From NCBI GenBank assembly GCA_017460885.1, contig JAFUAB010000046.1, positions 62,001-126,000 on the forward strand: 64,000 bases of DNA. The letters run 5' to 3'. A program made the translations under genes and the position numbers. Below the pieces are notes generated by a model. That model was not told the DNA's origin and did not search any database. It saw nothing but the letters and a program-made list of their open reading frames with translations. This document shows positions 1 through 64,000 of this stretch, one piece after another. Source of the stretch: Lachnospiraceae bacterium (lineage in GTDB: Bacteria; Bacillota; Clostridia; Lachnospirales; Lachnospiraceae). Every line of letters starts with the position of its first letter. The first letter of the stretch is position 1.

Positions 1-399
1 AAGATCATTTTGGAAAGGCAGTTCAGATATCCCCTGCATGATGTTATCACGGAGATCCCCGCGGGAAAACTGGACGGCCCCGATGAGCCGAGACTGGAGG
101 CAGCCAGGAGAGAACTGCTGGAGGAAACGGGTATTACCGCGGATGAATGGATCGATCTCGGAGAGTATCATCCGGCGGCGGCATATTGCAGTGAAAAACT
201 GACGCTCTATCTGGCCAGGGGACTTCATATGGGAGACCAGAAGCTGGATACGGACGAGTTTTTGAATATATTTACGGTTCCTTTTGAAGATGCGATAGAG
301 GATGTGTATAACGGAACGATCACCGACGGCAAATCGATTTCGGCTATTATGAGAGCTGCCGTCTATACAGGATATCTTCGGAGAAAACAGAATGTTTGA
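1..399 (+). CDS. NUDIX hydrolase, ADP-ribose pyrophosphatase type (5' partial)
   Basis: The window opens inside this gene: the frame is already open at base 1 and the first residues (KIILERQFRYP) match an internal strand of ADP-ribose pyrophosphatases, so the TTG at 10 is not the start. The NUDIX box is visible: AGKLD, then EAARRELLEETG, carrying the GX5EX7REUXEEXGU pattern with its metal-binding glutamates. Family knowledge: these enzymes hydrolyse ADP-ribose or related nucleoside diphosphate sugars to AMP and sugar phosphate in the cytoplasm. The stop overlaps the start of the next gene by 8 bases, so it is probably co-transcribed with the receiver gene, though a functional tie is not evident. 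Substrate is inferred from family resemblance only. Confidence 0.88.
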   Translation, partial: KIILERQFRYPLHDVITEIPAGKLDGPDEPRLEAARRELLEETGITADEWIDLGEYHPAAAYCSEKLTLYLARGLHMGDQKLDTDEFLNIFTVPFEDAIEDVYNGTITDGKSISAIMRAAVYTGYLRRKQNV

Positions 400-1210
400 G
401 AATTACGGAAATTCGGGATACGGAGACGGTTCGGAGGGCCGCCATATGGCGCTGGTAAGCCGCGGAGGAGGTTATCTTTTTACCAATCTCCGGAACCAGC
501 TGCTTCAGGATGGATATTCGGTCAGCGAAGTCAATAATCTCAGCTCGATGAATAAGATCAATGTTGATATCAGCGGCTGTATAATTTATCTGGATGAGGA
601 ATACCTTTCCGATGATAAGCTGCAGATATTTATCAGGGACAAGGTAGCCGAGGAGGGCTTTCCGATCTTTCTGGTAGGAGATCCCACCGAGATCGAGGAG
701 GCAAAAAAGGTGTTGCCCGAAAAGCTGGTCAGCAAGGTGTTTTTGCGTCCGATAAATGTCAAGGATGTCGTATCGGAGATCGACAGGTTTTATGAGTCCC
801 ATAATACTTCAAACCGCAAAATGATCCTGGCTGTCGATGATTCCGGAGTTATGCTCAAGTCCATCAAGAACTGGCTCGGCGACAAATATGATATGACTCT
901 GGCAGATTCCGCACTGGCTGCGATCAAGAGCATAACGGTCAACAGACCGGATCTGATCATACTTGACTATGAGATGCCGATCATTGACGGCAAAAAGACC
1001 ATCGCAATGATACGTGCGGAGAAGGACTTTGCCGAGATACCCGTGATCTTCCTGACGGGACGCCAGGATCGCGAAAGCATTGAGGAGGTTATGGAATATA
1101 AGCCTGACGGCTATCTGCTCAAATCCATGAAGCCTTACGCAGTGCGTAAATATGTCGATGACTTTTTTGAAAAGCTTGAAACCCAGAAGAAGATCAATTC
1201 GATCAAGTGA
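392..1210 (+). CDS. Double-receiver response regulator (pseudo-REC plus REC)
   Basis: 272 residues in two receiver-like halves. The C-terminal half is a canonical receiver: acidic pair D149/D150, phospho-acceptor D192 in the LDYEMP motif, the T of FLTG and a K near the end. The N-terminal half (about 15-130) keeps the length and the FLVGD-type strand of a receiver, but I see no acceptor aspartate, so it is probably a pseudo-receiver. There is no DNA-binding or enzymatic output domain. The next gene encodes an Hpt protein, suggesting phosphorelay between the two. A clear paralogue of the same architecture lies at 44894-45679. Start ATG overlaps the preceding gene by 8 bases. The partner kinase is unknown; the hybrid kinase at 45666 is a candidate by inference. 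Confidence 0.85.
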   Translation: MFENYGNSGYGDGSEGRHMALVSRGGGYLFTNLRNQLLQDGYSVSEVNNLSSMNKINVDISGCIIYLDEEYLSDDKLQIFIRDKVAEEGFPIFLVGDPTEIEEAKKVLPEKLVSKVFLRPINVKDVVSEIDRFYESHNTSNRKMILAVDDSGVMLKSIKNWLGDKYDMTLADSALAAIKSITVNRPDLIILDYEMPIIDGKKTIAMIRAEKDFAEIPVIFLTGRQDRESIEEVMEYKPDGYLLKSMKPYAVRKYVDDFFEKLETQKKINSIK

Positions 1211-1227
1211 GAAGAAGGGAGACCGGA

Positions 1228-1584
1228 ATGGCTGATTATGATACAAATGAACTGAATGTAAAAGAGGGTATGGAATACGCAATGGATGATCCCGAGCTGT
1301 ATGCGGATATCCTGAGGACTTATCTGGATGAAACCGCAGAGGAGCTGATTCGGATGGATCAGTATCTGGCGGATGATAACATGTCCGAATATGCGACGCT
1401 GGTACATGCAGTCAAATCAGGCTCCCGTCTGATCGGAGCCATGGATCTGGGAGATGAAGCCCTCGATCTCGAGCAGAAGTCAAAGGCCGGTGATACCGAA
1501 TACATACGTGCCCACCACGATCATCTGAAGGAGCATGTAAACAAGGTGTTCGAAGCGGTGAACGGATATTTGGCCGGTGCATAG
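1228..1584 (+). CDS. Hpt (histidine phosphotransfer) domain protein
   Basis: A free-standing, mostly helical Hpt protein of 118 residues. The phosphorylatable histidine is H60 in HAVKSGSRLIGA, which has the HxxK...G layout of Hpt domains. Such proteins shuttle phosphoryl groups between receiver domains of hybrid kinases and response regulators in the cytoplasm. I chose the ATG at 1228 because GAAGAAGGGAG lies 7-8 bases upstream; a GTG at 1207 overlapping the previous stop is possible but has no matching ribosome binding site. It sits 17 bases after the double-receiver gene, so the two probably form an operon and exchange phosphate. Confidence 0.85.
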   Translation: MADYDTNELNVKEGMEYAMDDPELYADILRTYLDETAEELIRMDQYLADDNMSEYATLVHAVKSGSRLIGAMDLGDEALDLEQKSKAGDTEYIRAHHDHLKEHVNKVFEAVNGYLAGA

Positions 1585-1585
1585 G

Positions 1586-1620
1586 GACAAGGCAGATGCA
1601 CCGGGGACGGTTCCCTACGT
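1586..1620. repeat. Degenerate GGGGACGGTTCC-type REP-like sequence
   Basis: Directly after the Hpt stop codon the sequence contains CCGGGGACGGTTCCCT. This core is a common extragenic repetitive motif in clostridial genomes. Related fragments occur at 8258-8365 (reverse orientation) and 28962-29010. Only one arm is clear here, so it is a decayed copy. Confidence 0.4.
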
Positions 1621-1648
1621 TTCGTTATGTAAGTCAAAATTTTTATAT

Positions 1649-1730
1649 GCGGTTGTGATGGAATTGGCAGACATGCAGGATTTAGGTTCCTGTGCAGCGA
1701 TGCGTGTGGGTTCGACTCCCATCAACCGCA
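1649..1730 (+). tRNA. tRNA-Leu (anticodon TAG)
   Basis: Acceptor arms GCGGTTG and CAACCGC pair perfectly. The anticodon stem CAGGA/TCCTG encloses TTTAGGT, giving anticodon TAG (reads CUA and probably other CUN codons). A long variable arm and a T-arm GTGGG-TTCGACT-CCCAT follow, as expected for a class II leucine tRNA. CCA is not encoded. Confidence 0.95.
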
Positions 1731-1768
1731 CTAGGCTGAAGATAAAAAATTTCCGTTCTACCCCTTTT

Positions 1769-1797
1769 TTGAGAGGGTATATCCTCGAATATATATA
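1769..1797 (+). promoter_or_regulatory. Sigma-A type promoter for the small ORF at 1839
   Basis: TTGAGA (1769-1774) and TATATA (1792-1797) are separated by 17 bases, 41 bases upstream of the ATG at 1839. The position after the tRNA and before a free-standing small gene fits. Confidence 0.5.
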
Positions 1798-1838
1798 GTG
1801 TAAAACAAAAAGCACTATCGGAAGACGGGGATAAACAA

Positions 1839-2045
1839 ATGGGAATTTTTACAACTTTTTCAGCATACAGGGAGACAAGGGATGCGGTTGATCTGTTCAG
1901 GGAACTGGAGGATGCGAGAGACAGCGATAGAGAGCCGTCTTTTGATACACCCGAACCCGAGCACGAATGGTATACGCATACCAGCATCATTGATACTTTC
2001 CGTCATGCGGATTATGAAGCAGGGAAGATCAGAGCCATAGTGTAG
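1839..2045 (+). CDS. Small hypothetical protein (68 aa)
   Basis: A short acidic protein (many D and E, few hydrophobic runs) that I do not recognise. No membrane segment, signal peptide or cysteine motif is visible. A GGGG ribosome binding site lies about 8 bases before the ATG, a plausible promoter lies upstream (1769-1797) and a terminator follows 33 bases after the stop, so it looks like an independent transcription unit. That arrangement is the main argument that it is real. Confidence 0.5.
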   Translation: MGIFTTFSAYRETRDAVDLFRELEDARDSDREPSFDTPEPEHEWYTHTSIIDTFRHADYEAGKIRAIV

Positions 2046-2077
2046 GAAAACGGTCACATTTTGTGCCGTCCGGAAAA

Positions 2078-2107
2078 GGATCTCTTCGGAGGTTCTTTTT
2101 TCTTTTT
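2078..2107 (+). terminator. Rho-independent terminator
   Basis: A 7-bp stem with a TTCG tetraloop (GGATCTC-TTCG-GAGGTTC) is followed by TTTTTTCTTTTT. It closes the transcription unit of the 68-aa ORF. Confidence 0.75.
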
Positions 2108-2152
2108 ATAATAAAAAGTGTGTGAAATGATATATGATTTTAGCGTAAATAC

Positions 2153-2173
2153 ACTATAATGTTATAGTAAACG
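2153..2173 (+). promoter_or_regulatory. TATAAT -10 inside an ACTATAA/TTATAGT dyad, half copy of the TATAGTAAACG repeat
   Basis: ACTATAA-TG-TTATAGT is a perfect 16-bp dyad followed by AACG, so the right part equals the left arm of the palindromes at 6788, 16902 and 54358. TATAAT at 2155-2160 could be the -10 of the metallophosphatase gene; no convincing -35 is seen 17 bases upstream. Confidence 0.4.
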
Positions 2174-2224
2174 TATCAGGGAGTTGCGTTATACGGTCTG
2201 AAGAAAAACGGGAGATTGTATTGT

Positions 2225-2986
2225 ATGGCGGTATATGCTGTATCGGACCTGCACGGACGGCTCGATGTCTTTATGCGGGGACTTGAAAAAATAGAATTTG
2301 GTGATGCGGACAGACTGTATGTCATCGGGGATGCCATAGACAGAGGTCCGGACGGTATCGGTATACTGCAGTATATCCGTTCACATGACAATATGGATCT
2401 GATCATAGGCAATCACGAGTTTATGATGCTCAATTCGGTCGACCCCGGAGGAAGGAAAAAATGCCCCGGGCGGGATGCGGATCTCTGGCTGTATTACAAC
2501 GGCGGGACCAAAACCTATGAACAGTATGAGAGACTGCCTCTCATGACCAAATTTGAGCTGCTTTTCTGGCTGAACAGCAGACTGCTTATCAAGACGCTGA
2601 TCGTAAACGATACCGCCTTTTGCCTGACGCATTCGTTCTATATTCCCGATTGCGAGAACAGGGCTTACAATGAGATGAACTATGATACGATCTGGGAGAT
2701 AGTGTGGAAGTCGATCTACAGAAACGATCGTGAGACTCATTGTACCGATATATACGAATTATACGATTATAAATTCATCACGGGACACGTTCCGGTACAG
2801 AGGATCTACAGAGATATGGATGCGCCGATATCCTCGTGGGCGCGGGGTCTCAAGCCTTTCGTGACAGGTAATCTCATCAATATCGACGGCGGATGTGCCG
2901 GAGGCTACAACGAGGTATATGATACCGGTGCGATATTCCTGAGACTGGATGATATGCAGTCCTTCCCGGTGCTGATCACAAGCTGA
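2225..2986 (+). CDS. Calcineurin-like metallophosphatase (PPP family)
   Basis: 253 residues with the metal-binding signatures of bacterial PPP-type phosphatases in order: SDLHGR near the N-terminus, GDAIDRGPDG (about residues 40-49), GNHE (about 65) and a later H in FITGHVPV. These bind two metal ions and hydrolyse phosphoesters; family members include protein phosphatases and dinucleoside tetraphosphatases, which cannot be told apart here. The ATG at 2225 is preferred over the upstream in-frame TTG at 2216 because GGGAG lies about 10 bases before it. It is monocistronic: a terminator precedes it and the next genes are on the opposite strand. Confidence 0.85.
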   Translation: MAVYAVSDLHGRLDVFMRGLEKIEFGDADRLYVIGDAIDRGPDGIGILQYIRSHDNMDLIIGNHEFMMLNSVDPGGRKKCPGRDADLWLYYNGGTKTYEQYERLPLMTKFELLFWLNSRLLIKTLIVNDTAFCLTHSFYIPDCENRAYNEMNYDTIWEIVWKSIYRNDRETHCTDIYELYDYKFITGHVPVQRIYRDMDAPISSWARGLKPFVTGNLINIDGGCAGGYNEVYDTGAIFLRLDDMQSFPVLITS

Positions 2987-3017
2987 AACTAACCAGTCCC
3001 GGTTTGCCGCCCCTGCT

Positions 3018-4796
3018 TTATATCGTATCTTCGATCTGAGCGGTGTAGAGCCTGTAATACAGCCCGCGTCTGGCCATGAGCTCATCGTGGGTGCCGCATT
3101 CGGCGATTCCTCCCTCATCGATATACATGATCTTGTCACATCCCGTGATGGTGGACAGACGGTGGGCGATAACGAAGCTCGTACGGCCTTTGAGCATATT
3201 GTTAAGTCCCTTTTGGAGTGCCCGCTCTGTTTGTACATCGATGCTCGATGTTGCTTCATCGAGAACAAGTATCGCAGGATCCGAGAGCAGGGTACGTGCG
3301 AAGGATATCAGCTGTTTCTGTCCCTGACTGAGGAGTGATCCTCGTTCCTTTACCTCGGATCTGTATCCGTCGGGCAGCTTGCCGATAAAATCGTCCGCAC
3401 ATACCGTGGCGCTCGCCTTCTCTATTTCTTCCATGGTCGCATTTAGTTTGCCGTATCTGATATTGTCTTCTATTGTTCCCGAGAATATGAAGCTGTCCTG
3501 CAGCATTATGCCCATCTGGCTGCGGAGGCTCTTGAGAGTGACTTTGGATATGTCCGTCCCGTCTATGAGGATCCGTCCGCTGTCCACGTTGTAAAATCTG
3601 GAAACAAGGCTGACGATGGTACTTTTGCCGGCACCGGTGGGCCCTACCAGGGCGATGCTCTCGCCGGGCTCTACCGTGAAGGAAACATCGTGCAGGATCT
3701 CCTTTCCCTTTTCATATGAAAAACAAACATGGTCGAATTCCACCCGCCCGGATATCGGAGGCATTTCCGATGCATCCTCCGCATCATCCACGGTCACGGG
3801 CTCGTCTATGGTCTCGAATATCCTCTCCAGATAGGCTATGTTATTGATGAAGTTGTTGAATATATTGCCCAGGTTCATGATGGGCTGCCAGAATCTGGAA
3901 GCATAGCTGGATATGGCCACGATCACGCCGAGTGTGGTCTGCCCCTGTCCGAATATCACGAGTCCGGTTATGAAGATCGCCGCGCGTACCGTCACAGAGA
4001 TCGTATCTATACCAGGCCATACCAGAGTGGAATAGCTGACCGCACGCATCCAGGCATGTCTGGCCCTCTCCGACAGTCCGCTGAAGATCTCGGCGTTCTC
4101 ATCCTCACGGGCAAAGATCTGGGTGATCCTCGCACCGACGATGTTTTCCTGCAGATAAGCGTTCAGGTTTGAGTTTTTGTTGGAAACCTGCTGCCAGGCT
4201 TTGCGCTGTTTGTTTTTGATCCAGAACATAAAAACCATGAGGACCGGAACTCCGGCCATGACCACAAGCGAGAGCTTAACGTCCACGATGAACATAAACA
4301 CAACTATAAAGACCAGGTTCAGGATCTCCAGTACTATGTTGATCAGACCGTTGCTGAGCATATCGGAAACCGAATTGACATAGTTGACCACACGGATCAG
4401 GATCTTGCCGTGAGGCCGGTCGTCATAGTACTGAAAGGGAAGCTTCTGAAGGTGCTCAAAGAGGTCGCTGCGTATGTTGTAGATTATGTTCTGACTGACG
4501 TTCACCATGATGCGTGAACGTATGGTCGTAAAGACTACACTGACCGCGTAAAAGACCACGAGCCAGAGTACCAGGGTTACCAGCATGTGTATGTTTCCCA
4601 CGGGTATGGCCTCATCAAGGGCGCGCTGTATAAGCATCGGAGATACGAGGGCAGCGGCTCCTCCGAGGGCGGACAGGACCAGAGCCAGAATCATCCGGCT
4701 CGAATACTTTCTGATATATGCGGATGCGCGGAGCAGATGACGTATGTCAAAGGGCTCCTCCAGGATCTCGTCTTCCTTGTATGTATTCCTGGCCAT
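3018..4796 (-). CDS. ABC exporter half-transporter, subunit with degenerate signature motif
   Basis: 592 residues: a six-helix membrane domain (about 35-330) followed by an ATPase domain. Walker A is GPTGAGKST (about 382-390), Walker B ILVLDEATSSID with its catalytic glutamate, and the H-loop IAHRLST. The signature motif reads LSQGQ rather than LSGGQ. The partner gene upstream has the reciprocal defect, so the pair matches heterodimeric multidrug exporters of the BmrCD or TM287/288 kind, with one canonical and one degenerate ATP site. It lies one base after the partner's stop on the same strand, so the genes are one operon. Substrate cannot be inferred. Confidence 0.93.
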   Translation of the reverse strand: MARNTYKEDEILEEPFDIRHLLRASAYIRKYSSRMILALVLSALGGAAALVSPMLIQRALDEAIPVGNIHMLVTLVLWLVVFYAVSVVFTTIRSRIMVNVSQNIIYNIRSDLFEHLQKLPFQYYDDRPHGKILIRVVNYVNSVSDMLSNGLINIVLEILNLVFIVVFMFIVDVKLSLVVMAGVPVLMVFMFWIKNKQRKAWQQVSNKNSNLNAYLQENIVGARITQIFAREDENAEIFSGLSERARHAWMRAVSYSTLVWPGIDTISVTVRAAIFITGLVIFGQGQTTLGVIVAISSYASRFWQPIMNLGNIFNNFINNIAYLERIFETIDEPVTVDDAEDASEMPPISGRVEFDHVCFSYEKGKEILHDVSFTVEPGESIALVGPTGAGKSTIVSLVSRFYNVDSGRILIDGTDISKVTLKSLRSQMGIMLQDSFIFSGTIEDNIRYGKLNATMEEIEKASATVCADDFIGKLPDGYRSEVKERGSLLSQGQKQLISFARTLLSDPAILVLDEATSSIDVQTERALQKGLNNMLKGRTSFVIAHRLSTITGCDKIMYIDEGGIAECGTHDELMARRGLYYRLYTAQIEDTI

Positions 4797-4797
4797 T

Positions 4798-6609
4798 TTA
4801 TTCCTCTCCGTTCTGAAGCTTAACCAGGTCGGCGTAGTAGCCGCCCAGACGGATCAGCTCCTCGTGTGTACCGTGCTCCGTGATCTCTCCGTGGTTCATG
4901 ATGAGTATTTGGTCTGCATGTTTGGTGGTTGAGATACGCTGGGCAATTATTATCCTCGTACATTCAAATGGCAGTTCGTCAAGGCTGTGCTGTATCTCCT
5001 TTTCGGTCTCTAAGTCAACCGCGCTGGTGGTATCGTCCAGTATCAGTATGGAAGGACGCACCGCAAGGGCGCGGGCCAGGGATATTCGCTGCTTCTGTCC
5101 GCCGGACAGACCGACGCCGCGTTCTCCGACTATTGTTTCATATCCCTCCGGCATCTGTGCGATAAACTCATCGGCTGCGGAATACCTGGCGAACCTGACC
5201 ACCTCTTCCTTTGAAAGGGTACCGTCTCCGTAGGCTATATTGCCGTCTATGGTATCCGAATACAACAGTACGTCCTGAGTCGCGAGTCCGATATTGCTGC
5301 GCAGATCCTTTATCCGCAGGTCACTGACGTTTATTCCGTCTATAAGTATCTCTCCGTCGGTGGGTTCGTAGAATCTGGGGATCAGGTGTATGAGAGATGT
5401 TTTGCCGCAGCCCGTTTCTCCCATGATCGCGATAGTCTCACCGGGTCTGGCGGTAAAGGTGACATGCTTGAGTACCGGCAGATTTCCGTCGGAATACTGG
5501 AAGGACACGTCCTTAAATTCCACCAGTCCGTCGAATCTGTCGGGATGAGGGATTGCATCGGCTTTGTCCTTTATCTCCGGTTCGGAATAGTATATGTCCA
5601 TGACCTTGCGCGAGGCGGCCGAGAAACGCTGGAATTCGTTCATGATATTGCCCAGCTGGCGCATCGGGTTGGCTATCGCCCATGTCAGTCCCGAGAAGGC
5701 CACATACTCTCCCATGGAGAGTTCTCCGCGTATCAGGAAGATGCCGCCCACCAGCAGCAGTATTACGGGAAGCAGGTTGGCGAGGGATTCCACATAGGGA
5801 TAAAATGCCAGCCATGTGTTCGCGGTCTTCTTGTTGGTCTCCCGGTAATCGGCGTTGCACTCGTCAAACCTGACTATCTCATAATCTTCTCTGGCGAAGG
5901 CCTTGACAACACGGTTGCCCGAAATGTTTTCCTGGGCAACGGTATTCATGTAGGCAAGCTTTTCGCGCAGAAGCGCATGCATGGGGGCGACCCTTATCTT
6001 GAACAGATATATGATCAGAAAGATGCATGGTGCCACAGCCAGCAGACAGAGCGCCATTTTCACGTTCATGTATATAAAATATACAGCCGTGGCGCCGAGC
6101 AGGGAAAAGGCTTCGATCACCATCCTGATAACCCAGGCCAGCATATGGCGCACCGCATCCAGATCTCCCGTTACCCGGGTCATCAGATCTCCGGTCCGGT
6201 ACATCGAGTAGAACTTCATATCCTGACGCTGGATCTTGTCATACAGGTAGTTGCGGACTTTGTACAGAACTCCCTGGGAAACCTTCTCGTAAGCCATGCA
6301 GTCCAGATAGACGATAACGCATCTGAGTATAGTAAGACCTACCATCAGGGCGATCAGGGCATAGAATCGGTCCCTGTGCTGCGCAAGGTTTGCCGCGGCA
6401 TCACTGCCCGAGAGAAAGCGGTCCACTATCTGTGACGAAAAATAGGGCACGGTCAGCTGCAGCGCATTGTACAGTACCGTACCGAGGATCGCGATGATAT
6501 ACAGTCCGCGTAAGCCCTTCATATTGTGCCAGAGCCATTGCATTCTGGTCAGTTCGAAGGGCCAGGGGGATTCGGATCGTCTGTGTTTTTCTGAGCGAAA
6601 CGGTGCCAT
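4798..6609 (-). CDS. ABC exporter half-transporter, subunit with degenerate Walker B
   Basis: 603 residues, first gene of the exporter pair. N-terminal transmembrane domain (about 30-330), then the ATPase domain: Walker A GETGCGKT (about 395-402), signature LSGGQKQR, Walker B ILILDDTTSAVD in which the catalytic glutamate is replaced by aspartate, and AQRIST in place of the usual H-loop histidine context. The degenerate site would form from this Walker A/B and the LSQGQ of the partner, the expected geometry of asymmetric heterodimers. A putative promoter with an adjacent dyad lies upstream at 6663-6717. It probably exports a lipid or drug-like substrate. Confidence 0.93.
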   Translation of the reverse strand: MAPFRSEKHRRSESPWPFELTRMQWLWHNMKGLRGLYIIAILGTVLYNALQLTVPYFSSQIVDRFLSGSDAAANLAQHRDRFYALIALMVGLTILRCVIVYLDCMAYEKVSQGVLYKVRNYLYDKIQRQDMKFYSMYRTGDLMTRVTGDLDAVRHMLAWVIRMVIEAFSLLGATAVYFIYMNVKMALCLLAVAPCIFLIIYLFKIRVAPMHALLREKLAYMNTVAQENISGNRVVKAFAREDYEIVRFDECNADYRETNKKTANTWLAFYPYVESLANLLPVILLLVGGIFLIRGELSMGEYVAFSGLTWAIANPMRQLGNIMNEFQRFSAASRKVMDIYYSEPEIKDKADAIPHPDRFDGLVEFKDVSFQYSDGNLPVLKHVTFTARPGETIAIMGETGCGKTSLIHLIPRFYEPTDGEILIDGINVSDLRIKDLRSNIGLATQDVLLYSDTIDGNIAYGDGTLSKEEVVRFARYSAADEFIAQMPEGYETIVGERGVGLSGGQKQRISLARALAVRPSILILDDTTSAVDLETEKEIQHSLDELPFECTRIIIAQRISTTKHADQILIMNHGEITEHGTHEELIRLGGYYADLVKLQNGEE

Positions 6610-6662
6610 TGTCTGTGAGGCTCCTTATCAATACCGGGCCGGTCATCCGGTCGGTTTAGTGT

Positions 6663-6690
6663 AGTATATACTTTTTGTTCCAAAAATCAA
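6663..6690 (-). promoter_or_regulatory. Promoter of the ABC exporter operon
   Basis: On the minus strand TTGATT (6690-6685) and TATACT (6668-6663) are spaced by 16 bases, about 54 bases upstream of the ATG at 6609. Confidence 0.5.
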
Positions 6691-6694
6691 CATT

Positions 6695-6717
6695 ATTGAT
6701 CAAAATTGGTCATCAAT
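6695..6717. promoter_or_regulatory. Imperfect dyad upstream of the exporter promoter, possible operator
   Basis: A 23-bp imperfect palindrome with outer arms ATTGAT and ATCAAT lies 5 bases upstream of the minus-strand -35. It could bind a regulator of the exporter or of the divergent carboxypeptidase gene. No regulator gene adjoins. Confidence 0.3.
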
Positions 6718-6787
6718 CTAAAGATTTTTGCAAAATTATGATATGATATTAAGGTTAAAGGCATGAAACGGAGCGGCCTGAATATAA

Positions 6788-6824
6788 TTATAGTAAACGA
6801 AATTAAAAATTTCGTTTACTATAA
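6788..6824. repeat. Palindromic repeat, TATAGTAAACG family (copy 1)
   Basis: A perfect inverted repeat with 17-bp arms (left arm TTATAGTAAACGAAATT) and a 3-base AAA centre. The 35-base core at 6789-6823 is identical to the copy at 54358-54392, nearly 48 kb away. It ends 18 bases before the ATG of the S66 carboxypeptidase gene, so it would lie in that gene's leader or promoter. Confidence 0.85.
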
Positions 6825-6842
6825 CATTACGGAGTGCGAGAA

Positions 6843-7979
6843 ATGAGATACCCGGAGAATATAAAAAAAGGCGGAACGATAGGCTTTGTTGCACCCAGCT
6901 TCGGCTGCAATATCGATCCCTACAGAACCCTGTTTGACAGCTCGCTCAAAATGTGGGAGAGCAGGGGATATAAGACGCTGCTCGGACCCAACTGCTATGC
7001 GGGTGACGGTATAGGGATCAGCTCCACGCCCTCGTCCTGCGGCAAAGAGCTGACCGACGGATACTGCAGCGGGGAATCCGATGTGCTGATCAGCTGCGGC
7101 GGCGGTGAACTGATGTGCGAGACCCTGGAGTATGTGGACTTTGACCGCATCAGTGAGGCCGGGCCGAAGTGGTATATGGGGTATTCGGACAATACCAATT
7201 TTACGTTTACCCTGACCACGATGTGCGACGTGGCCAGTATCTACGGCCCCTGCGCGGCCGGGTTCGGTATGAGGAGCCTGCATAAGTCCTATGAGGATGC
7301 ATGGGGGATAATGAGCCGTGAAAACGGGGTGACCGCAGCGGGGGATACAATGTCCGGAACCGGTATTTTGGATGACGCCGGGGCACCGACAGCATATGAG
7401 TTTTCGGGATACGGTATGTGGGAGAGAGACCTAAGCTCCGAGGAAAAGGCGCTGAAGGATCCTCTCGACCCGATAGAACCCACCGAAAAGACCGTATTGC
7501 ACAGATATATCGGAGACGGAGAGCCACTGTCGGAGACTACTCCGGAGCCTGAAAGGATTTCCATGCAGGGCAGGCTTCTGGGAGGTTGCCTGGACTGTCT
7601 GGTAACATTGTGCGGTACAAAATTTGACCGTGTAAGGCAGTTTAACAGGAAATACGGATCGGAGGGAATCCTCTGGTTCCTCGAGTCCTGCGATCTGAAC
7701 GTGTTCGCCATGAGACGTGCCGTGTGGGAGCTTGAGCAGGCAGGATGGTTTGAGTGTGCGAGCGGATTTCTGATAGGCAGACCGCTGCAGTTCGGGCAGG
7801 AGATGTTCGGACTGGATCAGTACAGAGCGGTATATGATATCCTCAGCCGGCACAGGGTTCCGATACTCATGGATGCGGATGTGGGGCATTTAAGCCCGAT
7901 GGTACCGCTCATTACGGGCAGTGCCGCGACGGTAAATGCGGCCGGCAATGACTGGAAGATCAAGATGGAATTGAAGTAG
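6843..7979 (+). CDS. LD-carboxypeptidase / MccF-like peptidase, family S66
   Basis: 378 residues. Family signatures visible: the N-terminal strand GGTIGFVAPS, the nucleophile region GYSDNTNF (serine of the GYSD turn) and the C-terminal DADVGHLSPM containing the catalytic histidine. S66 enzymes cleave the L,D-peptide bond of murein tetrapeptides in the cytoplasm (LdcA) or inactivate microcin C-type peptidyl nucleotides (MccF). The many insertions in the middle resemble the MccF-like branch, but the substrate is not decidable. Start ATG at 6843 is chosen over GTG 6834 because CGGAG sits 8 bases upstream. A long palindromic repeat lies immediately upstream. Confidence 0.88.
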   Translation: MRYPENIKKGGTIGFVAPSFGCNIDPYRTLFDSSLKMWESRGYKTLLGPNCYAGDGIGISSTPSSCGKELTDGYCSGESDVLISCGGGELMCETLEYVDFDRISEAGPKWYMGYSDNTNFTFTLTTMCDVASIYGPCAAGFGMRSLHKSYEDAWGIMSRENGVTAAGDTMSGTGILDDAGAPTAYEFSGYGMWERDLSSEEKALKDPLDPIEPTEKTVLHRYIGDGEPLSETTPEPERISMQGRLLGGCLDCLVTLCGTKFDRVRQFNRKYGSEGILWFLESCDLNVFAMRRAVWELEQAGWFECASGFLIGRPLQFGQEMFGLDQYRAVYDILSRHRVPILMDADVGHLSPMVPLITGSAATVNAAGNDWKIKMELK

Positions 7980-8065
7980 GCGAGTCCGGAACCGGATAGA
8001 TGCCCGGGGTGCGGTCGAGGCCGATACCCTGAAATTATGTAAACCGATACACAGGAGATTGAAAG

Positions 8066-8254
8066 ATGCTTCCCAGGGATCCGAATATGCTTTTAAGCGT
8101 AATCAATATGAAGCTCAGAGATATGTATCCGAGCCTGGATGCCCTTTGTGACGATATGGATGAGGACAAAGGAACGATCCTGGAGACCTTGCGGGATGCG
8201 GGGTATATATATGATGAAGGATTGAATGCATTTGTGGCGGGAGATGATCAATAG
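8066..8254 (+). CDS. DUF4250 domain protein (62 aa)
   Basis: A short soluble protein that opens LPRDPNMLLSVINMKLRD and continues with a segment (LDALCDDMDEDKGTI) typical of DUF4250, a small family common in Clostridia with no known function. The fold seems to be a compact helical unit ending in a GYIYDE turn. A good ribosome binding site (AGGAGAT) lies 8 bases upstream. It is followed by repetitive non-coding DNA, so it is probably transcribed alone or from upstream. Confidence 0.8.
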   Translation: MLPRDPNMLLSVINMKLRDMYPSLDALCDDMDEDKGTILETLRDAGYIYDEGLNAFVAGDDQ

Positions 8255-8257
8255 GTT

Positions 8258-8365
8258 GACATAATACACCACGAAGAACCGCTCCCGGTACACGCCCAGG
8301 TTGACATAACACGACACAACATAACACTACACTACACTACACTACACAACGCAAAAAACCGTTCC
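8258..8365. repeat. Degenerate extragenic repeats and a CACTA microsatellite
   Basis: This gap holds two direct copies of AGGTTGACATAA (at about 8253 and 8299), two reverse-strand GGGAGCGGTTC / GGGAACGGTTT cores resembling the GGGGACGGTTCC repeat, and a run of four to five CACTA units (about 8325-8346). No tidy promoter is evident, although TTGACA occurs twice. It appears to be decayed REP-like DNA just before rarA. Confidence 0.45.
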
Positions 8366-8370
8366 CTGAT

Positions 8371-9690
8371 ATGGATCTTTTTGAATACATGGAACAAAAG
8401 AATAAGGAGAAGGAGTCGCCGCTGGCGGCGAGGATCCGGCCCGAGACACTGGAAGAGGTGGTGGGGCAGGAGCATATCCTTGCGCCTGATAAGCTGCTCT
8501 ACAGGGCGATCAAATCCGACCGGATCAGTTCCATCATCTTTTACGGGCCTCCGGGAACCGGCAAGACGACGCTGGCCAAGGTCATCGCTCATACGACCTC
8601 TGCCGAATTCATGCAGTTAAATGCCACAGTTGCCGGCAAGAAGGACATGGAGCAGGTAGTGGAGCAGGCAGGCAGGACTCTGGCGATGTCCGGCAGGCGT
8701 ACGATCCTTTTTATCGACGAGATACACCGTTTCAATAAGGGTCAGCAGGATTATCTGCTCCCTTTCGTTGAGGACGGGACGGTGATCCTGATCGGAGCGA
8801 CCACCGAGAATCCATACTTTGAGGTGAACGGGGCTCTGATATCCAGGTCGCAGATATTTGAACTCAGACCGCTGAGTCCACAGAATATCGCCGAGCTCAT
8901 CCGCCGCGCCGTAAATGACGAAACCAAAGGGATGGGTTCCTACAACGCGTATATAGATGATGACGCGGTGGATTTTCTGGCGGATATGGCCGGAGGTGAC
9001 GCAAGACATGCGCTCAACGCCGTGGAACTGGGGATACTTTCCACAGAGCCTGATCCCGACGGCCGTATTCACATCACGCTCGACGTGGCGAGCGAATGTA
9101 TCCAGCGCCGCGTCATGAGATATGATAAGGACGGAGACAACCATTACGACACGATCTCTGCCTTTATCAAAAGCATGAGAGGATCGGATCCGGATGCGGC
9201 GGTCTATTATCTGGCGCGTATGCTTGAGGCCGGTGAGGATCCGAAGTTCATCATCAGACGGATCATGATCTGTGCATCGGAGGACGTGGGCATGGCCGAT
9301 CCGATGGCTATCGTGGTGGCGGAGGCGGCAGCAGGCATCATCGAGAGAGTCGGCATGCCGGAGGCCAGGATACCCTTAAGTGAAGCCGCAATTTATGTGG
9401 CCACCGCTCCCAAGAGCAATGCTTCCTATCTGGCAGTTGAGTATGCTTCATCGGAGGTGAGGCACAGCGGCAATCTGCCGATACCCCCATATCTGCAGGA
9501 TTCGCATTACAAGAGCTCCGCCAAACTCGGACGGGGTATCGGATACCTGTATGCACATGATTTCCCGGGACATTACGTTGATCAGCAGTATCTGCCCGAT
9601 CATCTGGCGGACAGGAGGTTCTTTGAACCGGGAGAGAACGGATACGAGATGCAGGTGCGTGAGTACATGCACAGGATAGGAAAAATCTGA
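8371..9690 (+). CDS. rarA: Replication-associated recombination protein A (RarA/MgsA)
   Basis: 439-residue AAA+ ATPase. Walker A GPPGTGKTT (about residues 57-65), Walker B FIDEIHRF (about 113), sensor 1 GATTENP, and the arginine-finger region ALISRSQIFEL. The C-terminal half carries the MgsA tetramerisation domain, with the conserved EDPKFIIRRI and ASEDVGMADP segments. The N-terminus MDLFEYMEQKN matches the family start, which fixes the ATG at 8371 although no good ribosome binding site precedes it. RarA acts at stalled replication forks. The following DUF5722 gene begins 6 bases downstream. Confidence 0.95.
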   Translation: MDLFEYMEQKNKEKESPLAARIRPETLEEVVGQEHILAPDKLLYRAIKSDRISSIIFYGPPGTGKTTLAKVIAHTTSAEFMQLNATVAGKKDMEQVVEQAGRTLAMSGRRTILFIDEIHRFNKGQQDYLLPFVEDGTVILIGATTENPYFEVNGALISRSQIFELRPLSPQNIAELIRRAVNDETKGMGSYNAYIDDDAVDFLADMAGGDARHALNAVELGILSTEPDPDGRIHITLDVASECIQRRVMRYDKDGDNHYDTISAFIKSMRGSDPDAAVYYLARMLEAGEDPKFIIRRIMICASEDVGMADPMAIVVAEAAAGIIERVGMPEARIPLSEAAIYVATAPKSNASYLAVEYASSEVRHSGNLPIPPYLQDSHYKSSAKLGRGIGYLYAHDFPGHYVDQQYLPDHLADRRFFEPGENGYEMQVREYMHRIGKI

Positions 9691-9696
9691 CAGCGG

Positions 9697-11568
9697 ATGG
9701 AAGAGAATAAATTAGAGTCCTTTGAGGAATTTAAAGAAAAAAAGAGAAAACCGGGGCGAAGGCTGATCATTACGCTTTGCATCATCCTGGCTGTCCTCGC
9801 TGGCATAGGTGCCGGAGCCATGATAGGGCGCTCCAGGTACACCGCATATCTGGAACACAGAGCGGAGGTCGGGAATAATGATGCGGCGGCCAAGGAGGCT
9901 GCCTACACCCTTGCGCAGAACACCTTTCACGAGCATGCCGTGGAGGATATCTACAACGGTACCGGAGAGTCGATAGCCGAGGCCGTGGTAGGTGCGGGAC
10001 TGGCGACACTGGACGGTATCCACGACAGACCTCCTTTCGTTGAGATCACGGATGCCAACAGGGCAGGCTTTGCGAGAGTGGATCAGGTTGAGATATCTCC
10101 CGTTACAGGTATGGTGGAGGTGTCGGTCAGGGCAGATGCGCTGCCGATATCCGATGACGGATATTATTATCTTTTTTCCAAGCCGATATACGGAGACGGT
10201 ATTTCGGGTGAGCCCATCGTCCGTACGGAAAAGGACGTTGATTTCACTATCAGTTGCAGTCTCAATTACAATAAGCCGGAGTCAAGGCTTTTTGATAAAT
10301 TCTGTGTGGCGCTGCTGCTTGACGGGGAGTACAGGGAAGTGTCCAACTCCATGTATATCACCAATCCGGAAGCCAAGGCGTCCTATGCCTCATCCCGTGA
10401 CGGGGGCTCCAGCAAAAAGGGACTGCTGGTCAATCCGGATCTGATAACCAGCGGACAGCTTGAGGATCTGGGGTGCAAGCACGCGGCCTACAATATCTAC
10501 ACTTCGCTGATATGCAACGGGTCGGGCATCAATTATACATATAACGGACATACCTACAGCTTCAACTCATATCAGGTCGGGCTCTATGATCTCGTCTTTT
10601 CCAGGCTGACCGGTCGCGGAGTCGATGTAAATGCGATCATAATCAATGATCTGTCAAATTCCGCCCTGACATATCCGGGCTCCAGGGGAGGACGTGCCAC
10701 TCTTTATGCTTTCAATCCATCGGATGAGGAAGGGGTGAACTATCTTGGGGCGGTGGCGAGCTTCCTGGCCAGCAGGTATTCCGGGGCGAACGGACACGGT
10801 AAGGTGTCTAACTGGATCATAGGGAACGAGGTAAACGAACGCGCGATCTACAACTATACTCCGAGTATGGGAGTTGATTCTTACGCAAAACTCTATGCAG
10901 ATACGGTCAGAATATTCTATAATGCTATGTGTGCGGTCAACAGTACCACACGGGTATATGTGTCACTGGATAACCGGTGGAACATGAACAAATCCGACTC
11001 GTCGTTCTATGATGTTAAGGATATGATGGACGCGTTCAACGCATATATCCGTTCCGAGGGCAATTTCGACTGGCACGTGGGGTATCATCCGTATAACTAT
11101 CCACTGACGGCGGCAAGAGCCTGGAACTGGGGTAGCAAATATGATTCCATGGCCGGTAATTCTCCGTCCACGGCGATCATTTCGATGAAGAACATCCATG
11201 TGCTGACGGATTACCTTTCACAGGATTCGTATCTGGACAGGAACGGAAATACAAGACGCGTGATCCTTTCCGAGATGGGGTATACATCCAGTCAGGGACA
11301 GGAGCTTCAGGCAGCATCCTTTGCCTATGCATATAAGATAATGGAGACCAATTCCCATATCGATTATATGCTGCTCTCCAGACAGATCGACGCTGCAAGT
11401 GAGGTGGCAGAGGGCCTCGCACTGGGCATACTCAATTCGGGCGGAGGACGTAAGGAGGCGTATACAGCCTTCAAATATGCGGGAACTTCAGAGGAATCCG
11501 CATATTTTGCCAAATATCTTAACATAATAGGGATTGGTTCCTGGAGTGCGATCCAGAATCCGAGATGA
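9697..11568 (+). CDS. Membrane-anchored DUF5722 protein, putative clan-A glycoside hydrolase
   Basis: 623 residues. One membrane helix at about 23-45 (basic residues before it) anchors the protein with the bulk outside. A beta-rich region (about 110-230) precedes a TIM-barrel-like catalytic part. In this part IIGNEVNE places E378 at the end of one strand, and ILSEMGY places E526 at the end of a later strand. That is the spacing of acid/base (NE) and nucleophile glutamates in clan GH-A retaining glycosidases. I identify it as the DUF5722 family from memory of its layout; no substrate is known. It starts 6 bases after rarA, with only a weak ribosome binding site. Confidence 0.7.
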   Translation: MEENKLESFEEFKEKKRKPGRRLIITLCIILAVLAGIGAGAMIGRSRYTAYLEHRAEVGNNDAAAKEAAYTLAQNTFHEHAVEDIYNGTGESIAEAVVGAGLATLDGIHDRPPFVEITDANRAGFARVDQVEISPVTGMVEVSVRADALPISDDGYYYLFSKPIYGDGISGEPIVRTEKDVDFTISCSLNYNKPESRLFDKFCVALLLDGEYREVSNSMYITNPEAKASYASSRDGGSSKKGLLVNPDLITSGQLEDLGCKHAAYNIYTSLICNGSGINYTYNGHTYSFNSYQVGLYDLVFSRLTGRGVDVNAIIINDLSNSALTYPGSRGGRATLYAFNPSDEEGVNYLGAVASFLASRYSGANGHGKVSNWIIGNEVNERAIYNYTPSMGVDSYAKLYADTVRIFYNAMCAVNSTTRVYVSLDNRWNMNKSDSSFYDVKDMMDAFNAYIRSEGNFDWHVGYHPYNYPLTAARAWNWGSKYDSMAGNSPSTAIISMKNIHVLTDYLSQDSYLDRNGNTRRVILSEMGYTSSQGQELQAASFAYAYKIMETNSHIDYMLLSRQIDAASEVAEGLALGILNSGGGRKEAYTAFKYAGTSEESAYFAKYLNIIGIGSWSAIQNPR

Positions 11569-11630
11569 TCTCTGATCGATAAAATTGCCGGGATACCCGG
11601 ACAGAAACTAGTGTGTAGGAGGTAAACGCA

Positions 11631-12683
11631 GTGAAAGAAGTTTATGCAAAAAGTGACAGCGGAAATCTGAAAGAAGCGCTGAGGGGGATCACATCTCCCG
11701 ACGCTCTGATCATGATCTCCAACGGTAAGCAGTTCGAACAGCATGTTAAGGAATTGCAGGAAGCATTCCCGAATGTCCCGAGCATTGCAGGTACAGGGTA
11801 TTTCTACGGCAAGACCGTTCGTGAGGGCGGAGTAGGCATCATAGCCCTGTCCGGAGTGAAGGCAGTAGCCGGTGTCATGACACATGCCAGTGATATGCCG
11901 ATACATGATGTGGGCACCCTTCAGAAGAATGTCAGCGCCGTATCGGCCAATTCAAATGATACCGTCTGTATAGATATCTGTACCGGTAACGATGCATGCG
12001 TTCTGACGTCCATGGATTCCGTACTTGGCAAGAACCGCATTTCGCTGATCGGCGGTACTTCGATGGATCCGTTTGTTGCGGCCAACGGAGTGGTATACAA
12101 TGACGCAGCTGCATATATCCTGGTCAAGAATCAGGGCGGAAGAGTCAGGGTGTACAAGGAGAATCTCTACAGACCCCTCGACGATACCACGTTTATCGCC
12201 AGCAAGACCGACAGGAGCAAATACTATATCGGTGAGCTGAACGGCAAGCCCGCAAAGGAAGTATACAAGAGTCATCTGGGGATCAGTGAGAGCGATATCG
12301 CCACCCAGACCTTCCAGAATCCCTTCGGCAAGATGACCGGACGCGATATCTGCATCATATCCCTGAAGGAGGTAGTGGGCAACGGTCTGGCATGCTACCG
12401 TCAGGTAAATGACTCCGACGTGCTCTGTCTGCTGGATATGGGTGATTTCAGAGAGATCACATCCGAGACAATTCACAATATCAAGAGCGACTTCAGCAGG
12501 GTTTCCGGGGTTATTTCCGTTAACTGTGTATTCAGATACATCGTGTTTAACAACAATCACTATATGGACGAATATCTGACGGCCATGTCGACCATCGGCA
12601 CAAGCGCCGGATTCTTTGCCAATGGTGAGCATCATAACGGACAGTTCGTGAACCAGTCCATGTCCTGTGTTGTATTTGAGTAA
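11631..12683 (+). CDS. FIST domain sensory protein
   Basis: 350-residue soluble protein with FIST N and FIST C domains: the N-terminal half contains the [10 protein letters not shown] and [10 protein letters not shown] strands, and the C-terminal half ends with a [19 protein letters not shown] motif typical of FIST_C. FIST proteins are predicted small-molecule, perhaps amino acid, sensors. The start is GTG at 11631, fixed by AGGAGG 8 bases upstream. It lies 14 bases before a soluble methyl-accepting chemotaxis protein gene and so probably provides ligand sensing for it in trans. Confidence 0.87.
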
Positions 12684-12697
12684 GGGAGGATGAGAAA

Positions 12698-13645
12698 ATG
12701 GCTTTTTTCAAGAAAAACAACAATGCGGAAGCTGCTTCGGCCGCTCAGACAGAGATAAAGAGAGATTACACTCCCATACGCCATATAGCAAAGAGCGTGC
12801 TCTCATACCAGAAGGAACTGGTCGAAAAGGAGGTTGCCTCGCTGCAGGAGCTTCGATATATACATGAATCCTTTGAAGAGGTTCTCACAGAGGACAAGGA
12901 GATCAAGGAGGAGATGGAGAAGTTCGGGGACGTATTTATGAACCTGAATGAATCCGCATCCAAATACGAGGATGTTAAGGCGGATATCTCCAGATCCGTT
13001 GCGGATGCCCGCGAAAAGATGGAGAGCCTCGAGCAGAGTACGATCGAGCTCAAGGATGAGTTTGATGCCATAGAGAGCTTCTATGCCACACTTCAGAATT
13101 CCATCGAGAGCATTTCCGAAAACATGAGCGCCATCACGGCCATTGCCAACCAGACCAATATGCTTGCCCTGAACGCTTCCATAGAGGCAGCCAGAGCAGG
13201 TGAGCAGGGACGCGGGTTTGCGGTAGTTGCGGAGCAGGTCAAAAACCTCGCACAGCAGATCAAGGTGCTTGTAAATAATGTTGAGGACAATCTGGAGAGC
13301 GTAAATTCAGGTACCGCGCAGCTGACCGAGGGAATGGCCAGCGCCAAGGATGCACTGCAGGTAAATATCGAAAAGGCCGAAGAGGCCGCCAACGTTGTGG
13401 AACTGATCAACGATGCGGCGGCAGGCTCGGATACGGTGCAGGCCGAGATACAGGATATTTCTTCCAACGCTACCGAAGAGCTCCAGGTATTTACGCGTGA
13501 GATGAATCAGATCGAGGATCAGTACAATTCCGTGCAGGCTCATATCGAAGAAGCCAACAGTCTTGGTACCACCAAGAGCGTTATGTTTGAAAATATAGAT
13601 AATATGCTTTCGCAGGTTGAACCCCTGCTCAGGGAGTTAGAATAA
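12698..13645 (+). CDS. Soluble methyl-accepting chemotaxis protein
   Basis: 315 residues with no membrane helix and no periplasmic domain. The conserved transducer hairpin tip is clear ([19 protein letters not shown] at about 149-167, then [15 protein letters not shown]), flanked by long coiled coils; the N-terminal 60 residues are a helical lead. Such cytoplasmic transducers control the CheA kinase. With no sensor domain of its own and a FIST gene immediately upstream, it probably takes its signal from the FIST protein. Its 3' end overlaps the convergent DUF4364 gene by 9 bases. A GGGAGGATG ribosome binding site precedes the ATG. Confidence 0.93.
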
Positions 13646-14161
13646 TTTCTCCACAAGCATCTGGTAGATCTCCTGATTGTTCTTCTCCCAGTTCTCGCAG
13701 ATGTGAGCGGCCGTATCGGCATCGGGGACGGACAGCGTGAGATTGGCCAGGGCGATGCCCCTGTCCATGGCTACCAGATGAGCCTCGTATTCACCGGAGG
13801 TTGCTTTGTAGTATTCAGACCGGATCGAGACCTCATTTCTGAGTTTGATCTCGTTTGATTTGAGAAAAGTATCTATCTGACGAAGGGTTTCGGGACTGAG
13901 TCTTTTGCCGAAAAGCTCAAGAGCCTGTGACCCTTCTTCCGTCAGTGAGATGTGAGTGCGGTTGCGCATCGATCTGGCGGCAACCATATCGGCGTCCATG
14001 AGTTCACTCATGACCTGCTGCAGCGTGATATAGTCTGTGTACTCGTTCATGAGCACGAAATCAAAGATCTGTGCCTTGGTCAGAGGGAAAGGGACCCTGT
14101 CAAGCATATATAGGATTATGAGTTTTACCTGCAAAAGCGGCGACTGGGAACCGGACTGCAT
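13637..14161 (-). CDS. DUF4364 family protein, winged-helix-like
   Basis: 174 residues. The N-terminal part ([20 protein letters not shown] then [22 protein letters not shown]) has the helix pattern of a winged helix and matches the DUF4364 family; the C-terminal half resembles its conserved tail. Function is unknown; regulatory DNA binding is an inference. I chose the ATG at 14161 because GGAGG lies 4 bases upstream on the minus strand; an upstream in-frame ATG at 14209 has no ribosome binding site. It is divergent from the NAD operon with about 100 bases between, so it could regulate it, but nothing proves this. Confidence 0.8.
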
Positions 14162-14260
14162 ATTGCCTCCAAACTGAGTAAACGGATCGAACCGTATATC
14201 GTATATCATAACATAATAAAAATAAAAAAGACGAACCTTTTTGAAAACAGAGGTGATACG

Positions 14261-14776
14261 TTGAAAACCGGAATCATATTCGGAACCTTTGCTCCGATGC
14301 ACCTCGGGCATCTGGATGTCATCAAAACCGCTGATACGGAATGCGAAAAGATATGTGTGGCCTGCTGCGGACACGTGGGCGACAGAGGATATCCGCTTTT
14401 GCCGATAGAAAAAAGAACAGAGCTGGCGAGAGAAGCCTTGGTTGACATAACTCAAAATGTCATTCTTTTTCCCGATACCGATCCCGGGATAAAAAAGAAC
14501 TGGAGCGGTGACCGGATATGGAAATACTGGACTGACAGGATGCGGATACGGCTGACCGAGGAAAGGATCACGGATTATTTTGAGGATGAACTGATATGGT
14601 ATACCTCGGAAGAGGAGTATCGTGATGTTCTGGAGGAAGCAGGGTGCAGAGTGAGGCTGTGCGGCAGGGTTCGGCCGGTCAGCGGCACGGCTATCAGAGA
14701 GGATCCGTTTAGATATCTGGACAGTATAGCGGAGCCATTCAGGAGTGTTTATATAAAGGAGGATGAGAGGATATGA
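14261..14776 (+). CDS. Nicotinamide/nicotinate mononucleotide adenylyltransferase (NadR-like)
   Basis: 171 residues. The nucleotidyltransferase motif is GTFAPMHLGHLDVI (the HxGH pattern as HLGH) and the second signature is VSGTAIRED. These enzymes join AMP from ATP to NMN or NaMN. Gene order, adenylyltransferase-pncB-nadE with overlapping ends, makes a complete nicotinate to NAD route: pncB makes NaMN, this enzyme NaAD, nadE NAD. It resembles the NadR adenylyltransferase domain more than NadD; no kinase domain is present. The start is TTG 14261, supported by AGAGGTG 8 bases upstream. Confidence 0.82.
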   Translation: MKTGIIFGTFAPMHLGHLDVIKTADTECEKICVACCGHVGDRGYPLLPIEKRTELAREALVDITQNVILFPDTDPGIKKNWSGDRIWKYWTDRMRIRLTEERITDYFEDELIWYTSEEEYRDVLEEAGCRVRLCGRVRPVSGTAIREDPFRYLDSIAEPFRSVYIKEDERI

Positions 14777-15987
14777 AGCTGCCGAGGATCATCAATTCTT
14801 TACTGGAGACGGATCTGTATAAGTTCTCCATGGGTCAGGCCATTTATCATCAGTTTCCGGGATACAAGACCACATGGACGTTTAAGTGCAGAAACACGGA
14901 TGTACGTTTTACACAGGAGATGGTCGAGGAGATCCGGGAGCAGATACTGGCCTATTGCGATCTGAGATTTACCGAGGAGGAACTGGCCTATCTGGACAAT
15001 ATCAAATGGATCAAGGGATCCTATATCGATTTCCTGAGGCTGTGGCATCCGTTTTATGCGGATTTTACCATTAGAGATGATGCGGAGTGCGGGCTGTCGA
15101 TCGAAACAAGGGGCACATGGCTCAATACCTCGATGTATGAGATACCGGTGCTGTCCATCGTTAACGAGGTATATTTCCGTATGCAGTATGATTACGGCGA
15201 ACTGATGGTCAGCTTCCGGGACAGGCTGGATGCCAAATATGAGATGCTCAGATCCGGTCAGTGGTATGCCGGGGTCTTTTCGGAATTCGGCCTCAGGCGC
15301 CGGCTTTCCGCAGAGGCGCAGGAGCTGGTGGTGGACCGCTTTTCACATATCAATGATACCCTGCACTGTGCATCCAGATTCATCGGTACGAGTAATGTGT
15401 ACCTGGCCAGAAAATACGGCGTGATGCCGGTGGGAACCATGGCGCATGAATGGATAATGTGCGTGGGCCAGGGCAATCACAAGCACAATCCGGCATACAG
15501 CAACTGGTATGCTCTGGATGCCTGGGTCAAGGAGTACGGGATCTTAAACGGTACCGCTCTGACGGACGCCATCACGACGGACTGCTTCCTCAAGGATTTT
15601 CAGCTGACCTATGCAACGCTCTTTTCGGGGGTACGGCATGATTCCGGTGATCCTTTTGAATGGGGTGACAAGATGATAGCGCATTATGAGGGGCTGGGTA
15701 TTGATCCGATGACCAAGACGCTGCTCTTCTCCGACAGTCTTGATTTCGAGAGGGCTGACCGGATATACAGATACTTTAACGGCAAGGCAAAGGTCGCATT
15801 CGGTATAGGCACCTATCTTGCCAACGACACCAGTGTGCCGCCCCTTAATATAGTCATGAAGACCACTGCCTGCAACGGCCAGGATGTGGCCAAGATATCC
15901 GATGTGGAGGGAAAGGGAATGTGCAAGAATCCCGAGTACATAGATTATCTGCAGAGATGTATAGACTGGAGGATGCAGAATGAGTGA
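14773..15987 (+). CDS. pncB: Nicotinate phosphoribosyltransferase
   Basis: 404 residues. Makes nicotinate mononucleotide from nicotinate and PRPP, the first step of NAD salvage. Visible family features: the N-terminal LLETDLYKFSMGQAI, GTSNVYLARKYGVMPVGTMAHE in the middle (contains the conserved histidine HE) and GVRHDSGDP later, all standard for this enzyme. The start overlaps the stop of the adenylyltransferase gene by 4 bases and has AAGGAGGATGAG upstream; the end overlaps nadE by 8 bases. Translation of all three is probably coupled. Confidence 0.96.
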   Translation: MKLPRIINSLLETDLYKFSMGQAIYHQFPGYKTTWTFKCRNTDVRFTQEMVEEIREQILAYCDLRFTEEELAYLDNIKWIKGSYIDFLRLWHPFYADFTIRDDAECGLSIETRGTWLNTSMYEIPVLSIVNEVYFRMQYDYGELMVSFRDRLDAKYEMLRSGQWYAGVFSEFGLRRRLSAEAQELVVDRFSHINDTLHCASRFIGTSNVYLARKYGVMPVGTMAHEWIMCVGQGNHKHNPAYSNWYALDAWVKEYGILNGTALTDAITTDCFLKDFQLTYATLFSGVRHDSGDPFEWGDKMIAHYEGLGIDPMTKTLLFSDSLDFERADRIYRYFNGKAKVAFGIGTYLANDTSVPPLNIVMKTTACNGQDVAKISDVEGKGMCKNPEYIDYLQRCIDWRMQNE

Positions 15988-16729
15988 GAAGGGTTTTGAT
16001 GCGGCTGCGGAAATAGAGAATATAACGGCATGGATCAGGGAATGGTTTGAGACTAACGGACCAAAGGCCAGCGCAGTGATAGGACTGTCCGGCGGAAAGG
16101 ATTCCACCATAGTGGCCGGTCTGCTGGTGCGGGCGCTCGGGAAGGACCGTGTGGTGGGCGTACTGATGCCGAACCGGGTGCAGGCCGATATAGATGATGC
16201 AAAAAACGTTGCCCTCGCTCTGGGTATAAAAAGCTATATTGTGGACATAGGCTCGTCGGTAAATGGCCTGGAGGCCGTGCTGTCGGTGTCCATGGGACAG
16301 GAGCTGTCAGAGGATACACTTATCAATATCCCGCCCAGGATACGCATGACGACTCTTTACGCGATAGCACAGTCGCTTCCGAACGGCGGAAGGGTGGCAA
16401 ATACCTGCAACAGATCGGAGGATTATGTGGGCTATTCCACCAAGTACGGAGACGCTGCCGGAGATTTCAGCCCGTGCTCCGCATATACCGTGACTGAGAT
16501 GCTTATGATAGGCGATGCTCTGGGGCTGCCTGCGGAACTGGTGCATAAGACTCCATCCGACGGACTTTCGGGCAGATCCGATGAGGATAAGCTTGGCTTT
16601 ACCTATGAGCAGCTGGACAGATATATACTGACAGGAGAGACCGATCCGGAGGTGAAGGACAAAATAGACAGGCTGCATAAAGCCAATCTGCATAAGCTTA
16701 TGCCGATGCCGGCCTATGACAGGTTTTAA
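15980..16729 (+). CDS. nadE: NAD(+) synthase, ammonia/glutamine dependent, single-domain
   Basis: 249 residues. Adenylates and amidates nicotinate adenine dinucleotide to NAD. The PP-loop SGGKDST lies at about 37-43, and NRSEDYVGYSTKYGD and SDGLSGRSDEDKLG are NadE signatures. There is no N-terminal nitrilase domain, so ammonia is the likely nitrogen donor. Last gene of the NAD salvage operon, overlapping pncB by 8 bases. The region after it holds palindromic repeats but no obvious T-rich terminator of its own. Confidence 0.95.
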   Translation: MSEKGFDAAAEIENITAWIREWFETNGPKASAVIGLSGGKDSTIVAGLLVRALGKDRVVGVLMPNRVQADIDDAKNVALALGIKSYIVDIGSSVNGLEAVLSVSMGQELSEDTLINIPPRIRMTTLYAIAQSLPNGGRVANTCNRSEDYVGYSTKYGDAAGDFSPCSAYTVTEMLMIGDALGLPAELVHKTPSDGLSGRSDEDKLGFTYEQLDRYILTGETDPEVKDKIDRLHKANLHKLMPMPAYDRF

Positions 16730-16796
16730 ACTTGTACAAACCCGGGAATGATATTATAATGATTACGTTTAATGATTAAATGTTTCCGGTAAAGTA

Positions 16797-16943
16797 TTTA
16801 TAGTGAACGTCAAAAATATTTTGACGTTCACTATAAAGCCTCCGGCGGGATGCACACGGATTTGCAGAGGAAATTAATGCTTCGCATAGCAAATCCGGCG
16901 CAGTAAACGACTAAAAGTATAAATACTTTTGTCGTTTACTATA
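16797..16943. repeat. Composite palindromic element, TATAGT(G/A)AACG family (copies 2 and 3)
   Basis: Two hairpins in a row. Copy 2 (16797-16837) is a perfect inverted repeat with 19-bp arms (TTTATAGTGAACGTCAAAA) around ATA. Copy 3 (16902-16940) has arms AGTAAACGAC and GTCGTTTACT, continued by AAAAGTAT/ATACTTTT with one bulged T. The outer ends (TATAGTGAACGTCAAAA and TTTTGTCGTTTACTATA) also pair with each other at 15 of 17 positions, so the whole 147 bp could be a MITE-like unit. Between them lie GGATTTGC and GCAAATCC as another pair. It ends 25 bases before the next ATG. Confidence 0.75.
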
Positions 16944-16968
16944 CTTGAAATGAAAGGATGGGTTTAAC

Positions 16969-17949
16969 ATGACTGAAGTTCAATTCAAAAAGGGAGAGGT
17001 AATATTTTATGAAGGAGATGATGGAAAGAGCCTGTATCAGGTCATCGACGGAACGGTAGGTATATATGTAAATTTCGGCGATGATAACGAGCAGAAGCTT
17101 ACCGAGATCAAAAAAGGCGGTTTCTTCGGAGAGATGGCTGTGATAGAGGCTTATCCCCGCAGCGCGACCGCTGTTGCGATCGATGATGTCAAGGCGCTGG
17201 AGATACTCAGCGGTGAGGTAAATGATTACCTTAAGTCAGAACCGGAAAAAATTATAGATATAATGAAGCATTTAAGCTCCAGGATCCGCGCTCTTACGGA
17301 TGATTATTCGGAGGTAAGCGCTACGATCAAAGAGCTTAAGCCCGGTGAGCAGGACAGCTCCGAGCGCAGCGAGGGTCTTATCGCCAGGATAAAGAAGTTC
17401 GCGGACGTATATAAGAACAGCAAAAACGCTGCCAACTTTATGAGTGTTGAATCGAAGAACAAGATAGCCCGGAATTCTCATTCCGAGGGCTATACCAAGA
17501 ACGTTGATCTCTATTCCGAGGGAACCATCATATTTAAGGAGGATGAGACCGGCAACAGAATGTACGATATCCATACCGGTAAGGTTGGCATATATAAGGG
17601 CTACGGAACTCCCGATGAGAAGCTGCTTGCTACGCTTTATCCGAACGAGTTCTTCGGTGAGATGGGACTTATCGAAAGTGACAAGCGCAGCGCTACGGCA
17701 GTGGTTCTTGAGGACGATACCACTCTGGAGGCCATCTCGGGTAATGATCTGGTCGATCTTTTCGAGAACAATCCGCCTAAGCTTGAGATGATACTTGCTC
17801 ACGTATCCTACAGACTCAGAAAGCTCACAAATGAGTATATGAACGCATGTAAGCTTGTCGCTGAAATATCGGATGCAGAGGATACCGATTCGATCAGCGC
17901 AGAGCTTAAGGAAAGGGCTGCGTCATATGTGGCAAAGTTCTATGATTGA
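16969..17949 (+). CDS. Protein with two cyclic-nucleotide-binding domains
   Basis: 326 residues, two cNMP-binding beta barrels (about 5-120 and 175-295) with a charged linker, and no DNA-binding or membrane domain. Both carry a phosphate-binding cassette: GFFGEMAVIEAYPRSATAVA in the first and EFFGEMGLIESDKRSATAVV in the second, with the conserved FGE and R-[ST]-A. This makes it a cyclic nucleotide receptor with no visible output; it may act by protein contact. An adenylate/guanylate cyclase gene lies 0.9 kb downstream in the same direction, a likely source of its ligand. The long palindromic element sits directly upstream. Ribosome binding site AAAGGATGGG. Confidence 0.88.
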   Translation: MTEVQFKKGEVIFYEGDDGKSLYQVIDGTVGIYVNFGDDNEQKLTEIKKGGFFGEMAVIEAYPRSATAVAIDDVKALEILSGEVNDYLKSEPEKIIDIMKHLSSRIRALTDDYSEVSATIKELKPGEQDSSERSEGLIARIKKFADVYKNSKNAANFMSVESKNKIARNSHSEGYTKNVDLYSEGTIIFKEDETGNRMYDIHTGKVGIYKGYGTPDEKLLATLYPNEFFGEMGLIESDKRSATAVVLEDDTTLEAISGNDLVDLFENNPPKLEMILAHVSYRLRKLTNEYMNACKLVAEISDAEDTDSISAELKERAASYVAKFYD

Positions 17950-18736
17950 GAATAAAGCTGATAAAACCGACAAGACTCTTTTGCAGATTCAGCCTGTACA
18001 TACATCGCGTGACCTGTGGAGCAGGTTTGCCGAGGATGAGGGGCTGAGTTACGAAGTGCTGGAATTATCCGTTGCGCCCGCTCTCAATGAGAGCGGGCTT
18101 TTTGAGCAGACCAGGGAATGGTACAGGGCAAGCGGAAGAGCAGGCTCCCTGCACGGGAATTTTATTGATGTGAATCCGGCAAGCGGTGACATCAGGTACA
18201 GGGAGCTTTCCAGAGCCAGGTGCAGGGATAGCTGTGAGACGGCACTCTATGTGGGCGCGGAAAATGTTGTTTTTCACTGCAGCTGTTTTCCCTTTCTCAG
18301 AGGAGGATATCTCGAGTGGTGGGCAGCGCTGTGCGCGGAATTTTATGAGGAGCTTGTCGAGCAGTACGATCTGAATATTTTTATCGAGAACAGTCCCGAT
18401 ATCGATCCGGGTCCCATCAAGGCGCTGATGGAGGTCATAAGCAACAAACGTATTGGTGTCTGTCTGGATCTGGGACATGTCAATTATTCACACACACCTC
18501 TGGCCGGTTGGTTTGACAAGCTTGGAGACAGGATCGGATACATACATCTTTCCGACAATATGGGAACGTATGACGATCATATGACATTGGGAACCGGTAC
18601 CGTTGACTGGGCGGAGGCTGACAGACTCTGGAGGTCACTCGGTAAACGAACCCCGTTTACACTTGAGGTCGGAAACCTTGAGAGTGTTAAGACTTCGGTG
18701 GATTTTTTAAGATCCGGCGGTTACTTTGGCTTCTGA
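17927..18736 (+). CDS. Sugar phosphate isomerase/epimerase-like TIM barrel protein
   Basis: About 269 residues of the xylose-isomerase-like / AP endonuclease 2 TIM-barrel superfamily. Metal-site motifs are visible: GSLHGNFID, VVFHCSCF, NIFIENSPD (E), GVCLDLGHVNYS (D and H), GYIHLSDNMG (H and D) and FTLEVGN (E). Substrate is unknown. Start is either ATG 17927 (GGAAAGGG 9 bases before) or ATG 17942; both overlap the end of the preceding gene, so the two are translationally coupled. A 74-base gap separates it from the cyclase gene. Its place between a cNMP receptor and a cyclase gives no clear metabolic hint. Confidence 0.8.
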   Translation: MWQSSMIENKADKTDKTLLQIQPVHTSRDLWSRFAEDEGLSYEVLELSVAPALNESGLFEQTREWYRASGRAGSLHGNFIDVNPASGDIRYRELSRARCRDSCETALYVGAENVVFHCSCFPFLRGGYLEWWAALCAEFYEELVEQYDLNIFIENSPDIDPGPIKALMEVISNKRIGVCLDLGHVNYSHTPLAGWFDKLGDRIGYIHLSDNMGTYDDHMTLGTGTVDWAEADRLWRSLGKRTPFTLEVGNLESVKTSVDFLRSGGYFGF

Positions 18737-18810
18737 GATACAGTTGATCAAACCGGCCTTTCACAGGTAATCGGATTTCCCAAAACGACAGGGCAACATG
18801 GAGGAACGAT

Positions 18811-20217
18811 ATGTATACATTGAAGGATCCGTATCAGGTTTTTCGCGAAAATATAGCCTCAAATATGACCGAGGGAGTAATGATCATCGGTTTTGACGGC
18901 ATTATCAGATATGTAAATTTTGCGGCATGCAAGATCCTGGGCTTTAAGGAAAGTGATCTTGATGGTCAGAATTTCGGTCCGATTTTTATTGAGGATCCAA
19001 TAAATGATGCTTTCTCACAGATGCTTTTGGATGCAATATATGATAACAGCGTTTCTCATAAGGCAATAGTTCCTTATCACCTGGGTGAAAGGATACTGTA
19101 TCTGAGAGTGGTATCCTCTTTTATAATGGCAGACAATCTGGAAAAGACAGATGTTATCCTCGTGATAAGCGATCTGAGCGAGCTTATGGAGCTGAGGGAT
19201 TCCGTCAGGTCCATGGAAAAGATAAAAGCACTGAATGATCAGCTTGAAATGCGAAATAAGCTGATCAGCGAGACCTTCGGAAGGTTTCTGTCAGATGATA
19301 TCGTGAGACATCTGCTGGATACACCCGAGGGACTTAAACTTGGCGGCACGAAGAAAAACCTGACCATTATGATGAGCGATCTAAGGGGCTTTACTGCCAT
19401 GAGTGAGAGAATGGATGCCACCGAGCTGGTATCGATGCTCAATCATTATCTTGGGGAAATGACCGATGTGATACAGGCCAATAAAGGTACGATAATAGAA
19501 TTTATCGGTGACGGTATAATGGCGCTGTTCGGTGCGCCCGAGGATTCCCCGACCCATGCGGGGGATGCGGTAGCTGCTGCGCTGGGAATGCAGGCCAGAA
19601 TGGACAAGGTCAACAAATGGAATAAGAAACACGGCTTTCCCGCTCTGGAGATGGGGATCGGACTGAATACCGGTGAGGTGATAGTTGGAAATATCGGTTC
19701 TCAGAAGAGGACAAAGTACGGAGTTGTGGGAAGCCATGTCAATCTGTGCGGACGGATCGAAAGCTATACGGTGGGAGGACAGGTGCTTATCGCGCCTTCC
19801 ACAAGAGAGCTTATCGATACCGAATTGGAGATAGAAAAGGAGATGACGGTATACCCGAAAGGAGCTGTCGGGGAGATGATCCTTTCTCAGGTGACGGGTA
19901 TAGGCGCACCCTACAATATCCACGTAAAGGTGAGCCAGAATGTTCCGGTTCAGCTGGATAAACCGATCCCGGTTTCCTTCGTCAGGATAGACGGGAAGCA
20001 TGGAACCGAAAAGCTGCTTTACGGTGGGATAACGGCGGTATCCAACGGAGGAGCGATCCTTGAAACGGGCACGGAATTTGATGTATATGACAATATACAG
20101 ATCAACGCCGGCGGAAAGCTTTTCTGTAAGATAATGGACAGGAAGGATGACAGCTATACACTGCAGTATACTTCTGTTCCCGCAGGGTATGCGTCATGGT
20201 TGAAGGAATTTAAGTAA
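18811..20217 (+). CDS. PAS domain-containing class III adenylate/guanylate cyclase
   Basis: 468 residues: PAS domain (about 10-120), helical linker, class III cyclase domain (about 180-365) and a C-terminal beta-rich part with GGITAVSNGGAIL that looks PilZ-like (tentative). Metal aspartates D190 (MSDLRGF) and D234 (FIGDG) and the transition-state N311 and R315 are present. The purine-specifying positions read E230 (in EFIGD) and G304 (in KYGVVG), instead of K plus D/T for adenylate cyclases or E plus C for guanylate cyclases. So it should be catalytically able but of uncertain nucleotide choice. No membrane segment. Likely partner: the double cNMP-binding protein upstream. Ribosome binding site GGAGGAACG. 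Confidence 0.88.
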   Translation: MYTLKDPYQVFRENIASNMTEGVMIIGFDGIIRYVNFAACKILGFKESDLDGQNFGPIFIEDPINDAFSQMLLDAIYDNSVSHKAIVPYHLGERILYLRVVSSFIMADNLEKTDVILVISDLSELMELRDSVRSMEKIKALNDQLEMRNKLISETFGRFLSDDIVRHLLDTPEGLKLGGTKKNLTIMMSDLRGFTAMSERMDATELVSMLNHYLGEMTDVIQANKGTIIEFIGDGIMALFGAPEDSPTHAGDAVAAALGMQARMDKVNKWNKKHGFPALEMGIGLNTGEVIVGNIGSQKRTKYGVVGSHVNLCGRIESYTVGGQVLIAPSTRELIDTELEIEKEMTVYPKGAVGEMILSQVTGIGAPYNIHVKVSQNVPVQLDKPIPVSFVRIDGKHGTEKLLYGGITAVSNGGAILETGTEFDVYDNIQINAGGKLFCKIMDRKDDSYTLQYTSVPAGYASWLKEFK

Positions 20218-20232
20218 GGGGCAGTGGGAAAG

Positions 20233-20373
20233 ATGAAATCCTTCAAGAAAATTATATTGACAAGTATTCGCCGGCATATTCAATCCGCATTTCCGAGCAT
20301 AATTTCGGAGAGGTTGACGGAATCCGATCTATACCTCTGTATGCCGTGTGGTGTATGTGATCATATCATTTGA
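20233..20373 (+). CDS. Possible small ORF (46 aa)
   Basis: An ATG-initiated frame of 46 codons in the 170-base gap between the cyclase and the amidase, with a weak GGGAAAG before it. The product is basic at the start and has three cysteines near the end (LCMPCGVCDH). I do not recognise it, and it may be chance. Confidence 0.2.
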   Translation: MKSFKKIILTSIRRHIQSAFPSIISERLTESDLYLCMPCGVCDHII

Positions 20374-20387
20374 TGCAATAGTCGAAT

Positions 20388-21377
20388 ATGAAAAGAAGCA
20401 AGGTTACAGATAGCATATATTATTTTGTACTGATGCTGGGTGTTATGATGTTGAGCGGATGTGCCAACAATAGCGTTGTTTCATCTGATGCTTTGGATAC
20501 CGTATCTGAGATTACGGCCCTGATGTCAGAAACCCAGACAGACTCGAAACAGGATTCCGGTAACGAGAATGATGCAAATATACACATTGATGATTTAGAT
20601 GCCCCCGTAGATTCTGAAGAATACTTAAACACCGGATCCGTAGATAACCGGGAATCTGAGATAGAGGAATCTGCCAATGAAGCAGAAATAAAGGTTTCGG
20701 TCAACGATACGGTAGAGACAGCATCAACGAATTCAGGAGAGGATCTTTCCGGAAGACTTATTGTTATAGATGCCGGTCATCAGGCAAAAGGCAACTCTGA
20801 AAAGGAACCCGTTGCTCCGGGCTCATCGGAAATGAAAGCGAAGGTGACCGGAGGTACAAGCGGCGTATCTACCGGAAAATCAGAGTTCCAGTTGAATCTT
20901 GAGGTTTCGCTTAGACTACAGCAGGAGCTTACTGCCAGAGGTTATGAAGTTATAATGGTGCGCACGACTAATGATGTGAATATCAGTAACAGTGAACGCG
21001 CCATGATCGCAAACAATGCAAATGCCGATGCTTTTATCAGGATCCATGCCAACGGATCGACTAACGCTTCAGCAAACGGTATGATGACCATTTGTCAAAC
21101 CAGGTCAAATCCGTACTGCGGAAATCTCTACGAGCAGAGCAGGAAGCTTTCTGCTTGTGTGCTGGATGCCATGGTAGCGGCCACCGGAGCCAAAAAGGAA
21201 TATGTTTGGGAGACCGATACGATGAGTGGGATAAACTGGTGTACGGTTCCGGTCACAATAGTAGAAATGGGATATATGACCAACGCCGCGGAAGATCAGT
21301 TGATGTCAACTGAGGAGTATCAGGTAAAGTTGGCAAAGGGTATGGCCGATGGAATAGATGATTATTTCAGTAATTAG
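20388..21377 (+). CDS. N-acetylmuramoyl-L-alanine amidase (Amidase_3), lipoprotein
   Basis: 329 residues. The N-terminus is a lipoprotein signal: a basic start, a hydrophobic core, then LSGC (lipobox, Cys at about 25). An acidic, low-complexity spacer (about 30-120) follows. The catalytic domain has all four expected zinc and catalytic residues: H131 (IDAGH), E166 (KSEFQLN), H220 (IHAN) and E293 (VEMGYMTN). It cleaves the amide between MurNAc and the stem peptide at the outer face of the membrane. It ends just before a MITE-like element. Compare the inactive homologue at 41008-42150. Confidence 0.93.
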
Positions 21378-21396
21378 CGTTAAGGATAAGATAGGA

Positions 21397-21622
21397 TTGT
21401 TACTATTCACAGCTAATTTAAGGTAAAAAGGAAAGCCACGGCGGATACCGTGGCTTTTGCATTCAAAGCAGGCGAAGTCAAGCTTCGCGTAATACTTCCG
21501 CAAGGGTATAATTCATGGTATCAAAAATCTGACTTTTTTGGCATTCGAGCAAGGCGAAAATCGTCACGTGTTATTGGACAGAGAAGCAAGCATTCTGTTG
21601 ATTAGGCTGTGAATAGTAACAA
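21397..21622. mobile_element. MITE-like element with 17-bp terminal inverted repeats
   Basis: TTGTTACTATTCACAGC (21397-21413) and its exact reverse complement (21606-21622) bound a 226-bp non-coding segment. Inside lies a 10-bp-stem hairpin (21432-21457). No transposase is encoded. The flanking bases do not show an obvious target duplication. It starts 20 bases after the amidase stop. Confidence 0.6.
21432..21457 (+). terminator. Hairpin acting as probable terminator of the amidase gene
   Basis: AAAGCCACGG and CCGTGGCTTT form a 10-bp stem with a 6-base loop; the stem end supplies TTTT. It lies within the MITE-like element 55 bases after the amidase stop. Confidence 0.6.
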
Positions 21623-21685
21623 CAGAACAAACATTCGATCATACAGTCCGTTTTATGGGACACATAGCATGCGTATACTGTTATC

Positions 21686-21724
21686 ATAAGGAACCGGACC
21701 CAACCGGGTTCGGGTGATCCTTAT
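21686..21724. other. Strong two-tier hairpin upstream of the accessory ORFs
   Basis: ATAAGGA pairs with TCCTTAT around an inner stem CCGGACCC/GGGTTCGG (one G-T) with an AACC loop. It lies 40 bases before the ATG at 21764 and could be a leader RNA structure or operator. Confidence 0.5.
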
Positions 21725-21763
21725 AAAGAAGGTAGGTCTTTTAAAGAAACGGAGGGTATAAGT

Positions 21764-22111
21764 ATGAGCGATACAAGGTGCAGAGAGTGGATGGAAGAGA
21801 ACAGCTGCCACAGCATAGGCAGGGCAAAGGAACGTGCAGGACTAAGCCGGAAGAAGGCCGAGAAGATGATGAACCTTGCAAGGGAGAGAGGGATCGGATT
21901 TGAGGACTGCCGTTGGTCTCTCGACAGGACGTTCCTTCTTAACAGGACAAACGATGTTGCGGTAGCACTTGCTTTTAACGGATACTGCTTCATCTTTAGA
22001 AGGGGAACGGCGGAGTGCATAACCATGTACCAGCTTCCAAACCACTTTGGAAAGAAGAAAACGTTCTACGGAAGCAACAGGGCTTATGGTTATCAGGAAG
22101 CGTATGCATAG
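21764..22111 (+). CDS. Hypothetical protein (115 aa), accessory region
   Basis: A basic protein with a helical N-terminal part (RAKERAGLSRKKAEKMMNLA looks like a helix-turn-helix-sized unit) and a beta-rich C-terminal part (ALAFNGYCFIFRRGTAECITM, PNHFGKKKTFY). I do not recognise the family. It has a strong GGAGGG ribosome binding site 8 bases before the ATG, and the next small ORF follows 10 bases after its stop, so it is probably expressed. It is flanked by a MITE-like element and decayed genes, pointing to a mobile origin. DNA binding is speculation. Confidence 0.6.
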   Translation: MSDTRCREWMEENSCHSIGRAKERAGLSRKKAEKMMNLARERGIGFEDCRWSLDRTFLLNRTNDVAVALAFNGYCFIFRRGTAECITMYQLPNHFGKKKTFYGSNRAYGYQEAYA

Positions 22112-22121
22112 GAGGGAGATC

Positions 22122-22286
22122 ATGGAAAACAGAGAATCGGCATTAACTTCGGAAGCCATGGAAAAGATGCAGAGGGCATATGAGGCAGCATACGGAGACT
22201 ACCTTTCTCCGGAAGAGGAGGAGTCCTTCTACAGAAATCTGGAGGAACGGGAGAACAGGTCTAATGAGAGGGGAGACGACAAATGA
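22122..22286 (+). CDS. Small acidic protein (54 aa)
   Basis: MENRESALTSEAMEKMQRAY and onward: a highly charged, helical 54-residue protein that I do not recognise. A GGAGGGAG ribosome binding site lies 4-8 bases before the ATG at 22122, and the gene follows the 115-aa ORF by 10 bases, so the two are probably one operon. Its stop overlaps (ATGA) the start of a small broken ORF at 22283. Confidence 0.55.
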   Translation: MENRESALTSEAMEKMQRAYEAAYGDYLSPEEEESFYRNLEERENRSNERGDDK

Positions 22287-22423
22287 AACCGACATTCTTG
22301 AAGGGGGCTTCACATACCATTATAATTTAAGGATGATTATCTGCGGGAAGTAGTTCGCATGAACAGGATGAGGACGAGGCATATGATGCAGCTGAGGATT
22401 ATTGGAGAGATCACCATAGATAA
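22283..22423 (+). pseudogene. Decayed small ORF with frameshifts
   Basis: The ATG overlapping the previous stop opens a frame that ends after 15 codons. Continuous coding-like text appears only when the frame is changed, first at the G-run near 22291-22296 (giving GFTYHYNL), then again (DDYLREVVR), and finally a third frame ends DEDEAYDAAEDYWRDHHR before TAA at 22421. I read this as a small gene of about 45 codons broken by two or more indels. The alternative is that none of it was coding. Confidence 0.4.
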
Positions 22424-22434
22424 GGAGGAAGGCC

Positions 22435-22692
22435 ATGGCCAACAATGACAGGAAACTTGATTCATGGAATGCACCTTTTGATCTTAACCGTGATGGCAAA
22501 ATGAGCCCGGAAGAAAAAGCATTGCGGGATTACACGATCATGAACACGTTCTTCGATGATGATGATAACTCCGGCGGCGGAGGAGGCGGCGGTTGCCTGA
22601 TTCCGTTTGTCGTCATGGCTGGATTGGGCGGTTCTGCCATAGCCGGACTCATCTACGGCGCATCACAGCTGATAATGCAGTTGAAAGCATAG
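22435..22692 (+). CDS. Small EF-hand-like protein with C-terminal membrane helix (85 aa)
   Basis: 85 residues. DLNRDGKMSPEE has the spacing of an EF-hand calcium loop (D-x-N-x-D-G-x5-E), followed by an acidic stretch, a run of seven glycines and a single hydrophobic helix (CLIPFVVMAGLGGSAIAGLI) near the C-terminus. This suggests a tail-anchored protein with a possible metal-binding loop; function unknown. A GGAGGAAGG ribosome binding site lies 6 bases before the ATG. It is the most intact gene of this accessory stretch. Confidence 0.65.
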   Translation: MANNDRKLDSWNAPFDLNRDGKMSPEEKALRDYTIMNTFFDDDDNSGGGGGGGCLIPFVVMAGLGGSAIAGLIYGASQLIMQLKA

Positions 22693-22712
22693 GAAGTCTA
22701 CAACAAACAGAT

Positions 22713-23531
22713 ATGGGAAAACAATCCATATTGCCGGACAGTTCCAAATGCAACAGCAGAAGCGACTCTATTTATATTTCTGCAGATTTGAACAGAACAC
22801 TAATGGTATAAGCATAAATGATGTTGTAGATCGACTTGTATCTGATGAAGGTGAATCGGCTGATGAAATAAACGGGAAACTGGCTTTACAGGGATATGGG
22901 GTTGGAAGCAGTGCCAGAAATGAGAGATATCAAGTTCATGAGGTTCTTATCCAAAAATTAATTTGTTAAGGAATCTAAGGAACAAAGAGCCTTATCAAAA
23001 GTCCTGCAAAAAAGTGAATTTGCTTTTAAGAAGATTCTGACCGCTGAACTGAATGGAAACAAATGTACCTATAAAATATCCGATTCTACTTCTAACATTG
23101 AGTATTTGGCTGCGATGGAAAAGAAACTTCTTGTGATTCGGAATTTTGAGGGAACTCCCGTCGCAACAATCCAAGCTGAAAAGCCTGATAAAAGTGGGAT
23201 ACTATCGAATGCAACCTACACACAGGTGCTGAAGATGTACATGGGGAACAATCTGTTCGGCGGTGTGATTGTTAATTATTCCAAGACGGAACGAACAGTT
23301 CGCGTCTCTACCGATCTGTGGAACCTCTGGTTTGCGACGAACGTCAGCACCTTTTCAGCAGACGGGGTGTTCAGATTTACTAAGTCGTCAGTAAAGACGG
23401 CCCACAAGAATCTTATAGAATTTAACGACGATTCACAGGGCATCGAAGTTTACCTCACTGTCATAGCCGTTCTCGAGGCGGTTCGGCTTAGTCCGCAGTT
23501 GTCAACAAAGCTTATTTCCTTTGAAAAGTGA
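22713..23531 (+). pseudogene. Frameshifted hypothetical gene (about 270 codons)
   Basis: Three reading-frame segments appear to be one broken gene. The first runs from ATG 22713 (MGKQSILPDSSK to ADLNRT), the second from about 22795 (NGISINDVVDRLVSDEGES to VHEVLIQK), and the third from about 22964 (FVKESKEQRALSKVLQKSEF to the stop at 23529-23531). Each segment ends at a stop codon that falls where the next begins, and amino acid composition is alike throughout. The long C-terminal part (from about 23106) is soluble and mixed alpha/beta. I do not recognise the family. The two breakpoints are near 22800 and 22960. Confidence 0.5.
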
Positions 23532-23572
23532 TCGATTACTTTGGACGGTTGGATAGATTAAAGGGTAGCGAA

Positions 23573-23704
23573 ATGAGGAAGAGGATTGCTAAAGCTGGAA
23601 TAGTGATGATTGTGAGCGTGCTGTCTGCTATTGCAGGGTTAGTTTCGTATGAATTTACAAAGGGAAACAGCGTAGTTAGGGAGACGCATAACGGTGATAA
23701 ATAG
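23573..23704 (+). CDS. Small single-pass membrane protein (43 aa)
   Basis: A 43-residue ORF beginning MRKRIAKAGIVMIVSVLSAI: basic start, then one hydrophobic segment (about 9-26), then a short polar tail. AAGGGTAG gives a modest ribosome binding site. It could also be a truncated secreted protein. It overlaps the GTG start of the next fragment. Confidence 0.35.
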   Translation: MRKRIAKAGIVMIVSVLSAIAGLVSYEFTKGNSVVRETHNGDK

Positions 23705-23894
23705 AGAAGACATGCTTGAACTGACAAGACGGATGACTCCGTCCAGGAACTGCTTTTCAAGGATAGCCGGAGCGTACATGGATGAGGAAGGATATGAAGA
23801 CGGAACCTTCAACATACACTTTGGCAATGATAACAGTTCGATTCTGTTACACCCTACGCCTCTTTCGCCTAATGGTATGGCAGCTGTCTTGTAA
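23694..23894 (+). pseudogene. Truncated DUF4317-like gene, cut by tRNA-derived sequence
   Basis: Starting at GTG 23694 (GGGAGA 9 bases upstream), the first 43 residues (INREDMLELTRRMTPSRNC, then RIAGAYMDEEGYEDGTFNIHF) fit the N-terminus of DUF4317 proteins, which are normally several hundred residues long. After about base 23823 the likeness stops: the DNA changes to a tRNA T-arm fragment (AACAG-TTCGATT-CTGTT at 23832-23848) and then an intact tRNA-Thr, and the frame merely runs on through these to TAA at 23892. So only the 5' end of the gene remains. Confidence 0.5.
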
Positions 23895-23930
23895 ACAGCA
23901 AAAATCTCAGTTCGACTCTGAGGAGAGGCT
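23858..23930 (+). tRNA. tRNA-Thr (anticodon TGT)
   Basis: Acceptor GCCTCTT pairs with GAGAGGC, anticodon stem GCTGT/ACAGC encloses CTTGTAA (anticodon TGT, Thr ACA), T-arm CTCAG-TTCGACT-CTGAG. Discriminator T. Directly upstream (23832-23848) is an orphan T-arm of another tRNA. It is 277 bases ahead of the main tRNA array. Confidence 0.88.
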
Positions 23931-24041
23931 CTGCAGGAATAAAAGGATAGGAAAGGACAGGAGACAATGGAAGACTAGCGGGGGCAGCACCCGTCGAGAC
24001 TGCTATATACAATTGATCCAAGATAAAGAAGAGGAAAGAAC

Positions 24042-24137
24042 ATGAAAACACTTTTAACAAGACGAATTTCACAGAGACGATCACAATCCAGTCAGCAGTG
24101 CTGGATTAGTCGTCGTGGAAAGGAACCATATGGGTAA
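24042..24137 (+). CDS. Possible basic micro-ORF (31 aa)
   Basis: MKTLLTRRISQRRSQSSQQC and 11 more residues, with GAGG 8 bases before the ATG. Very basic and serine-rich, not recognised. It lies between tRNA-Thr and the array; the rest of 23931-24169 shows nothing else I can name. Weak support. Confidence 0.25.
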   Translation: MKTLLTRRISQRRSQSSQQCWISRRGKEPYG

Positions 24138-24169
24138 AGTGCAGATCGGATCAATGCGGCTGTGAGCTG

Positions 24170-24205
24170 GGGATCATTGCGAGGTCTGCGATGATCCCTA
24201 TTTTT
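24170..24205 (+). terminator. Rho-independent terminator just upstream of the tRNA array
   Basis: GGGATCAT and ATGATCCC form an 8-bp stem extended inside by GC pairs, followed by TATTTTT. It ends 2 bases before the first tRNA-Ser gene, so transcription of the array either starts very near or must read through it. Confidence 0.65.
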
Positions 24206-24207
24206 AT

Positions 24208-24342
24208 GCTGTGCATCCGAATGGTGAGGAGCCTGTTTGCTAAACAGGTGAGCTTAACGGCTTTGTGGGTTCGAGGTCTCCGCTCCGCTCCGGTCGGTGC
24301 TGAACGGATGTCCACTGGACATCCAGCACCCCACGCACGGCG
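24208..24342 (+). tRNA. tRNA-Ser (anticodon GCT) with a 53-nt insertion in the T-loop
   Basis: Acceptor GCTGTGC pairs with GCACGGC (one G-T). Anticodon stem CCTGT/ACAGG encloses TTGCTAA (anticodon GCT). A long variable arm follows, then T-stem GTGGG. The T-loop begins TTCGAG (24270-24275), is interrupted by 53 bases (24276-24328), and resumes with C and CCCAC. Removing the insertion restores the 7-base loop TTCGAGC. One base seems missing around position 8 (no U8). It would be scored as a pseudogene unless the insert is removed or tolerated in RNA. CCA not encoded. Confidence 0.75.
24276..24328 (+). other. 53-nt hairpin insertion in tRNA-Ser(GCT) T-loop
   Basis: Begins GTCTCCGCTCCGCTCCGGTC, then GGTGCT-GAAC-GGATGTCC-ACT-GGACATCC-AGCACC, where the two inner 8-mers pair perfectly and GGTGCT pairs with AGCACC (its last two C bases belong to the tRNA). 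Same length and position as the insert at 24417-24469. Confidence 0.8.
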
Positions 24343-24347
24343 CTCAT

Positions 24348-24483
24348 GGTGAGTTGGCTCAATGGTACAGCAGCGGTTTCGAAAACCGCCATTCCGAATG
24401 GATATCCGGGTTCAAGGTCTCCGCTTCGCTACGGTCGGCGCTAAACGGACATCCACCGGATGTCCAGCGCCCCGGGCTCACCG
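24348..24483 (+). tRNA. tRNA-Ser (anticodon CGA) with a 53-nt insertion in the T-loop
   Basis: Acceptor GGTGAGT pairs with GCTCACC (one T-G), U8 present, D-stem GCT/AGC, anticodon stem GCGGT/ACCGC around TTCGAAA (anticodon CGA), variable arm CATT-CCG-AATG. T-stem CCGGG/CCCGG is split: TTCAAG (24411-24416), 53 inserted bases (24417-24469), then C. Without the insert the loop is TTCAAGC, a normal T-loop. Apart from the insertion it is a fully canonical class II serine tRNA. It begins 5 bases after the previous tRNA. Confidence 0.8.
24417..24469 (+). other. 53-nt hairpin insertion in tRNA-Ser(CGA) T-loop
   Basis: Begins GTCTCCGCTTCGCTACGGTC, then GGCGCT-AAAC-GGACATCC-ACC-GGATGTCC-AGCGCC. Both stems pair perfectly. 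Differences from the copy at 24276-24328 in the stems are compensatory: GGTGCT/AGCACC becomes GGCGCT/AGCGCC, and GGATGTCC/GGACATCC becomes GGACATCC/GGATGTCC. Confidence 0.8.
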
Positions 24484-24486
24484 TAT

Positions 24487-24574
24487 GACAGATTAACCCT
24501 AACTGGTAAGGGACAGGCTTTGAATACCTGCAGTAGCCGGAAACGGTGTCTGGGTTCGAGTCCCAGATCTGTCG
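24487..24574 (+). tRNA. tRNA-Ser (anticodon TGA)
   Basis: Acceptor GACAGAT/ATCTGTC, anticodon loop TTTGAAT (anticodon TGA) closed by CAGGC/ACCTG with a C-A mismatch next to the loop, variable arm CCG-GAAA-CGG, T-arm TGGG-TTCGAGT-CCCA. No T-loop insertion. Third serine tRNA in a row. Confidence 0.88.
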
Positions 24575-24579
24575 TTTAA

Positions 24580-24650
24580 AGGTCTTTGGTGTAGCGGTAG
24601 CACGGGGAGCTCCAACCTCCCAAGCGTGGGTTCGATCCCTACAGGACCTG
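24580..24650 (+). tRNA. tRNA-Trp (anticodon CCA)
   Basis: Acceptor AGGTCTT/AGGACCT, anticodon stem GGGAG/CTCCC around CTCCAAC (anticodon CCA), T-arm GTGGG-TTCGATC-CCTAC. Discriminator G as expected for tryptophan. Confidence 0.9.
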
Positions 24651-24656
24651 CTTGAT

Positions 24657-24729
24657 GGCGATGTAGCCAAGCTGGTTAAGGCAACGGACTGCAAATCCGT
24701 GATCGTGAGTTCAAATCTCACCATCGTCT
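24657..24729 (+). tRNA. tRNA-Cys (anticodon GCA)
   Basis: Acceptor GGCGATG/CATCGTC, anticodon stem ACGGA/TCCGT around CTGCAAA (anticodon GCA), T-arm GTGAG-TTCAAAT-CTCAC. Discriminator T (U73), the main cysteine identity base. Confidence 0.92.
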
Positions 24730-24733
24730 TTAT

Positions 24734-24805
24734 ATCCCCGTAGTCTAACAGATAGAATACTTGGCTACGAACCAGGTGATGAGGGTGCGACTCCTTCCGG
24801 GGATA
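24734..24805 (+). tRNA. tRNA-Arg (anticodon ACG)
   Basis: Acceptor ATCCCCG/CGGGGAT perfect, anticodon stem CTTGG/CCAGG around CTACGAA (anticodon ACG, wobble A expected to be deaminated). The T-loop reads TGCGACT, with G where T55 is nearly universal; this is an oddity that may affect folding. Confidence 0.82.
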
Positions 24806-24809
24806 CTTT

Positions 24810-24896
24810 GGCAGCGTACTCTAATTGGTAAGAGGCTCGTTTGGAAGGCGAGTGTAACGAGGAATCGTGATGGAGGTTCAAATCCTCCGGCTGTCG
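24810..24896 (+). tRNA. tRNA-Ser (anticodon GGA)
   Basis: Acceptor GGCAGCG/GGCTGTC pairs at six positions with a mismatch at the base of the stem. Anticodon stem CTCGT/GCGAG around TTGGAAG (anticodon GGA), long variable arm, T-arm GGAGG-TTCAAAT-CCTCC. No T-loop insertion. Confidence 0.85.
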
Positions 24897-24899
24897 TAA

Positions 24900-24972
24900 T
24901 GCCGTGTAGTTCAGTTGGCAGAACGCCGGATTCTGATTCCGGAGATCGCAGGTTCGAGTCCTGCCACGGTAG
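24900..24972 (+). tRNA. tRNA-Gln (anticodon CTG)
   Basis: Acceptor TGCCGTG/CACGGTA, anticodon stem CCGGA/TCCGG around TTCTGAT (anticodon CTG), T-arm GCAGG-TTCGAGT-CCTGC. Discriminator G. Canonical. Confidence 0.92.
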
Positions 24973-24977
24973 TTAAT

Positions 24978-25050
24978 AGGCTTGTAGTGTAAACGGATAG
25001 CACAGAGGACTTTGACTCCTCTAATGTCGGATCATACCCGGCCGGGCCTG
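24978..25050 (+). tRNA. tRNA-Gln (anticodon TTG), unusual T-loop
   Basis: Acceptor AGGCTTG/CGGGCCT (two wobble pairs), anticodon stem GAGGA/TCCTC around CTTTGAC (anticodon TTG). The T-loop is ATCATAC between GTCGG and CCGGC, lacking T54 and the usual purine pattern, so folding or function is doubtful. Confidence 0.72.
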
Positions 25051-25053
25051 TAT

Positions 25054-25127
25054 ACGGATGTATCTCAGCTGGTAGAGTCCCCGTCTGATACGCGGGGTGT
25101 CGGTGAGTTCGAATCTCCCCATCCGTA
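25054..25127 (+). tRNA. tRNA-Ile (anticodon GAT)
   Basis: Acceptor ACGGATG/CATCCGT perfect, anticodon stem CCCGT/GCGGG around CTGATAC (anticodon GAT), T-loop TTCGAAT normal, one mismatch in the T-stem (GTGAG/CTCCC). Discriminator A. Confidence 0.87.
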
Positions 25128-25131
25128 TTAT

Positions 25132-25204
25132 GTCTGCGTCGCCAAAAGGATAAGGCACGAGATTTCTAATCTCGCATTTGTGGGTTCGAATCCTACCGCA
25201 GATA
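25132..25204 (+). tRNA. tRNA-Arg (anticodon TCT)
   Basis: Acceptor GTCTGCG/CGCAGAT, anticodon stem CGAGA/TCTCG around TTTCTAA (anticodon TCT, reads AGA/AGG), T-arm GTGGG-TTCGAAT-CCTAC. Last gene of the array. Confidence 0.9.
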
Positions 25205-25223
25205 CTGGATTTTAGGGGTGAAG

Positions 25224-25253
25224 CTGATTGAGACTGATTGAGACTGATTCAGA
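25224..25253. repeat. Three tandem 10-bp repeats
   Basis: CTGATTGAGA twice, then CTGATTCAGA, directly after the tRNA array. Confidence 0.7.
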
Positions 25254-25259
25254 GGGGAG

Positions 25260-25289
25260 ATATTTGGGGAAAGATTTCTCCCCAAATAT
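25260..25289. terminator. Hairpin after the tRNA array, probable terminator
   Basis: ATATTTGGGGA and TCCCCAAATAT form an 11-bp stem with an 8-base loop. No long T-run follows, but this is the only strong hairpin after the array. Confidence 0.5.
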
Positions 25290-25369
25290 ATAGAAAAAGG
25301 GTTGATGATATAGGATCTGATATCGTATAATCATTCTAACGTAGTGAATCTCGTTGAAGGAAAGGTGGT

Positions 25370-25630
25370 ATGAACATGCCTTGTATCAAACCAATATCAG
25401 AACTGAAGAATTATCCAACGATCGTCAGACAGGTATCATATGGAAACAGGGTTTACTTTACGAAGAACGGACATGGGGCGTGTGCACTGGTAGATATAAA
25501 CGAACTGGATGAATTGGACAAGCAGAAAGCGCTTCTCAAACTCATGAGTAAGCTGAATGAGGCAAAGATTTCTGTTCGCGAAGAGGGTACTATATCAGCA
25601 GATGACCTCGAGAAGGAGTTGGGCATATAG
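25370..25630 (+). CDS. Phd/YefM-type antitoxin
   Basis: 86 residues. The N-terminal part (ISELKNYPTIVRQVSYGNRV then YFTKNGHGACALVDINELDEL) has the Phd/YefM fold pattern: helix, strand, the KNG turn and the VD-x-N-ELDE strand-helix. The rest is a charged helical tail that would wrap the toxin. Antitoxins of this family bind DNA at their own promoter and neutralise a RelE/ParE-like partner. The toxin gene follows one base after the stop, but it is interrupted by an amber codon. Ribosome binding site AAAGGTGG; ATG 25370 chosen, ATG 25376 is an alternative. Confidence 0.85.
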   Translation: MNMPCIKPISELKNYPTIVRQVSYGNRVYFTKNGHGACALVDINELDELDKQKALLKLMSKLNEAKISVREEGTISADDLEKELGI

Positions 25631-25631
25631 T

Positions 25632-25982
25632 ATGAAAAAGAAGGTGGAGTTTTCTCAGATCGTCAGAAAGAAAATGAAAAACCTGAAGAAATCACTTACT
25701 GACCGGTTTGATGAGGATACAGCCAAAAAGGGGTTAAGATTGATTGTCGATTCTGCAAAGGACCTGGCTGCCTTTCCGGAAAAAGGTGAAGCAGTTTCGG
25801 ATCTGTTTGATGTTGATACGGATTTTCGGATATTGTATGTGAACCATAACTATCTGTTCTATTATTTTGAAGATGACAAGATAATCGTTGCTTAGATGTT
25901 TGATGAACGGGAAGATTTTATGTATAAACTATTTGGTATAAGTAGTGAATCACAAGAGTCCTTGGATTACTGGGACGAATAA
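25632..25982 (+). pseudogene. RelE/ParE-type toxin interrupted by in-frame amber codon
   Basis: From ATG 25632 the frame encodes an 87-residue RelE/ParE-like protein ending DDKIIVA at TAG 25893-25895. The same frame continues past the TAG without another stop for 28 codons (MFDEREDFMYKLFGISSESQ, then ESLDYWDE) to TAA at 25980. That continuation is the usual C-terminal tail of this toxin group as I know it, so the TAG is a one-codon nonsense change, probably from lysine AAG. The toxin is either inactive, truncated or, less likely, made by read-through. The antitoxin upstream is intact. Confidence 0.75.
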
Positions 25983-26009
25983 ATGCAGGCGAAATGAATG
26001 CGGAAATGT

Positions 26010-26035
26010 AGGCGGGGAAGTTCCCCGCCTTTATT
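26010..26035 (+). terminator. Terminator of the toxin-antitoxin operon
   Basis: AGGCGGGGAA pairs with TTCCCCGCCT around a single central G, followed by TTATTAT. It lies 28 bases after the toxin frame's TAA. Confidence 0.7.
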
Positions 26036-26109
26036 ATGCCCACGTGTAATCGAGAGGAATTTATCGGACAGTATAATTGTTAGACTTATGTTGGGAGAGG
26101 CGTTTTTCA

Positions 26110-26136
26110 GGCAGAGTTGGTCTCTGCCTTTTTTTT
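26110..26136 (+). terminator. Strong rho-independent terminator
   Basis: GGCAGAG-TTGGT-CTCTGCC followed by eight T. A further stem TTTTCCAAT/ATTGGAAAA lies at 26142-26161. No gene sits between this and the preceding terminator, so it may close a lost unit. The remaining gap up to 26313 shows no gene that I can support. Confidence 0.75.
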
Positions 26137-26313
26137 ATGCCTTTTCCAATAGATTGGAAAAACTTTTTTCTGAATCCCGGGACCTGCGTATCCCAATACG
26201 AAACGCTTTCGTAAGCATATTTGGCTCCTGTTTTTTGTCCGTTTGATAAACGATGCATGACATCAGTGCGGGCCCTCCAATCGAATTGTTTTCACGAAAA
26301 GTTCAAAAAAATG

Positions 26314-26340
26314 TTAGCACTCACCATTGACGAGTGCTAA
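26314..26340. promoter_or_regulatory. CIRCE operator (HrcA binding site)
   Basis: TTAGCACTC, a 9-base spacer, GAGTGCTAA: an exact match to the CIRCE consensus, 38 bases before the clpB ATG. It means clpB is repressed by HrcA and induced by heat or protein-folding stress. Confidence 0.97.
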
Positions 26341-26355
26341 CAAAGGGGTTATGAT
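26327..26355 (+). promoter_or_regulatory. clpB promoter overlapping CIRCE
   Basis: TTGACG (26327-26332) and TATGAT (26350-26355) with a 17-base spacer. The -35 lies in the CIRCE spacer, so HrcA would block polymerase directly. Confidence 0.75.
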
Positions 26356-26378
26356 AGTGCCATGAAGGAGGTGAGGTT

Positions 26379-28961
26379 ATGAATATACAGAAGTTTACAC
26401 AAAAGTCGATTGAGGCGATCAATAATTGCGAGAAGCTCGCATATGAATACGGCAATCAGGAGATCGATCAGGAACATCTGCTGTATACCCTTTTGACCAT
26501 AGATGATTCGCTGATACTGAAGCTCATAGAGAAGATGGGCATCAGTCCTGAGTATTTTACAAACAGGGCCGAGGATGCCGTGGCCAAGAGGGTCAAGGTA
26601 TCGGGCGGCAATGTCTACATGAGCCAGGACTTAAACCGCGTGCTGCTCAGTGCCGAGGATGAAGCCAAAGCAATGGGAGATGAGTATGTTTCGGTCGAGC
26701 ATATCTTTCTGGCGCTCCTTAACAGTCCTAACAGGGAGGTCGGTGCGATCCTTAAGGAGTCAAATATTACCAGAGAGAGATTTCTCGGTGCACTTTCGAC
26801 GGTGAGAGGCAACCAGAAGGTGGTATCGGATAATCCGGAGGCCACCTATGATACCCTGGCCAAATACGCGCAGGATCTGGTGGCACAGGCATCAAACCAG
26901 AAGCTGGATCCGGTGATAGGCAGGGATTCCGAGATACGCAACGTGATCCGGATCCTTTCACGCAAGACCAAGAACAACCCCGTACTGATCGGTGAACCCG
27001 GAGTCGGCAAGACCGCCGTGGTCGAGGGACTGGCGCAGAGAATAGTCAGGGGTGACGTGCCTGAGGGACTCAAGGATAAGAAGCTCTTCGCACTTGATAT
27101 GGGGGCTCTCGTGGCAGGTGCCAAATACAGAGGTGAATTCGAAGAGAGGTTAAAGGCCGTGCTGGATGAGGTCAAGGCCTCCGAAGGACAGATCATACTT
27201 TTCATCGATGAGCTGCATACGATAGTCGGTGCAGGCAAGACTGATGGAGCGCTGGATGCCGGCAATATGCTGAAGCCCATGCTGGCCAGAGGTGAACTCC
27301 ACTGTATCGGTGCCACGACGCTGAACGAGTACAGGCAGTATATAGAGAAGGATTCCGCACTGGAGCGTCGTTTCCAGCCGGTAATGGTTGACGAGCCCAC
27401 GGTTGAGGATACGGTTTCCATACTCAGGGGACTCAAGGACAGATACGAGGTCTACCACGGCGTCAAGATACAGGATTCCGCACTTGTATCGGCGGCAGTG
27501 CTTTCCGACAGGTATATCTCGGACAGATTCCTGCCGGACAAGGCCATCGACCTCGTGGATGAAGCCTGTGCTATGATCAAGACCGAGCTGGATTCGATGC
27601 CAACGGAGATGGATGAGCTCAACCGTCGTATCATGCAGCTTGAGATCGAAGAGACTGCACTGAAGAAAGAGGACGATAATCTGAGCATGGAACGTCTTGC
27701 CGACCTGCAGAAGGAGCTGGCCGAGCTCAAGGATAAGTTCAACAGCATGAAGGCTCAGTGGGATAATGAAAAGGCCTCAGTGGATAAACTGAGTGCCCTG
27801 CGGGAGCAGATCGATTCACTGAACTCGCAGATACAGATCGCACAGAGAGACGGGGATTATGAAACTGCCGCCAAGCTGACTTACGGCGAGCTGCCTGAGC
27901 TTAAGAAGCAGCTGGAGGCTGAGGAAGCGGGCATACAGAGCCGCGATATGAGTCTGGTTCATGAGGCGGTCACGGATGAGGAGATCGCCAGGATCATTTC
28001 CAGGTGGACGGGCATACCCGTAGCGAAGCTGACCGAGAGCGAGAGATCCAAGACGCTCCATCTGGATGAAGAACTGCATAAGAGAGTGGTAGGACAGGAC
28101 GAGGGAGTGACGCTTGTTTCCGAGGCCATCATGAGGTCCAAGGCGGGCATCAAGGATCCGACCAAGCCGATAGGCTCGTTCCTTTTCCTCGGGCCTACCG
28201 GAGTCGGTAAGACCGAGCTGGCCAAGAGCCTGGCCGCTGCGCTTTTTGATGATGAAAACAATATGGTCCGCATCGACATGAGCGAGTATATGGAGAAATT
28301 CTCAGTGTCCAGGCTGATCGGAGCGCCTCCCGGATATGTAGGCTATGAGGAGGGCGGACAATTGACCGAAGCAGTCAGGAGAAAGCCGTATTCGGTGGTT
28401 CTTTTTGATGAGATCGAAAAGGCGCATCCCGACGTATTCAACGTGCTGCTGCAGGTATTGGACGACGGACGCATTACGGACTCACAGGGACGCACGGTAG
28501 ACTTCAAGAATACGATCCTGATAATGACCAGCAACATAGGTGCACAGTACCTGTTGGACGGCATCAGGGATGACGGAACGATAGACGAGGAATCGACCCG
28601 TATGGTCAATGAAGAGCTGCGTGCCCACTTCAGACCCGAGTTCCTGAACCGCCTGGATGAGACCATCATGTTCAAGCCTCTGACAAAGGATAATATTACG
28701 GCAATAGTGGATCTTATCATGGCTGATTTAAACAGCAGGCTCAGTGACAGGTCGGTGCATGTCCGTTTGACGGATGCGGCAAAATCCTATATAGTTGAGG
28801 AAGCATATGATCCGGTGTACGGAGCAAGACCGTTGCGCAGATATATACAGAAAACAGTCGAGACGCTTTCGGCGAAGCTGATACTCAGCGGCGGGGTCAA
28901 TGAAGGCGACACGATCGAGATCGACCGCGGAGACGAAGGACTGGTTTGCAGAGCAGGTTGA
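26379..28961 (+). CDS. clpB: ATP-dependent chaperone ClpB (disaggregase)
   Basis: 860 residues. N-terminal Clp repeat domain (about 1-145), first AAA+ module with Walker A GEPGVGKT (about 205-212) and Walker [11 protein letters not shown], the ClpB-specific middle coiled coil (about 405-525), second AAA+ module with Walker A GPTGVGKT (about 605-612), and the C-terminal small domain. The long middle domain separates it from ClpC and ClpA. With DnaK it dissolves protein aggregates. Ribosome binding site AAGGAGGT. CIRCE control is explicit upstream. Confidence 0.98.
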
Positions 28962-29010
28962 ACCATGGGGACGGGATGACACTCGGGGACGGAGTCAAGG
29001 TGTCAGAATC
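28962..29010. repeat. Degenerate GGGGACGG repeat
   Basis: Between clpB and the cyclophilin gene the sequence contains GGGGACGGGATGACAC and GGGGACGGAGTCAAGG in tandem, followed by TGTCA. This is the same GGGGACGG core as at 1597. Confidence 0.45.
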
Positions 29011-29028
29011 ATGAATAAGGAGATTGAA

Positions 29029-29550
29029 ATGAGCAGTAATCCGATAGTTACAATTATGATGGAAAATGGTGACGTGATCAAAGCCGAGCTTTATCCGGAG
29101 ATCGCGCCGCAGTCAGTTTACAACTTCATCAGCCTGGTGAAGCAGGGCTTCTATGACGGCCTGATCTTTCACAGGGTCATCAAGGGCTTCATGATCCAGG
29201 GCGGTGATCCCGAAGGTATGGGCTTCGGCGGCCCCGGGTATCATATCAAGGGTGAGTTTGCGATGAACGGATTTGCCAATGACCTCAAACATACGGAGGG
29301 TGTGCTGTCGATGGCACGTTCGCAGCATCCCGATTCCGCCGGCAGCCAGTTCTTCATCATGCATAAGAATTCACCGCACTTAGACGGCAGTTATGCTGCT
29401 TTCGGCAAGGTTACGGAAGGAATGGATGCAGTCAACAGGATCGCAGAGACCGAGACCGACTATCAGGACAGACCCCGCACAGAGCAGAGAATGAAGACCG
29501 TCACCGTCGAGACCTTCGGCGTGGAATATCCGGAACCGGAAAAGCTGTAA
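29029..29550 (+). CDS. Peptidyl-prolyl cis-trans isomerase, cyclophilin type
   Basis: 173 residues, single cyclophilin domain, no signal peptide, so cytoplasmic. Active-site motifs visible: FHRVIKGFMIQGGD (catalytic R in FHR), GSQFFIMH, and HLDGSYAAFGKV. It speeds proline isomerisation during protein folding, which suits its place behind clpB. ATG 29029 is chosen because AAGGAG lies 6 bases upstream; an in-frame ATG at 29011 is possible. A strong bidirectional hairpin follows the stop. Confidence 0.95.
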   Translation: MSSNPIVTIMMENGDVIKAELYPEIAPQSVYNFISLVKQGFYDGLIFHRVIKGFMIQGGDPEGMGFGGPGYHIKGEFAMNGFANDLKHTEGVLSMARSQHPDSAGSQFFIMHKNSPHLDGSYAAFGKVTEGMDAVNRIAETETDYQDRPRTEQRMKTVTVETFGVEYPEPEKL

Positions 29551-29566
29551 CAACTGCAATTGAATA

Positions 29567-29601
29567 CTAAGGAAAGACTGATTTAATCAGTCTTTCCTTA
29601 G
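29567..29601. terminator. Bidirectional terminator between convergent genes
   Basis: CTAAGGAAAGACTGATT and its reverse complement form a near-perfect 17-bp palindrome, with the stem's own A/T bases giving weak U-tracts both ways. It lies between the cyclophilin and lacI-type genes, which converge. Confidence 0.7.
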
Positions 29602-29616
29602 ATGATCGGGTATGAG

Positions 29617-30672
29617 TCAAGTGCTCTCCGTTGATTCTCTGTAGATCAGATCGGTCTCAGTATAGGTGATCCTGTAATTCAGATCCGGCTGTGCTATTCT
29701 GGATATGATGAGATTCGCCGCCGAGTACCCGATTATCTGGCTGTGGATATGACATGTGGACAGAGACGGAGTCATGATCTTTGATTCCGGAGAATCGTCA
29801 AATCCGAACAGCTTTATATCACGGGGGCAGTCTACCCCGAGTTTTCTCAGGCCATACAGCAGATCAAGCGCAACGAAGTCGTTCGCGCAAATGAACATTT
29901 CAGGTAATTCTTTTATTTCTTCCAATGTTTTGTACAGATAATCCTTATATTGCGCATCATGTGGATGAACCTCGGTCAGGCAGTATTTGTCTTCATAATT
30001 AAGATTGTTGATGAACATTGCCTCACGAAATGCCATATAACGCTCGTAAAATGAACGGCAGTGGGTTACCTGTCCGACAAAGCCGATCTTCGTTATCCCG
30101 CGTTTGCTCATATCATTAACTACACTGTATATGGCGGTGAAGTTGTCCATGAGCAGGATGTCGGCATTTATGGGCTTCCAGAAGCATGCGACCGGAGCAT
30201 CGATCATCAGCACGGGTATGCCGAGATTACAGATCATCTTGCAGTAAGGATGGTTGAACATTTCGATGCACACAATGCCCTTTGTCGTTTCAGGCCTGAA
30301 GGAGATGGGAAGAGAAAGCTCCGCGATACTGTTCTCGTCTACCCGGTGCATTGTCAGGCTGTATCCGAGAAGGGATATTTCGTGCTGAAACTTATCCAGC
30401 ATGGTTGAGGCAAAATGTGAATTGCTGAGATAATTGCCGGTCAGAAGGGCTATTTCTTCGGATGTCTTCGAGCGGGAAACGTTCGGATTCCTGATATCCG
30501 AGACGGAACTGGCGTATGAGAATTGTTTATATCCCATTTCTATGGCTTTTTCCAAAACCTTCTCTCTGGTTGATTCCGCCAGTACGCCGGTATTGTTTAT
30601 TGCCTTTGATACCGTGTTTCGGGATACTCCCAGAGCGTCGGCTATGTCCTGCAGTGTTACCTTGGATGCCAT
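29617..30672 (-). CDS. LacI family transcriptional regulator
   Basis: 351 residues. N-terminal helix-turn-helix MASKVTLQDIADALGVSRNT followed by SKAINNTG, then a periplasmic-binding-protein-like ligand domain (about 60-340). Start ATG 30672 is preferred to ATG 30678 because CGGAG lies 7 bases upstream of it and only one base from the other. It is divergent from a transporter-GH32 operon, so it most likely represses that operon and responds to a fructoside sugar. A TTTTAC/GTAAAA palindrome lies just upstream of the first permease gene. Confidence 0.93.
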   Translation of the reverse strand: MASKVTLQDIADALGVSRNTVSKAINNTGVLAESTREKVLEKAIEMGYKQFSYASSVSDIRNPNVSRSKTSEEIALLTGNYLSNSHFASTMLDKFQHEISLLGYSLTMHRVDENSIAELSLPISFRPETTKGIVCIEMFNHPYCKMICNLGIPVLMIDAPVACFWKPINADILLMDNFTAIYSVVNDMSKRGITKIGFVGQVTHCRSFYERYMAFREAMFINNLNYEDKYCLTEVHPHDAQYKDYLYKTLEEIKELPEMFICANDFVALDLLYGLRKLGVDCPRDIKLFGFDDSPESKIMTPSLSTCHIHSQIIGYSAANLIISRIAQPDLNYRITYTETDLIYRESTEST

Positions 30673-30807
30673 GAGCATTCTCCGTTTCTGAAATGTTGCA
30701 GCATATAATAATTTAAGAAAAAAGGCCGATAATCCTAAAATTCCTTAAATCATTCGCTTTCTTCATTATAAAATGTAAAACCATATGTGTCAAATGCAAA
30801 TAAATTA

Positions 30808-30823
30808 TTTTACAAATGTAAAA
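30808..30823. promoter_or_regulatory. Palindrome upstream of the sugar transport operon, candidate LacI-type operator
   Basis: TTTTAC-AAAT-GTAAAA is a perfect 16-bp dyad just before the ribosome binding site of the first permease gene. The half ATGTAAAAC also occurs at 30773-30781. It lacks the usual central CG of LacI-family operators, so assignment is tentative. Confidence 0.4.
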
Positions 30824-30836
30824 CGGAGGTTATCTT

Positions 30837-31757
30837 ATGAATGCAAAAGCAGGAGACAAGAAACTGCACAATACTCTCGTATATCTTAAGCAGCATTGGC
30901 AGTTATACGTGTTTTTTTTGGGACCGGCGCTCGTGCTTACTATCGTTTTCAGGTACATTCCCATGGGTGGTATCCTGATCGCCTTTCAGAAATACAATCC
31001 TTTCAAGGGAATACTCGGAAGTGAATGGGTTGGACTTAAGTACTTTAGGCAGTTTTTATCATCACCGGACTTCCTGCAGTATCTGGCCAACACTCTTAAG
31101 CTGAGCGTTTTCGGTCTTTTGTGGGGATTCCCGATGCCGATAATCCTGGCGCTTCTGCTCAACAGGATCGCCAGCAGCAAGATCAAGCAGAAGATCCAGC
31201 TGGTGCTGTACATGCCCAATTTTATCTCCGTCATAGTTCTGTGCGGTATGGTAAGGATCCTGCTGTCAGTTACGGGACCGATCAACATGATGCTGGGCAG
31301 CAACATCAATTTCCTGACGATCCCGGCAGCCTTCAGACCAATTTATATTATCAGCGGAATATGGCAGGGAGCCGGATGGGCATCGATCATGTATACGGCT
31401 GCGCTTTCGAACGCGAGCAAAGAATTAAAGGAAGCGGCCAGAATAGACGGAGCCAATATCTGGCAGCAGATAAAGGCAGTTGAATGGCCTGCCATCAAGG
31501 ATATGGTAGTTATTCAGTTCATCCTTCAGGCCGGCAATATCATGAGCGTGGGCTTCGAAAAGGCATATGCCCTTCAGTCCGACATGAATCTGGCTTCATC
31601 GGAGATCATTGCAACATATGTATATAAAAAGGGTCTGCTGAACGGTGACTATAGTTATTCCACAGCGGTAGGTCTTTTTAACACGATCATCAACGTGATA
31701 CTTCTCGTATCGGTAAACAAGATAGTCGAAAAGCTTAACGACGGTCAGGGATTATAA
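30837..31757 (+). CDS. Sugar ABC transporter permease, LplB type
   Basis: 306 residues, six predicted membrane helices. The conserved EAA loop reads ELKEAARIDGANIWQQIKAVEWPAI (quoted in part: EAARIDGAN). It matches the LplB-like permeases that work with large CUT1-type lipoprotein binding proteins. First gene of the operon lplB-like, ytcP-like, binding protein, GH32. The operon encodes no ATPase, so a shared MsmX-type ATPase elsewhere in the genome must power it. Ribosome binding site GGAGGT 7 bases upstream. Confidence 0.93.
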   Translation: MNAKAGDKKLHNTLVYLKQHWQLYVFFLGPALVLTIVFRYIPMGGILIAFQKYNPFKGILGSEWVGLKYFRQFLSSPDFLQYLANTLKLSVFGLLWGFPMPIILALLLNRIASSKIKQKIQLVLYMPNFISVIVLCGMVRILLSVTGPINMMLGSNINFLTIPAAFRPIYIISGIWQGAGWASIMYTAALSNASKELKEAARIDGANIWQQIKAVEWPAIKDMVVIQFILQAGNIMSVGFEKAYALQSDMNLASSEIIATYVYKKGLLNGDYSYSTAVGLFNTIINVILLVSVNKIVEKLNDGQGL

Positions 31758-31769
31758 GGAGTGGACAAA

Positions 31770-32681
31770 ATGGAAAAAGCGATCAGAAGTAAGAGTGAAT
31801 TTTTCAGAGTTTCCCTTGGAGATAAGATATTCCTTCTCTGCGGATATACATTACTTGCATTGTTTGTTGCGGCAGTGATCGGACCGGTGGTCTACATCAT
31901 CATCGCGTCCTTCATGGATCCCATAACACTGCAGAATAAAGGGATCGTATTCGATTTAAGCAAATGGACGCTGACGGCCTACGAGAGGGTAATGACCAAT
32001 TCCCAGATCTGGACGGGATTTTTTAATGCGGTTCTGTATTCGGTGCTGTTTGCACTGCTCTCGGTTTTTATCACGCTGCTGTGCGCATATCCGATGTCAC
32101 GCGATGATTTTAAGGGGAAAAAGATATTCAATGCGATCTTTATCATAACAATGTTTTTTGGAGGCGGTCTGATCCCTACGTATCTGCTCATCAGCAACCT
32201 TGGACTTCTGGACAGCATGTGGGCGGTGATCCTTCCGGGCTCGTTCAGCGTTTGGAACATGATAATAGCGAGAACGTATTATAAAGGGATCCCCGCGGAA
32301 CTGAGGGAAGCGGCGGACGTTGACGGAGCCAATGAACTTGTATTCTTCTTTAAGATACTGCTGCCTGTGTGCAAGCCGCTCATAGCAGTGCTGATCCTCT
32401 GGCAGTTCGTGGGAATGTGGAACAGCTATTTTGATGCAATGATTTATATCAACTCCGCGAGCAAGCAGCCGCTTCAGCTGGTGCTTCGCGCGATACTTAT
32501 ACAGAATGAGCCGGATCCCGGCATGATAGCAGATATGCAGAGTACCGCACAGAGGGCGCAGCTGGCGGAGCTTCTGAAATATGCAACCATAATCGTATCC
32601 AGCCTGCCGCTGGTGGTGATGTATCCCTTTTTTCAGAAATATTTTGATTCCGGGATAATGGTCGGCTCAGTGAAAGGCTGA
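31770..32681 (+). CDS. Sugar ABC transporter permease, YtcP/CUT1 type
   Basis: 303 residues with six membrane helices and the permease EAA motif (ELREAADVDGAN). It is the second transmembrane subunit, paired with the preceding gene. ATG 31770 is chosen because AAGGAG (31756-31761) lies 8 bases upstream; GTG 31761 overlaps that site. C-terminus ends in the MVGSVKG sequence typical of this group. Operon gene, 12 bases after its partner. Confidence 0.93.
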   Translation: MEKAIRSKSEFFRVSLGDKIFLLCGYTLLALFVAAVIGPVVYIIIASFMDPITLQNKGIVFDLSKWTLTAYERVMTNSQIWTGFFNAVLYSVLFALLSVFITLLCAYPMSRDDFKGKKIFNAIFIITMFFGGGLIPTYLLISNLGLLDSMWAVILPGSFSVWNMIIARTYYKGIPAELREAADVDGANELVFFFKILLPVCKPLIAVLILWQFVGMWNSYFDAMIYINSASKQPLQLVLRAILIQNEPDPGMIADMQSTAQRAQLAELLKYATIIVSSLPLVVMYPFFQKYFDSGIMVGSVKG

Positions 32682-32730
32682 GAAAATCAACTCATTAACG
32701 ATACAAGCATACAGAAAAAAGGAGAGGAAA

Positions 32731-34383
32731 ATGAAAAACGGATTAACCAGGATATTGTCTTCAACGCTTGCCATAGTAATGGCGGCAGGCATGTTCACCG
32801 GCTGCGGAGGTGCCGGATCATCAAGCGGAGCATCGGGAGTAGATATGGACAATCTCTCGTTCCCGCTGGAAAAACAGGTTACGATAACCGGAACCATCAG
32901 CTATCCCTCGGGTACGGAATCCGATCCGAATAAGAGAACCATATTCAAAAGACTTGAGGAAGAGACAAATGTACATGTGGAATGGACGGCTATCTCAAGT
33001 GATCAGTGGGGAGACAAGATCCAACTTAACATGGCTAACAAGAATACACTTACGGACTTTGTGTTTAATGCCGGTTTCGGTAACTCCGATCTGATCAGAT
33101 ACGCGGATCAGGGCGTTATACTTCCGGTAGAGGATTATATTGATAATAATATGCCCAATCTCAAAGCCGTATTCGATAAATATCCCGAATACCGCGCAAT
33201 GTGCGAGGATTCGGAGGGTCACATCTGGGCACTTCCCTGGATCGAGCAGCTTGGATCCAATAAGACCGCGATCCAGACCGTAGGAAACAATTTTACCTAT
33301 ATCAATCAGAAGTGGCTTGATTTCCTCGGACTGTCCACTCCCACGACGGTAGATGAGTTTGAGGAAGTGCTTAAGGCATTCCGTGACCATACATCTGAAC
33401 TTCAGGCCGAGTTTGGGATTGAGGGAGACATCATTCCGATGTCATGCATAATGAATGACCAGGATCCCAGCCTGCTGATCAACGGATTCGGCGAGGGCTA
33501 CGGAGATAATGACATGGGTCAGCACATTGCCGTTACGGATGACAAAAAGGTGATCTGCACGGCTACGACAGAAGGCTTTAAGTCCGGGATGCAATGGCTG
33601 CACACTTTATATGACGAGGGACTTATCGATCCCGAATGCTTTACACAGGACTGGTCAACCTATGTTGCCAAGGGGAAATCCCACAGATACGGCGTATGCT
33701 TTACCTGGGATGTGGCAAATGTGGATAATCTTGAGGATTTCGTGCCGCTGGCAGCACTTGAGGCAGATACCAGAAATGTTACACCCATGAACGGCTCCTT
33801 TACATCCGGATTTGACCGCGGCAGATGCGTCATCACCGCAAAATGCGACAATCCCGCATTCGTTTGCGCATGGCTTGATTTTATGTATGATCCCTTCCAG
33901 TCCCCTCAGAACAACTGGGGAACCTACGGTGAGGACGATGAGTTTGATATCTTTGAGCTTTCAACAAATGACAAGGGTGAGCGGATGCTGAAGCATGCTC
34001 CGCTGGGAGATGCTTCTCCCGTAGAAGTACGAGAGGCTGAAGCGGTAGGCGGACCTCTTGCGATACTTGACGAGTACTACGGCGTATACGTGACTTGCCC
34101 CGATGATGCACAGTATCGTCTTGACTGGATCAAGGAATACTACACGGATGACATGCATTGTGAATACGTATATCCCAACGTGTTCATGACGGCAGAGGAT
34201 ACCGAGAAGCTCACGACTATCCAGACCGATCTGATCAGCTATATCAATTCAAGCCGAAGCAGCTTTGTCATGAACGGATTATCGGATACGGAGTGGGACG
34301 AGTATATAAAGCAGGTTAATGCTTACGGAATCGATGAGTATCTTTCCATCTATCAGAAGTATCTTGATGAGTTTTATCAATAA
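32731..34383 (+). CDS. Extracellular sugar-binding lipoprotein of an LplA-like ABC system
   Basis: 550 residues. Signal peptide with lipobox (MAAGMFTGCG, Cys at about 26), then a serine/glycine spacer and a large two-lobed solute-binding domain, the size typical for LplA-type proteins. It would catch oligosaccharides outside the membrane and pass them to the two permeases. Its neighbour encodes a GH32 beta-fructosidase lacking a signal peptide, so the likely cargo is sucrose or short fructo-oligosaccharides. Ribosome binding site GGAGAGG. Confidence 0.92.
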   Translation: MKNGLTRILSSTLAIVMAAGMFTGCGGAGSSSGASGVDMDNLSFPLEKQVTITGTISYPSGTESDPNKRTIFKRLEEETNVHVEWTAISSDQWGDKIQLNMANKNTLTDFVFNAGFGNSDLIRYADQGVILPVEDYIDNNMPNLKAVFDKYPEYRAMCEDSEGHIWALPWIEQLGSNKTAIQTVGNNFTYINQKWLDFLGLSTPTTVDEFEEVLKAFRDHTSELQAEFGIEGDIIPMSCIMNDQDPSLLINGFGEGYGDNDMGQHIAVTDDKKVICTATTEGFKSGMQWLHTLYDEGLIDPECFTQDWSTYVAKGKSHRYGVCFTWDVANVDNLEDFVPLAALEADTRNVTPMNGSFTSGFDRGRCVITAKCDNPAFVCAWLDFMYDPFQSPQNNWGTYGEDDEFDIFELSTNDKGERMLKHAPLGDASPVEVREAEAVGGPLAILDEYYGVYVTCPDDAQYRLDWIKEYYTDDMHCEYVYPNVFMTAEDTEKLTTIQTDLISYINSSRSSFVMNGLSDTEWDEYIKQVNAYGIDEYLSIYQKYLDEFYQ

Positions 34384-34403
34384 TTATGCCGGGGTGAGAT
34401 GAA

Positions 34404-35885
34404 ATGAGTGAAAAACTATTAAAAGCAAGAGAATATGAGACTAAACAGGAACAGCTTATAAGAGAAGAACAAAGACCGCTCTTTCATCTTACCCCAAAAT
34501 GCGGTTGGACGAACGATCCGAACGGCTTTTCCGTATATCATGGCGAGTATCATCTTTTTTACCAGTACTATCCGTATGACACGGTGTGGGGATCCATGCA
34601 CTGGGGACATGCTGTCAGCAGGGATCTCATGACCTGGGAATACCGGCCTGTGGCAATGGCTCCCGATGAAGAATATGACAGCTTCGGCTGCTTCTCGGGA
34701 AGTGCCGTGGAAACTGATGACGGCAGACAGCTGCTTATATATACCGGCGTGTGTAAAAAAGAGGACGAAGACGGAGTCGTGCGTGAATATCAGACACAGT
34801 GTGTGGCCGTGGGAGACGGAACCGATTATGAAAAATACGCCGGCAATCCCGTCATAACGATGAAGGATCTTCCGGAAGGAGCGGGACCGTATGATTTCAG
34901 GGATCCCAAGGTGTGGAAGGAAGACGGAAGATACTACATGGCTGTCGGAAACAAAACACCCGATAAAGACGGTCAGATACTGAAATATGTCAGCGATGAC
35001 GGCTATAAATGGACCTTCGACCGGATCCTGACCAGGAATGAACACAGGTACGGTCTGATGTGGGAATGCCCCGATTATTTTGAGCTTGACGGTAAGCAGA
35101 TCCTTTTGACCAGTCCTCAGGACATGCTTCCGGAGGATCTTGAATTCCATAACGGGAACGGAACGCTCTGTGTGATCGGCACCGAGGACGCGGACGGGAA
35201 CTTTTCGGGAGAGAAATACCACTCTGTGGATTACGGTATAGATTTCTACGCACCTCAGACGGTTCTTGCGGAGGACGGACGCAGAATCATGATCGGATGG
35301 ATGCAGAACTGGGATACATGCGGACACAAGCGTGATGATATGCCGTGGTTCGGACAGATGAGTTTCCCGAGGGAAATACACTTACGGAATGACAGGCTTA
35401 TACAGAAGCCCGTCAGGGAAATAGAGAACTATTACGGCAGCACTGTCAGCAGAGAGGACGTCTCTCTGTCAGGCAGTACGCAATTGCCCGGGATCAAAGG
35501 CAGATGCATGGATATGACGGTCAGGGTCAGACCAAAGGGAACGGAAGGATCGTATGATGTCTTTGCAATCCGATTTGCGGATAACGGAAAAAATTTTTCA
35601 ACAATTGAGTACGATCCGGCCCGTAATATCGTCAAGATCGACAGAAAGCACTCCGGAAGCCGAAGGGCGCTCGTGCATCAGAGAAGGTGCAGGGTATCGG
35701 ATCTTAGTGGCAGGATCACGCTTAGACTGATATTGGACAGATACAGTATGGAGCTGTTTATAAATGAAGGAGAACATGTCATGTCAATGGTCGTGCTTAC
35801 GGATGTAAGTGCAGACGGCATAAGCTTTGAAGCCTCCGGCGAGCTGCTCATGGATGTGGAGATGCATGAGCTTGTACGGGGATGA
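34404..35885 (+). CDS. GH32 beta-fructosidase (sucrose / fructo-oligosaccharide hydrolase)
   Basis: 493 residues, no signal peptide, so intracellular. Five-blade propeller domain with the three catalytic carboxylates: the nucleophile in WTNDPNG (about 34-40), the transition-state stabiliser in FRDPKVW (about 166-172) and the acid/base glutamate in WECPDYF (about 219-225). A C-terminal beta-sandwich follows (about 340-490). It cleaves fructose from imported sucrose or fructans. Because the operon uses an ABC importer and not a PTS, the substrate is probably unphosphorylated. Regulated with the transporter by the divergent LacI protein, by inference. Confidence 0.95.
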   Translation: MSEKLLKAREYETKQEQLIREEQRPLFHLTPKCGWTNDPNGFSVYHGEYHLFYQYYPYDTVWGSMHWGHAVSRDLMTWEYRPVAMAPDEEYDSFGCFSGSAVETDDGRQLLIYTGVCKKEDEDGVVREYQTQCVAVGDGTDYEKYAGNPVITMKDLPEGAGPYDFRDPKVWKEDGRYYMAVGNKTPDKDGQILKYVSDDGYKWTFDRILTRNEHRYGLMWECPDYFELDGKQILLTSPQDMLPEDLEFHNGNGTLCVIGTEDADGNFSGEKYHSVDYGIDFYAPQTVLAEDGRRIMIGWMQNWDTCGHKRDDMPWFGQMSFPREIHLRNDRLIQKPVREIENYYGSTVSREDVSLSGSTQLPGIKGRCMDMTVRVRPKGTEGSYDVFAIRFADNGKNFSTIEYDPARNIVKIDRKHSGSRRALVHQRRCRVSDLSGRITLRLILDRYSMELFINEGEHVMSMVVLTDVSADGISFEASGELLMDVEMHELVRG

Positions 35886-35904
35886 TCAATGTATCATTCT
35901 TTGC

Positions 35905-35934
35905 TTGACAATTAGCTCCTGTCTGCATTATTAT
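35905..35934 (+). promoter_or_regulatory. Promoter of the Phd-linked module
   Basis: TTGACA (35905-35910) and TATTAT (35929-35934) with an 18-base spacer, 52 bases before the ATG at 35986. Confidence 0.65.
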
Positions 35935-35985
35935 TAAGCACAAAAATCGGTACAAATAAGCGTACTAAAACCCGGAGATGTCCAT

Positions 35986-36591
35986 ATGATAGTGAAACAG
36001 GGAGAACTTCGCTCCAATCTGAAGAAATATTTTGATATGGCGGTAGATGATGAACCGGTGCTGGTTCCCAGGAAGGGCAATCGCAACGTAATTATACTGT
36101 CCGAGGACGAGTATCGTGCGTTGTCCGGAAATACAAGGCTGCTTTCGTATGCCAACGCTTTTGCCGAAAGGACAGCCGGCAGGGGATTGAGAGATGACAT
36201 CTCAACGGATTCTGAAAGTGTGCCCCCGAAGGTGCGGAGTTATACCGAAACTACCGACATCAAAACAGATAACCTGGATCGCCTTAAAGTAATAGGCGAA
36301 CTAAAGGATAACTGGAACGGAAACGGTGCGAGGGCCTTTGACCCCGGCCTGATAAAAAAGGTCATCGAAATTGTCATGAAAATCGATATACAGCCTGAAA
36401 TCTTTCCTTCGGCCATGGGAACCATAGAATTCGAATACGGTAATTCGAGAAGAGATTTTATGAGTATAGAGATTGGTAACGGAGACACCGCAGAGGTTTT
36501 TATAGTGATGTATAACGGCAGAGAGATTTTTGAAGACATCGAGGCATCCTCGGATGCCATAAACGAAAGGACAAAGAGATTTTATGAATGA
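35986..36591 (+). CDS. Phd/YefM-like antitoxin domain fused to an NWNG domain
   Basis: 201 residues in two parts. Residues 1-65 are Phd/YefM-like (GELRSNLKKYFDMAVDDEPV, then VLVPRKGNRNVIILSEDEYRAL in pieces). Residues about 95-200 form a second domain with LKDNWNGNGARAFD and a beta-rich core (GTIEFEYGN, DFMSIEIGNG) followed by a short helical tail. Ordinary Phd antitoxins are 75-95 residues, so this is a fusion. It has its own promoter and overlaps the next gene by 8 bases, an arrangement typical of toxin-antitoxin pairs. Whether the NWNG domain is the toxin-binding part or an effector is unknown. Confidence 0.65.
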   Translation: MIVKQGELRSNLKKYFDMAVDDEPVLVPRKGNRNVIILSEDEYRALSGNTRLLSYANAFAERTAGRGLRDDISTDSESVPPKVRSYTETTDIKTDNLDRLKVIGELKDNWNGNGARAFDPGLIKKVIEIVMKIDIQPEIFPSAMGTIEFEYGNSRRDFMSIEIGNGDTAEVFIVMYNGREIFEDIEASSDAINERTKRFYE

Positions 36592-36946
36592 AGTGTTCTA
36601 TCCCGATGAAAAACTGTACAGAGCGATATACCCGCCTGAGATCGCTCCATTATATTGGAAGAGAGACGGTTCCATATCATATACGGCATTTATTGATCCC
36701 AACGGGCTGTCGGTGGACAGAGGCGATTACAGAGAGGATTCGGAGGTCAGATCTGAGATGTCGAGGAGGCTGACCGGGAGTATTGTGAAGTTTTACGTGC
36801 GTACCTGTAATGAGATAGGAGCATATGCAAGATACCTGCCCTCAAAACATGACCAGTATCATAGCGAAGTACACGGCAGCAAGGAAAACATAGTGCTCAG
36901 CAAACATCAGTGCTTTTATCTGGCCAGACGTGTAGTCAAAGTGTAG
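36584..36946 (+). CDS. Hypothetical partner of the Phd-NWNG protein (120 aa)
   Basis: Starts MNEVFYPDEKLYRAIYPPEI and contains RDGSISYTAFIDPNGLSVDRG, then a beta-rich C-terminal part. I do not recognise a named family, although the DGSIS..AF.D.NGLSVDR pattern is one I associate with proteins adjacent to short regulator-like genes. It overlaps the stop of the Phd-fusion gene by 8 bases (translation coupling), making it the natural candidate toxin. No catalytic site can be named. After it, 72 bases separate it from a convergent gene. Confidence 0.6.
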   Translation: MNEVFYPDEKLYRAIYPPEIAPLYWKRDGSISYTAFIDPNGLSVDRGDYREDSEVRSEMSRRLTGSIVKFYVRTCNEIGAYARYLPSKHDQYHSEVHGSKENIVLSKHQCFYLARRVVKV

Positions 36947-37018
36947 GCTGTTTCTGCCTTTATATCATCATCTGACTCAGCAGAGGATCATAGAGTTGCT
37001 TATGCTGACAGACAGCAG

Positions 37019-37264
37019 CTACCACTTCTCATACGGACAGTGCCTTGCAGCCGTATACGCGCGCAGCTCCACATAGCAGCCGCAGGCGCCGCACAGACCG
37101 GCGTTTAGATAATCGCAGGTCTGACATACGGCGAGACGTGATGCGTATTCTTCTTCGGAAGAGCGGGCATCGGGTTCGACACGTTCCATATATTCCGTCA
37201 GATCAAAATCCGCAGAGGCCTTTTCCAGCAGACATCTGGGACAAATAGAACTTAAATCTGTCAT
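37019..37264 (-). CDS. Cysteine-rich small protein, DUF6171-like
   Basis: 81 residues with cysteines arranged CPRC, CQTC, CGACGC and a last CP, a pattern suited to one or two zinc sites. I associate this layout with DUF6171, of unknown function. The ATG at 37264 is the most likely start (MTDLSSICPRC); an upstream in-frame ATG at 37306 would place the start inside the terminator hairpin. The nearest GGAGGG lies 11 bases upstream and is part of that hairpin, so expression may depend on whether the hairpin forms. No membrane segment. Confidence 0.68.
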   Translation of the reverse strand: MTDLSSICPRCLLEKASADFDLTEYMERVEPDARSSEEEYASRLAVCQTCDYLNAGLCGACGCYVELRAYTAARHCPYEKW

Positions 37265-37269
37265 GGTCA

Positions 37270-37304
37270 AAAATACCCTCCCGATAACAGATACCGGGAG
37301 GGTC
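37270..37304 (-). terminator. Terminator of the cellobiose phosphorylase gene
   Basis: On the minus strand ACCCTCCCGG and CGGGAGGGT pair around a short loop, followed by ATTTTTG. It begins 16 bases after the GH94 stop; the 3' arm carries the ribosome binding site of the next gene. Confidence 0.7.
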
Positions 37305-37319
37305 ATTTAATCTATGGGA

Positions 37320-39758
37320 TCAACCCATCACTACTTCAACATTAACTTCTTTCTTAGAAGCATCGAAAGGAATAATGCATCCCTCTACTTCCTGTCCGTC
37401 TACGGTCATGGACTTAACTCCCTTTTCCACGTCGTCAGGGTTCTTGACCGTGATATTGTAGGTAGCTCCGCGGAACTTACGTGTGATCTTGAAGTCGCCG
37501 AAGCCGTGAGGTACACAGGGATCAACCTGCAGTCCCTTGTGAGTGGGATATACGCCCAGTATGTACTGGGAGATATTGCAGAAGGTCCATGCGGCGGTAC
37601 CGGTGAGCCAGCTGTTCTTGCCTTCACCGGGGAGATAAGCATCGTTACCGGCTACCATCTGGCAATATACGTAAGGCTCTGTCTTATGGATCTCGGAGAT
37701 CTCTTCGGTGTAGGCAGGGCAGGTCTTCTTGTAGATCTCAAAGGCTCTGTCGCCGCGTCCGATAACTGTTTCCGCGATGGATACCCATGGATTGTTGTGG
37801 CAGAAGATACCGGCATTCTCTTTGTATCCGGGCGGATATGATGTGATCTCACCGAGTTCGAGATGATATACCGTATAAGCGGGCTGGAGGATCATTACAC
37901 CGTACTCGCAGTCGAGGTGCTCCTTAACGGAATCGAGAGCCTTCTGTGCGAGACCTTCCTTGACACCGATGCCTGCCAGTGAGCAGAAACCGTTGGATTC
38001 GATGAAGATCTTACCTTCCTCACACTCCTTGGAACCGATCTTGTGGCTGTATGCGTCGTATGCCCTGACGAACCAGTCGCCGTCCCAGCCGTCCTTGAGG
38101 ACTGCGTCATACATGATCTGCACTTCCTTGCGGGCACGTTCCGCTTCGGCGGTATCGCCCATGAGCTCTGCGAGCTGTGCGTACTCTTCGCCGTACTTAA
38201 CGAACATACCTGCGATAAATACGGACTCTGCAACGGGACCCTCGCTGGGACCGAAGCACTGGAAGGATTCGCCGGGATGCTCAGAGAAGCAGTTGAGGTT
38301 CAGGCAGTCATTCCAGTCTGCACGTCCGATAAGAGGCAGGTTGTGAGGCCCCTTGTTGTTGACGGTGAAATCAAATGATCTCTTGAGGTGCTCCATCAGA
38401 GTTGTGGCAACGCTCATATCGTTGTCATAAGGAACCATTTCCTCGAGGATCGAGGTATCGCCGGTCTCACGTACATAGGCGGATACACCTGCGATCAGCC
38501 ACAGCGGGTCATCGTTGAAGCCCGATCCTATATCGGAGTTTCCTCTCTTGGTAAGAGGCTGATACTGATGGTATGCGGAACCGTTCTGGAACTGGGTGGA
38601 AGCGATATCGATGATACGCTCTCTTGCACGCTCGGGGATCAGATGTACGAATCCGAGGAGATCCTGGTTGGAATCTCTGAAGCCCATGCCGCGGCCGATG
38701 CCCGATTCATAGTAGGAAGCGGAACGGCTCATATTGAAGGTTACCATACACTGGTACTGGTTCCAGATGTTGACCATACGGTTAACCTTGTCATTCTCGG
38801 ATTCAACGGTGTAGATACTGAGCAGGTTGTTCCAGTAATCGGTGAGCTTTTTGAAGGCTGCTTCGACATCCGCATCTGTCTGGTATTTTGCAAGGAGCTT
38901 ATTGGCGGGATCCTTTTTGATCACGCCCTTGGACTCCCATTTGTCGTTGTCGGGATTCTCACAGTATCCGATCACGAATACGTATGATTTCGTCTCGCCG
39001 GGAGCCAGATCGATATTGATCTGATGTACGCCTACCGGTGACCAGCCGTGAGCCACGCTGCCGGTGCACTCGCCCTTTTCAAAAACAACTTCGGGATTGC
39101 TGTTGTCATGATATGCACCGAGGAATGCGTCTCTGGATGTATCGAATCCGTCGATCTTTGTATTTACGGAGAAAACAGCGTAGTGATTGCGGCGCTCTCT
39201 GTACTCGGTCTTGTGATATATCGTCGAATCGATGATCTCAACCTCGCCGGTAGAGAAGTTACGCTGGAAGTTACGTGAATCGTCATCGGCGTTCCACAGA
39301 CACCATTCAACATATGAGAAGAGCTTGATCGACTTGGCTGCGGAAGTATCGTTGGTGACCTTTACCTGATGGATCTCACAGGTATCATCCGTGGGAACAA
39401 AGGAAAGGACGGAAGCCTTGATGCCGTTCTTCTCTGAATTCCACTTGCTGTAGCCTATGCCGTGACGGCACTCATAGGAGTCGAGCTCGGTCTTGGTAGG
39501 CTGCCAGCCGGGATTCCATACGCTGTCGCCGTCTTTGATATAGAAATATTTTCCGTTGATATCACCGGGGATGTCGTTGTAGCGGTATCTGGTGACACGG
39601 AGAAGCTTGGCATCCTTGTAGAAGGAATAACCGCCCATTGTGTTGGAAATCAACGTGAAATAGTCGTTGCTTCCGAGATAATTGATCCAGGGCAAAGGAG
39701 TCCTGGGGGTAGTGATGACGTATTCTTTGTTCGCGTCGTCGAAGTAACCGAATTTCAT
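37320..39758 (-). CDS. Cellobiose phosphorylase, GH94
   Basis: 812 residues, normal length for the family. Phosphorolyses cellobiose to glucose 1-phosphate and glucose in the cytoplasm, saving ATP. Visible: the beta-sandwich N-terminal domain ([15 protein letters not shown], then NPGWQP), [13 protein letters not shown] in the (alpha/alpha)6 barrel, and [10 protein letters not shown] (about residue 480) with the general acid aspartate. The C-terminal [10 protein letters not shown] strand is also typical. Close agreement with cellobiose rather than cellodextrin phosphorylases is by overall look only. Ribosome binding site GGAGGT; promoter at 39821-39850; terminator after the stop. Single-gene unit. 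Confidence 0.94.
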
Positions 39759-39820
39759 GCTATACCTCCATTAAAAAGTGATTGCACGCTACGCTTGACA
39801 GTGAGCCGTAGCTGTATGAT

Positions 39821-39850
39821 AGTATAACATATTGTAATTAGTCACGTCAG
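39821..39850 (-). promoter_or_regulatory. Promoter of the cellobiose phosphorylase gene
   Basis: On the minus strand CTGACG (39850-39845) and TATACT (39826-39821) with an 18-base spacer, 62 bases before the ATG at 39758. Confidence 0.5.
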
Positions 39851-39862
39851 CTTTTTTCTACT

Positions 39863-41011
39863 ATGAATAAATATAAATTGACCGCGGTATGCCACTTCGG
39901 TATGGAAGCACCGCTTAAAAGAGAAATAACGGATCTTGGGTATGAGATCCTGTCCGTAGATGACGGCAGGGTCACCTTTGCCGGAGATGCGGGGGCTTTG
40001 GCCCGCGCCAATATTTTCCTGCGAACGGCGGAAAGAGTCCTTTTGATAGCAGGCAGCTTCAGAGCCGGAACCTATGAGGAGCTTTTTCAGGGTACGAAGG
40101 CTCTGCCGTGGGAGGAATTTATCCCCGAAAACGGCAGGTTCTGGGTGACAAAGGTTGCCACCGTCAAATCCACCCTTTTTTCACCGAGGGATATTCAGTC
40201 CGTCATGAAAAAGGGCATGGTCGAGCGCATGAAAATGACATATCACAGAGATGTCTTTGCGGAGGACGGCGACGATTATCCGGTGCGTGTCTTTTTGTAT
40301 AAGGATGAGGTGGTCGCAGGGCTGGACACCAGCGGAACAAGTCTGCATAAGAGGGGGTATCGTACGCTCAATAACAAAGCGCCGATAGCCGAGAATCTGG
40401 CTGCCGGACTCATTATGCTAACTCCCTGGAAAAGAGACCGCATACTTGTGGATCCCTTTTGCGGAAGCGGAACCTTTCCGATCGAGGCGGCACTTATGGC
40501 GGCTAACATCGCACCCGGAATGAACAGGGAGTTTACCGCGGAGAGATGGAGTCACATCGTGCCGAAGTCGGAGTGGTACAGGGCAGTTGATGAAGCTTCT
40601 TCACTGATCAATGTAAATATCGAGACGGACATCCAGGGATATGACATAGATGAATCATGTGTCAGAATTGCACGGGAAAATGCAAAAGCCGCGGGCGTTG
40701 AACACCTTATCCATTTCCAGAGGAGAGACGTTCGGGATCTGTCACATCCCGGGAAGTACGGATTCATAATCACCAATCCCCCGTATGGGGAAAGGATCGG
40801 TGAGGCATCGGAGATCGGAGAGCTGTACAGAACGCTCGGAGAGCGGTATAAGAAACTGAATACCTGGTCGATGGGAGTCATCACTTCGTATGAAAATGCA
40901 GAAAGTGACATAGGTCAGAAAGCGACCAGAAACCGCAAGTTATATAACGGTATGATAAAGACGTATTTTTATCAGTTCATGGGACCGAAGCCACCTGCAA
41001 AAAGACAATGA
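39863..41011 (+). CDS. THUMP-domain class I SAM-dependent RNA methyltransferase (RlmL/YpsC-like)
   Basis: 382 residues. N-terminal THUMP domain (about 45-155) for RNA binding, then a Rossmann methyltransferase domain: DPFCGSGTFPIEAALMA (SAM binding, about 196-212) and the catalytic NPPYGERIGE (about 307-316) typical of N2-guanine methylases of 23S rRNA. No ribosome binding site is seen before the ATG; the leader is rich in T. It overlaps the next gene by 4 bases, so a four-gene run (methyltransferase, dead amidase, RdgB, phosphoesterase) is probably one operon. Confidence 0.92.
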   Translation: MNKYKLTAVCHFGMEAPLKREITDLGYEILSVDDGRVTFAGDAGALARANIFLRTAERVLLIAGSFRAGTYEELFQGTKALPWEEFIPENGRFWVTKVATVKSTLFSPRDIQSVMKKGMVERMKMTYHRDVFAEDGDDYPVRVFLYKDEVVAGLDTSGTSLHKRGYRTLNNKAPIAENLAAGLIMLTPWKRDRILVDPFCGSGTFPIEAALMAANIAPGMNREFTAERWSHIVPKSEWYRAVDEASSLINVNIETDIQGYDIDESCVRIARENAKAAGVEHLIHFQRRDVRDLSHPGKYGFIITNPPYGERIGEASEIGELYRTLGERYKKLNTWSMGVITSYENAESDIGQKATRNRKLYNGMIKTYFYQFMGPKPPAKRQ

Positions 41012-42150
41012 CATACGATATATATTCCCTTTACAAACGCCTGCTTGTGGCGGCGGTCATATTTACGGTAATGATAACGGGACTGACGGCGGCTTATATG
41101 TTATTCTTTCATCCCGAGACTGCCGTGCCGCAGAGATATACCGGAGCGGCCGAAGATGCATCCGGTTCGGAGAGTGCTTATGCTCCGGCCGGTGCGGAGG
41201 GTGCGGGTGCCTTGAAGCCCGGAGCGAACAAAGCAGCAGAGTCGGAGGTTTCCGTAGAATCGGTTTCGGAACCTGTCAATGAGCTTTTTCTGGATGGGAC
41301 ATCCACCGATACGGATTATCTGTGGATACCTGTCGCGGATGGAATAACCGGGGCGGATATCGTGATAGAGAATCACTACATGGAGCATCAGCTCTGGGTT
41401 GCGATAGACGGCGGGGACAGTTCGTATTATAAAGATAATTTCATCTCGGGTGACTTAAGCGGAGTGATCCGTGCCGAGGCAGACGATACTCCGGAGCGGC
41501 TTATCATCAAATTTGCGATGGATAAGGTCTATGAGTATGAAACGATATTTGAAAACGGCGTACTGTATGTCGATACCAGGCTTCCGAGGGAGTTATATGA
41601 CAGGATAGTTGTCATTGATCCTGCCGGGAATGTTCCGGCACAGCTGCTGACGGAGGGATCCGCGTCTCCCGAAGTGATCTGTCAGGATATTGCCTCCAAG
41701 GTTCAGTCCGGTCTGGAGGATGACGGGATCCGTGTATATATTACCAGCGCCGATGGGAGACTTGCCGCGGATGAGGACTGCCTTTCTCTTGCGTCGGATG
41801 TAAGGCCCGATATGTACATTCGCATAGAAACCTCATATGATGAAGATTCTAAGGTATACGGTACCGAAACGGTTTATAACGGAACATATTTTATTCCCGG
41901 CTTCGGGTCCGTGGAACTGGCCGATCTGCTGGAAGCCAATGTGACCACTTACATCGGCGGAAAGGCTGTCGGGCTTGTTGCGGCCGGAGAAAATGACGGC
42001 GTGATAGCCGGAGCTACCGTGCCCGCGGCATCAGTCCGCGTGGGCTATTATACCAATTCACAGGAAAATATACTTTTGAACAGAGATGATTACCGCACCC
42101 GTATAGCCGAGGGAATTCTGGCTGCGGTAAGGGAGGCGTATGGTGAATAG
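41008..42150 (+). CDS. Membrane-anchored, catalytically dead Amidase_3-like protein
   Basis: 380 residues: one membrane helix near the N-terminus (about 12-33), a low-complexity linker, a beta-rich domain (about 95-190; likely AMIN-like) and a C-terminal domain with the order of N-acetylmuramoyl-L-alanine amidases. All diagnostic positions but one are changed: VVIDPAGN has G207 where zinc-binding His is expected, IRIETS has E274 in place of the IHAN histidine, and VRVGYYTN has R344 in place of the catalytic Glu. It should not bind zinc or cleave murein, but may still bind it or regulate an active amidase such as the one at 20388. Operon member. Confidence 0.75.
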   Translation: MTYDIYSLYKRLLVAAVIFTVMITGLTAAYMLFFHPETAVPQRYTGAAEDASGSESAYAPAGAEGAGALKPGANKAAESEVSVESVSEPVNELFLDGTSTDTDYLWIPVADGITGADIVIENHYMEHQLWVAIDGGDSSYYKDNFISGDLSGVIRAEADDTPERLIIKFAMDKVYEYETIFENGVLYVDTRLPRELYDRIVVIDPAGNVPAQLLTEGSASPEVICQDIASKVQSGLEDDGIRVYITSADGRLAADEDCLSLASDVRPDMYIRIETSYDEDSKVYGTETVYNGTYFIPGFGSVELADLLEANVTTYIGGKAVGLVAAGENDGVIAGATVPAASVRVGYYTNSQENILLNRDDYRTRIAEGILAAVREAYGE

Positions 42151-42751
42151 AAGGATTGTTTTTGCAACGGGAAATAAAGACAAGATCCGTGAGGCATCGC
42201 AGATCCTGGACGGATTTGATATCCCGGTGGTCTCCATGAAGGAGGCTGGGGTGTCTGCAGATCCGGAGGAGAATGGTACATCCTTTGAAGAAAATGCACT
42301 TATCAAGGCAAGGGCTGTTGCCGCCCTGCTTGAGAGTGACTCCGATATCGTGCTTGCCGATGATTCGGGACTTGTCATAGATGCGCTGGACGGCGAACCC
42401 GGGATATATTCGGCAAGATATCTCGGACATGATACCTCATATCATGAAAAAAACCTGCATCTGATCTCCCGACTTGACGGAGTACCGGATGAAAAGAGAA
42501 GCGCAAGGTTCGTCTGCGCGATAGCAGCCATCCTGCCTGACGGTACTGAGCTGACGACTACCGGCAGCTTTGAGGGCAGCATCGGTTATGAAGAAAAGGG
42601 GGATCACGGTTTTGGCTATGATCCGATCTTTTATCTGCCGGATCTCGGAGTGTATTCCGCAGAGCTCAGTGACGAGGAAAAACATGCCAGGAGTCACAGG
42701 GGACAGGCGCTGAGAGCTATGAGAGATCTGCTGAAGGAAAGGCTTGTATAG
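42140..42751 (+). CDS. XTP/dITP diphosphatase (RdgB/HAM1 family)
   Basis: 203 residues. Removes deoxyinosine and xanthosine triphosphates from the nucleotide pool. Signatures: the N-terminal VFATGNKDKIREA, ADDSGLVIDALDGEPGIYSARY (shown in part) and GDHGFGYDPIFYLP near the end with the conserved GFGYDPxF. Starts inside the end of the previous gene (11-base overlap) with GGGAGGCGT upstream and is followed 3 bases later by the phosphoesterase gene. The rdgB-yfcE neighbour pair is common in Firmicutes. Confidence 0.95.
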   Translation: MVNRRIVFATGNKDKIREASQILDGFDIPVVSMKEAGVSADPEENGTSFEENALIKARAVAALLESDSDIVLADDSGLVIDALDGEPGIYSARYLGHDTSYHEKNLHLISRLDGVPDEKRSARFVCAIAAILPDGTELTTTGSFEGSIGYEEKGDHGFGYDPIFYLPDLGVYSAELSDEEKHARSHRGQALRAMRDLLKERLV

Positions 42752-42754
42752 TAT

Positions 42755-43243
42755 ATGAAAAGAGTATTGATAATAAGTGATACACACGGCTATCATGCAC
42801 CTCTTAAAGGTATTCTGGAGAATGACGGCCCCTTTGACATGATGATACACTGCGGGGATCTGGAGGGCGAGGAAAACTCCATTCAGAATCTGACCGGTCC
42901 TGCGTGTGCGTGCGTGATGGTTGCCGGGAATAACGACTTTTTCAGCATGCTTCCCCGTGAGCTGATGCTGGATATAGAAGGACTGCGTGTCTGGATAACT
43001 CACGGACACAACTTCTATGTGTCAATGGATACGAACATGATCAAGGAGGAAGCCAGACAGCATGATGCGGATATCGTGATGTTCGGACATACACATAAGC
43101 CGCTCGTCGATACATCCGGACCGGTGATCGCCATAAATCCGGGATCTTTGACATATCCGCGTCAGTTTGAACATCGTCCTTCGTATATAGTCATGGAGGC
43201 CGACAAAGATAAAGCTCCCGTGTTTGAGATCCGGTATCTGTGA
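42755..43243 (+). CDS. YfcE/MJ0936-type metallophosphoesterase
   Basis: 162 residues. Metal-binding motifs: ISDTHGY, HCGDLEG, AGNND, WITHGHNF and MFGHTHKP in order, which is the full set for this family of small phosphodiesterases. Natural substrate unknown. Directly downstream of rdgB (3 bases between), as in many Firmicutes. Last gene of the plus-strand operon; the FtsL-like gene converges from the other side. Confidence 0.92.
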   Translation: MKRVLIISDTHGYHAPLKGILENDGPFDMMIHCGDLEGEENSIQNLTGPACACVMVAGNNDFFSMLPRELMLDIEGLRVWITHGHNFYVSMDTNMIKEEARQHDADIVMFGHTHKPLVDTSGPVIAINPGSLTYPRQFEHRPSYIVMEADKDKAPVFEIRYL

Positions 43244-43299
43244 TCCGGACAGATCAAACGGGAGCGGTCAATCGATCTGTATCGGTTATGAGATGGTGA

Positions 43300-43698
43300 T
43301 CAGTTGAGAGCCTTTGTCTGGTGAACGTAGTCGTATTCGTTTACCGAGTAGCTTTGGAGCTGTGAAGATGCGGCGTATACCATTCCAAGCTTGTTGACAG
43401 CAACATCCCTGATCCCCGAGAGATCTTCGACTGTGGTAAGCCTGCGGTTCATATCGTCATTGTCCTGTGTGAGCGCGGCAAGCTCCTGCTCACATGATGT
43501 GATATTCAATTGAGCTATCCTTAGCTTTTCCTGCAGATTCAGATATTGAAGAAGCGTTAACAGTAACACGGCTGTAAACAGAAAGAGTACAAAATGCTGT
43601 TTGATATACTGGACCGGAGTTTGTGACTTTTGTCCTTTTATCAGATTGAGATCGGATTCTATAATGGCATTTTTGACTGCCGTATTTGAATTTCTCAA
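43300..43698 (-). CDS. FtsL/DivIC-like cell division protein
   Basis: 132 residues with one membrane helix (about 33-52, HFVLFLFTAVLLLTLLQYL) followed by a coiled coil (LQEKLRIAQLNITSCEQELA) and a C-terminal segment with DVAVNKLGMVYA, the short motif seen in FtsL and DivIC proteins. These bitopic proteins bridge the divisome with FtsB and FtsQ. It stands alone rather than beside mraW or ftsI, so it may be a paralogue. A tRNA-Pro gene lies about 170 bases upstream on the opposite strand. Confidence 0.78.
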   Translation of the reverse strand: MRNSNTAVKNAIIESDLNLIKGQKSQTPVQYIKQHFVLFLFTAVLLLTLLQYLNLQEKLRIAQLNITSCEQELAALTQDNDDMNRRLTTVEDLSGIRDVAVNKLGMVYAASSQLQSYSVNEYDYVHQTKALN

Positions 43699-43865
43699 GA
43701 CTATTCCTCACACAAGAAACAGATGGTTAACATAAAAACAAAAATTAGTATATCATGTATTATGTAAATTGAAAACCCCTGTTATTGATTTTTTTTCAAC
43801 CCGGTGAGGACTCAAAAAAATATAGCTTAAACTACAGTTTTGTGATAAGGTATTAAGGTACACAT

Positions 43866-43940
43866 CGGGGTGTGGCTCAGTTTGGCTAGAGCACCTGGTT
43901 TGGGACCAGGGGGTCGCAGGTTCGAATCCTGTCACCCCGA
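43866..43940 (+). tRNA. tRNA-Pro (anticodon TGG)
   Basis: Acceptor CGGGGTG/CACCCCG perfect, anticodon stem CCTGG/CCAGG around TTTGGGA (anticodon TGG), T-arm GCAGG-TTCGAAT-CCTGT. Discriminator A. No CCA encoded. Confidence 0.95.
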
Positions 43941-44033
43941 TTGATTCATGTATTTCTATTAACGCCCTGTCCCATCCATGGTACAATGTTCTATATGTGT
44001 TTTTTCAGTTAATCCTACGGAAAGGCGGCTTCT

Positions 44034-44843
44034 ATGGAAAATATAAACACCGGGTCGCGTGTGCTTATCGTTGACGATATGCGTGTGAACTGCATGATAC
44101 TCTCTTCAATGCTGTATTCTCACGGAGTGTCTTCCGATATGGCAGAAAGTGGCAGGGAGTGTATTGAACTTTTCAAAAAGAATCACTACGATCTGATTCT
44201 GATGGATCACAGGATGCCTGATATCGATGGTGTTGATACTTTTGTTCAGCTTAAGAGCCTTTTTGAGGAGAACGGGAGAGAGGTACCGGTTGTGTGCCAC
44301 ACCACCGAGGCCGGACGAGAGAACATCAATCTGTACAAGGCGGCAGGCTTTGCGGATGTGCTGATCAAGCCCATAGATCCGAAGGAACTGCTGAGGATCC
44401 TTATGACATACCTGCCCGGGGCCAATACCGACCGTGACAGGGAGAACGAGGCTTTGGAGAAGAAGCATGTTGAGGAGGAGCTTGCTAAGCTCCCGGAATC
44501 CATACAGAATATCGAGGGTCTGGATCCCGCTGTCGGCATCGTGAGCAGCGACACGGCAGAGGATTATCTGGATGTTCTGAGGATCTTCGCGGGCTCGATC
44601 ATGACCAAGGCGGCTGAGATCGAGGACTATTTCAATAAGGGCGATTACGATAACTTTACCATCAAGGTCCATTCCGTCAGCAGCATGAGCCGGATCGCAG
44701 GCGCTGTGGGACTCTCGGATGAGGCTGCCCTGCTCGAGAATGCCGGTAAGGAAAGAGACATAGATTATATCCAAGAAAAAACCCCTGTTTTTCTGACACA
44801 TTACAGGGAATACCATGACAGGCTTAAGAATGCGAATCTATAG
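44034..44843 (+). CDS. Receiver-Hpt fusion protein
   Basis: 269 residues: N-terminal receiver (about 8-125; acidic pair in IVDDM, acceptor D57 in LMDHRMP, KP in VLIKPID) and C-terminal Hpt domain (about 165-265) whose histidine is H213 in HSVSSMSRIAGA. The residue three after the histidine is Ser, where Lys is usual, so phosphotransfer may be altered. First gene of a signalling block with the double receiver and hybrid kinase genes, 50 bases ahead of the former. Likely role: intermediate in the phosphorelay of the hybrid kinase. Confidence 0.87.
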   Translation: MENINTGSRVLIVDDMRVNCMILSSMLYSHGVSSDMAESGRECIELFKKNHYDLILMDHRMPDIDGVDTFVQLKSLFEENGREVPVVCHTTEAGRENINLYKAAGFADVLIKPIDPKELLRILMTYLPGANTDRDRENEALEKKHVEEELAKLPESIQNIEGLDPAVGIVSSDTAEDYLDVLRIFAGSIMTKAAEIEDYFNKGDYDNFTIKVHSVSSMSRIAGAVGLSDEAALLENAGKERDIDYIQEKTPVFLTHYREYHDRLKNANL

Positions 44844-44893
44844 GGAAATGGCGGATCGGCCGGAGCTTCTTTGAAACAGGGAAAAGAGTTGAG

Positions 44894-45679
44894 ATGAGAG
44901 AGGAAATATGCTTTATAACCTCAAGGGATCACGGGTTTTTGATCAGCAAGCTGAGAAATCTGTTTGAAGCGGCGGAGATCGAAGTCTGTGTGTGCAGTGA
45001 TGACGTTGCGGAGATCAAGAAGAATCGTCAGGAGATCGATATCTTTATCTATTATTCCGATGCCGGCTATGCCAGGGCAGATTCCACGATGGCTTATCTT
45101 TCCGGTCTGTGTTTCGATGAGCACAAGTCGCTGTGCCTGATCGGTGAGGAGAGCTTCTTGAGCAAGGCTCTGGCTTCCGATTCCTACGGCTCTGTCAGAT
45201 ACTGGTATACACATCCGGTGGATTCGAATCAGGTGGTGCAGGATATCAAAGATCTGTTTCTGGTGCATGCCGAGCTGGACAGGCGCAAGCAGCTGATGAT
45301 CGTGGATGGTGACGATGATTTCCTGGCGATCATGAATAACTGGCTCGGTCCCTCGTATGACATAGTCGGGGTCAATACCGGCAAGGATGCGCTTGAACAT
45401 ATCAAGGAGAACCGCTGTGATCTGATCCTGCTGGACTACGAAATGCCGGACTTAAACGGTTATCAGATAATGGACAGGGTCAGAAAGAATCCGCTGACAT
45501 CCGATATACCGCTTATCTTTCTGACCGGGATCAATGACAGAGAAGGCGTAATGAACATCATACGGCACAGACCGGATGGCTATTTGCTTAAAACCACACG
45601 CAAAACAGAGCTTCTGGATATACTTGACAGATTTTTTGCGGAGAGCATCCTGAGGAGGAACAGACATGGAATCCAGTAA
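44894..45679 (+). CDS. Double-receiver protein, paralogue of 392-1210
   Basis: 261 residues. N-terminal half (about 1-130) is a receiver-like fold lacking an acceptor aspartate ([11 protein letters not shown] at that strand). C-terminal receiver has acceptor D181 in LLDYEMP and FLTG, but the acidic pair is D138-G139 (VDGDDD), so magnesium binding may be weakened. The HRPDGYLLK segment closely matches KPDGYLLK of the paralogue at 392-1210. No output domain. Overlaps the hybrid kinase gene by 14 bases, so translation is coupled and the two proteins probably work together. Confidence 0.85.
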
Positions 45680-48533
45680 TACTCCCACAGGTTTCGGCTT
45701 GAACAATTTGACAGATGACAATACCTCGCGTGAGATGTTTCTTAGGAGCATTCATCAGCTTGGAGGTATATCCATGCTGCTCAGACGCATCGAGGGCGGT
45801 TATGAGGTAGCTTATATTTCGGCAGATCTGGCTGAACTGATGGAATGCGACTCTGTGGAGGAAGCCCGTGAACTGATGAGCGATAACGGGTTCTTTGAGA
45901 CCACGCATCCCGATGACAGACTGGCTGTCAGGAGAATGCTGCGCAGACGTAAATCCAAGGAGGGTACGAGCGATCTGATCATACGCAAGATCACTGCCAG
46001 AGGAAACATGATCTGGTGCAGCGTTCACTATGCCTTTATAGATGATTACGGCGAACATTATGTATATGTGACTTATTTCAATGTCACCGTGCTGAAGGAG
46101 TATGAGGACAGGCTTCGTACAGCCTACGTCAGCATAGGAGACAATTTCTATATGACCACAGACCGTACCCTTGGACTGTTCAGGGTCAATCTGACCAGAG
46201 ACAAGCTCGAGGATATGCAGGGGCGCAGTCTGTACGCCACCGACTCTCTGGTCAGATCCTATTCCGAGGTCATGCGCATCAGATCTGAGAACTATCCCAT
46301 CAGGGAGGAGCGCGAAAAGATGCTGAAGGCCTTCAGTCCGGAAGAACTGCTGTCGGCTTACAGCCATGGCAGGCTTTTCGTTTCGCAGATCCTCTTTTCC
46401 AAAAGGCGTGACGGCAAGTACTGCTTCGCCAGACTCGAGGCGACCTTTGTCCGTCATCCCATGTCGGGAGATGTCATAGCCTTCATCACCGAATCCGAAT
46501 GCAACAGCGAAAAGGTCAATGAGACTCTGTTGTCCAAGATACTGGCGCGTCAGTTTGATATGGTCTGCTTCCTTGCCAACGGGCAGTACGGCGTTGCGGT
46601 AGGCGATGCGAGCCTTATCGGTAAGGGAAGCATTTTTCCTATCAACAGGAACGGAGATTATACCGAGTGGCTTGAAAACCAGGTTATCCCTGTGCTGTAC
46701 GGCACCGACAGCGAGCAGGACAGACAGGCCGACGCTCTCGAATGGGAGACCATAGAAGAGAAACTCGCGGAAGGCGAACCTTATGTAGTCAATATCTCGT
46801 GCCAGATAGACGGAGAGATCTTTTACAAGAGATTCGACTTCTTCAGAGTCAATCCCGGGGCCAGCTTTTATATACTGCTGAAGAGCGATACCACCGATAT
46901 CAGACGCGAGCAGATTGAGCGGAACGAACAGCTTCAGCTTGCTCTTAAGGAAGCGGAGGCGGCAAGTGTGGCCAAGACAGCTTTTCTGTCCAGAATGAGT
47001 CATGAGATCCGCACCCCCATGAACGCGATAATCGGACTGGATAATATTGCGCTGCAGGGAGATGAACTGACGGAGGATACCAGAGATCATCTGGAAAAGA
47101 TAGGTGATTCGGCCAGGTACCTGCTTTCGCTGATAAACGATATACTGGATATGAGCCGTATAGAAAGCGGAAGAATGACGATAAGGGCCGAGGAATTTGC
47201 CTTTAACGGTCTGCTGGATTCGGTTAATACCATGATGGACGGACAGTGCCGCGATAAGGGACTTCATTACGACTGCAAGATACACGGCCGGGTGGATGAT
47301 TTCTATATAGGCGATGATACAAAGCTCAGGCAGGTGCTGATCAATATACTGGGTAATGCGGTCAAGTTTACACCGGAAGGAGGCACTGTCACTCTGGAGG
47401 TGGAGCGCACTTCCGTTTTTGAGGATCAGGCTACGCTGACCTTTGAGATAAGTGATACCGGCATCGGTATGGATGAGAGCTATATTCCGAGGATATTCGA
47501 TGCCTTTTCACAGGAGGATGATACCAATACCTCCAGATACGGTGGTTCGGGACTCGGGCTTGCTATCACCAAGAACATAGTTGAAATGATGAACGGGCGG
47601 ATCACCGTCGAATCGGAAAAGGGCGTTGGAACCACCTTTACGGTGACGATCCCGATGAAGACCACCGGCAGGAGCACCGCAGGCATGGAAAGCTTCGATA
47701 TCAGCTCCGATGACCTGAATGTGCTGGTGATCGACGACGATCCGATCGCTCTCAAGCATGCCCAGGCAGTTCTGGGCGAGATCGGAGTGAGGGCCGATAC
47801 CTGTGAGAACGGCAGGTCGGCCTATGAGATGATCGAGCTGCGGCATGCCCGCCATGAAGAGTACAATCTGATACTTGTGGATCTCAAGATGCCCGATCAG
47901 GACGGTGTCCAGGTGACCAGAGATATCCGTAAGCTGATGGGCGGAGAGGCAGCGATAATAATTCTGACTGCCTATAACTGGGCAGACATAGAGATAGAAG
48001 CGATCAAAGCCGGTGTGGACAGCTTCATGTCCAAACCGCTTTTTGCCAGCAGTGTGCTGGAGGAATTCAACAAGGCGATACAGAAAAAGAAGCTCGCCGA
48101 GGCGAAGGAGATCAGCGGGACGGCGGAACTTGAGGGACGCAGGGTCCTGCTGGCGGAGGATATGATGATCAATGCGGAGATCATGAAGCAGATCCTGCAG
48201 ATGAACGGTATCATAGCCGATCACGCCGAAAACGGTAAGGCCGCAGTGGAGATGGTAAGCGGACATCCGGCAGGGTATTACGATGTCGTGCTTATGGATA
48301 TACGAATGCCCGTGATGGACGGACTGGAGGCGGCGGAAAGGATCCGTGCTCTCGACCATCCGGATGCAGCTGATATCCCGATCATTGCCATGACGGCGAA
48401 TGCTTTTGACGAGGATGTTCAGCGTTCGCTTCAGGCCGGTATGAATGCGCATCTGTCCAAGCCGATAGAGCCGGATCTGCTCTTCAGTACCATCAGTGAT
48501 ATGATAACGCGCAGAGAACACGGCAGATTATGA
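45666..48533 (+). CDS. Hybrid sensor histidine kinase (PAS-HisKA-HATPase-REC-REC)
   Basis: 955 residues. PAS-like sensory domain (about 25-140), an unassigned region (about 150-420), HisKA with phospho-acceptor H446 in [10 protein letters not shown], HATPase_c (about 550-670; [25 protein letters not shown]), first receiver (about 685-805; LVDLKMP), second receiver (about 825-950; LMDIRMP). No membrane helix is visible, so it is a cytoplasmic kinase. Tandem receivers and adjacent Hpt-containing genes point to a multi-step phosphorelay. Signal unknown. Confidence 0.95.
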
Positions 48534-48623
48534 TCATGGTGCTGATCGATTCGTATATCAGGTCAGGGACAGAATACCTTTTGACTTTGACAACATATTC
48601 TGGATACAGAGATAAGAGAAAAT

Positions 48624-50258
48624 ATGGCTGAGAGAAGAAAAATACTTGATGATCTGTTTGATGCTTTTACGATAACCGCCGGTGCCAACTATGTATCGCT
48701 GTACGATGCGGTCGGCAAGATGACCAGATACTCTCCGGCGTGCGTTGAACTGTTCGGACTGCCCGGTGAATATATTCCCGATGGCAGTGACAACTGGACC
48801 GATTATGTCCATCCCGAGGACCGGAGCAAATACACCGACGTAATGTCGGAGCTGCTGTCCGGAAACGCACGTACCTATAACCTGACCTACAGGGTAAGGA
48901 TGAGCGATGGTAATTACGGTCTGTTCCGTTTTATCGGAGCCATACTCAGGAACGAGGAGACCGGTGCTCCCGAGCTTGTGGGAGGCATCACACAGAATGA
49001 GGGGCTGCTGGAGAACACCGATTCCGTGACCGTACTCCGCAACCAGTATGGCTTTTTGACGGATCTTGAAACCTCGATAGAGATAGGACATAAGCAGTCC
49101 ATTCTGTATATGGGCATCTCGGGCATGGCCGAGATCAATGAAAAATACGGATTCGGATTCGGTAACCATCTGCTTCAGCAGGTAGCCTGGATCATACAGG
49201 AAAACGCTGCGGGATACGGCACCGCTTATCGTATGGAGGGTGTGAAATTTGCGTTCATGACGGATCGGCTGACTATAGAGGAGATCCGTGAGATATATGA
49301 GACGATCAGACAGAGACTGCTGTCGGGTATAGACGTGGACAGTACACGGCTTAACCTGACCTTAAACGGCGGACTGATCACAACGGGAGACAGCAGGGTA
49401 TCCGCTCTGACCATATTGGGAAGCCTGCGCTTCGTATACAGGGAGTCCAAGCTTAACCGTCACGGCAGGATCGTGGATTTCAACCGCAATGACCGGCTGA
49501 GCGGCGACAGAAGGATGCTTCTGATCAATAAGGTAAGAGAGTGCGTCATAGACGACTGCCGCGGATTCAGTCTGCAATACCAGCCCGTCTTTGTAGATGG
49601 CGGTAAAACCAGGATCGGAGCTGAGGCACTGGTCAGATTCAACTGTGAGGAATTCGGAGAGGTAGAGCCCGGACAGTATGTGCCGGTTCTGGAAAGGGAT
49701 GTGATCTTTGAGGAGCTTGGCTTCTGGGTCATGACCCGGTGTATGAAGGATGGAGTCAGACTGGTACGCGAGAATCCGGATTTCATCCTCGGAGTAAATG
49801 CGGCATCGGCGCAGATAGAGGATGATTACTTTGTGGACGAGCTGGTAAGTGTCTCGGAAGAAACCGGATTTCCGCTTCGAAACCTGTGCATCGAGCTGAC
49901 CAAGGATTGCCGACAGCTGGATGCGGAGATATTGAAAAATGTGAGCAACAGGCTTCGGGAGCTTGGTGTGAGGATCATTATAGACGATTTCGGATCCGGT
50001 CTTTCGTCCATAGATTTCCTGAGGGATCTTAAACCCGATTGTATCAAATTTGATATGAAGTATGTCCGTGATATCTCCAATAACGAAGAGGATCGCAAGA
50101 TCATACATCATCTGTCGGAGCTGGCAGTGGCCTGCGGTACGGATGTGTGCATCAAGGGCATCGAAAATAAAGAGATTTATGATTATGTTTCCCTGAACAA
50201 TGTCAGGATGATGCAGGGATTCTATCTGGGCAGACCTGTCAGTGCGGAGGAGCTTTGA
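48624..50258 (+). CDS. PAS - degenerate GGDEF - EAL protein
   Basis: 544 residues. PAS (about 15-125), GGDEF-like domain (about 135-290) in which the catalytic motif position reads EGVKF, so it cannot make c-di-GMP, and an EAL domain (about 305-544). EAL residues seen: EAL (about 333-335), N in GVNAAS, E in CIELTK, DDFGSG, KFD and QGFYLGRP. The segment normally AEGVE reads IKGIE, losing one glutamate. It may be a c-di-GMP phosphodiesterase or only a c-di-GMP receptor. It follows the kinase gene by 90 bases and may be part of the same circuit. Confidence 0.88.
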   Translation: MAERRKILDDLFDAFTITAGANYVSLYDAVGKMTRYSPACVELFGLPGEYIPDGSDNWTDYVHPEDRSKYTDVMSELLSGNARTYNLTYRVRMSDGNYGLFRFIGAILRNEETGAPELVGGITQNEGLLENTDSVTVLRNQYGFLTDLETSIEIGHKQSILYMGISGMAEINEKYGFGFGNHLLQQVAWIIQENAAGYGTAYRMEGVKFAFMTDRLTIEEIREIYETIRQRLLSGIDVDSTRLNLTLNGGLITTGDSRVSALTILGSLRFVYRESKLNRHGRIVDFNRNDRLSGDRRMLLINKVRECVIDDCRGFSLQYQPVFVDGGKTRIGAEALVRFNCEEFGEVEPGQYVPVLERDVIFEELGFWVMTRCMKDGVRLVRENPDFILGVNAASAQIEDDYFVDELVSVSEETGFPLRNLCIELTKDCRQLDAEILKNVSNRLRELGVRIIIDDFGSGLSSIDFLRDLKPDCIKFDMKYVRDISNNEEDRKIIHHLSELAVACGTDVCIKGIENKEIYDYVSLNNVRMMQGFYLGRPVSAEEL

Positions 50259-51414
50259 CGATTTGGAACCGGATGTTTACCCTGGATCGTCGGAGCCTGC
50301 CGGCGATGATCACAATTCGCATAACAAAAAAACATACATCGCGGCTGCCGTGATCCTGGTCGTACTCCTTATCGCGGCCGCCGGCATCCTGTTATATAAG
50401 ACATCGGGCAAAAGAGAGGTGCTGCGGGCGGTCAGGAATCTGGATGAGGATCTCATCGCGGAGACGGGCGGAGATTTCAGAGGTGAGGAAAGAGAGAGCT
50501 TCCTCGACACCCTTGTCTATGGTAATTCGGAACTGACGTACCGTCTTGATCTGAGCGGACTGAGTGCAACGGAATACACGATCGGCTTTGACGGTACCGT
50601 GAACAGGGATAATGTCAACAGAATACTGGAAAGTGAAAATGCTATCAGCGTGATGAATTATCATCTGGCTGATATTTATGTATCTGCGGATAAAAACATC
50701 ATCGACGGCAGGATAACCGGATATTTTGAGGACAGCCTTACACTTGACACAGATCACCTGGGCAGGGATTACAACGCGTCGGAGCTGCCTGAGATGCTGG
50801 GGATCCGTCTTCCCGGGGAGTTGGGGCTTGAGCTTTTTGCGACGGGTAAGCCGTTGACGGACAAGGAGAGAAAAGCCGCGGATAAAGAGACCGTTCAGCG
50901 GATCCGGGATATGAGGGTCAGCCAAAACAGGGAGCTTGTGCAGATACAGACGGCAGCAGGCGAAAGCTTTCTGTGCAGAGTTTATCATATAGAGTTTCCG
51001 GACCGGACCGAAGACGTCAGAGACGATGAATCCCGTGATGACCGGAACAAAGTATCGGGTATGACATCGGGAGGTATCGCTGAGTATCTTTCGGACGGCG
51101 TTGACCTCTATATAGATGAGACGGAGAGTATCAGGCGGATCTGTTCGGCGTCACCCGTTGAAAAATACGGACAGAGACTGATGTGGAGGCTTGAGGCTGA
51201 GGGAAACAGAATACCGTCGGAGATATTGACCCTGACGGTCAATAACGCTGATAATGATGATGAATTCTACGTGCATCTGGAATGGAACGGAACCTATTAC
51301 AGTGATGCCGATACATTTTCGATCGACTGCGACAGAGCGGTTATAAGGCAGAACGGATCTGACATAATGAGAGTCAAAGGCAGTGTGGACATAAGCTGCA
51401 AAGCGGAGGAATAA
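50242..51414 (+). CDS. Hypothetical membrane-anchored protein (about 390 aa)
   Basis: A protein with one membrane helix (about 31-51: TYIAAAVILVVLLIAAAGIL) and a large outside part rich in D, E and beta strands. I do not recognise the family. The C-terminal repeats of strand patterns suggest a beta-sheet domain. The start is uncertain: GTG 50242 overlaps the EAL gene by 17 bases; TTG 50263, with GGAGGAG about 11 bases upstream, is an alternative that removes 7 residues. Its stop overlaps the mtnA start by one base. It is in an operon-like run with mtnA and the SGNH esterase. Confidence 0.72.
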   Translation: MRRSFDDLEPDVYPGSSEPAGDDHNSHNKKTYIAAAVILVVLLIAAAGILLYKTSGKREVLRAVRNLDEDLIAETGGDFRGEERESFLDTLVYGNSELTYRLDLSGLSATEYTIGFDGTVNRDNVNRILESENAISVMNYHLADIYVSADKNIIDGRITGYFEDSLTLDTDHLGRDYNASELPEMLGIRLPGELGLELFATGKPLTDKERKAADKETVQRIRDMRVSQNRELVQIQTAAGESFLCRVYHIEFPDRTEDVRDDESRDDRNKVSGMTSGGIAEYLSDGVDLYIDETESIRRICSASPVEKYGQRLMWRLEAEGNRIPSEILTLTVNNADNDDEFYVHLEWNGTYYSDADTFSIDCDRAVIRQNGSDIMRVKGSVDISCKAEE

Positions 51415-52520
51415 TGGACAGCATACTTGATTATGATACCGTTGAACTGAACGAAGAGGACAGGAGCCTGAGGATCATCGATCAGACTCTGCTTCCGGGC
51501 AGGATAGAGATCATAGATCTGACGACTCCCGGGGAGATATGGGATGCGATCTATAAGCTGAAGGTGAGGGGGGCACCGGCTATCGGTGTCGCCGCTGCGA
51601 TAGGCATGTATGTCATCTCCGTGCGGATAGCGCAGACCTGCGCGGACAATGCTGCGTCCGGAGCAACGGGCTTTGATTTCGGGCGATTCTGCAGGGAATT
51701 TAAGAAACAGAAGGAATATTTAAACAGCTCCCGACCGACCGCGGTCAATCTGTCATGGGCGCTGAACTGTATGGACAGGGTATGCAGGGAGGCTGTTGAG
51801 AAGGGTTCCGCAAACGGAATCCCGGATCCCGAGCCGGTACTTGAGGCGCTACGTTCAGAGGCGCTAAGGATCAGGGATGAAGACGTAGCCACCTGCCGTC
51901 GGATCGGAGAGAACGGTCTGACCCTGATAGGACCCGGAGACGGGGTACTCACACACTGCAACGCGGGACAGCTTGCTACGGTACGCTATGGGACCGCTAC
52001 GGCGCCGATGTATCTGGCTCATGAAAGGAATTACGGGCTGAGGATATATTGCGATGAGACAAGACCTCTTCTGCAGGGAGCGAGGCTCACCGCATATGAA
52101 TTGTCGAGCGCAGGCATGGATGTGACACTGCTCTGCGACAATATGGCGGCATCGCTTATGAAAAGCGGTGCGATAAATGCGGTATTCGTGGGAGCGGACA
52201 GGATCGCCGCCAACGGAGACGCGGCCAATAAGATCGGAACCATGGGAGTGGCAACCTTGGCAAAGGCATACGGAATCCCGTTTTATGTATGCGCGCCGAT
52301 GTCCACCGTGGATCCGTCCACACCCGACGGAGATCATATAGTCATTGAACAGCGTCCCGCTTCGGAGGTGACCGAAATGTGGTACACAGAGCGGATGGCA
52401 CCGGAGGGAGTCAAGGTATATAATCCCGCTTTTGACGTGACCGATCACAGTCTGATCACGGCGATAATAACCGAGCGCGGAGTACACAGGGCTCCGTATG
52501 ATTTTACAAAGGAACAGTAG
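51414..52520 (+). CDS. mtnA: S-methyl-5-thioribose-1-phosphate isomerase
   Basis: 368 residues. Family features: KVRGAPAIGVAAAIGMYV near the N-terminus, THCNAGQLAT with the catalytic cysteine, and VGADRIAANGD with the catalytic aspartate, then KIGTMGVATLAKAYGIPFYV. It isomerises methylthioribose 1-phosphate to the ribulose form in methionine salvage; some members act on related 5-deoxypentose phosphates. No other salvage genes (mtnK, mtnB, mtnD) are nearby, and it sits between a hypothetical membrane protein and a carbohydrate esterase, so its true role here may differ. AGCGGAGGA ribosome binding site; start overlaps the previous gene's stop. Confidence 0.95.
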   Translation: MDSILDYDTVELNEEDRSLRIIDQTLLPGRIEIIDLTTPGEIWDAIYKLKVRGAPAIGVAAAIGMYVISVRIAQTCADNAASGATGFDFGRFCREFKKQKEYLNSSRPTAVNLSWALNCMDRVCREAVEKGSANGIPDPEPVLEALRSEALRIRDEDVATCRRIGENGLTLIGPGDGVLTHCNAGQLATVRYGTATAPMYLAHERNYGLRIYCDETRPLLQGARLTAYELSSAGMDVTLLCDNMAASLMKSGAINAVFVGADRIAANGDAANKIGTMGVATLAKAYGIPFYVCAPMSTVDPSTPDGDHIVIEQRPASEVTEMWYTERMAPEGVKVYNPAFDVTDHSLITAIITERGVHRAPYDFTKEQ

Positions 52521-52575
52521 TTATTACAGGAGCGGGGTTAATGAATCCCGTGATAGCAAGGAAGAGGCAGAACAC

Positions 52576-54357
52576 ATGAACAGTACAGACAGACCGGGAC
52601 CGGTTGCCCCAAAGGATCCAACCGTTAAAAGACCGTATTTCTATATAATGCAGTCACAGGAGGTATACGGCGCACCGCAGCCTGACGGACGCGGAATACA
52701 GTTTATATATGAGGACGGACGTTTTGCCGACTGTGCAAGGCGCGTAGGTCATGTGACCGACGAGGAGATGCTGAAGGAGCTGCCTACAACCGACGGCTTC
52801 CGTAAGATGGTGCACAGCATAGGCGTGAGCGTATCCGAACCGAACCTTGCACCTGTCCGGTTTGCACTGCAGATGTATCCGTCAAATCCGGGTGAGGATT
52901 CCACGACGATAATCTCGGATATGACCTGTAACGGCGATGAGCGGATCATAGAGCTGGATTCCGTGGAGTGGAAGGATACGGATAACCTGATCGGCCAGAT
53001 CAGATTTGAATTCGAGCATCCGGGGTTGCTGGCAACAGTGGATGTCAGGCTGTACTTAAACGACGGTTATACCGCTCCCGAGCAGACCGTGGACAATGCG
53101 GTTGATTTTGACAGCGATGCATACAGGGAGATGATCTCACGAAGCCTGATCGATACGGGTAAATATGACAGACTCGATAAGGTGATGCAAAAGGCAGTCT
53201 CAGGTGAGAACATCACGCTTGCTTTTATAGGAGGATCGGTGACCCAGGGCGCGGGCGCTACACCCATCCATGAGAAATCCTATGCCAGACAGTGCGCGGA
53301 CGCTTTTGCGGACAGATTCTACAGAGGTGACAGGGACAGGATTAAGCTCATCAAGGCCGGCGTAGGCGGTACGCCGTCAGAGCTTGGGATGATACGTTTT
53401 GGGAGGGATGTGCTTAGGGACGGTAAGGAATGTCCCGATGTGATCGTGATCGAGTTCGCGGTCAATGACGCGGGCGATGAGACAGGGGGAACCTGCTTCG
53501 AGAGTCTGGTCAGAAAGGCTCTTAAGCTTCCGTGGAAACCGGCAGTGGTCATCCTTTTTGCGGTATTTTCCGATGATTACAATCTGCAGGACCGGCTGAT
53601 ACCCGTGGGAGAGAGATACGGGCTGCCTATGGTAAGTCTGAAAAATGCTGTCACACCTCAGTTTACCCTTCCACCTGCCGGAGGGAGGATCATATCCAAG
53701 AACCAGTATTTCTATGATCAGTTCCATCCTTCGAACAACGGTCACAGAGTGATGAGTGACTGCCTGATGAACCTGTTTGAAAAGGCGGCAGAGAGAGCCG
53801 GGGTGGTTCGAGAAGAGAATGGCTCCGCCTCGGAAGGTGAAGGGATGGATCATGCCGCAGGCAGCGAACCCGCGGGATATCCGGATGTGATTGCACCGGT
53901 ATACGGTAAGGATTTTGAAGCCATAGAACTGCTTGACCGTAAGGAGATTCCCGAAGGACTGAAGGTGTGGATCGATCCCGGAGATTTTACGCTTACCGAT
54001 AAGGTGCTGCAGGCAGTGGAGATGGATTCCGAGATCGAACCCGTCGATGAATTCCCCAATAACTGGGCTTATGAGGGAGGTAATCCTCATACGCCTCCGT
54101 TTGTGATGAAGATCACATGTTCCAAACTCGTGCTTGTCTATAAGGACAGCGGTGATCCGAAGTATGGTCATGCATGGATCAATGTGGACGGAGTAGAGGT
54201 AGCGATGGCGGATCCTCTCGTGAACGGATGGAATCACTGTAATCCGGTCATTATCCTGAATGAGGAGCAGACTAAGGAGCACTTTGTTCAGATATATATG
54301 GAGACCGGTCATGAAGACAGGTATTTCACGATATTAGGATTCGGAGTTGTAAGATAA
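52576..54357 (+). CDS. SGNH-hydrolase carbohydrate esterase, multidomain
   Basis: 593 residues, no signal peptide. N-terminal beta-sandwich domain (about 15-185), SGNH/GDSL catalytic domain (about 205-415), C-terminal beta domain (about 450-590). Catalytic blocks: GGSVTQG with serine (about 221), GVGGTPSELG, EFAVNDAG (Asn) and DQFHPSNNGH (Asp and His). Best guess is deacetylation of acetylated xylo-oligosaccharides inside the cell, because GH115 follows directly. I start it at ATG 52576 (GAAGAGG 8 bases upstream); an earlier in-frame ATG at 52498 would overlap mtnA by 23 bases. Its stop abuts the palindromic repeat. Confidence 0.85.
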   Translation: MNSTDRPGPVAPKDPTVKRPYFYIMQSQEVYGAPQPDGRGIQFIYEDGRFADCARRVGHVTDEEMLKELPTTDGFRKMVHSIGVSVSEPNLAPVRFALQMYPSNPGEDSTTIISDMTCNGDERIIELDSVEWKDTDNLIGQIRFEFEHPGLLATVDVRLYLNDGYTAPEQTVDNAVDFDSDAYREMISRSLIDTGKYDRLDKVMQKAVSGENITLAFIGGSVTQGAGATPIHEKSYARQCADAFADRFYRGDRDRIKLIKAGVGGTPSELGMIRFGRDVLRDGKECPDVIVIEFAVNDAGDETGGTCFESLVRKALKLPWKPAVVILFAVFSDDYNLQDRLIPVGERYGLPMVSLKNAVTPQFTLPPAGGRIISKNQYFYDQFHPSNNGHRVMSDCLMNLFEKAAERAGVVREENGSASEGEGMDHAAGSEPAGYPDVIAPVYGKDFEAIELLDRKEIPEGLKVWIDPGDFTLTDKVLQAVEMDSEIEPVDEFPNNWAYEGGNPHTPPFVMKITCSKLVLVYKDSGDPKYGHAWINVDGVEVAMADPLVNGWNHCNPVIILNEEQTKEHFVQIYMETGHEDRYFTILGFGVVR

Positions 54358-54392
54358 TATAGTAAACGAAATTAAAAATTTCGTTTACTATA
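54358..54392. repeat. Palindromic repeat, TATAGTAAACG family (copy 4)
   Basis: Sixteen-base arms TATAGTAAACGAAATT and reverse complement around AAA; identical over all 35 bases to 6789-6823. It starts on the base after the esterase stop codon and ends 18 bases before the GH115 ATG. Confidence 0.85.
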
Positions 54393-54410
54393 ATTTATTC
54401 GGAGAGTAAA

Positions 54411-57350
54411 ATGCTGAAGTTCACGATCACGGAGGAAACAAAAATATGGCTCGCGGAAGACGAGTGGCCTGGAGTAATACGAGTGGCCGGCTATGTGGCT
54501 GCCGATACGGAAGCTGTCTGCGGCATAAGACCCGGGATATCGGTCCTCGACAAAGACGACAGCGGGAGTGCATCCGTGACGGCTTCGATGCTTCGTCCCG
54601 ATCATATATACGCTGCCACTGCCGGACACGGATCGCTTCTTGATTCCCTCGCGGGATCAGGGATGATCGACCTGTCAGCGATAGAGGGTAAACGTGAGGT
54701 TTACCTTTTTAAGACGGTAAAAGCGGGTGACGGAGAGGGCGCCTCACTTGTGATCGCGGGCTCGGATAAGAGAGGCACGATTTACGGTCTCTTTCACCTG
54801 TCGGAGCTGATGGGGGTAAGCCCATGGGTATGGTTTGCCGATGTTGCACCCGCACATCGTGACAGTGTAGTGCTTACGGCAGAGGATGAATATATATCCA
54901 GAGAGCCCTCCGTTAAATACCGCGGCATCTTTATCAATGACGAATGGCCATCCTTCGGCAACTGGACCTTTGAGCATTTCGGAGGCTTTACCGCAGAGAT
55001 GTATGAGCATGTCTTTGAACTTCTGCTGAGGCTCAGGGCCAATTATCTCTGGCCCGCCATGTGGTCATCCAATTTTTCACTGGACGGCCCCGGTCTGGAA
55101 TCGGCAAGGCTTGCGGATGAGATGGGCATCGTGATGAGCAATTCTCACCATGAACCCTGTCTGCGTCACAGTGAAGAATGGGATCTGGTAAAGGGTGAGG
55201 ATACCCCTTTCGGAACGGAATGGAATTTTGACCGCAACAGGGAGGGACTGCTCAATTACTGGCGCGAGGGACTTAAGAGGAACGGAGACTTTGAAAACAT
55301 CATCACGATGGGTATGCGCGGAGAGCGGGACAGTGAGATCCTGGGACACGAAGCGACCCTTAAGGAAAATATCGATTATCTGAAGGATGTGGTCACTGCC
55401 CAGAATGAACTGATAAGGGAGACCATAGATCCGGAGCTTAAGCTGCCGCGGATGATCGCCATATATAAGGAAGTGGAGGAGTACTATTACGGTGATGCGG
55501 ACAATTCCGGCCTCAGGGAATGGGACGGACTGGATGGCATCACCTGTATGCTGTGCGAGGATAATTTCGGCAATATGCGTCGCCTGCCTGAACCCGGAGA
55601 GAAGGATCGAAACGGCGGATTCGGCATGTATTATCATTTCGATTACCACGGCGGACCCGTATCATACGAGTGGGTCAACTCAACTCATCTGAGTAAGGTA
55701 TGGGAGCAGATGACACTGTGCTACGAATCCGGCGTCCGCGAGATCTGGATCGTAAATGTAGGGGATCTGAAGCCTCAGGAGCTGCCGGTATCCTTTTTCC
55801 TGGATATGGCTTACGACTATGACAAATGGGGTATTTCAAACCGTGACAGCGCCATGGAATATCTGCACAAATGGGCAATTGACCAATTTGGTCAGAAACA
55901 GAGCGGGATGATCATTACTCTTTTGAATGAGTATACGCGGATCAATTCTGTCAGAAAGCCGGAGTCATTGCAGTCCGATACGTATCACCCGTTCAATTTC
56001 GGGGAGAGCGAATTCATGGCCGGACTTGCGCGGACGCTGATCGCCAAGGCCGTGGAGACGGAAAAGGAATTTGCGGATACTCCGCTTTATGACGCCTATC
56101 AGCAACTGGTGGGATTTCCCGTGAGGGCATCGATGAACGTGCTGCTGATGCAGCTGGCAGCCGGCAGGAACCGGATGCTCGCCGCACAGGGCAGGACGAG
56201 CGCCAATGTATATGCGGATCTTATAGCGGAATATATAGAGGAGGACGCCAGACTTACACAGATGTATCATTCTCTGTCAGGCGGTAAGTGGAACGGCCTG
56301 ATGCTGTCCAAGCATATCGGGTTTAAAAACTGGAACGACGAGGAATGTGCGTATCCTCTCAGAACATATGTCACCCCTTCGCGAAGGAAGTGCATGGTCG
56401 TTGCAGAGTCCGACGGAGAGGGCTGCACCTTTGGAGGAGACTGGACTCGCAGACCGGTCAGGATACGCGGGTTCATGAATCCGGGAGTGACCGTCAAAGA
56501 GTTTGTAATAGAAAACGCCGGAACCGAGAGCTTCGGCTGGAGGATAGAATGCGATGACGAATGGATCGTGCTCCCGACCAGGAACGGGGAACTGTCTCCC
56601 GGAGAAAGCTTCACTCCGCAGATAATACTTGATCCGGTCAGGCTCTCGGACAGGATTGAAAAGGATAGGACCGTCGTTTCCGTGATCAGGGTCAGCTCGG
56701 ATTTTGCCCATGCGGATGTACGGGTACCCTGTACCGCCTTTGACAGCGCGGAAAGGAAGATCAGGCATTATATACCGGTGAACGGAGTTAAGGATGATCC
56801 GGGATTTATCAGCCGGGATCACTATTCCTATACGGGGGCCGATGAGCTTTCTCTGATAGTCGATGCACATGAGTTTGAACCCTCGGGCGGGTATGAGATA
56901 ATGTACGGATACGGCAAATACGGGTCGGGACTGCGGCCTTATCCGGTGACTGCCGGTTTCGCCCCGGTGAATTCCGGGTCATATGCGGATACGGACAGTG
57001 CTTCATTCGGTGACACCGGGATTCCCACGGCATCCTGTGAGGTCTATGCTCCGGCCGCGGGAGATTACAGCCTGACCCTTATCACATCGCCGTCCAATTC
57101 GATAGACGGCAGCGGACACCTCAGGGTCGGCGTGAGAGTAAATGACGCGGATATGATCTGTATGGATACGATAGGCGAGGGTTTTGTCGGCGGATCCACG
57201 GGGAGCTCCGGGTGGTGCAGAGGAGTGTTGGATAATGAACACAGAGTGACCGCCACGGTCAATCTGACACAGGGCACCAACCGTATTTCGCTTTTCGCCG
57301 TTGATCCCGCTGTGATACCGGAGCGGATTATCATTGGTTTTAAGGACTGA
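54411..57350 (+). CDS. Xylan alpha-1,2-glucuronidase, GH115
   Basis: 979 residues, the normal size for GH115, no signal peptide. The family core is easy to recognise: REPSVKYRGIFINDEWP, LLLRLRANYLWPAMW and MGIVMSNSHHEPC in the catalytic barrel, then a C-terminal beta-sandwich. GH115 enzymes remove (4-O-methyl)glucuronic acid side chains from xylan or long xylo-oligosaccharides. As an intracellular enzyme it would act on imported decorated fragments, together with the SGNH esterase before it. GGAGAG ribosome binding site. A palindromic repeat immediately upstream may regulate it or insulate it from the esterase gene. Confidence 0.94.
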   Translation: MLKFTITEETKIWLAEDEWPGVIRVAGYVAADTEAVCGIRPGISVLDKDDSGSASVTASMLRPDHIYAATAGHGSLLDSLAGSGMIDLSAIEGKREVYLFKTVKAGDGEGASLVIAGSDKRGTIYGLFHLSELMGVSPWVWFADVAPAHRDSVVLTAEDEYISREPSVKYRGIFINDEWPSFGNWTFEHFGGFTAEMYEHVFELLLRLRANYLWPAMWSSNFSLDGPGLESARLADEMGIVMSNSHHEPCLRHSEEWDLVKGEDTPFGTEWNFDRNREGLLNYWREGLKRNGDFENIITMGMRGERDSEILGHEATLKENIDYLKDVVTAQNELIRETIDPELKLPRMIAIYKEVEEYYYGDADNSGLREWDGLDGITCMLCEDNFGNMRRLPEPGEKDRNGGFGMYYHFDYHGGPVSYEWVNSTHLSKVWEQMTLCYESGVREIWIVNVGDLKPQELPVSFFLDMAYDYDKWGISNRDSAMEYLHKWAIDQFGQKQSGMIITLLNEYTRINSVRKPESLQSDTYHPFNFGESEFMAGLARTLIAKAVETEKEFADTPLYDAYQQLVGFPVRASMNVLLMQLAAGRNRMLAAQGRTSANVYADLIAEYIEEDARLTQMYHSLSGGKWNGLMLSKHIGFKNWNDEECAYPLRTYVTPSRRKCMVVAESDGEGCTFGGDWTRRPVRIRGFMNPGVTVKEFVIENAGTESFGWRIECDDEWIVLPTRNGELSPGESFTPQIILDPVRLSDRIEKDRTVVSVIRVSSDFAHADVRVPCTAFDSAERKIRHYIPVNGVKDDPGFISRDHYSYTGADELSLIVDAHEFEPSGGYEIMYGYGKYGSGLRPYPVTAGFAPVNSGSYADTDSASFGDTGIPTASCEVYAPAAGDYSLTLITSPSNSIDGSGHLRVGVRVNDADMICMDTIGEGFVGGSTGSSGWCRGVLDNEHRVTATVNLTQGTNRISLFAVDPAVIPERIIIGFKD

Positions 57351-57354
57351 CAAC

Positions 57355-58677
57355 GTGAGTTTTACCAATATATATTTTATCTTCATACTTCTGCCGGCGA
57401 TCCTGATATTGATAAGCAATATCCCTAACCGGATCCAGAAGCCCGTTCTGATCGCGTCCGGGCTGGTATTCTACATGCTGAGCGCGGGATGGTGGGGCCT
57501 GGCGATCCCCTTGACTACGGCAGTCAATTACGGGATCCACAGACTGATCAACAAACCCCGTAACAGGGGGATGCTGACGGCACTTACGGTGATCTTAAAT
57601 GCAGGTCTGCTGATCGCTGCAAAGCTCTCCGGATATATGCCCCTCGGACTCAGTTTCTACATATTTCAGATGATCTCGCTTATGATCGATACCCGGGATG
57701 AAAGACTGTCACCGGATGATTTCTGCATCATGTCCATGTTCTTCCCAAAGCTGATCATGGGTCCCATCGTCAGATACCGCGATATGAAGTCGGATCTGAG
57801 GATCGTCGGACGCGAACGCATGATCAAACCCGATAAGCTCGAGAGGGGACTGAAGCTGTATACGGTCGGCCTTTTTATGAAGGTTGTTCTGGCGGATAAT
57901 CTGGCTACGCTGTGGAATTCCCTCAATATTGCCGGAGTATACGGACTGGCGACGCCTACCGCATGGCTCGGTGCGGTGACCTACAGTCTGGAGCTGTATC
58001 TGGATTTCTGGGGATATTCCCTGATGGCTATGGCTCTGGGGTATATCTTCGGATTGCCGCTTGCGGAAAATTTCAATGAGCCCTACAGCGCTGCAGGTGT
58101 CGGAGACTTCTACAGAAGATGGCACATCACACTTGGTACGTGGTTTAGGGATTACGTCTATATCCCTCTGGGAGGGAACCGCAAAGGCAGGGTTTCGACC
58201 ATGCGAAACCTCGTTGTCGTGTGGCTGCTGACCGGATTCTGGCACGGCATCACCGTCAACTTCCTGATCTGGGCGGGACTGCTCTTTATACTGATCATAT
58301 TGGAAAGATACACGCTTCTCGGCAGACTGGCTAAGGCAAAAGTGCTGGGACACATATATACGGTGGTGGTGATAGTGATAAGCTGGGTGATCTTTGCCAT
58401 ACACGATCCTTCACAGCTGTGGGTTTATATCAAGTGCATGTTCGGAGTATATTCGGAGGGCTCGTCGCCTTCTGTGATACAGTTTGTAAGGCTACTGAGG
58501 ACCTACTGGTACCTTATCCTGGCCGGAGCATTCTTTGCGACGCCCCTGCCGAGGAGGATATATGAGAAGCACAGTCGTAAGCTGTATTTTATCGCACCGC
58601 TGGTAATTATGGCCGGACTGAGTATTTTCTTTATGCTGCACAATAACGGAAACGTGTTTATGTATTACGCGTTTTGA
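57355..58677 (+). CDS. MBOAT family membrane O-acyltransferase (DltB/AlgI-like)
   Basis: 440 residues with about ten membrane helices. Key features: FYRRWHITLGTWFRDYVYIPLGG, the classic MBOAT stretch (quoted in part: RRWHITLGTWF), and GFWHGITVNF with the catalytic histidine. These enzymes move acyl groups, mostly acetyl, across the membrane onto extracellular polymers. The downstream SGNH protein is the usual partner that completes transfer. Start GTG 57355 has AAGGA 9 bases upstream and lies 4 bases after the GH115 stop. Likely target: a secreted polysaccharide or wall polymer, by inference. Confidence 0.92.
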   Translation: MSFTNIYFIFILLPAILILISNIPNRIQKPVLIASGLVFYMLSAGWWGLAIPLTTAVNYGIHRLINKPRNRGMLTALTVILNAGLLIAAKLSGYMPLGLSFYIFQMISLMIDTRDERLSPDDFCIMSMFFPKLIMGPIVRYRDMKSDLRIVGRERMIKPDKLERGLKLYTVGLFMKVVLADNLATLWNSLNIAGVYGLATPTAWLGAVTYSLELYLDFWGYSLMAMALGYIFGLPLAENFNEPYSAAGVGDFYRRWHITLGTWFRDYVYIPLGGNRKGRVSTMRNLVVVWLLTGFWHGITVNFLIWAGLLFILIILERYTLLGRLAKAKVLGHIYTVVVIVISWVIFAIHDPSQLWVYIKCMFGVYSEGSSPSVIQFVRLLRTYWYLILAGAFFATPLPRRIYEKHSRKLYFIAPLVIMAGLSIFFMLHNNGNVFMYYAF

Positions 58678-58685
58678 CGACTTGC

Positions 58686-59807
58686 ATGGAAACAAAAGGG
58701 AAAAAACACAAAACTCCATATACGCATATCTGCGTTGTCATCTGGGGACTGTTCTGGCTCTATGAACTGATCATGTCCTCGACCGGCAGAGGTTTCATCG
58801 TTGATGAGATCAGGGCTATGGGGCATCGTGCCGAAGAATATGCGGCAGGCTACCGGGATTATAATGAGAATGCCATCTCTGAAGATGAGTATGGTACAGA
58901 CCTTTTCGAAACCGAGCTCGATGGGACGGGCACCGGGGCAGAAGCCGGCGCAGACCAGGACGGAGGGAATGACGCCGCAGTCACCGGAACTGTGTCAGAT
59001 GCGGAAACTTCCGGAGGTGATGCTTATGGGAATCCGGTCCCGGAGGGAGCCGATGCCAAAGAATATGAGAATTATGTAAACCAGGACGGCGGCATGGGAT
59101 CCGGCTCCGCAGATGCCGAAAGCCCCGAGGCAGGCTCCGGAGAGACCGACGGGATAATTGAAGAGGAACCGGAAGAGGAATTTGTGCCCGTTCCTTATTA
59201 TTTCACCGCGGATGAATCCTATTTTGACGATGCTCTCTTTATCGGGGATTCACGTATGATGGGGTTGTGGGATTATGTTGAATTCGGTAACGCCACCTTT
59301 CTGTGTGACAACGGATATTCCATAGCCAATTTCCAGGCCGGAAGAGCGGTGAGATGTCAGAATACCGGCTCCAAGACCACCCCGAAGGAGATAATGGCGG
59401 ACAACACCTTTAGTAAGGTTTACATAATGCTGGGTACCAACGACTGTACCCGCAGATCTCCGGATTCATTCAGGGAGGGATATGCCGAACTGGTGGATCT
59501 TGTGCGCAAGGAAGAACCTGATGCGATCATCTTTACGGTTGCCAATCTGAACATGTCCGAAAAGGGCGTGCAGGAAAACAGATCAAGAGGGTTCGACAAT
59601 GAGATAATGGGATCGCTTAACAATGTGGTCGCCGAATTCGCGGATGGCGAAAGCAGTTTTTTTCTGAATTTCAATCCGCTGTTTACGGACGAAAACGGAT
59701 ATGTGCTGGGCAAATATACATTCGACGGATTTCATGTGTATGCAGCACAGTATCAGGAGATGGGAGATTATATAAAGGAACATGCGGTAGCATATACGAC
59801 GCCATGA
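58686..59807 (+). CDS. Membrane-anchored SGNH/GDSL acyltransferase partner of MBOAT
   Basis: 373 residues: one membrane helix (about 15-33), a low-complexity acidic linker (about 60-170, rich in G, A, D, E), and an extracellular SGNH domain with FIGDSRMMG (nucleophile serine), LGTNDCT (Asn) and DGFHVYAAQY (Asp-His). Architecture fits the PatB/AlgX-like partner that passes acetyl groups from the MBOAT protein to a polymer. ATG 58686 lacks a clear ribosome binding site but is 8 bases after the MBOAT stop, so coupling is likely; TTG 58674 is an alternative. Confidence 0.85.
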   Translation: METKGKKHKTPYTHICVVIWGLFWLYELIMSSTGRGFIVDEIRAMGHRAEEYAAGYRDYNENAISEDEYGTDLFETELDGTGTGAEAGADQDGGNDAAVTGTVSDAETSGGDAYGNPVPEGADAKEYENYVNQDGGMGSGSADAESPEAGSGETDGIIEEEPEEEFVPVPYYFTADESYFDDALFIGDSRMMGLWDYVEFGNATFLCDNGYSIANFQAGRAVRCQNTGSKTTPKEIMADNTFSKVYIMLGTNDCTRRSPDSFREGYAELVDLVRKEEPDAIIFTVANLNMSEKGVQENRSRGFDNEIMGSLNNVVAEFADGESSFFLNFNPLFTDENGYVLGKYTFDGFHVYAAQYQEMGDYIKEHAVAYTTP

Positions 59808-59886
59808 GAAACTGTTCCGGGATGATGTTATGCCGGGAGTCTCGCGAAACTGCCGCATTACAGATGATCTGCCTGAGGTCCAAAAC

Positions 59887-60411
59887 TTATTCGTCCTCGA
59901 AAAGTTCGGATTTAAGTCTGGCGGAAAGCTCCAGAAGCTCCTCGGAGATCTCGGGATCCAGCCCGGATACGTTGTTTTCGGAAATTATATTGATGATCCT
60001 CGACATCAGCGCAACCTGTTTCTCCAAAGATTTACGGTATTCGGCCAGTTTGATCTGTGTCTGGATCCTTTTCTTAAGTACATCAGCTACAAAGGGCTTG
60101 GTAATGTAATCCACAACACCTTCGTTGAAGCCCTGTACCTCTGTCTCAAAATTATTGTCCGCAGTCAGAAAGATCACCGGTATGTCCTTATACTCGGGAG
60201 TGTTCTTAAGCGTCTCGAGCACCTGGTGACCGTCTACCTCGGGCATGATGATATCTAACAGGATCAGATCGGGTATCGTGTGACTGAGTACCTTCATGCC
60301 GGCCTCGGCGGAAAGTGCCCCGATGATCTTGTATGAATCGCCGATCATATCCTGAGCGGCACGGATGTTGAATTTCACGTCATCTATAATGAGTACTGTC
60401 TTTTTGTCCAT
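59887..60411 (-). CDS. Response regulator, receiver plus helical tail
   Basis: 174 residues. Receiver domain (about 1-122) with the acidic pair in LIIDDVK, acceptor aspartate in LILLDIIMP (about D53), FLTAD and KPF. The C-terminal 50 residues are helical (KSLEKQVALMSRIINIISEN onwards) and lack a known output domain; such tails often link to GGDEF, HD or phosphatase domains in longer proteins. It stands alone, convergent with the SGNH gene and divergent from pfp. Partner kinase unknown. Confidence 0.87.
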   Translation of the reverse strand: MDKKTVLIIDDVKFNIRAAQDMIGDSYKIIGALSAEAGMKVLSHTIPDLILLDIIMPEVDGHQVLETLKNTPEYKDIPVIFLTADNNFETEVQGFNEGVVDYITKPFVADVLKKRIQTQIKLAEYRKSLEKQVALMSRIINIISENNVSGLDPEISEELLELSARLKSELFEDE

Positions 60412-60539
60412 GATTCGATTTTATCAGACACAGATGCGGTTAACAAGTGACGGTCTGCCACTTCCGGGATCCACCGGAGCAGAAACCGGACGAATGAGTG
60501 CCCGTCAAAAACCGATTTGACAAAGCCCTCAAACATAGT

Positions 60540-60568
60540 TTGACCGCGGTTCATCACGGTGTTATTAT
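60540..60568 (+). promoter_or_regulatory. Promoter of pfp
   Basis: TTGACC (60540-60545) and TATTAT (60563-60568) with a 17-base spacer, about 88 bases before the ATG at 60656. The rest of the 244-base gap shows only a second TTGACA at 60517. Confidence 0.65.
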
Positions 60569-60655
60569 TATAGAGTTGAATTGCGAATACCGTTATACAG
60601 GATGGAGACGCAATCAGGTAACTAATTTCTTTACTATATTATAAGGAGGATCACA

Positions 60656-62314
60656 ATGAACCTTTCACCTCTTCAGAAGGCAAGATATGCCTATCAGCCC
60701 AAGCTTCCCGGAATGCTCAGAGGAGGCATTTCCGAGATATGCGTACAGGACGGAGCAGCTACCGTAAGCGTAGCGGATCAGGACAAGATCAAAGCTCTTT
60801 TCCCCAATACCTACGGAAAGAATGAGATCACATTTAAAAAGGGTTCCAATACCTCTACACCTAAGAAGCAGGTTGTAGGAGTTATACTTTCGGGCGGACA
60901 GGCTCCCGGCGGACACAACGTTGTATGCGGACTTTACGATGCCATCAAGGCTACCGACAAAAACAACGTGCTGCTCGGTTTCAAGGGCGGCCCCAGCGGT
61001 CTGATCGAGGATGATTATATTGAGTTTGACGACGCTTATATCGATGCTTACCGCAATACCGGCGGTTTCGATATCATCGGTTCCGGCCGTACCAAGTTAG
61101 AGACCGAGGAGCAGTTCAAGATCGTTACAGAGGTAGCTAAGAAGCACGGTCTGACCGCCATAGTTATCATCGGCGGCGACGATTCCAATACCAACGCCGC
61201 AGTGCTCGCCGAGTATATGGCAGCCAACAACACCGGCGTACAGGTTATCGGATGCCCCAAGACCATCGACGGAGACCTGAAGAACGAGGACATCGAGGCT
61301 TCCTTCGGTTTTGATACGGCTACCAAGACCTATTCCGAGCTGATAGGAAATATCGAAAGAGATGCCAACTCAGCCAAGAAATACTGGCATTTCATCAAGG
61401 TTATGGGACGCAGCGCTTCCCATGTGGCTCTCGAGTGTGCGCTTGAGACACAGCCCAACATCTGCCTCATCGGTGAGGAGGTTGCGGCCAGGAAGATGTC
61501 ACTCTCCGCGATCGCAGATTACATCGCAGATTCCGTAGAAAAGAGAGCGGCTAACGGAGACAACTTCGGTGTTGCCATAATCCCCGAGGGTATAGTGGAA
61601 TTCGTTCCCGAGTTCTCAATGCTGATCGCCGAGATCAACGAGCTGCTGGCAGGCAGTAAGACTGATGAGTTCAATGATCTTCCCGACTGGAGTGCCAAGT
61701 ATGACTTTATCAAAAAGGGACTTTCCGACGAGGCATTCAAGGTATTCGATATCCTTCCCCAGTTTGTTCAGCAGCAGCTGTTCCTTGAGAGGGATCCTCA
61801 CGGCAACGTACAGGTTTCACTGATCGAATCCGAGAAGCTTTTTGCGGAGATGGTTAAGGAAAAGCTGGCTGCAAGAAAGGCAGCAGGCACATATAAGGGC
61901 AAGTTCTCCACACAGCATCATTTCTTCGGATATGAAGGAAGATGCGCATTCCCTTCAAACTTCGATGCAGACTATTGCTACTCACTGGGTTACAACGCAT
62001 TTATGCTGATCCAGTACGGATATACCGGATATCTCTCCAAGGTTTCCAATCTGTCCAAGCCCGCAGAGGAGTGGGTTGCTGGCGGAATGCCCATCACCAA
62101 GATGATGAACATCGAGAGAAGAAACGGAGAGGATAAGCCCGTTATCCGTAAGGCTCTTGTTGAACTTGACGGCAAGCCGTTTAAGTATTTCGAGGCCAAC
62201 AGAGAGAAATGGGCGGTTGAGACCGCATTTACCTATCCCGGTGCGATCCAGTATTACGGACCTGCCGAGGTATGTGATCTGACCACCAGAACACTTGCCT
62301 TGGAAAAGGAATAA
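60656..62314 (+). CDS. pfp: Diphosphate-fructose-6-phosphate 1-phosphotransferase (PPi-dependent PFK)
   Basis: 552 residues, the long PPi-PFK type. Phosphorylates fructose 6-phosphate with pyrophosphate, reversibly. Motifs: [10 protein letters not shown] near the N-terminus, [11 protein letters not shown] (about 170-180) with GGDD, the PPi-specific form where ATP enzymes have [14 protein letters not shown] (about 200-210; catalytic Asp) and MGRSASH. A strong ribosome binding site AAGGAGG precedes the ATG. Followed 37 bases later by glycogen phosphorylase, so carbohydrate storage and glycolysis may be co-expressed. Confidence 0.97.
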
Positions 62315-62351
62315 ACCGGAATTATGAAAAAATCCCGACGGAGGAATGTAA

Positions 62352-64000
62352 ATGGCAACAGGAGACAACATGCAAAAGGATGTTCTGCTGATGAATCTGG
62401 AGGCGGAGCTTAATAAGAGCATTCAAAATGAATGCGGCAAGACTCTTGCGGAAGCAGACAATAAAGAACTGTATTATTCGCTGCTCGCGCTGACCAGGGA
62501 GCTGGCAGAGGTAACTGAGGATATCGAGGGAGAGAAGAAGGTTTATTACATATCCGCGGAGTTCCTGATCGGTAAGCTGCTCAGCAACAACCTGATCAAT
62601 CTGGGTATTTACGATAAGATCAATTCGATCCTCAAGGCTAACGGAAAATCTCTTGCGCAGATCGAGGACGAAGAGCCGGAGCCTTCACTTGGCAATGGCG
62701 GACTGGGACGTCTTGCAGCGTGTTTTCTGGATTCCATAGCAACGCTGGGACTGCCCGGTGACGGCATAGGACTCAACTATCACTTCGGACTTTTTAAGCA
62801 GGTGTTTAAGAATCATATGCAGACCGCCGAAAAGGACGCCTGGATAGAGCCCGGCAAAAACTGGCTGAATAAGACCGAAACGACATTTACCGTCAACTTC
62901 GGTGACCTGAGCGTTAAGTCACGCCTGTATGATCTGGATGTTGTCGGATACAGAAGCGGTACCAACAAGCTGCACCTTTTTGATATAGAGAGTGTGGATG
63001 AGAGGCTTGTCAAAAAGGGTATCAATTTCGATAAGGAAAACATCGAGAAGAACCTGACGCTTTTCCTGTATCCGGATGATTCCGACGAGGCCGGCAACCT
63101 GCTGCGTATCTATCAGCAGTATTTCATGGTCAGCAATGCAGCCCAGCTTATCCTCAAGGAAATGAAGGAGCGCAAGTATGACCTGCGGCATCTGGATGAT
63201 CATGCCGTGATCCAGATCAATGACACTCATCCAACCATGGTGATCCCCGAGCTGATCAGGATCCTGGTTGAGGAAAAGGCCTTTACTATGGACGAAGCAA
63301 TCGACGTGGTCAGCAGGACCTGCGCTTATACGAACCACACTATCCTTGCTGAGGCACTGGAGAAATGGCCGCTTGCCTATCTGGAAAAGGTAGTGCCCCA
63401 GCTTGTGCCGTATATTAAGGAGCTGGATAGGAGGGTACGCGCCAAATACAAGAATAAAAACGTACAGATCATTGATAAAGACAAACGCGTACATATGGCG
63501 CATATCGATATTCATTACGGCTTCTCGGTGAACGGAGTTGCTGCCATACACACTGAGATCCTTAAGAATACAGAGCTCAATGCCTTCTATAAGCTTTATC
63601 CGGAGAAATTCAACAACAAGACCAACGGAATCACCTTCCGCAGATGGCTTCTTTCGTGCAACCACGAGCTGGCGGATATGATCAAGGCGCACATCGGAGA
63701 CGGCTTCAAGAAGGATGCGAATCAGCTTGAGAGACTGCTGGAATTTGCGGATGACGAGAACTTCATGAAGGAGTTAATGGACATCAAGCATGCCAAAAAG
63801 GTTGCTCTTGCCGAGTATGTCAAAGAGCATGAGGATGTTGAGCTGGATCCGGATTCGATCTTCGATCTGCAGTCCAAGAGAATGCATGAATACAAGCGTC
63901 AGCAGATGAATGCGCTCTATATCATACATAAGTATCTTGAGATCAAGGGCGGTAAAAAGCCTGTCCGTCCGGTGACATTTATGTTCGGTGCCAAGGCTGC
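62352..64000 (+). CDS. glgP: Glycogen / alpha-glucan phosphorylase (3' partial)
   Basis: The gene runs off the window after 549 codons. It starts at ATG 62352 with GGAGG 8 bases upstream. Family features: [61 protein letters not shown] and NGITFRRWL, all in the right order for the first two-thirds of the enzyme. The pyridoxal phosphate lysine lies beyond the edge. Releases glucose 1-phosphate from glycogen or maltodextrins. Adjacent to pfp, giving a storage-to-glycolysis module. Confidence 0.95.

Follow-up and report, generated by a model that had tools for sequence, protein, structure and literature searches.

Introduction

Inserts within tRNA genes are familiar as the group I and group II introns of bacteria and as the bulge-helix-bulge introns of archaea. 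Short palindromic repeats are likewise known. The REP and CGTC-tagged repeats, treated together with RAYT transposases, are reported to be short, oriented, palindromic and dispersed, to have stems of varying sequence, and to be suspected non-autonomous mobile DNA (PMC3733652). The Rickettsia palindromic elements (RPEs), given as 100–150 bp long, are reported to land inside existing genes, in this case protein genes (PMC3767692). Integrative elements reportedly leave partial tRNA 3′ ends that bound elements of kilobase size (PMC9897764).

The window, a 64,000-nucleotide stretch of a Lachnospiraceae genome, contains two neighbouring tRNA-Ser genes that are each interrupted by a 53-nt palindromic insert. 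Here, we propose that both inserts very probably belong to a mobile DNA repeat that is small, non-coding and non-autonomous. As far as the sources cover them, REP and RPE palindromes are the nearest known kinds, and the tags, length, target and transposase link differ. The element resembles the REP and CGTC-tagged repeats in all the respects listed above; unlike them, it shows no GTAG or CGTC tag, has a long invariant lead and a preference for the tRNA T-arm, and comes with no Y1 transposase in most genomes of the genus (PMC3733652). It resembles RPEs as a palindrome found inside existing genes and differs in being 53 nt long and located in tRNA loops (PMC3767692). As with integrative elements, a partial tRNA 3′ end often lies beside an intact tRNA; here, however, the partial copy stands at a distance of 39–230 bp and has a 53-nt palindrome in its midst (PMC9897764). 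From the introns, it is set apart by its size, its occurrence in both orientations, the lack of an Rfam intron match, and its copies outside tRNAs.

In the open-access literature, a scope with most subscription papers outside it, we found no description of this repeat or of such T-loop inserts in bacteria, nor of a T-arm-preferring 53-nt repeat that breaks several tRNAs per array. One survey of stem-loop families reportedly filtered out tRNA-related clusters, so that such a repeat could have been hidden from it (PMC2267715). The element explains missed and chimeric tRNA genes. It also provides a defined minimal substrate with which to seek a mobilising enzyme in Clostridia, and with it one can ask directly if an insert at T-loop position 59/60 is tolerated or processed by bacteria.

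Two tRNA-Ser Genes Interrupted in the T-Loop

The initial annotation described tRNA-Ser(GCT) and tRNA-Ser(CGA) as split at the same T-loop position by homologous 53-nt inserts whose removal restores the tRNAs, with no intact copy of either isoacceptor in the window. This description holds in each particular (Table 1). Both genes are broken after TTCRAG. From TTCGAG or TTCAAG to the 3′ side of the T-stem there are 54 nt in both; one of these belongs to the T-loop as its seventh base, on a side that is ambiguous, which leaves an insert of 53 nt. ARAGORN calls tRNA-Ser(GCT) once 52–53 nt are excised, and tRNA-Ser(CGA) once 47–56 nt are excised, with the best results at 51–54. Without excision, the program misses Ser(GCT) and draws Ser(CGA) with its 3′ end inside the insert; the unexcised Ser(CGA) scores 24.4 bits against the Rfam tRNA model, below the cut-off of 29. 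As read from the sequence, the acceptor stems and T-stems pair fully across both inserts, and TTCRA (positions 54–58) is unbroken in each gene. In the minimum-energy folds of the two unexcised genes, the acceptor stem and the element hairpin are present and the T-arm is not formed.

Table 1. Coordinates of the array, the two interrupted genes and their inserts in the window. Both inserts were also used to build covariance model R1.
Feature	Position	Strand	Basis
tRNA array, 12 genes	23858..25205	+	11 by ARAGORN; Ser(GCT) by eye and excision
tRNA-Ser(GCT), whole interrupted gene	24208-24342	+	acceptor GCTGTGC/GCACGGC, T-stem GTGGG/CCCAC, read from sequence
tRNA-Ser(GCT) 5′ part, up to TTCGAG in T-loop	24208..24275	+	sequence; ARAGORN after in silico excision
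Insert 1 in tRNA-Ser(GCT), palindromic element	24276..24329	+	R1 match 24275-24330, 82.2 bits
tRNA-Ser(GCT) 3′ part: T-stem CCCAC, acceptor GCACGGC, discriminator	24330..24342	+	sequence
tRNA-Ser(CGA), whole interrupted gene	24348-24483	+	acceptor GGTGAGT/GCTCACC, T-stem CCGGG/CCCGG, read from sequence
tRNA-Ser(CGA) 5′ part, up to TTCAAG in T-loop	24348..24416	+	sequence; ARAGORN after in silico excision
Insert 2 in tRNA-Ser(CGA), same element	24417..24470	+	R1 match 24416-24471, 82.4 bits
tRNA-Ser(CGA) 3′ part: T-stem CCCGG, acceptor GCTCACC, discriminator	24471..24483	+	sequence

Structure of the Repeat

The element consists of an invariant TCTCCGCTnCGCTnCGGTC followed by an imperfect palindrome, 53 nt in total. 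The palindrome has a 6-bp stem, a 4-nt one-sided bulge, an 8-bp stem and a 3-nt loop. Insert 1 has the core TCTCCGCTCCGCTCCGGTC and the hairpin GGTGCT-GAAC-GGATGTCC-ACT-GGACATCC-AGCACC; insert 2 has the core TCTCCGCTTCGCTACGGTC and the hairpin GGCGCT-AAAC-GGACATCC-ACC-GGATGTCC-AGCGCC. The two differ at 10 of 56 positions with hairpin pairing kept. A search of the window with the core pattern, allowing up to 3 mismatches, found just these 2 matches, compared with 0 in 100 shuffles.

Sixty-eight clostridial copies of standard length (from 71 candidate rows, three having been dropped to shorten the list) align without gaps over 56 columns, and an invariant T lies just outside the search pattern. 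By inspection, no terminal GTAG or CGTC tag is seen in the consensus and invariant columns of the 68 copies. The hairpin covaries: 98.6% of cells are paired, changes on both sides occur in 10 of the 14 pairs, and none of 500 shuffles scored as high. The 952 hairpin cells comprise 935 Watson–Crick pairs, 4 G–U pairs and 13 unpaired cells. Given so few G–U pairs, a DNA palindrome fits better than a structured RNA. Being dispersed, multi-copy and possessed of a covarying stem, the element is a short interspersed palindromic repeat in the broad sense.

The nearest copies in other genomes show 4 differences from each window copy, against the 10 between the window copies themselves. Since each window copy is closer to foreign copies than to its neighbour, two separate insertions would be more likely than the duplication of one interrupted gene, on an argument that is based on few sites.

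Distribution among Genomes

The exact core, CTCCGCTnCGCTnCGGTCGG, occurs in 4 of 7 genomes of the genus, in 36 of 299 genomes of the family, and in at least 118 stretches of genome contigs, some of which belong to a different repeat. Lachnospiraceae AC3007 and AD3010, Eubacterium ramulus 21 and E. cellulosolvens LD2006 are among the named carriers. With R1 at E ≤ 0.01, 10 matches are found in the window genome (G000), and matches occur in 5 of the 7 genus genomes. At E ≤ 1e-8 and with stricter filters, 12 of 291 genomes of the class have matches, six of them in the window's family; this class-level search recovers 5 of the 10 copies in G000. For the analyses below, copies were gathered by the exact core pattern, partly from the stretches just mentioned, of which there are at least 118. 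From 168 core matches, 23 were dropped for want of a hairpin and 31 more for carrying the other repeat's signature, leaving 114 copies; since some loci are orthologous and at least two (L139 and L149) look unrelated by eye, counts based on these copies are neither independent nor pure. Copies also occur away from tRNAs, and some sit inside another copy or a further repeat, as seen by eye at L092 and L128. When viral contigs were searched for T-loop copies, a single match appeared, and no tRNA flanks it.

Several other repeats touch on this family. A distinct repeat, present in Acidobacteria, Alphaproteobacteria, Planctomycetes and other groups, has the same 20-nt core followed by GATGAC- or AATGAC-like letters, and has no second hairpin by eye (L043, L045, L056, L062, L063, L072, L091, L100, L116 and others). 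At L076, L090, L110, L126 and L181, the element appears by eye to lie within a longer, composite palindromic repeat, GGATTnCTCCGCACTTCGTGCTC...CATTCGGAATCCGC. In another family of the class, variants of the element are nested in a repeat with CCTCCACCGC...AAGGGAGGC (L254, L258–L260, L263 and L265), and several of these variants are near contig ends. These contig-end copies were considered as an autonomous partner of the element and rejected, as they are nested in another repeat.

Association with tRNA Genes

The element is found preferentially in T-arms, whether these belong to tRNA genes or to duplicated tRNA 3′ ends; both orientations occur, and the bias is strong. For 38 of the 114 copies, ARAGORN finds a tRNA no more than 250 bp away; for control positions taken from the same loci, it does so in 35 of 3434 cases. 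At 27 of these 38 tRNA-proximal copies, the 3′ end of the nearest tRNA is duplicated at the element's flank, as described in the Introduction, versus 0 of 38 with shuffled ends. The usual order, seen in 24 chosen loci, is tRNA, terminator, hairpin, 5′ half of the T-arm, element, tRNA 3′ end, sometimes in tandem. The duplicated 3′ end is not a feature of the window copies.

Complete tRNAs that are split in the T-loop and restored by excision are found beyond the window's Ser(GCT) and Ser(CGA): Met in the genus relative G004; His in L075, L125 and L147; Lys, Glu(TTC) and Glu(CTC) in L075; and Lys in G991. Excision restored a split tRNA at 16 of 864 loose core positions, where shifted matches of one copy are counted apart, and at 10 of 2378 control positions, of which 4 lie outside intact tRNAs. 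Met and His carry the element reversed, and by reading, their first T-loop bases are disturbed. The L075 array is the most heavily affected, with 5 of its 6 tRNAs interrupted and Tyr alone uninterrupted; by reading, all the inserts are in loops, and the stems mostly pair across the inserts in its Lys, its two Glu and its His. The Lys gene is also drawn by ARAGORN without excision. The sixth tRNA, Ser(GCT)-like by reading, has its insert in the anticodon loop, and ARAGORN's call for it varies with the excision between Leu(AAG) and Ser(GCT). At the Pro(CGG) loci, the element is near the variable loop of a second, degenerate tRNA copy. Excision restored no tRNA there (L034, L151, L159 and L053), nor at L050, L168, L094 and L111.

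By reading, the L147 array contains a Lys/Glu chimeric tRNA joined at the element. The chimeric tRNAs in L147 and G004 show array decay. A tyrosine integrase gene adjoins the L147 array with its interrupted tRNAs and the Lys/Glu chimera (L147:1-2060).

The tRNA Array of the Window Genome

The order of the array is Thr, Ser-GCT (interrupted), Ser-CGA (interrupted), Ser-TGA, Trp, Cys, Arg, Ser-GGA, Gln, Gln, Ile, Arg. The genome comprises 3.6 Mb in 55 contigs and is 99.06% complete with 6.64% contamination by the tool's figures. It has 52 Rfam tRNA matches, of which 12 are in the window; the other 40 were typed, one of them (C5:1361-1433) being without an ARAGORN call. An intact Ser(CGA) is on contig C21 and an intact Ser(GCT) on C2, while Ser(TGA) and Ser(GGA) are intact on C6. 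Trp, Cys, Arg(ACG), Arg(TCT), Gln(CTG), Gln(TTG) and Thr(TGT) are also intact elsewhere, and Ile(GAT) is not among the typed tRNAs outside the window. The window array is redundant and its two interrupted tRNA-Ser genes are spare; with intact copies elsewhere, they are dispensable. The initial annotation had called for a check of the genome for intact isoacceptors and had reasoned that such copies, together with silence of the interrupted loci, would count against its reading. Both isoacceptors are present, and the remaining half of that argument concerns expression.

A related array of 18 tRNAs occurs in G004. There, a chimeric tRNA-Ser remnant, recognised by eye (L228:3344-3430), occupies the place taken in the window by Ser(GCT), Ser(CGA) and Ser(TGA). 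A homologous array with intact Ser(GCT) and Ser(CGA), that is, an empty site, was not among the 29 matches listed from 397 family genomes; those matches, with G000, G003 and G004 set aside, span only the element or one tRNA. The listed matches of phages and plasmids to the window array are of the size of one or two tRNAs.

The neighbours of the array are small ORFs without a Pfam domain, one of them weakly matching a phage family of unknown function, and the wider neighbourhood is chromosomal in look (an amidase and a ClpB-type gene). Directly downstream of the array, at 25370-25895, are genes for a Phd/YefM-like antitoxin (below the Pfam cut-off) and a ParE-like toxin.

Mode of Insertion

Two site comparisons bear on how the element arrives. 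Beside the array, G003 and G004 have a stretch in common that contains the element in G004 and lacks it in G003; the two versions differ by 53 nt, next to which are one substitution and one deleted base. In G004, an intact and an interrupted tRNA-Met stand side by side; at the T-loop, 53 nt and one substitution separate them. Target duplication is absent from both pairs, so that neither has the signature of a MITE with target-site duplication, and both agree with an IS200/IS605-like insertion, which leaves none. In principle, the two comparisons could instead reflect deletions.

The flanks of 80 copies, read on the element's strand, are biased. On the left, G is enriched at positions −10 to −7 and GG at −2 and −1; the right flank is enriched in pyrimidines; and these biases hold in the 53 copies without a T-arm-like flank. 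In the T-arm cases, the left flank tends to show a run of G and then TTCG(A). Insertion into hairpin loops was considered as a general rule and is not supported, since flank complementarity is not above that of shuffled flanks: pairing of left with right flanks is 9.0 versus 8.72 (sd 0.31) in 95 copies, some of the other repeat included, nor is there a clear excess at any fixed offset, since in each of three sets the 77 offsets gave a best z of about 2.5.

No recurrent transposase or recombinase is found beside the copies among the 14 largest ORF clusters listed (within 1.5 kb, 114 copies), and a Y1 transposase is absent from 6 of 7 genus genomes. The case for mobility thus rests on the distribution and on the two site comparisons.

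Taken together, the two orientations, the copies outside tRNAs or nested in other repeats, and the insertion pairs lead us to read the element as a non-autonomous mobile DNA palindrome. It would land by preference in a T-arm, in either orientation, without duplicating its target. Its hairpin would be recognised as folded or palindromic DNA by a putative enzyme acting in trans. In the window, the insertions would have hit spare tRNA-Ser genes, and the redundancy of these genes suggests that the damage was harmless. The suggestion in the initial annotation of a minimal integrating element stands in this form, namely, as a 53-nt interspersed repeat with a preference for the T-arm and insertion without target duplication.

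Alternative Explanations

The fully paired stems of the window genes, and the mostly paired ones of L075, would also suit an insert that is handled at the RNA level, as a tRNA intron representing a class new to bacteria, excised and sealed, for example, by RtcB. In G991 (L272), an RtcB gene follows immediately downstream of the interrupted tRNA-Lys. Each of the five other genomes with complete split tRNAs (G004, G991, G997, G998 and G999) has RtcB; in the family, a stricter search, which is a different measure, found a close RtcB in 43 of 200 genomes. This co-occurrence is expected if the insert is processed as RNA and is not predicted if the element is a mobile repeat; the arrays of G997–G999 are closely related, so the five genomes amount to about three independent cases. 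RtcB was also found in one of three further holders of the element (reached via L049, L127 and L134) and not in G017 (L169). Against an intron, RtcB (PF01139) is absent from the window genome and from 5 of the 6 other genus genomes, which makes RtcB splicing in the window genome unlikely. Moreover, the insert RNA would differ in the reversed Met and His copies, copies occur outside tRNAs, G–U pairs are few, the L147 array has its Lys/Glu chimera, and the group I and II intron models of Rfam have no match, tRNA being the only family matched in the window stretch. We therefore regard an intron as very improbable, and the new kind of processed insert that the initial annotation had entertained is not borne out for the window, where orientation, non-tRNA copies and the missing RtcB all speak against it; in the other genomes with split tRNAs, which have RtcB, the insert may be processed. 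Alternatively, as the initial annotation also considered, the tRNAs might be made with the extra hairpin at 59/60 and function, the insert serving as a neutral or useful fifth arm. The contiguous TTCRA and fully paired T-stem and acceptor of both window genes, and the confinement of the inserts in L075 to loops in 5 of 6 tRNAs, would be in accord with such an arm. The missing T-arm in the minimum-energy folds, the disturbed T-loop bases of the Met and His copies, the decay evident in the chimeras, and the dispensability of the window genes argue against it, and it strikes us as rather improbable. Equally doubtful, in our estimation, is a bolder scheme in which a T-loop-specialised 53-nt element spreads through mobile tRNA arrays, up to the interruption of the majority of their tRNAs (5 of 6 in L075), while the split tRNAs are still made, with an extra arm or after processing. 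If true, processing in RtcB-bearing hosts would include ligation, and the element would be a parasite hidden in a structural blind spot of the tRNA.

The reading as a mobile repeat leaves the type of mobility to be considered. One candidate is a mini integrative element, for which a tyrosine recombinase uses the tRNA T-arm as its attachment site and the duplicated 3′ ends are att-like repeats. The frequency of those 3′ ends near intact tRNAs (27 of 38 tRNA-proximal copies), the tandem units and the integrase gene beside the L147 array fit this idea. An integrase is, however, neither within the element nor recurrent beside its copies; the window, Met, His and Lys copies split their tRNAs without a new 3′ end; and both orientations occur. 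On balance, we consider such an integrative element unlikely. A REP-like element, moved by a transposase of the IS200/IS605 type (Y1, RAYT) acting on a single-stranded hairpin, would account for a short, oriented palindrome with sequence-biased flanks and no target duplication. Its chances are reduced to a low level by the lack of a GTAG/CGTC tag at the alignment ends and by the scarcity of the enzyme: the window genome gives a single, partial Y1 match, and the 6 other genus genomes, copies being present in four of them, give none. Finally, an error of assembly or binning might be feared in a draft genome with the contamination figure given above. Independent genomes carry the element in tRNA T-loops and beside the related array, and we judge the probability of an artefact to be close to negligible. 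The preferred reading remains that of a small non-autonomous mobile repeat.

tRNA Genes Upstream of rtcB

The G991 arrangement, with an element-split tRNA-Lys upstream of the RtcB gene (L272:1450-2819), seemed at first to speak decisively for RtcB splicing; this was rejected for the window genome, where rtcB is absent. None of 30 related rtcB loci gave a tRNA restored by excision together with a core match at a comparable count. Excision signals without the core occur at L298 and L301, with three variants at L306 and single ones at L278. At L282 and L288, excision restored no tRNA, and an element-like hairpin is seen by eye just upstream of rtcB. In 6 of the 30 related Lachnospiraceae rtcB loci (L278, L279, L283, L294, L298 and L306), an intact tRNA (Leu, Lys or Ile) lies 20–30 bp upstream of the RtcB gene.
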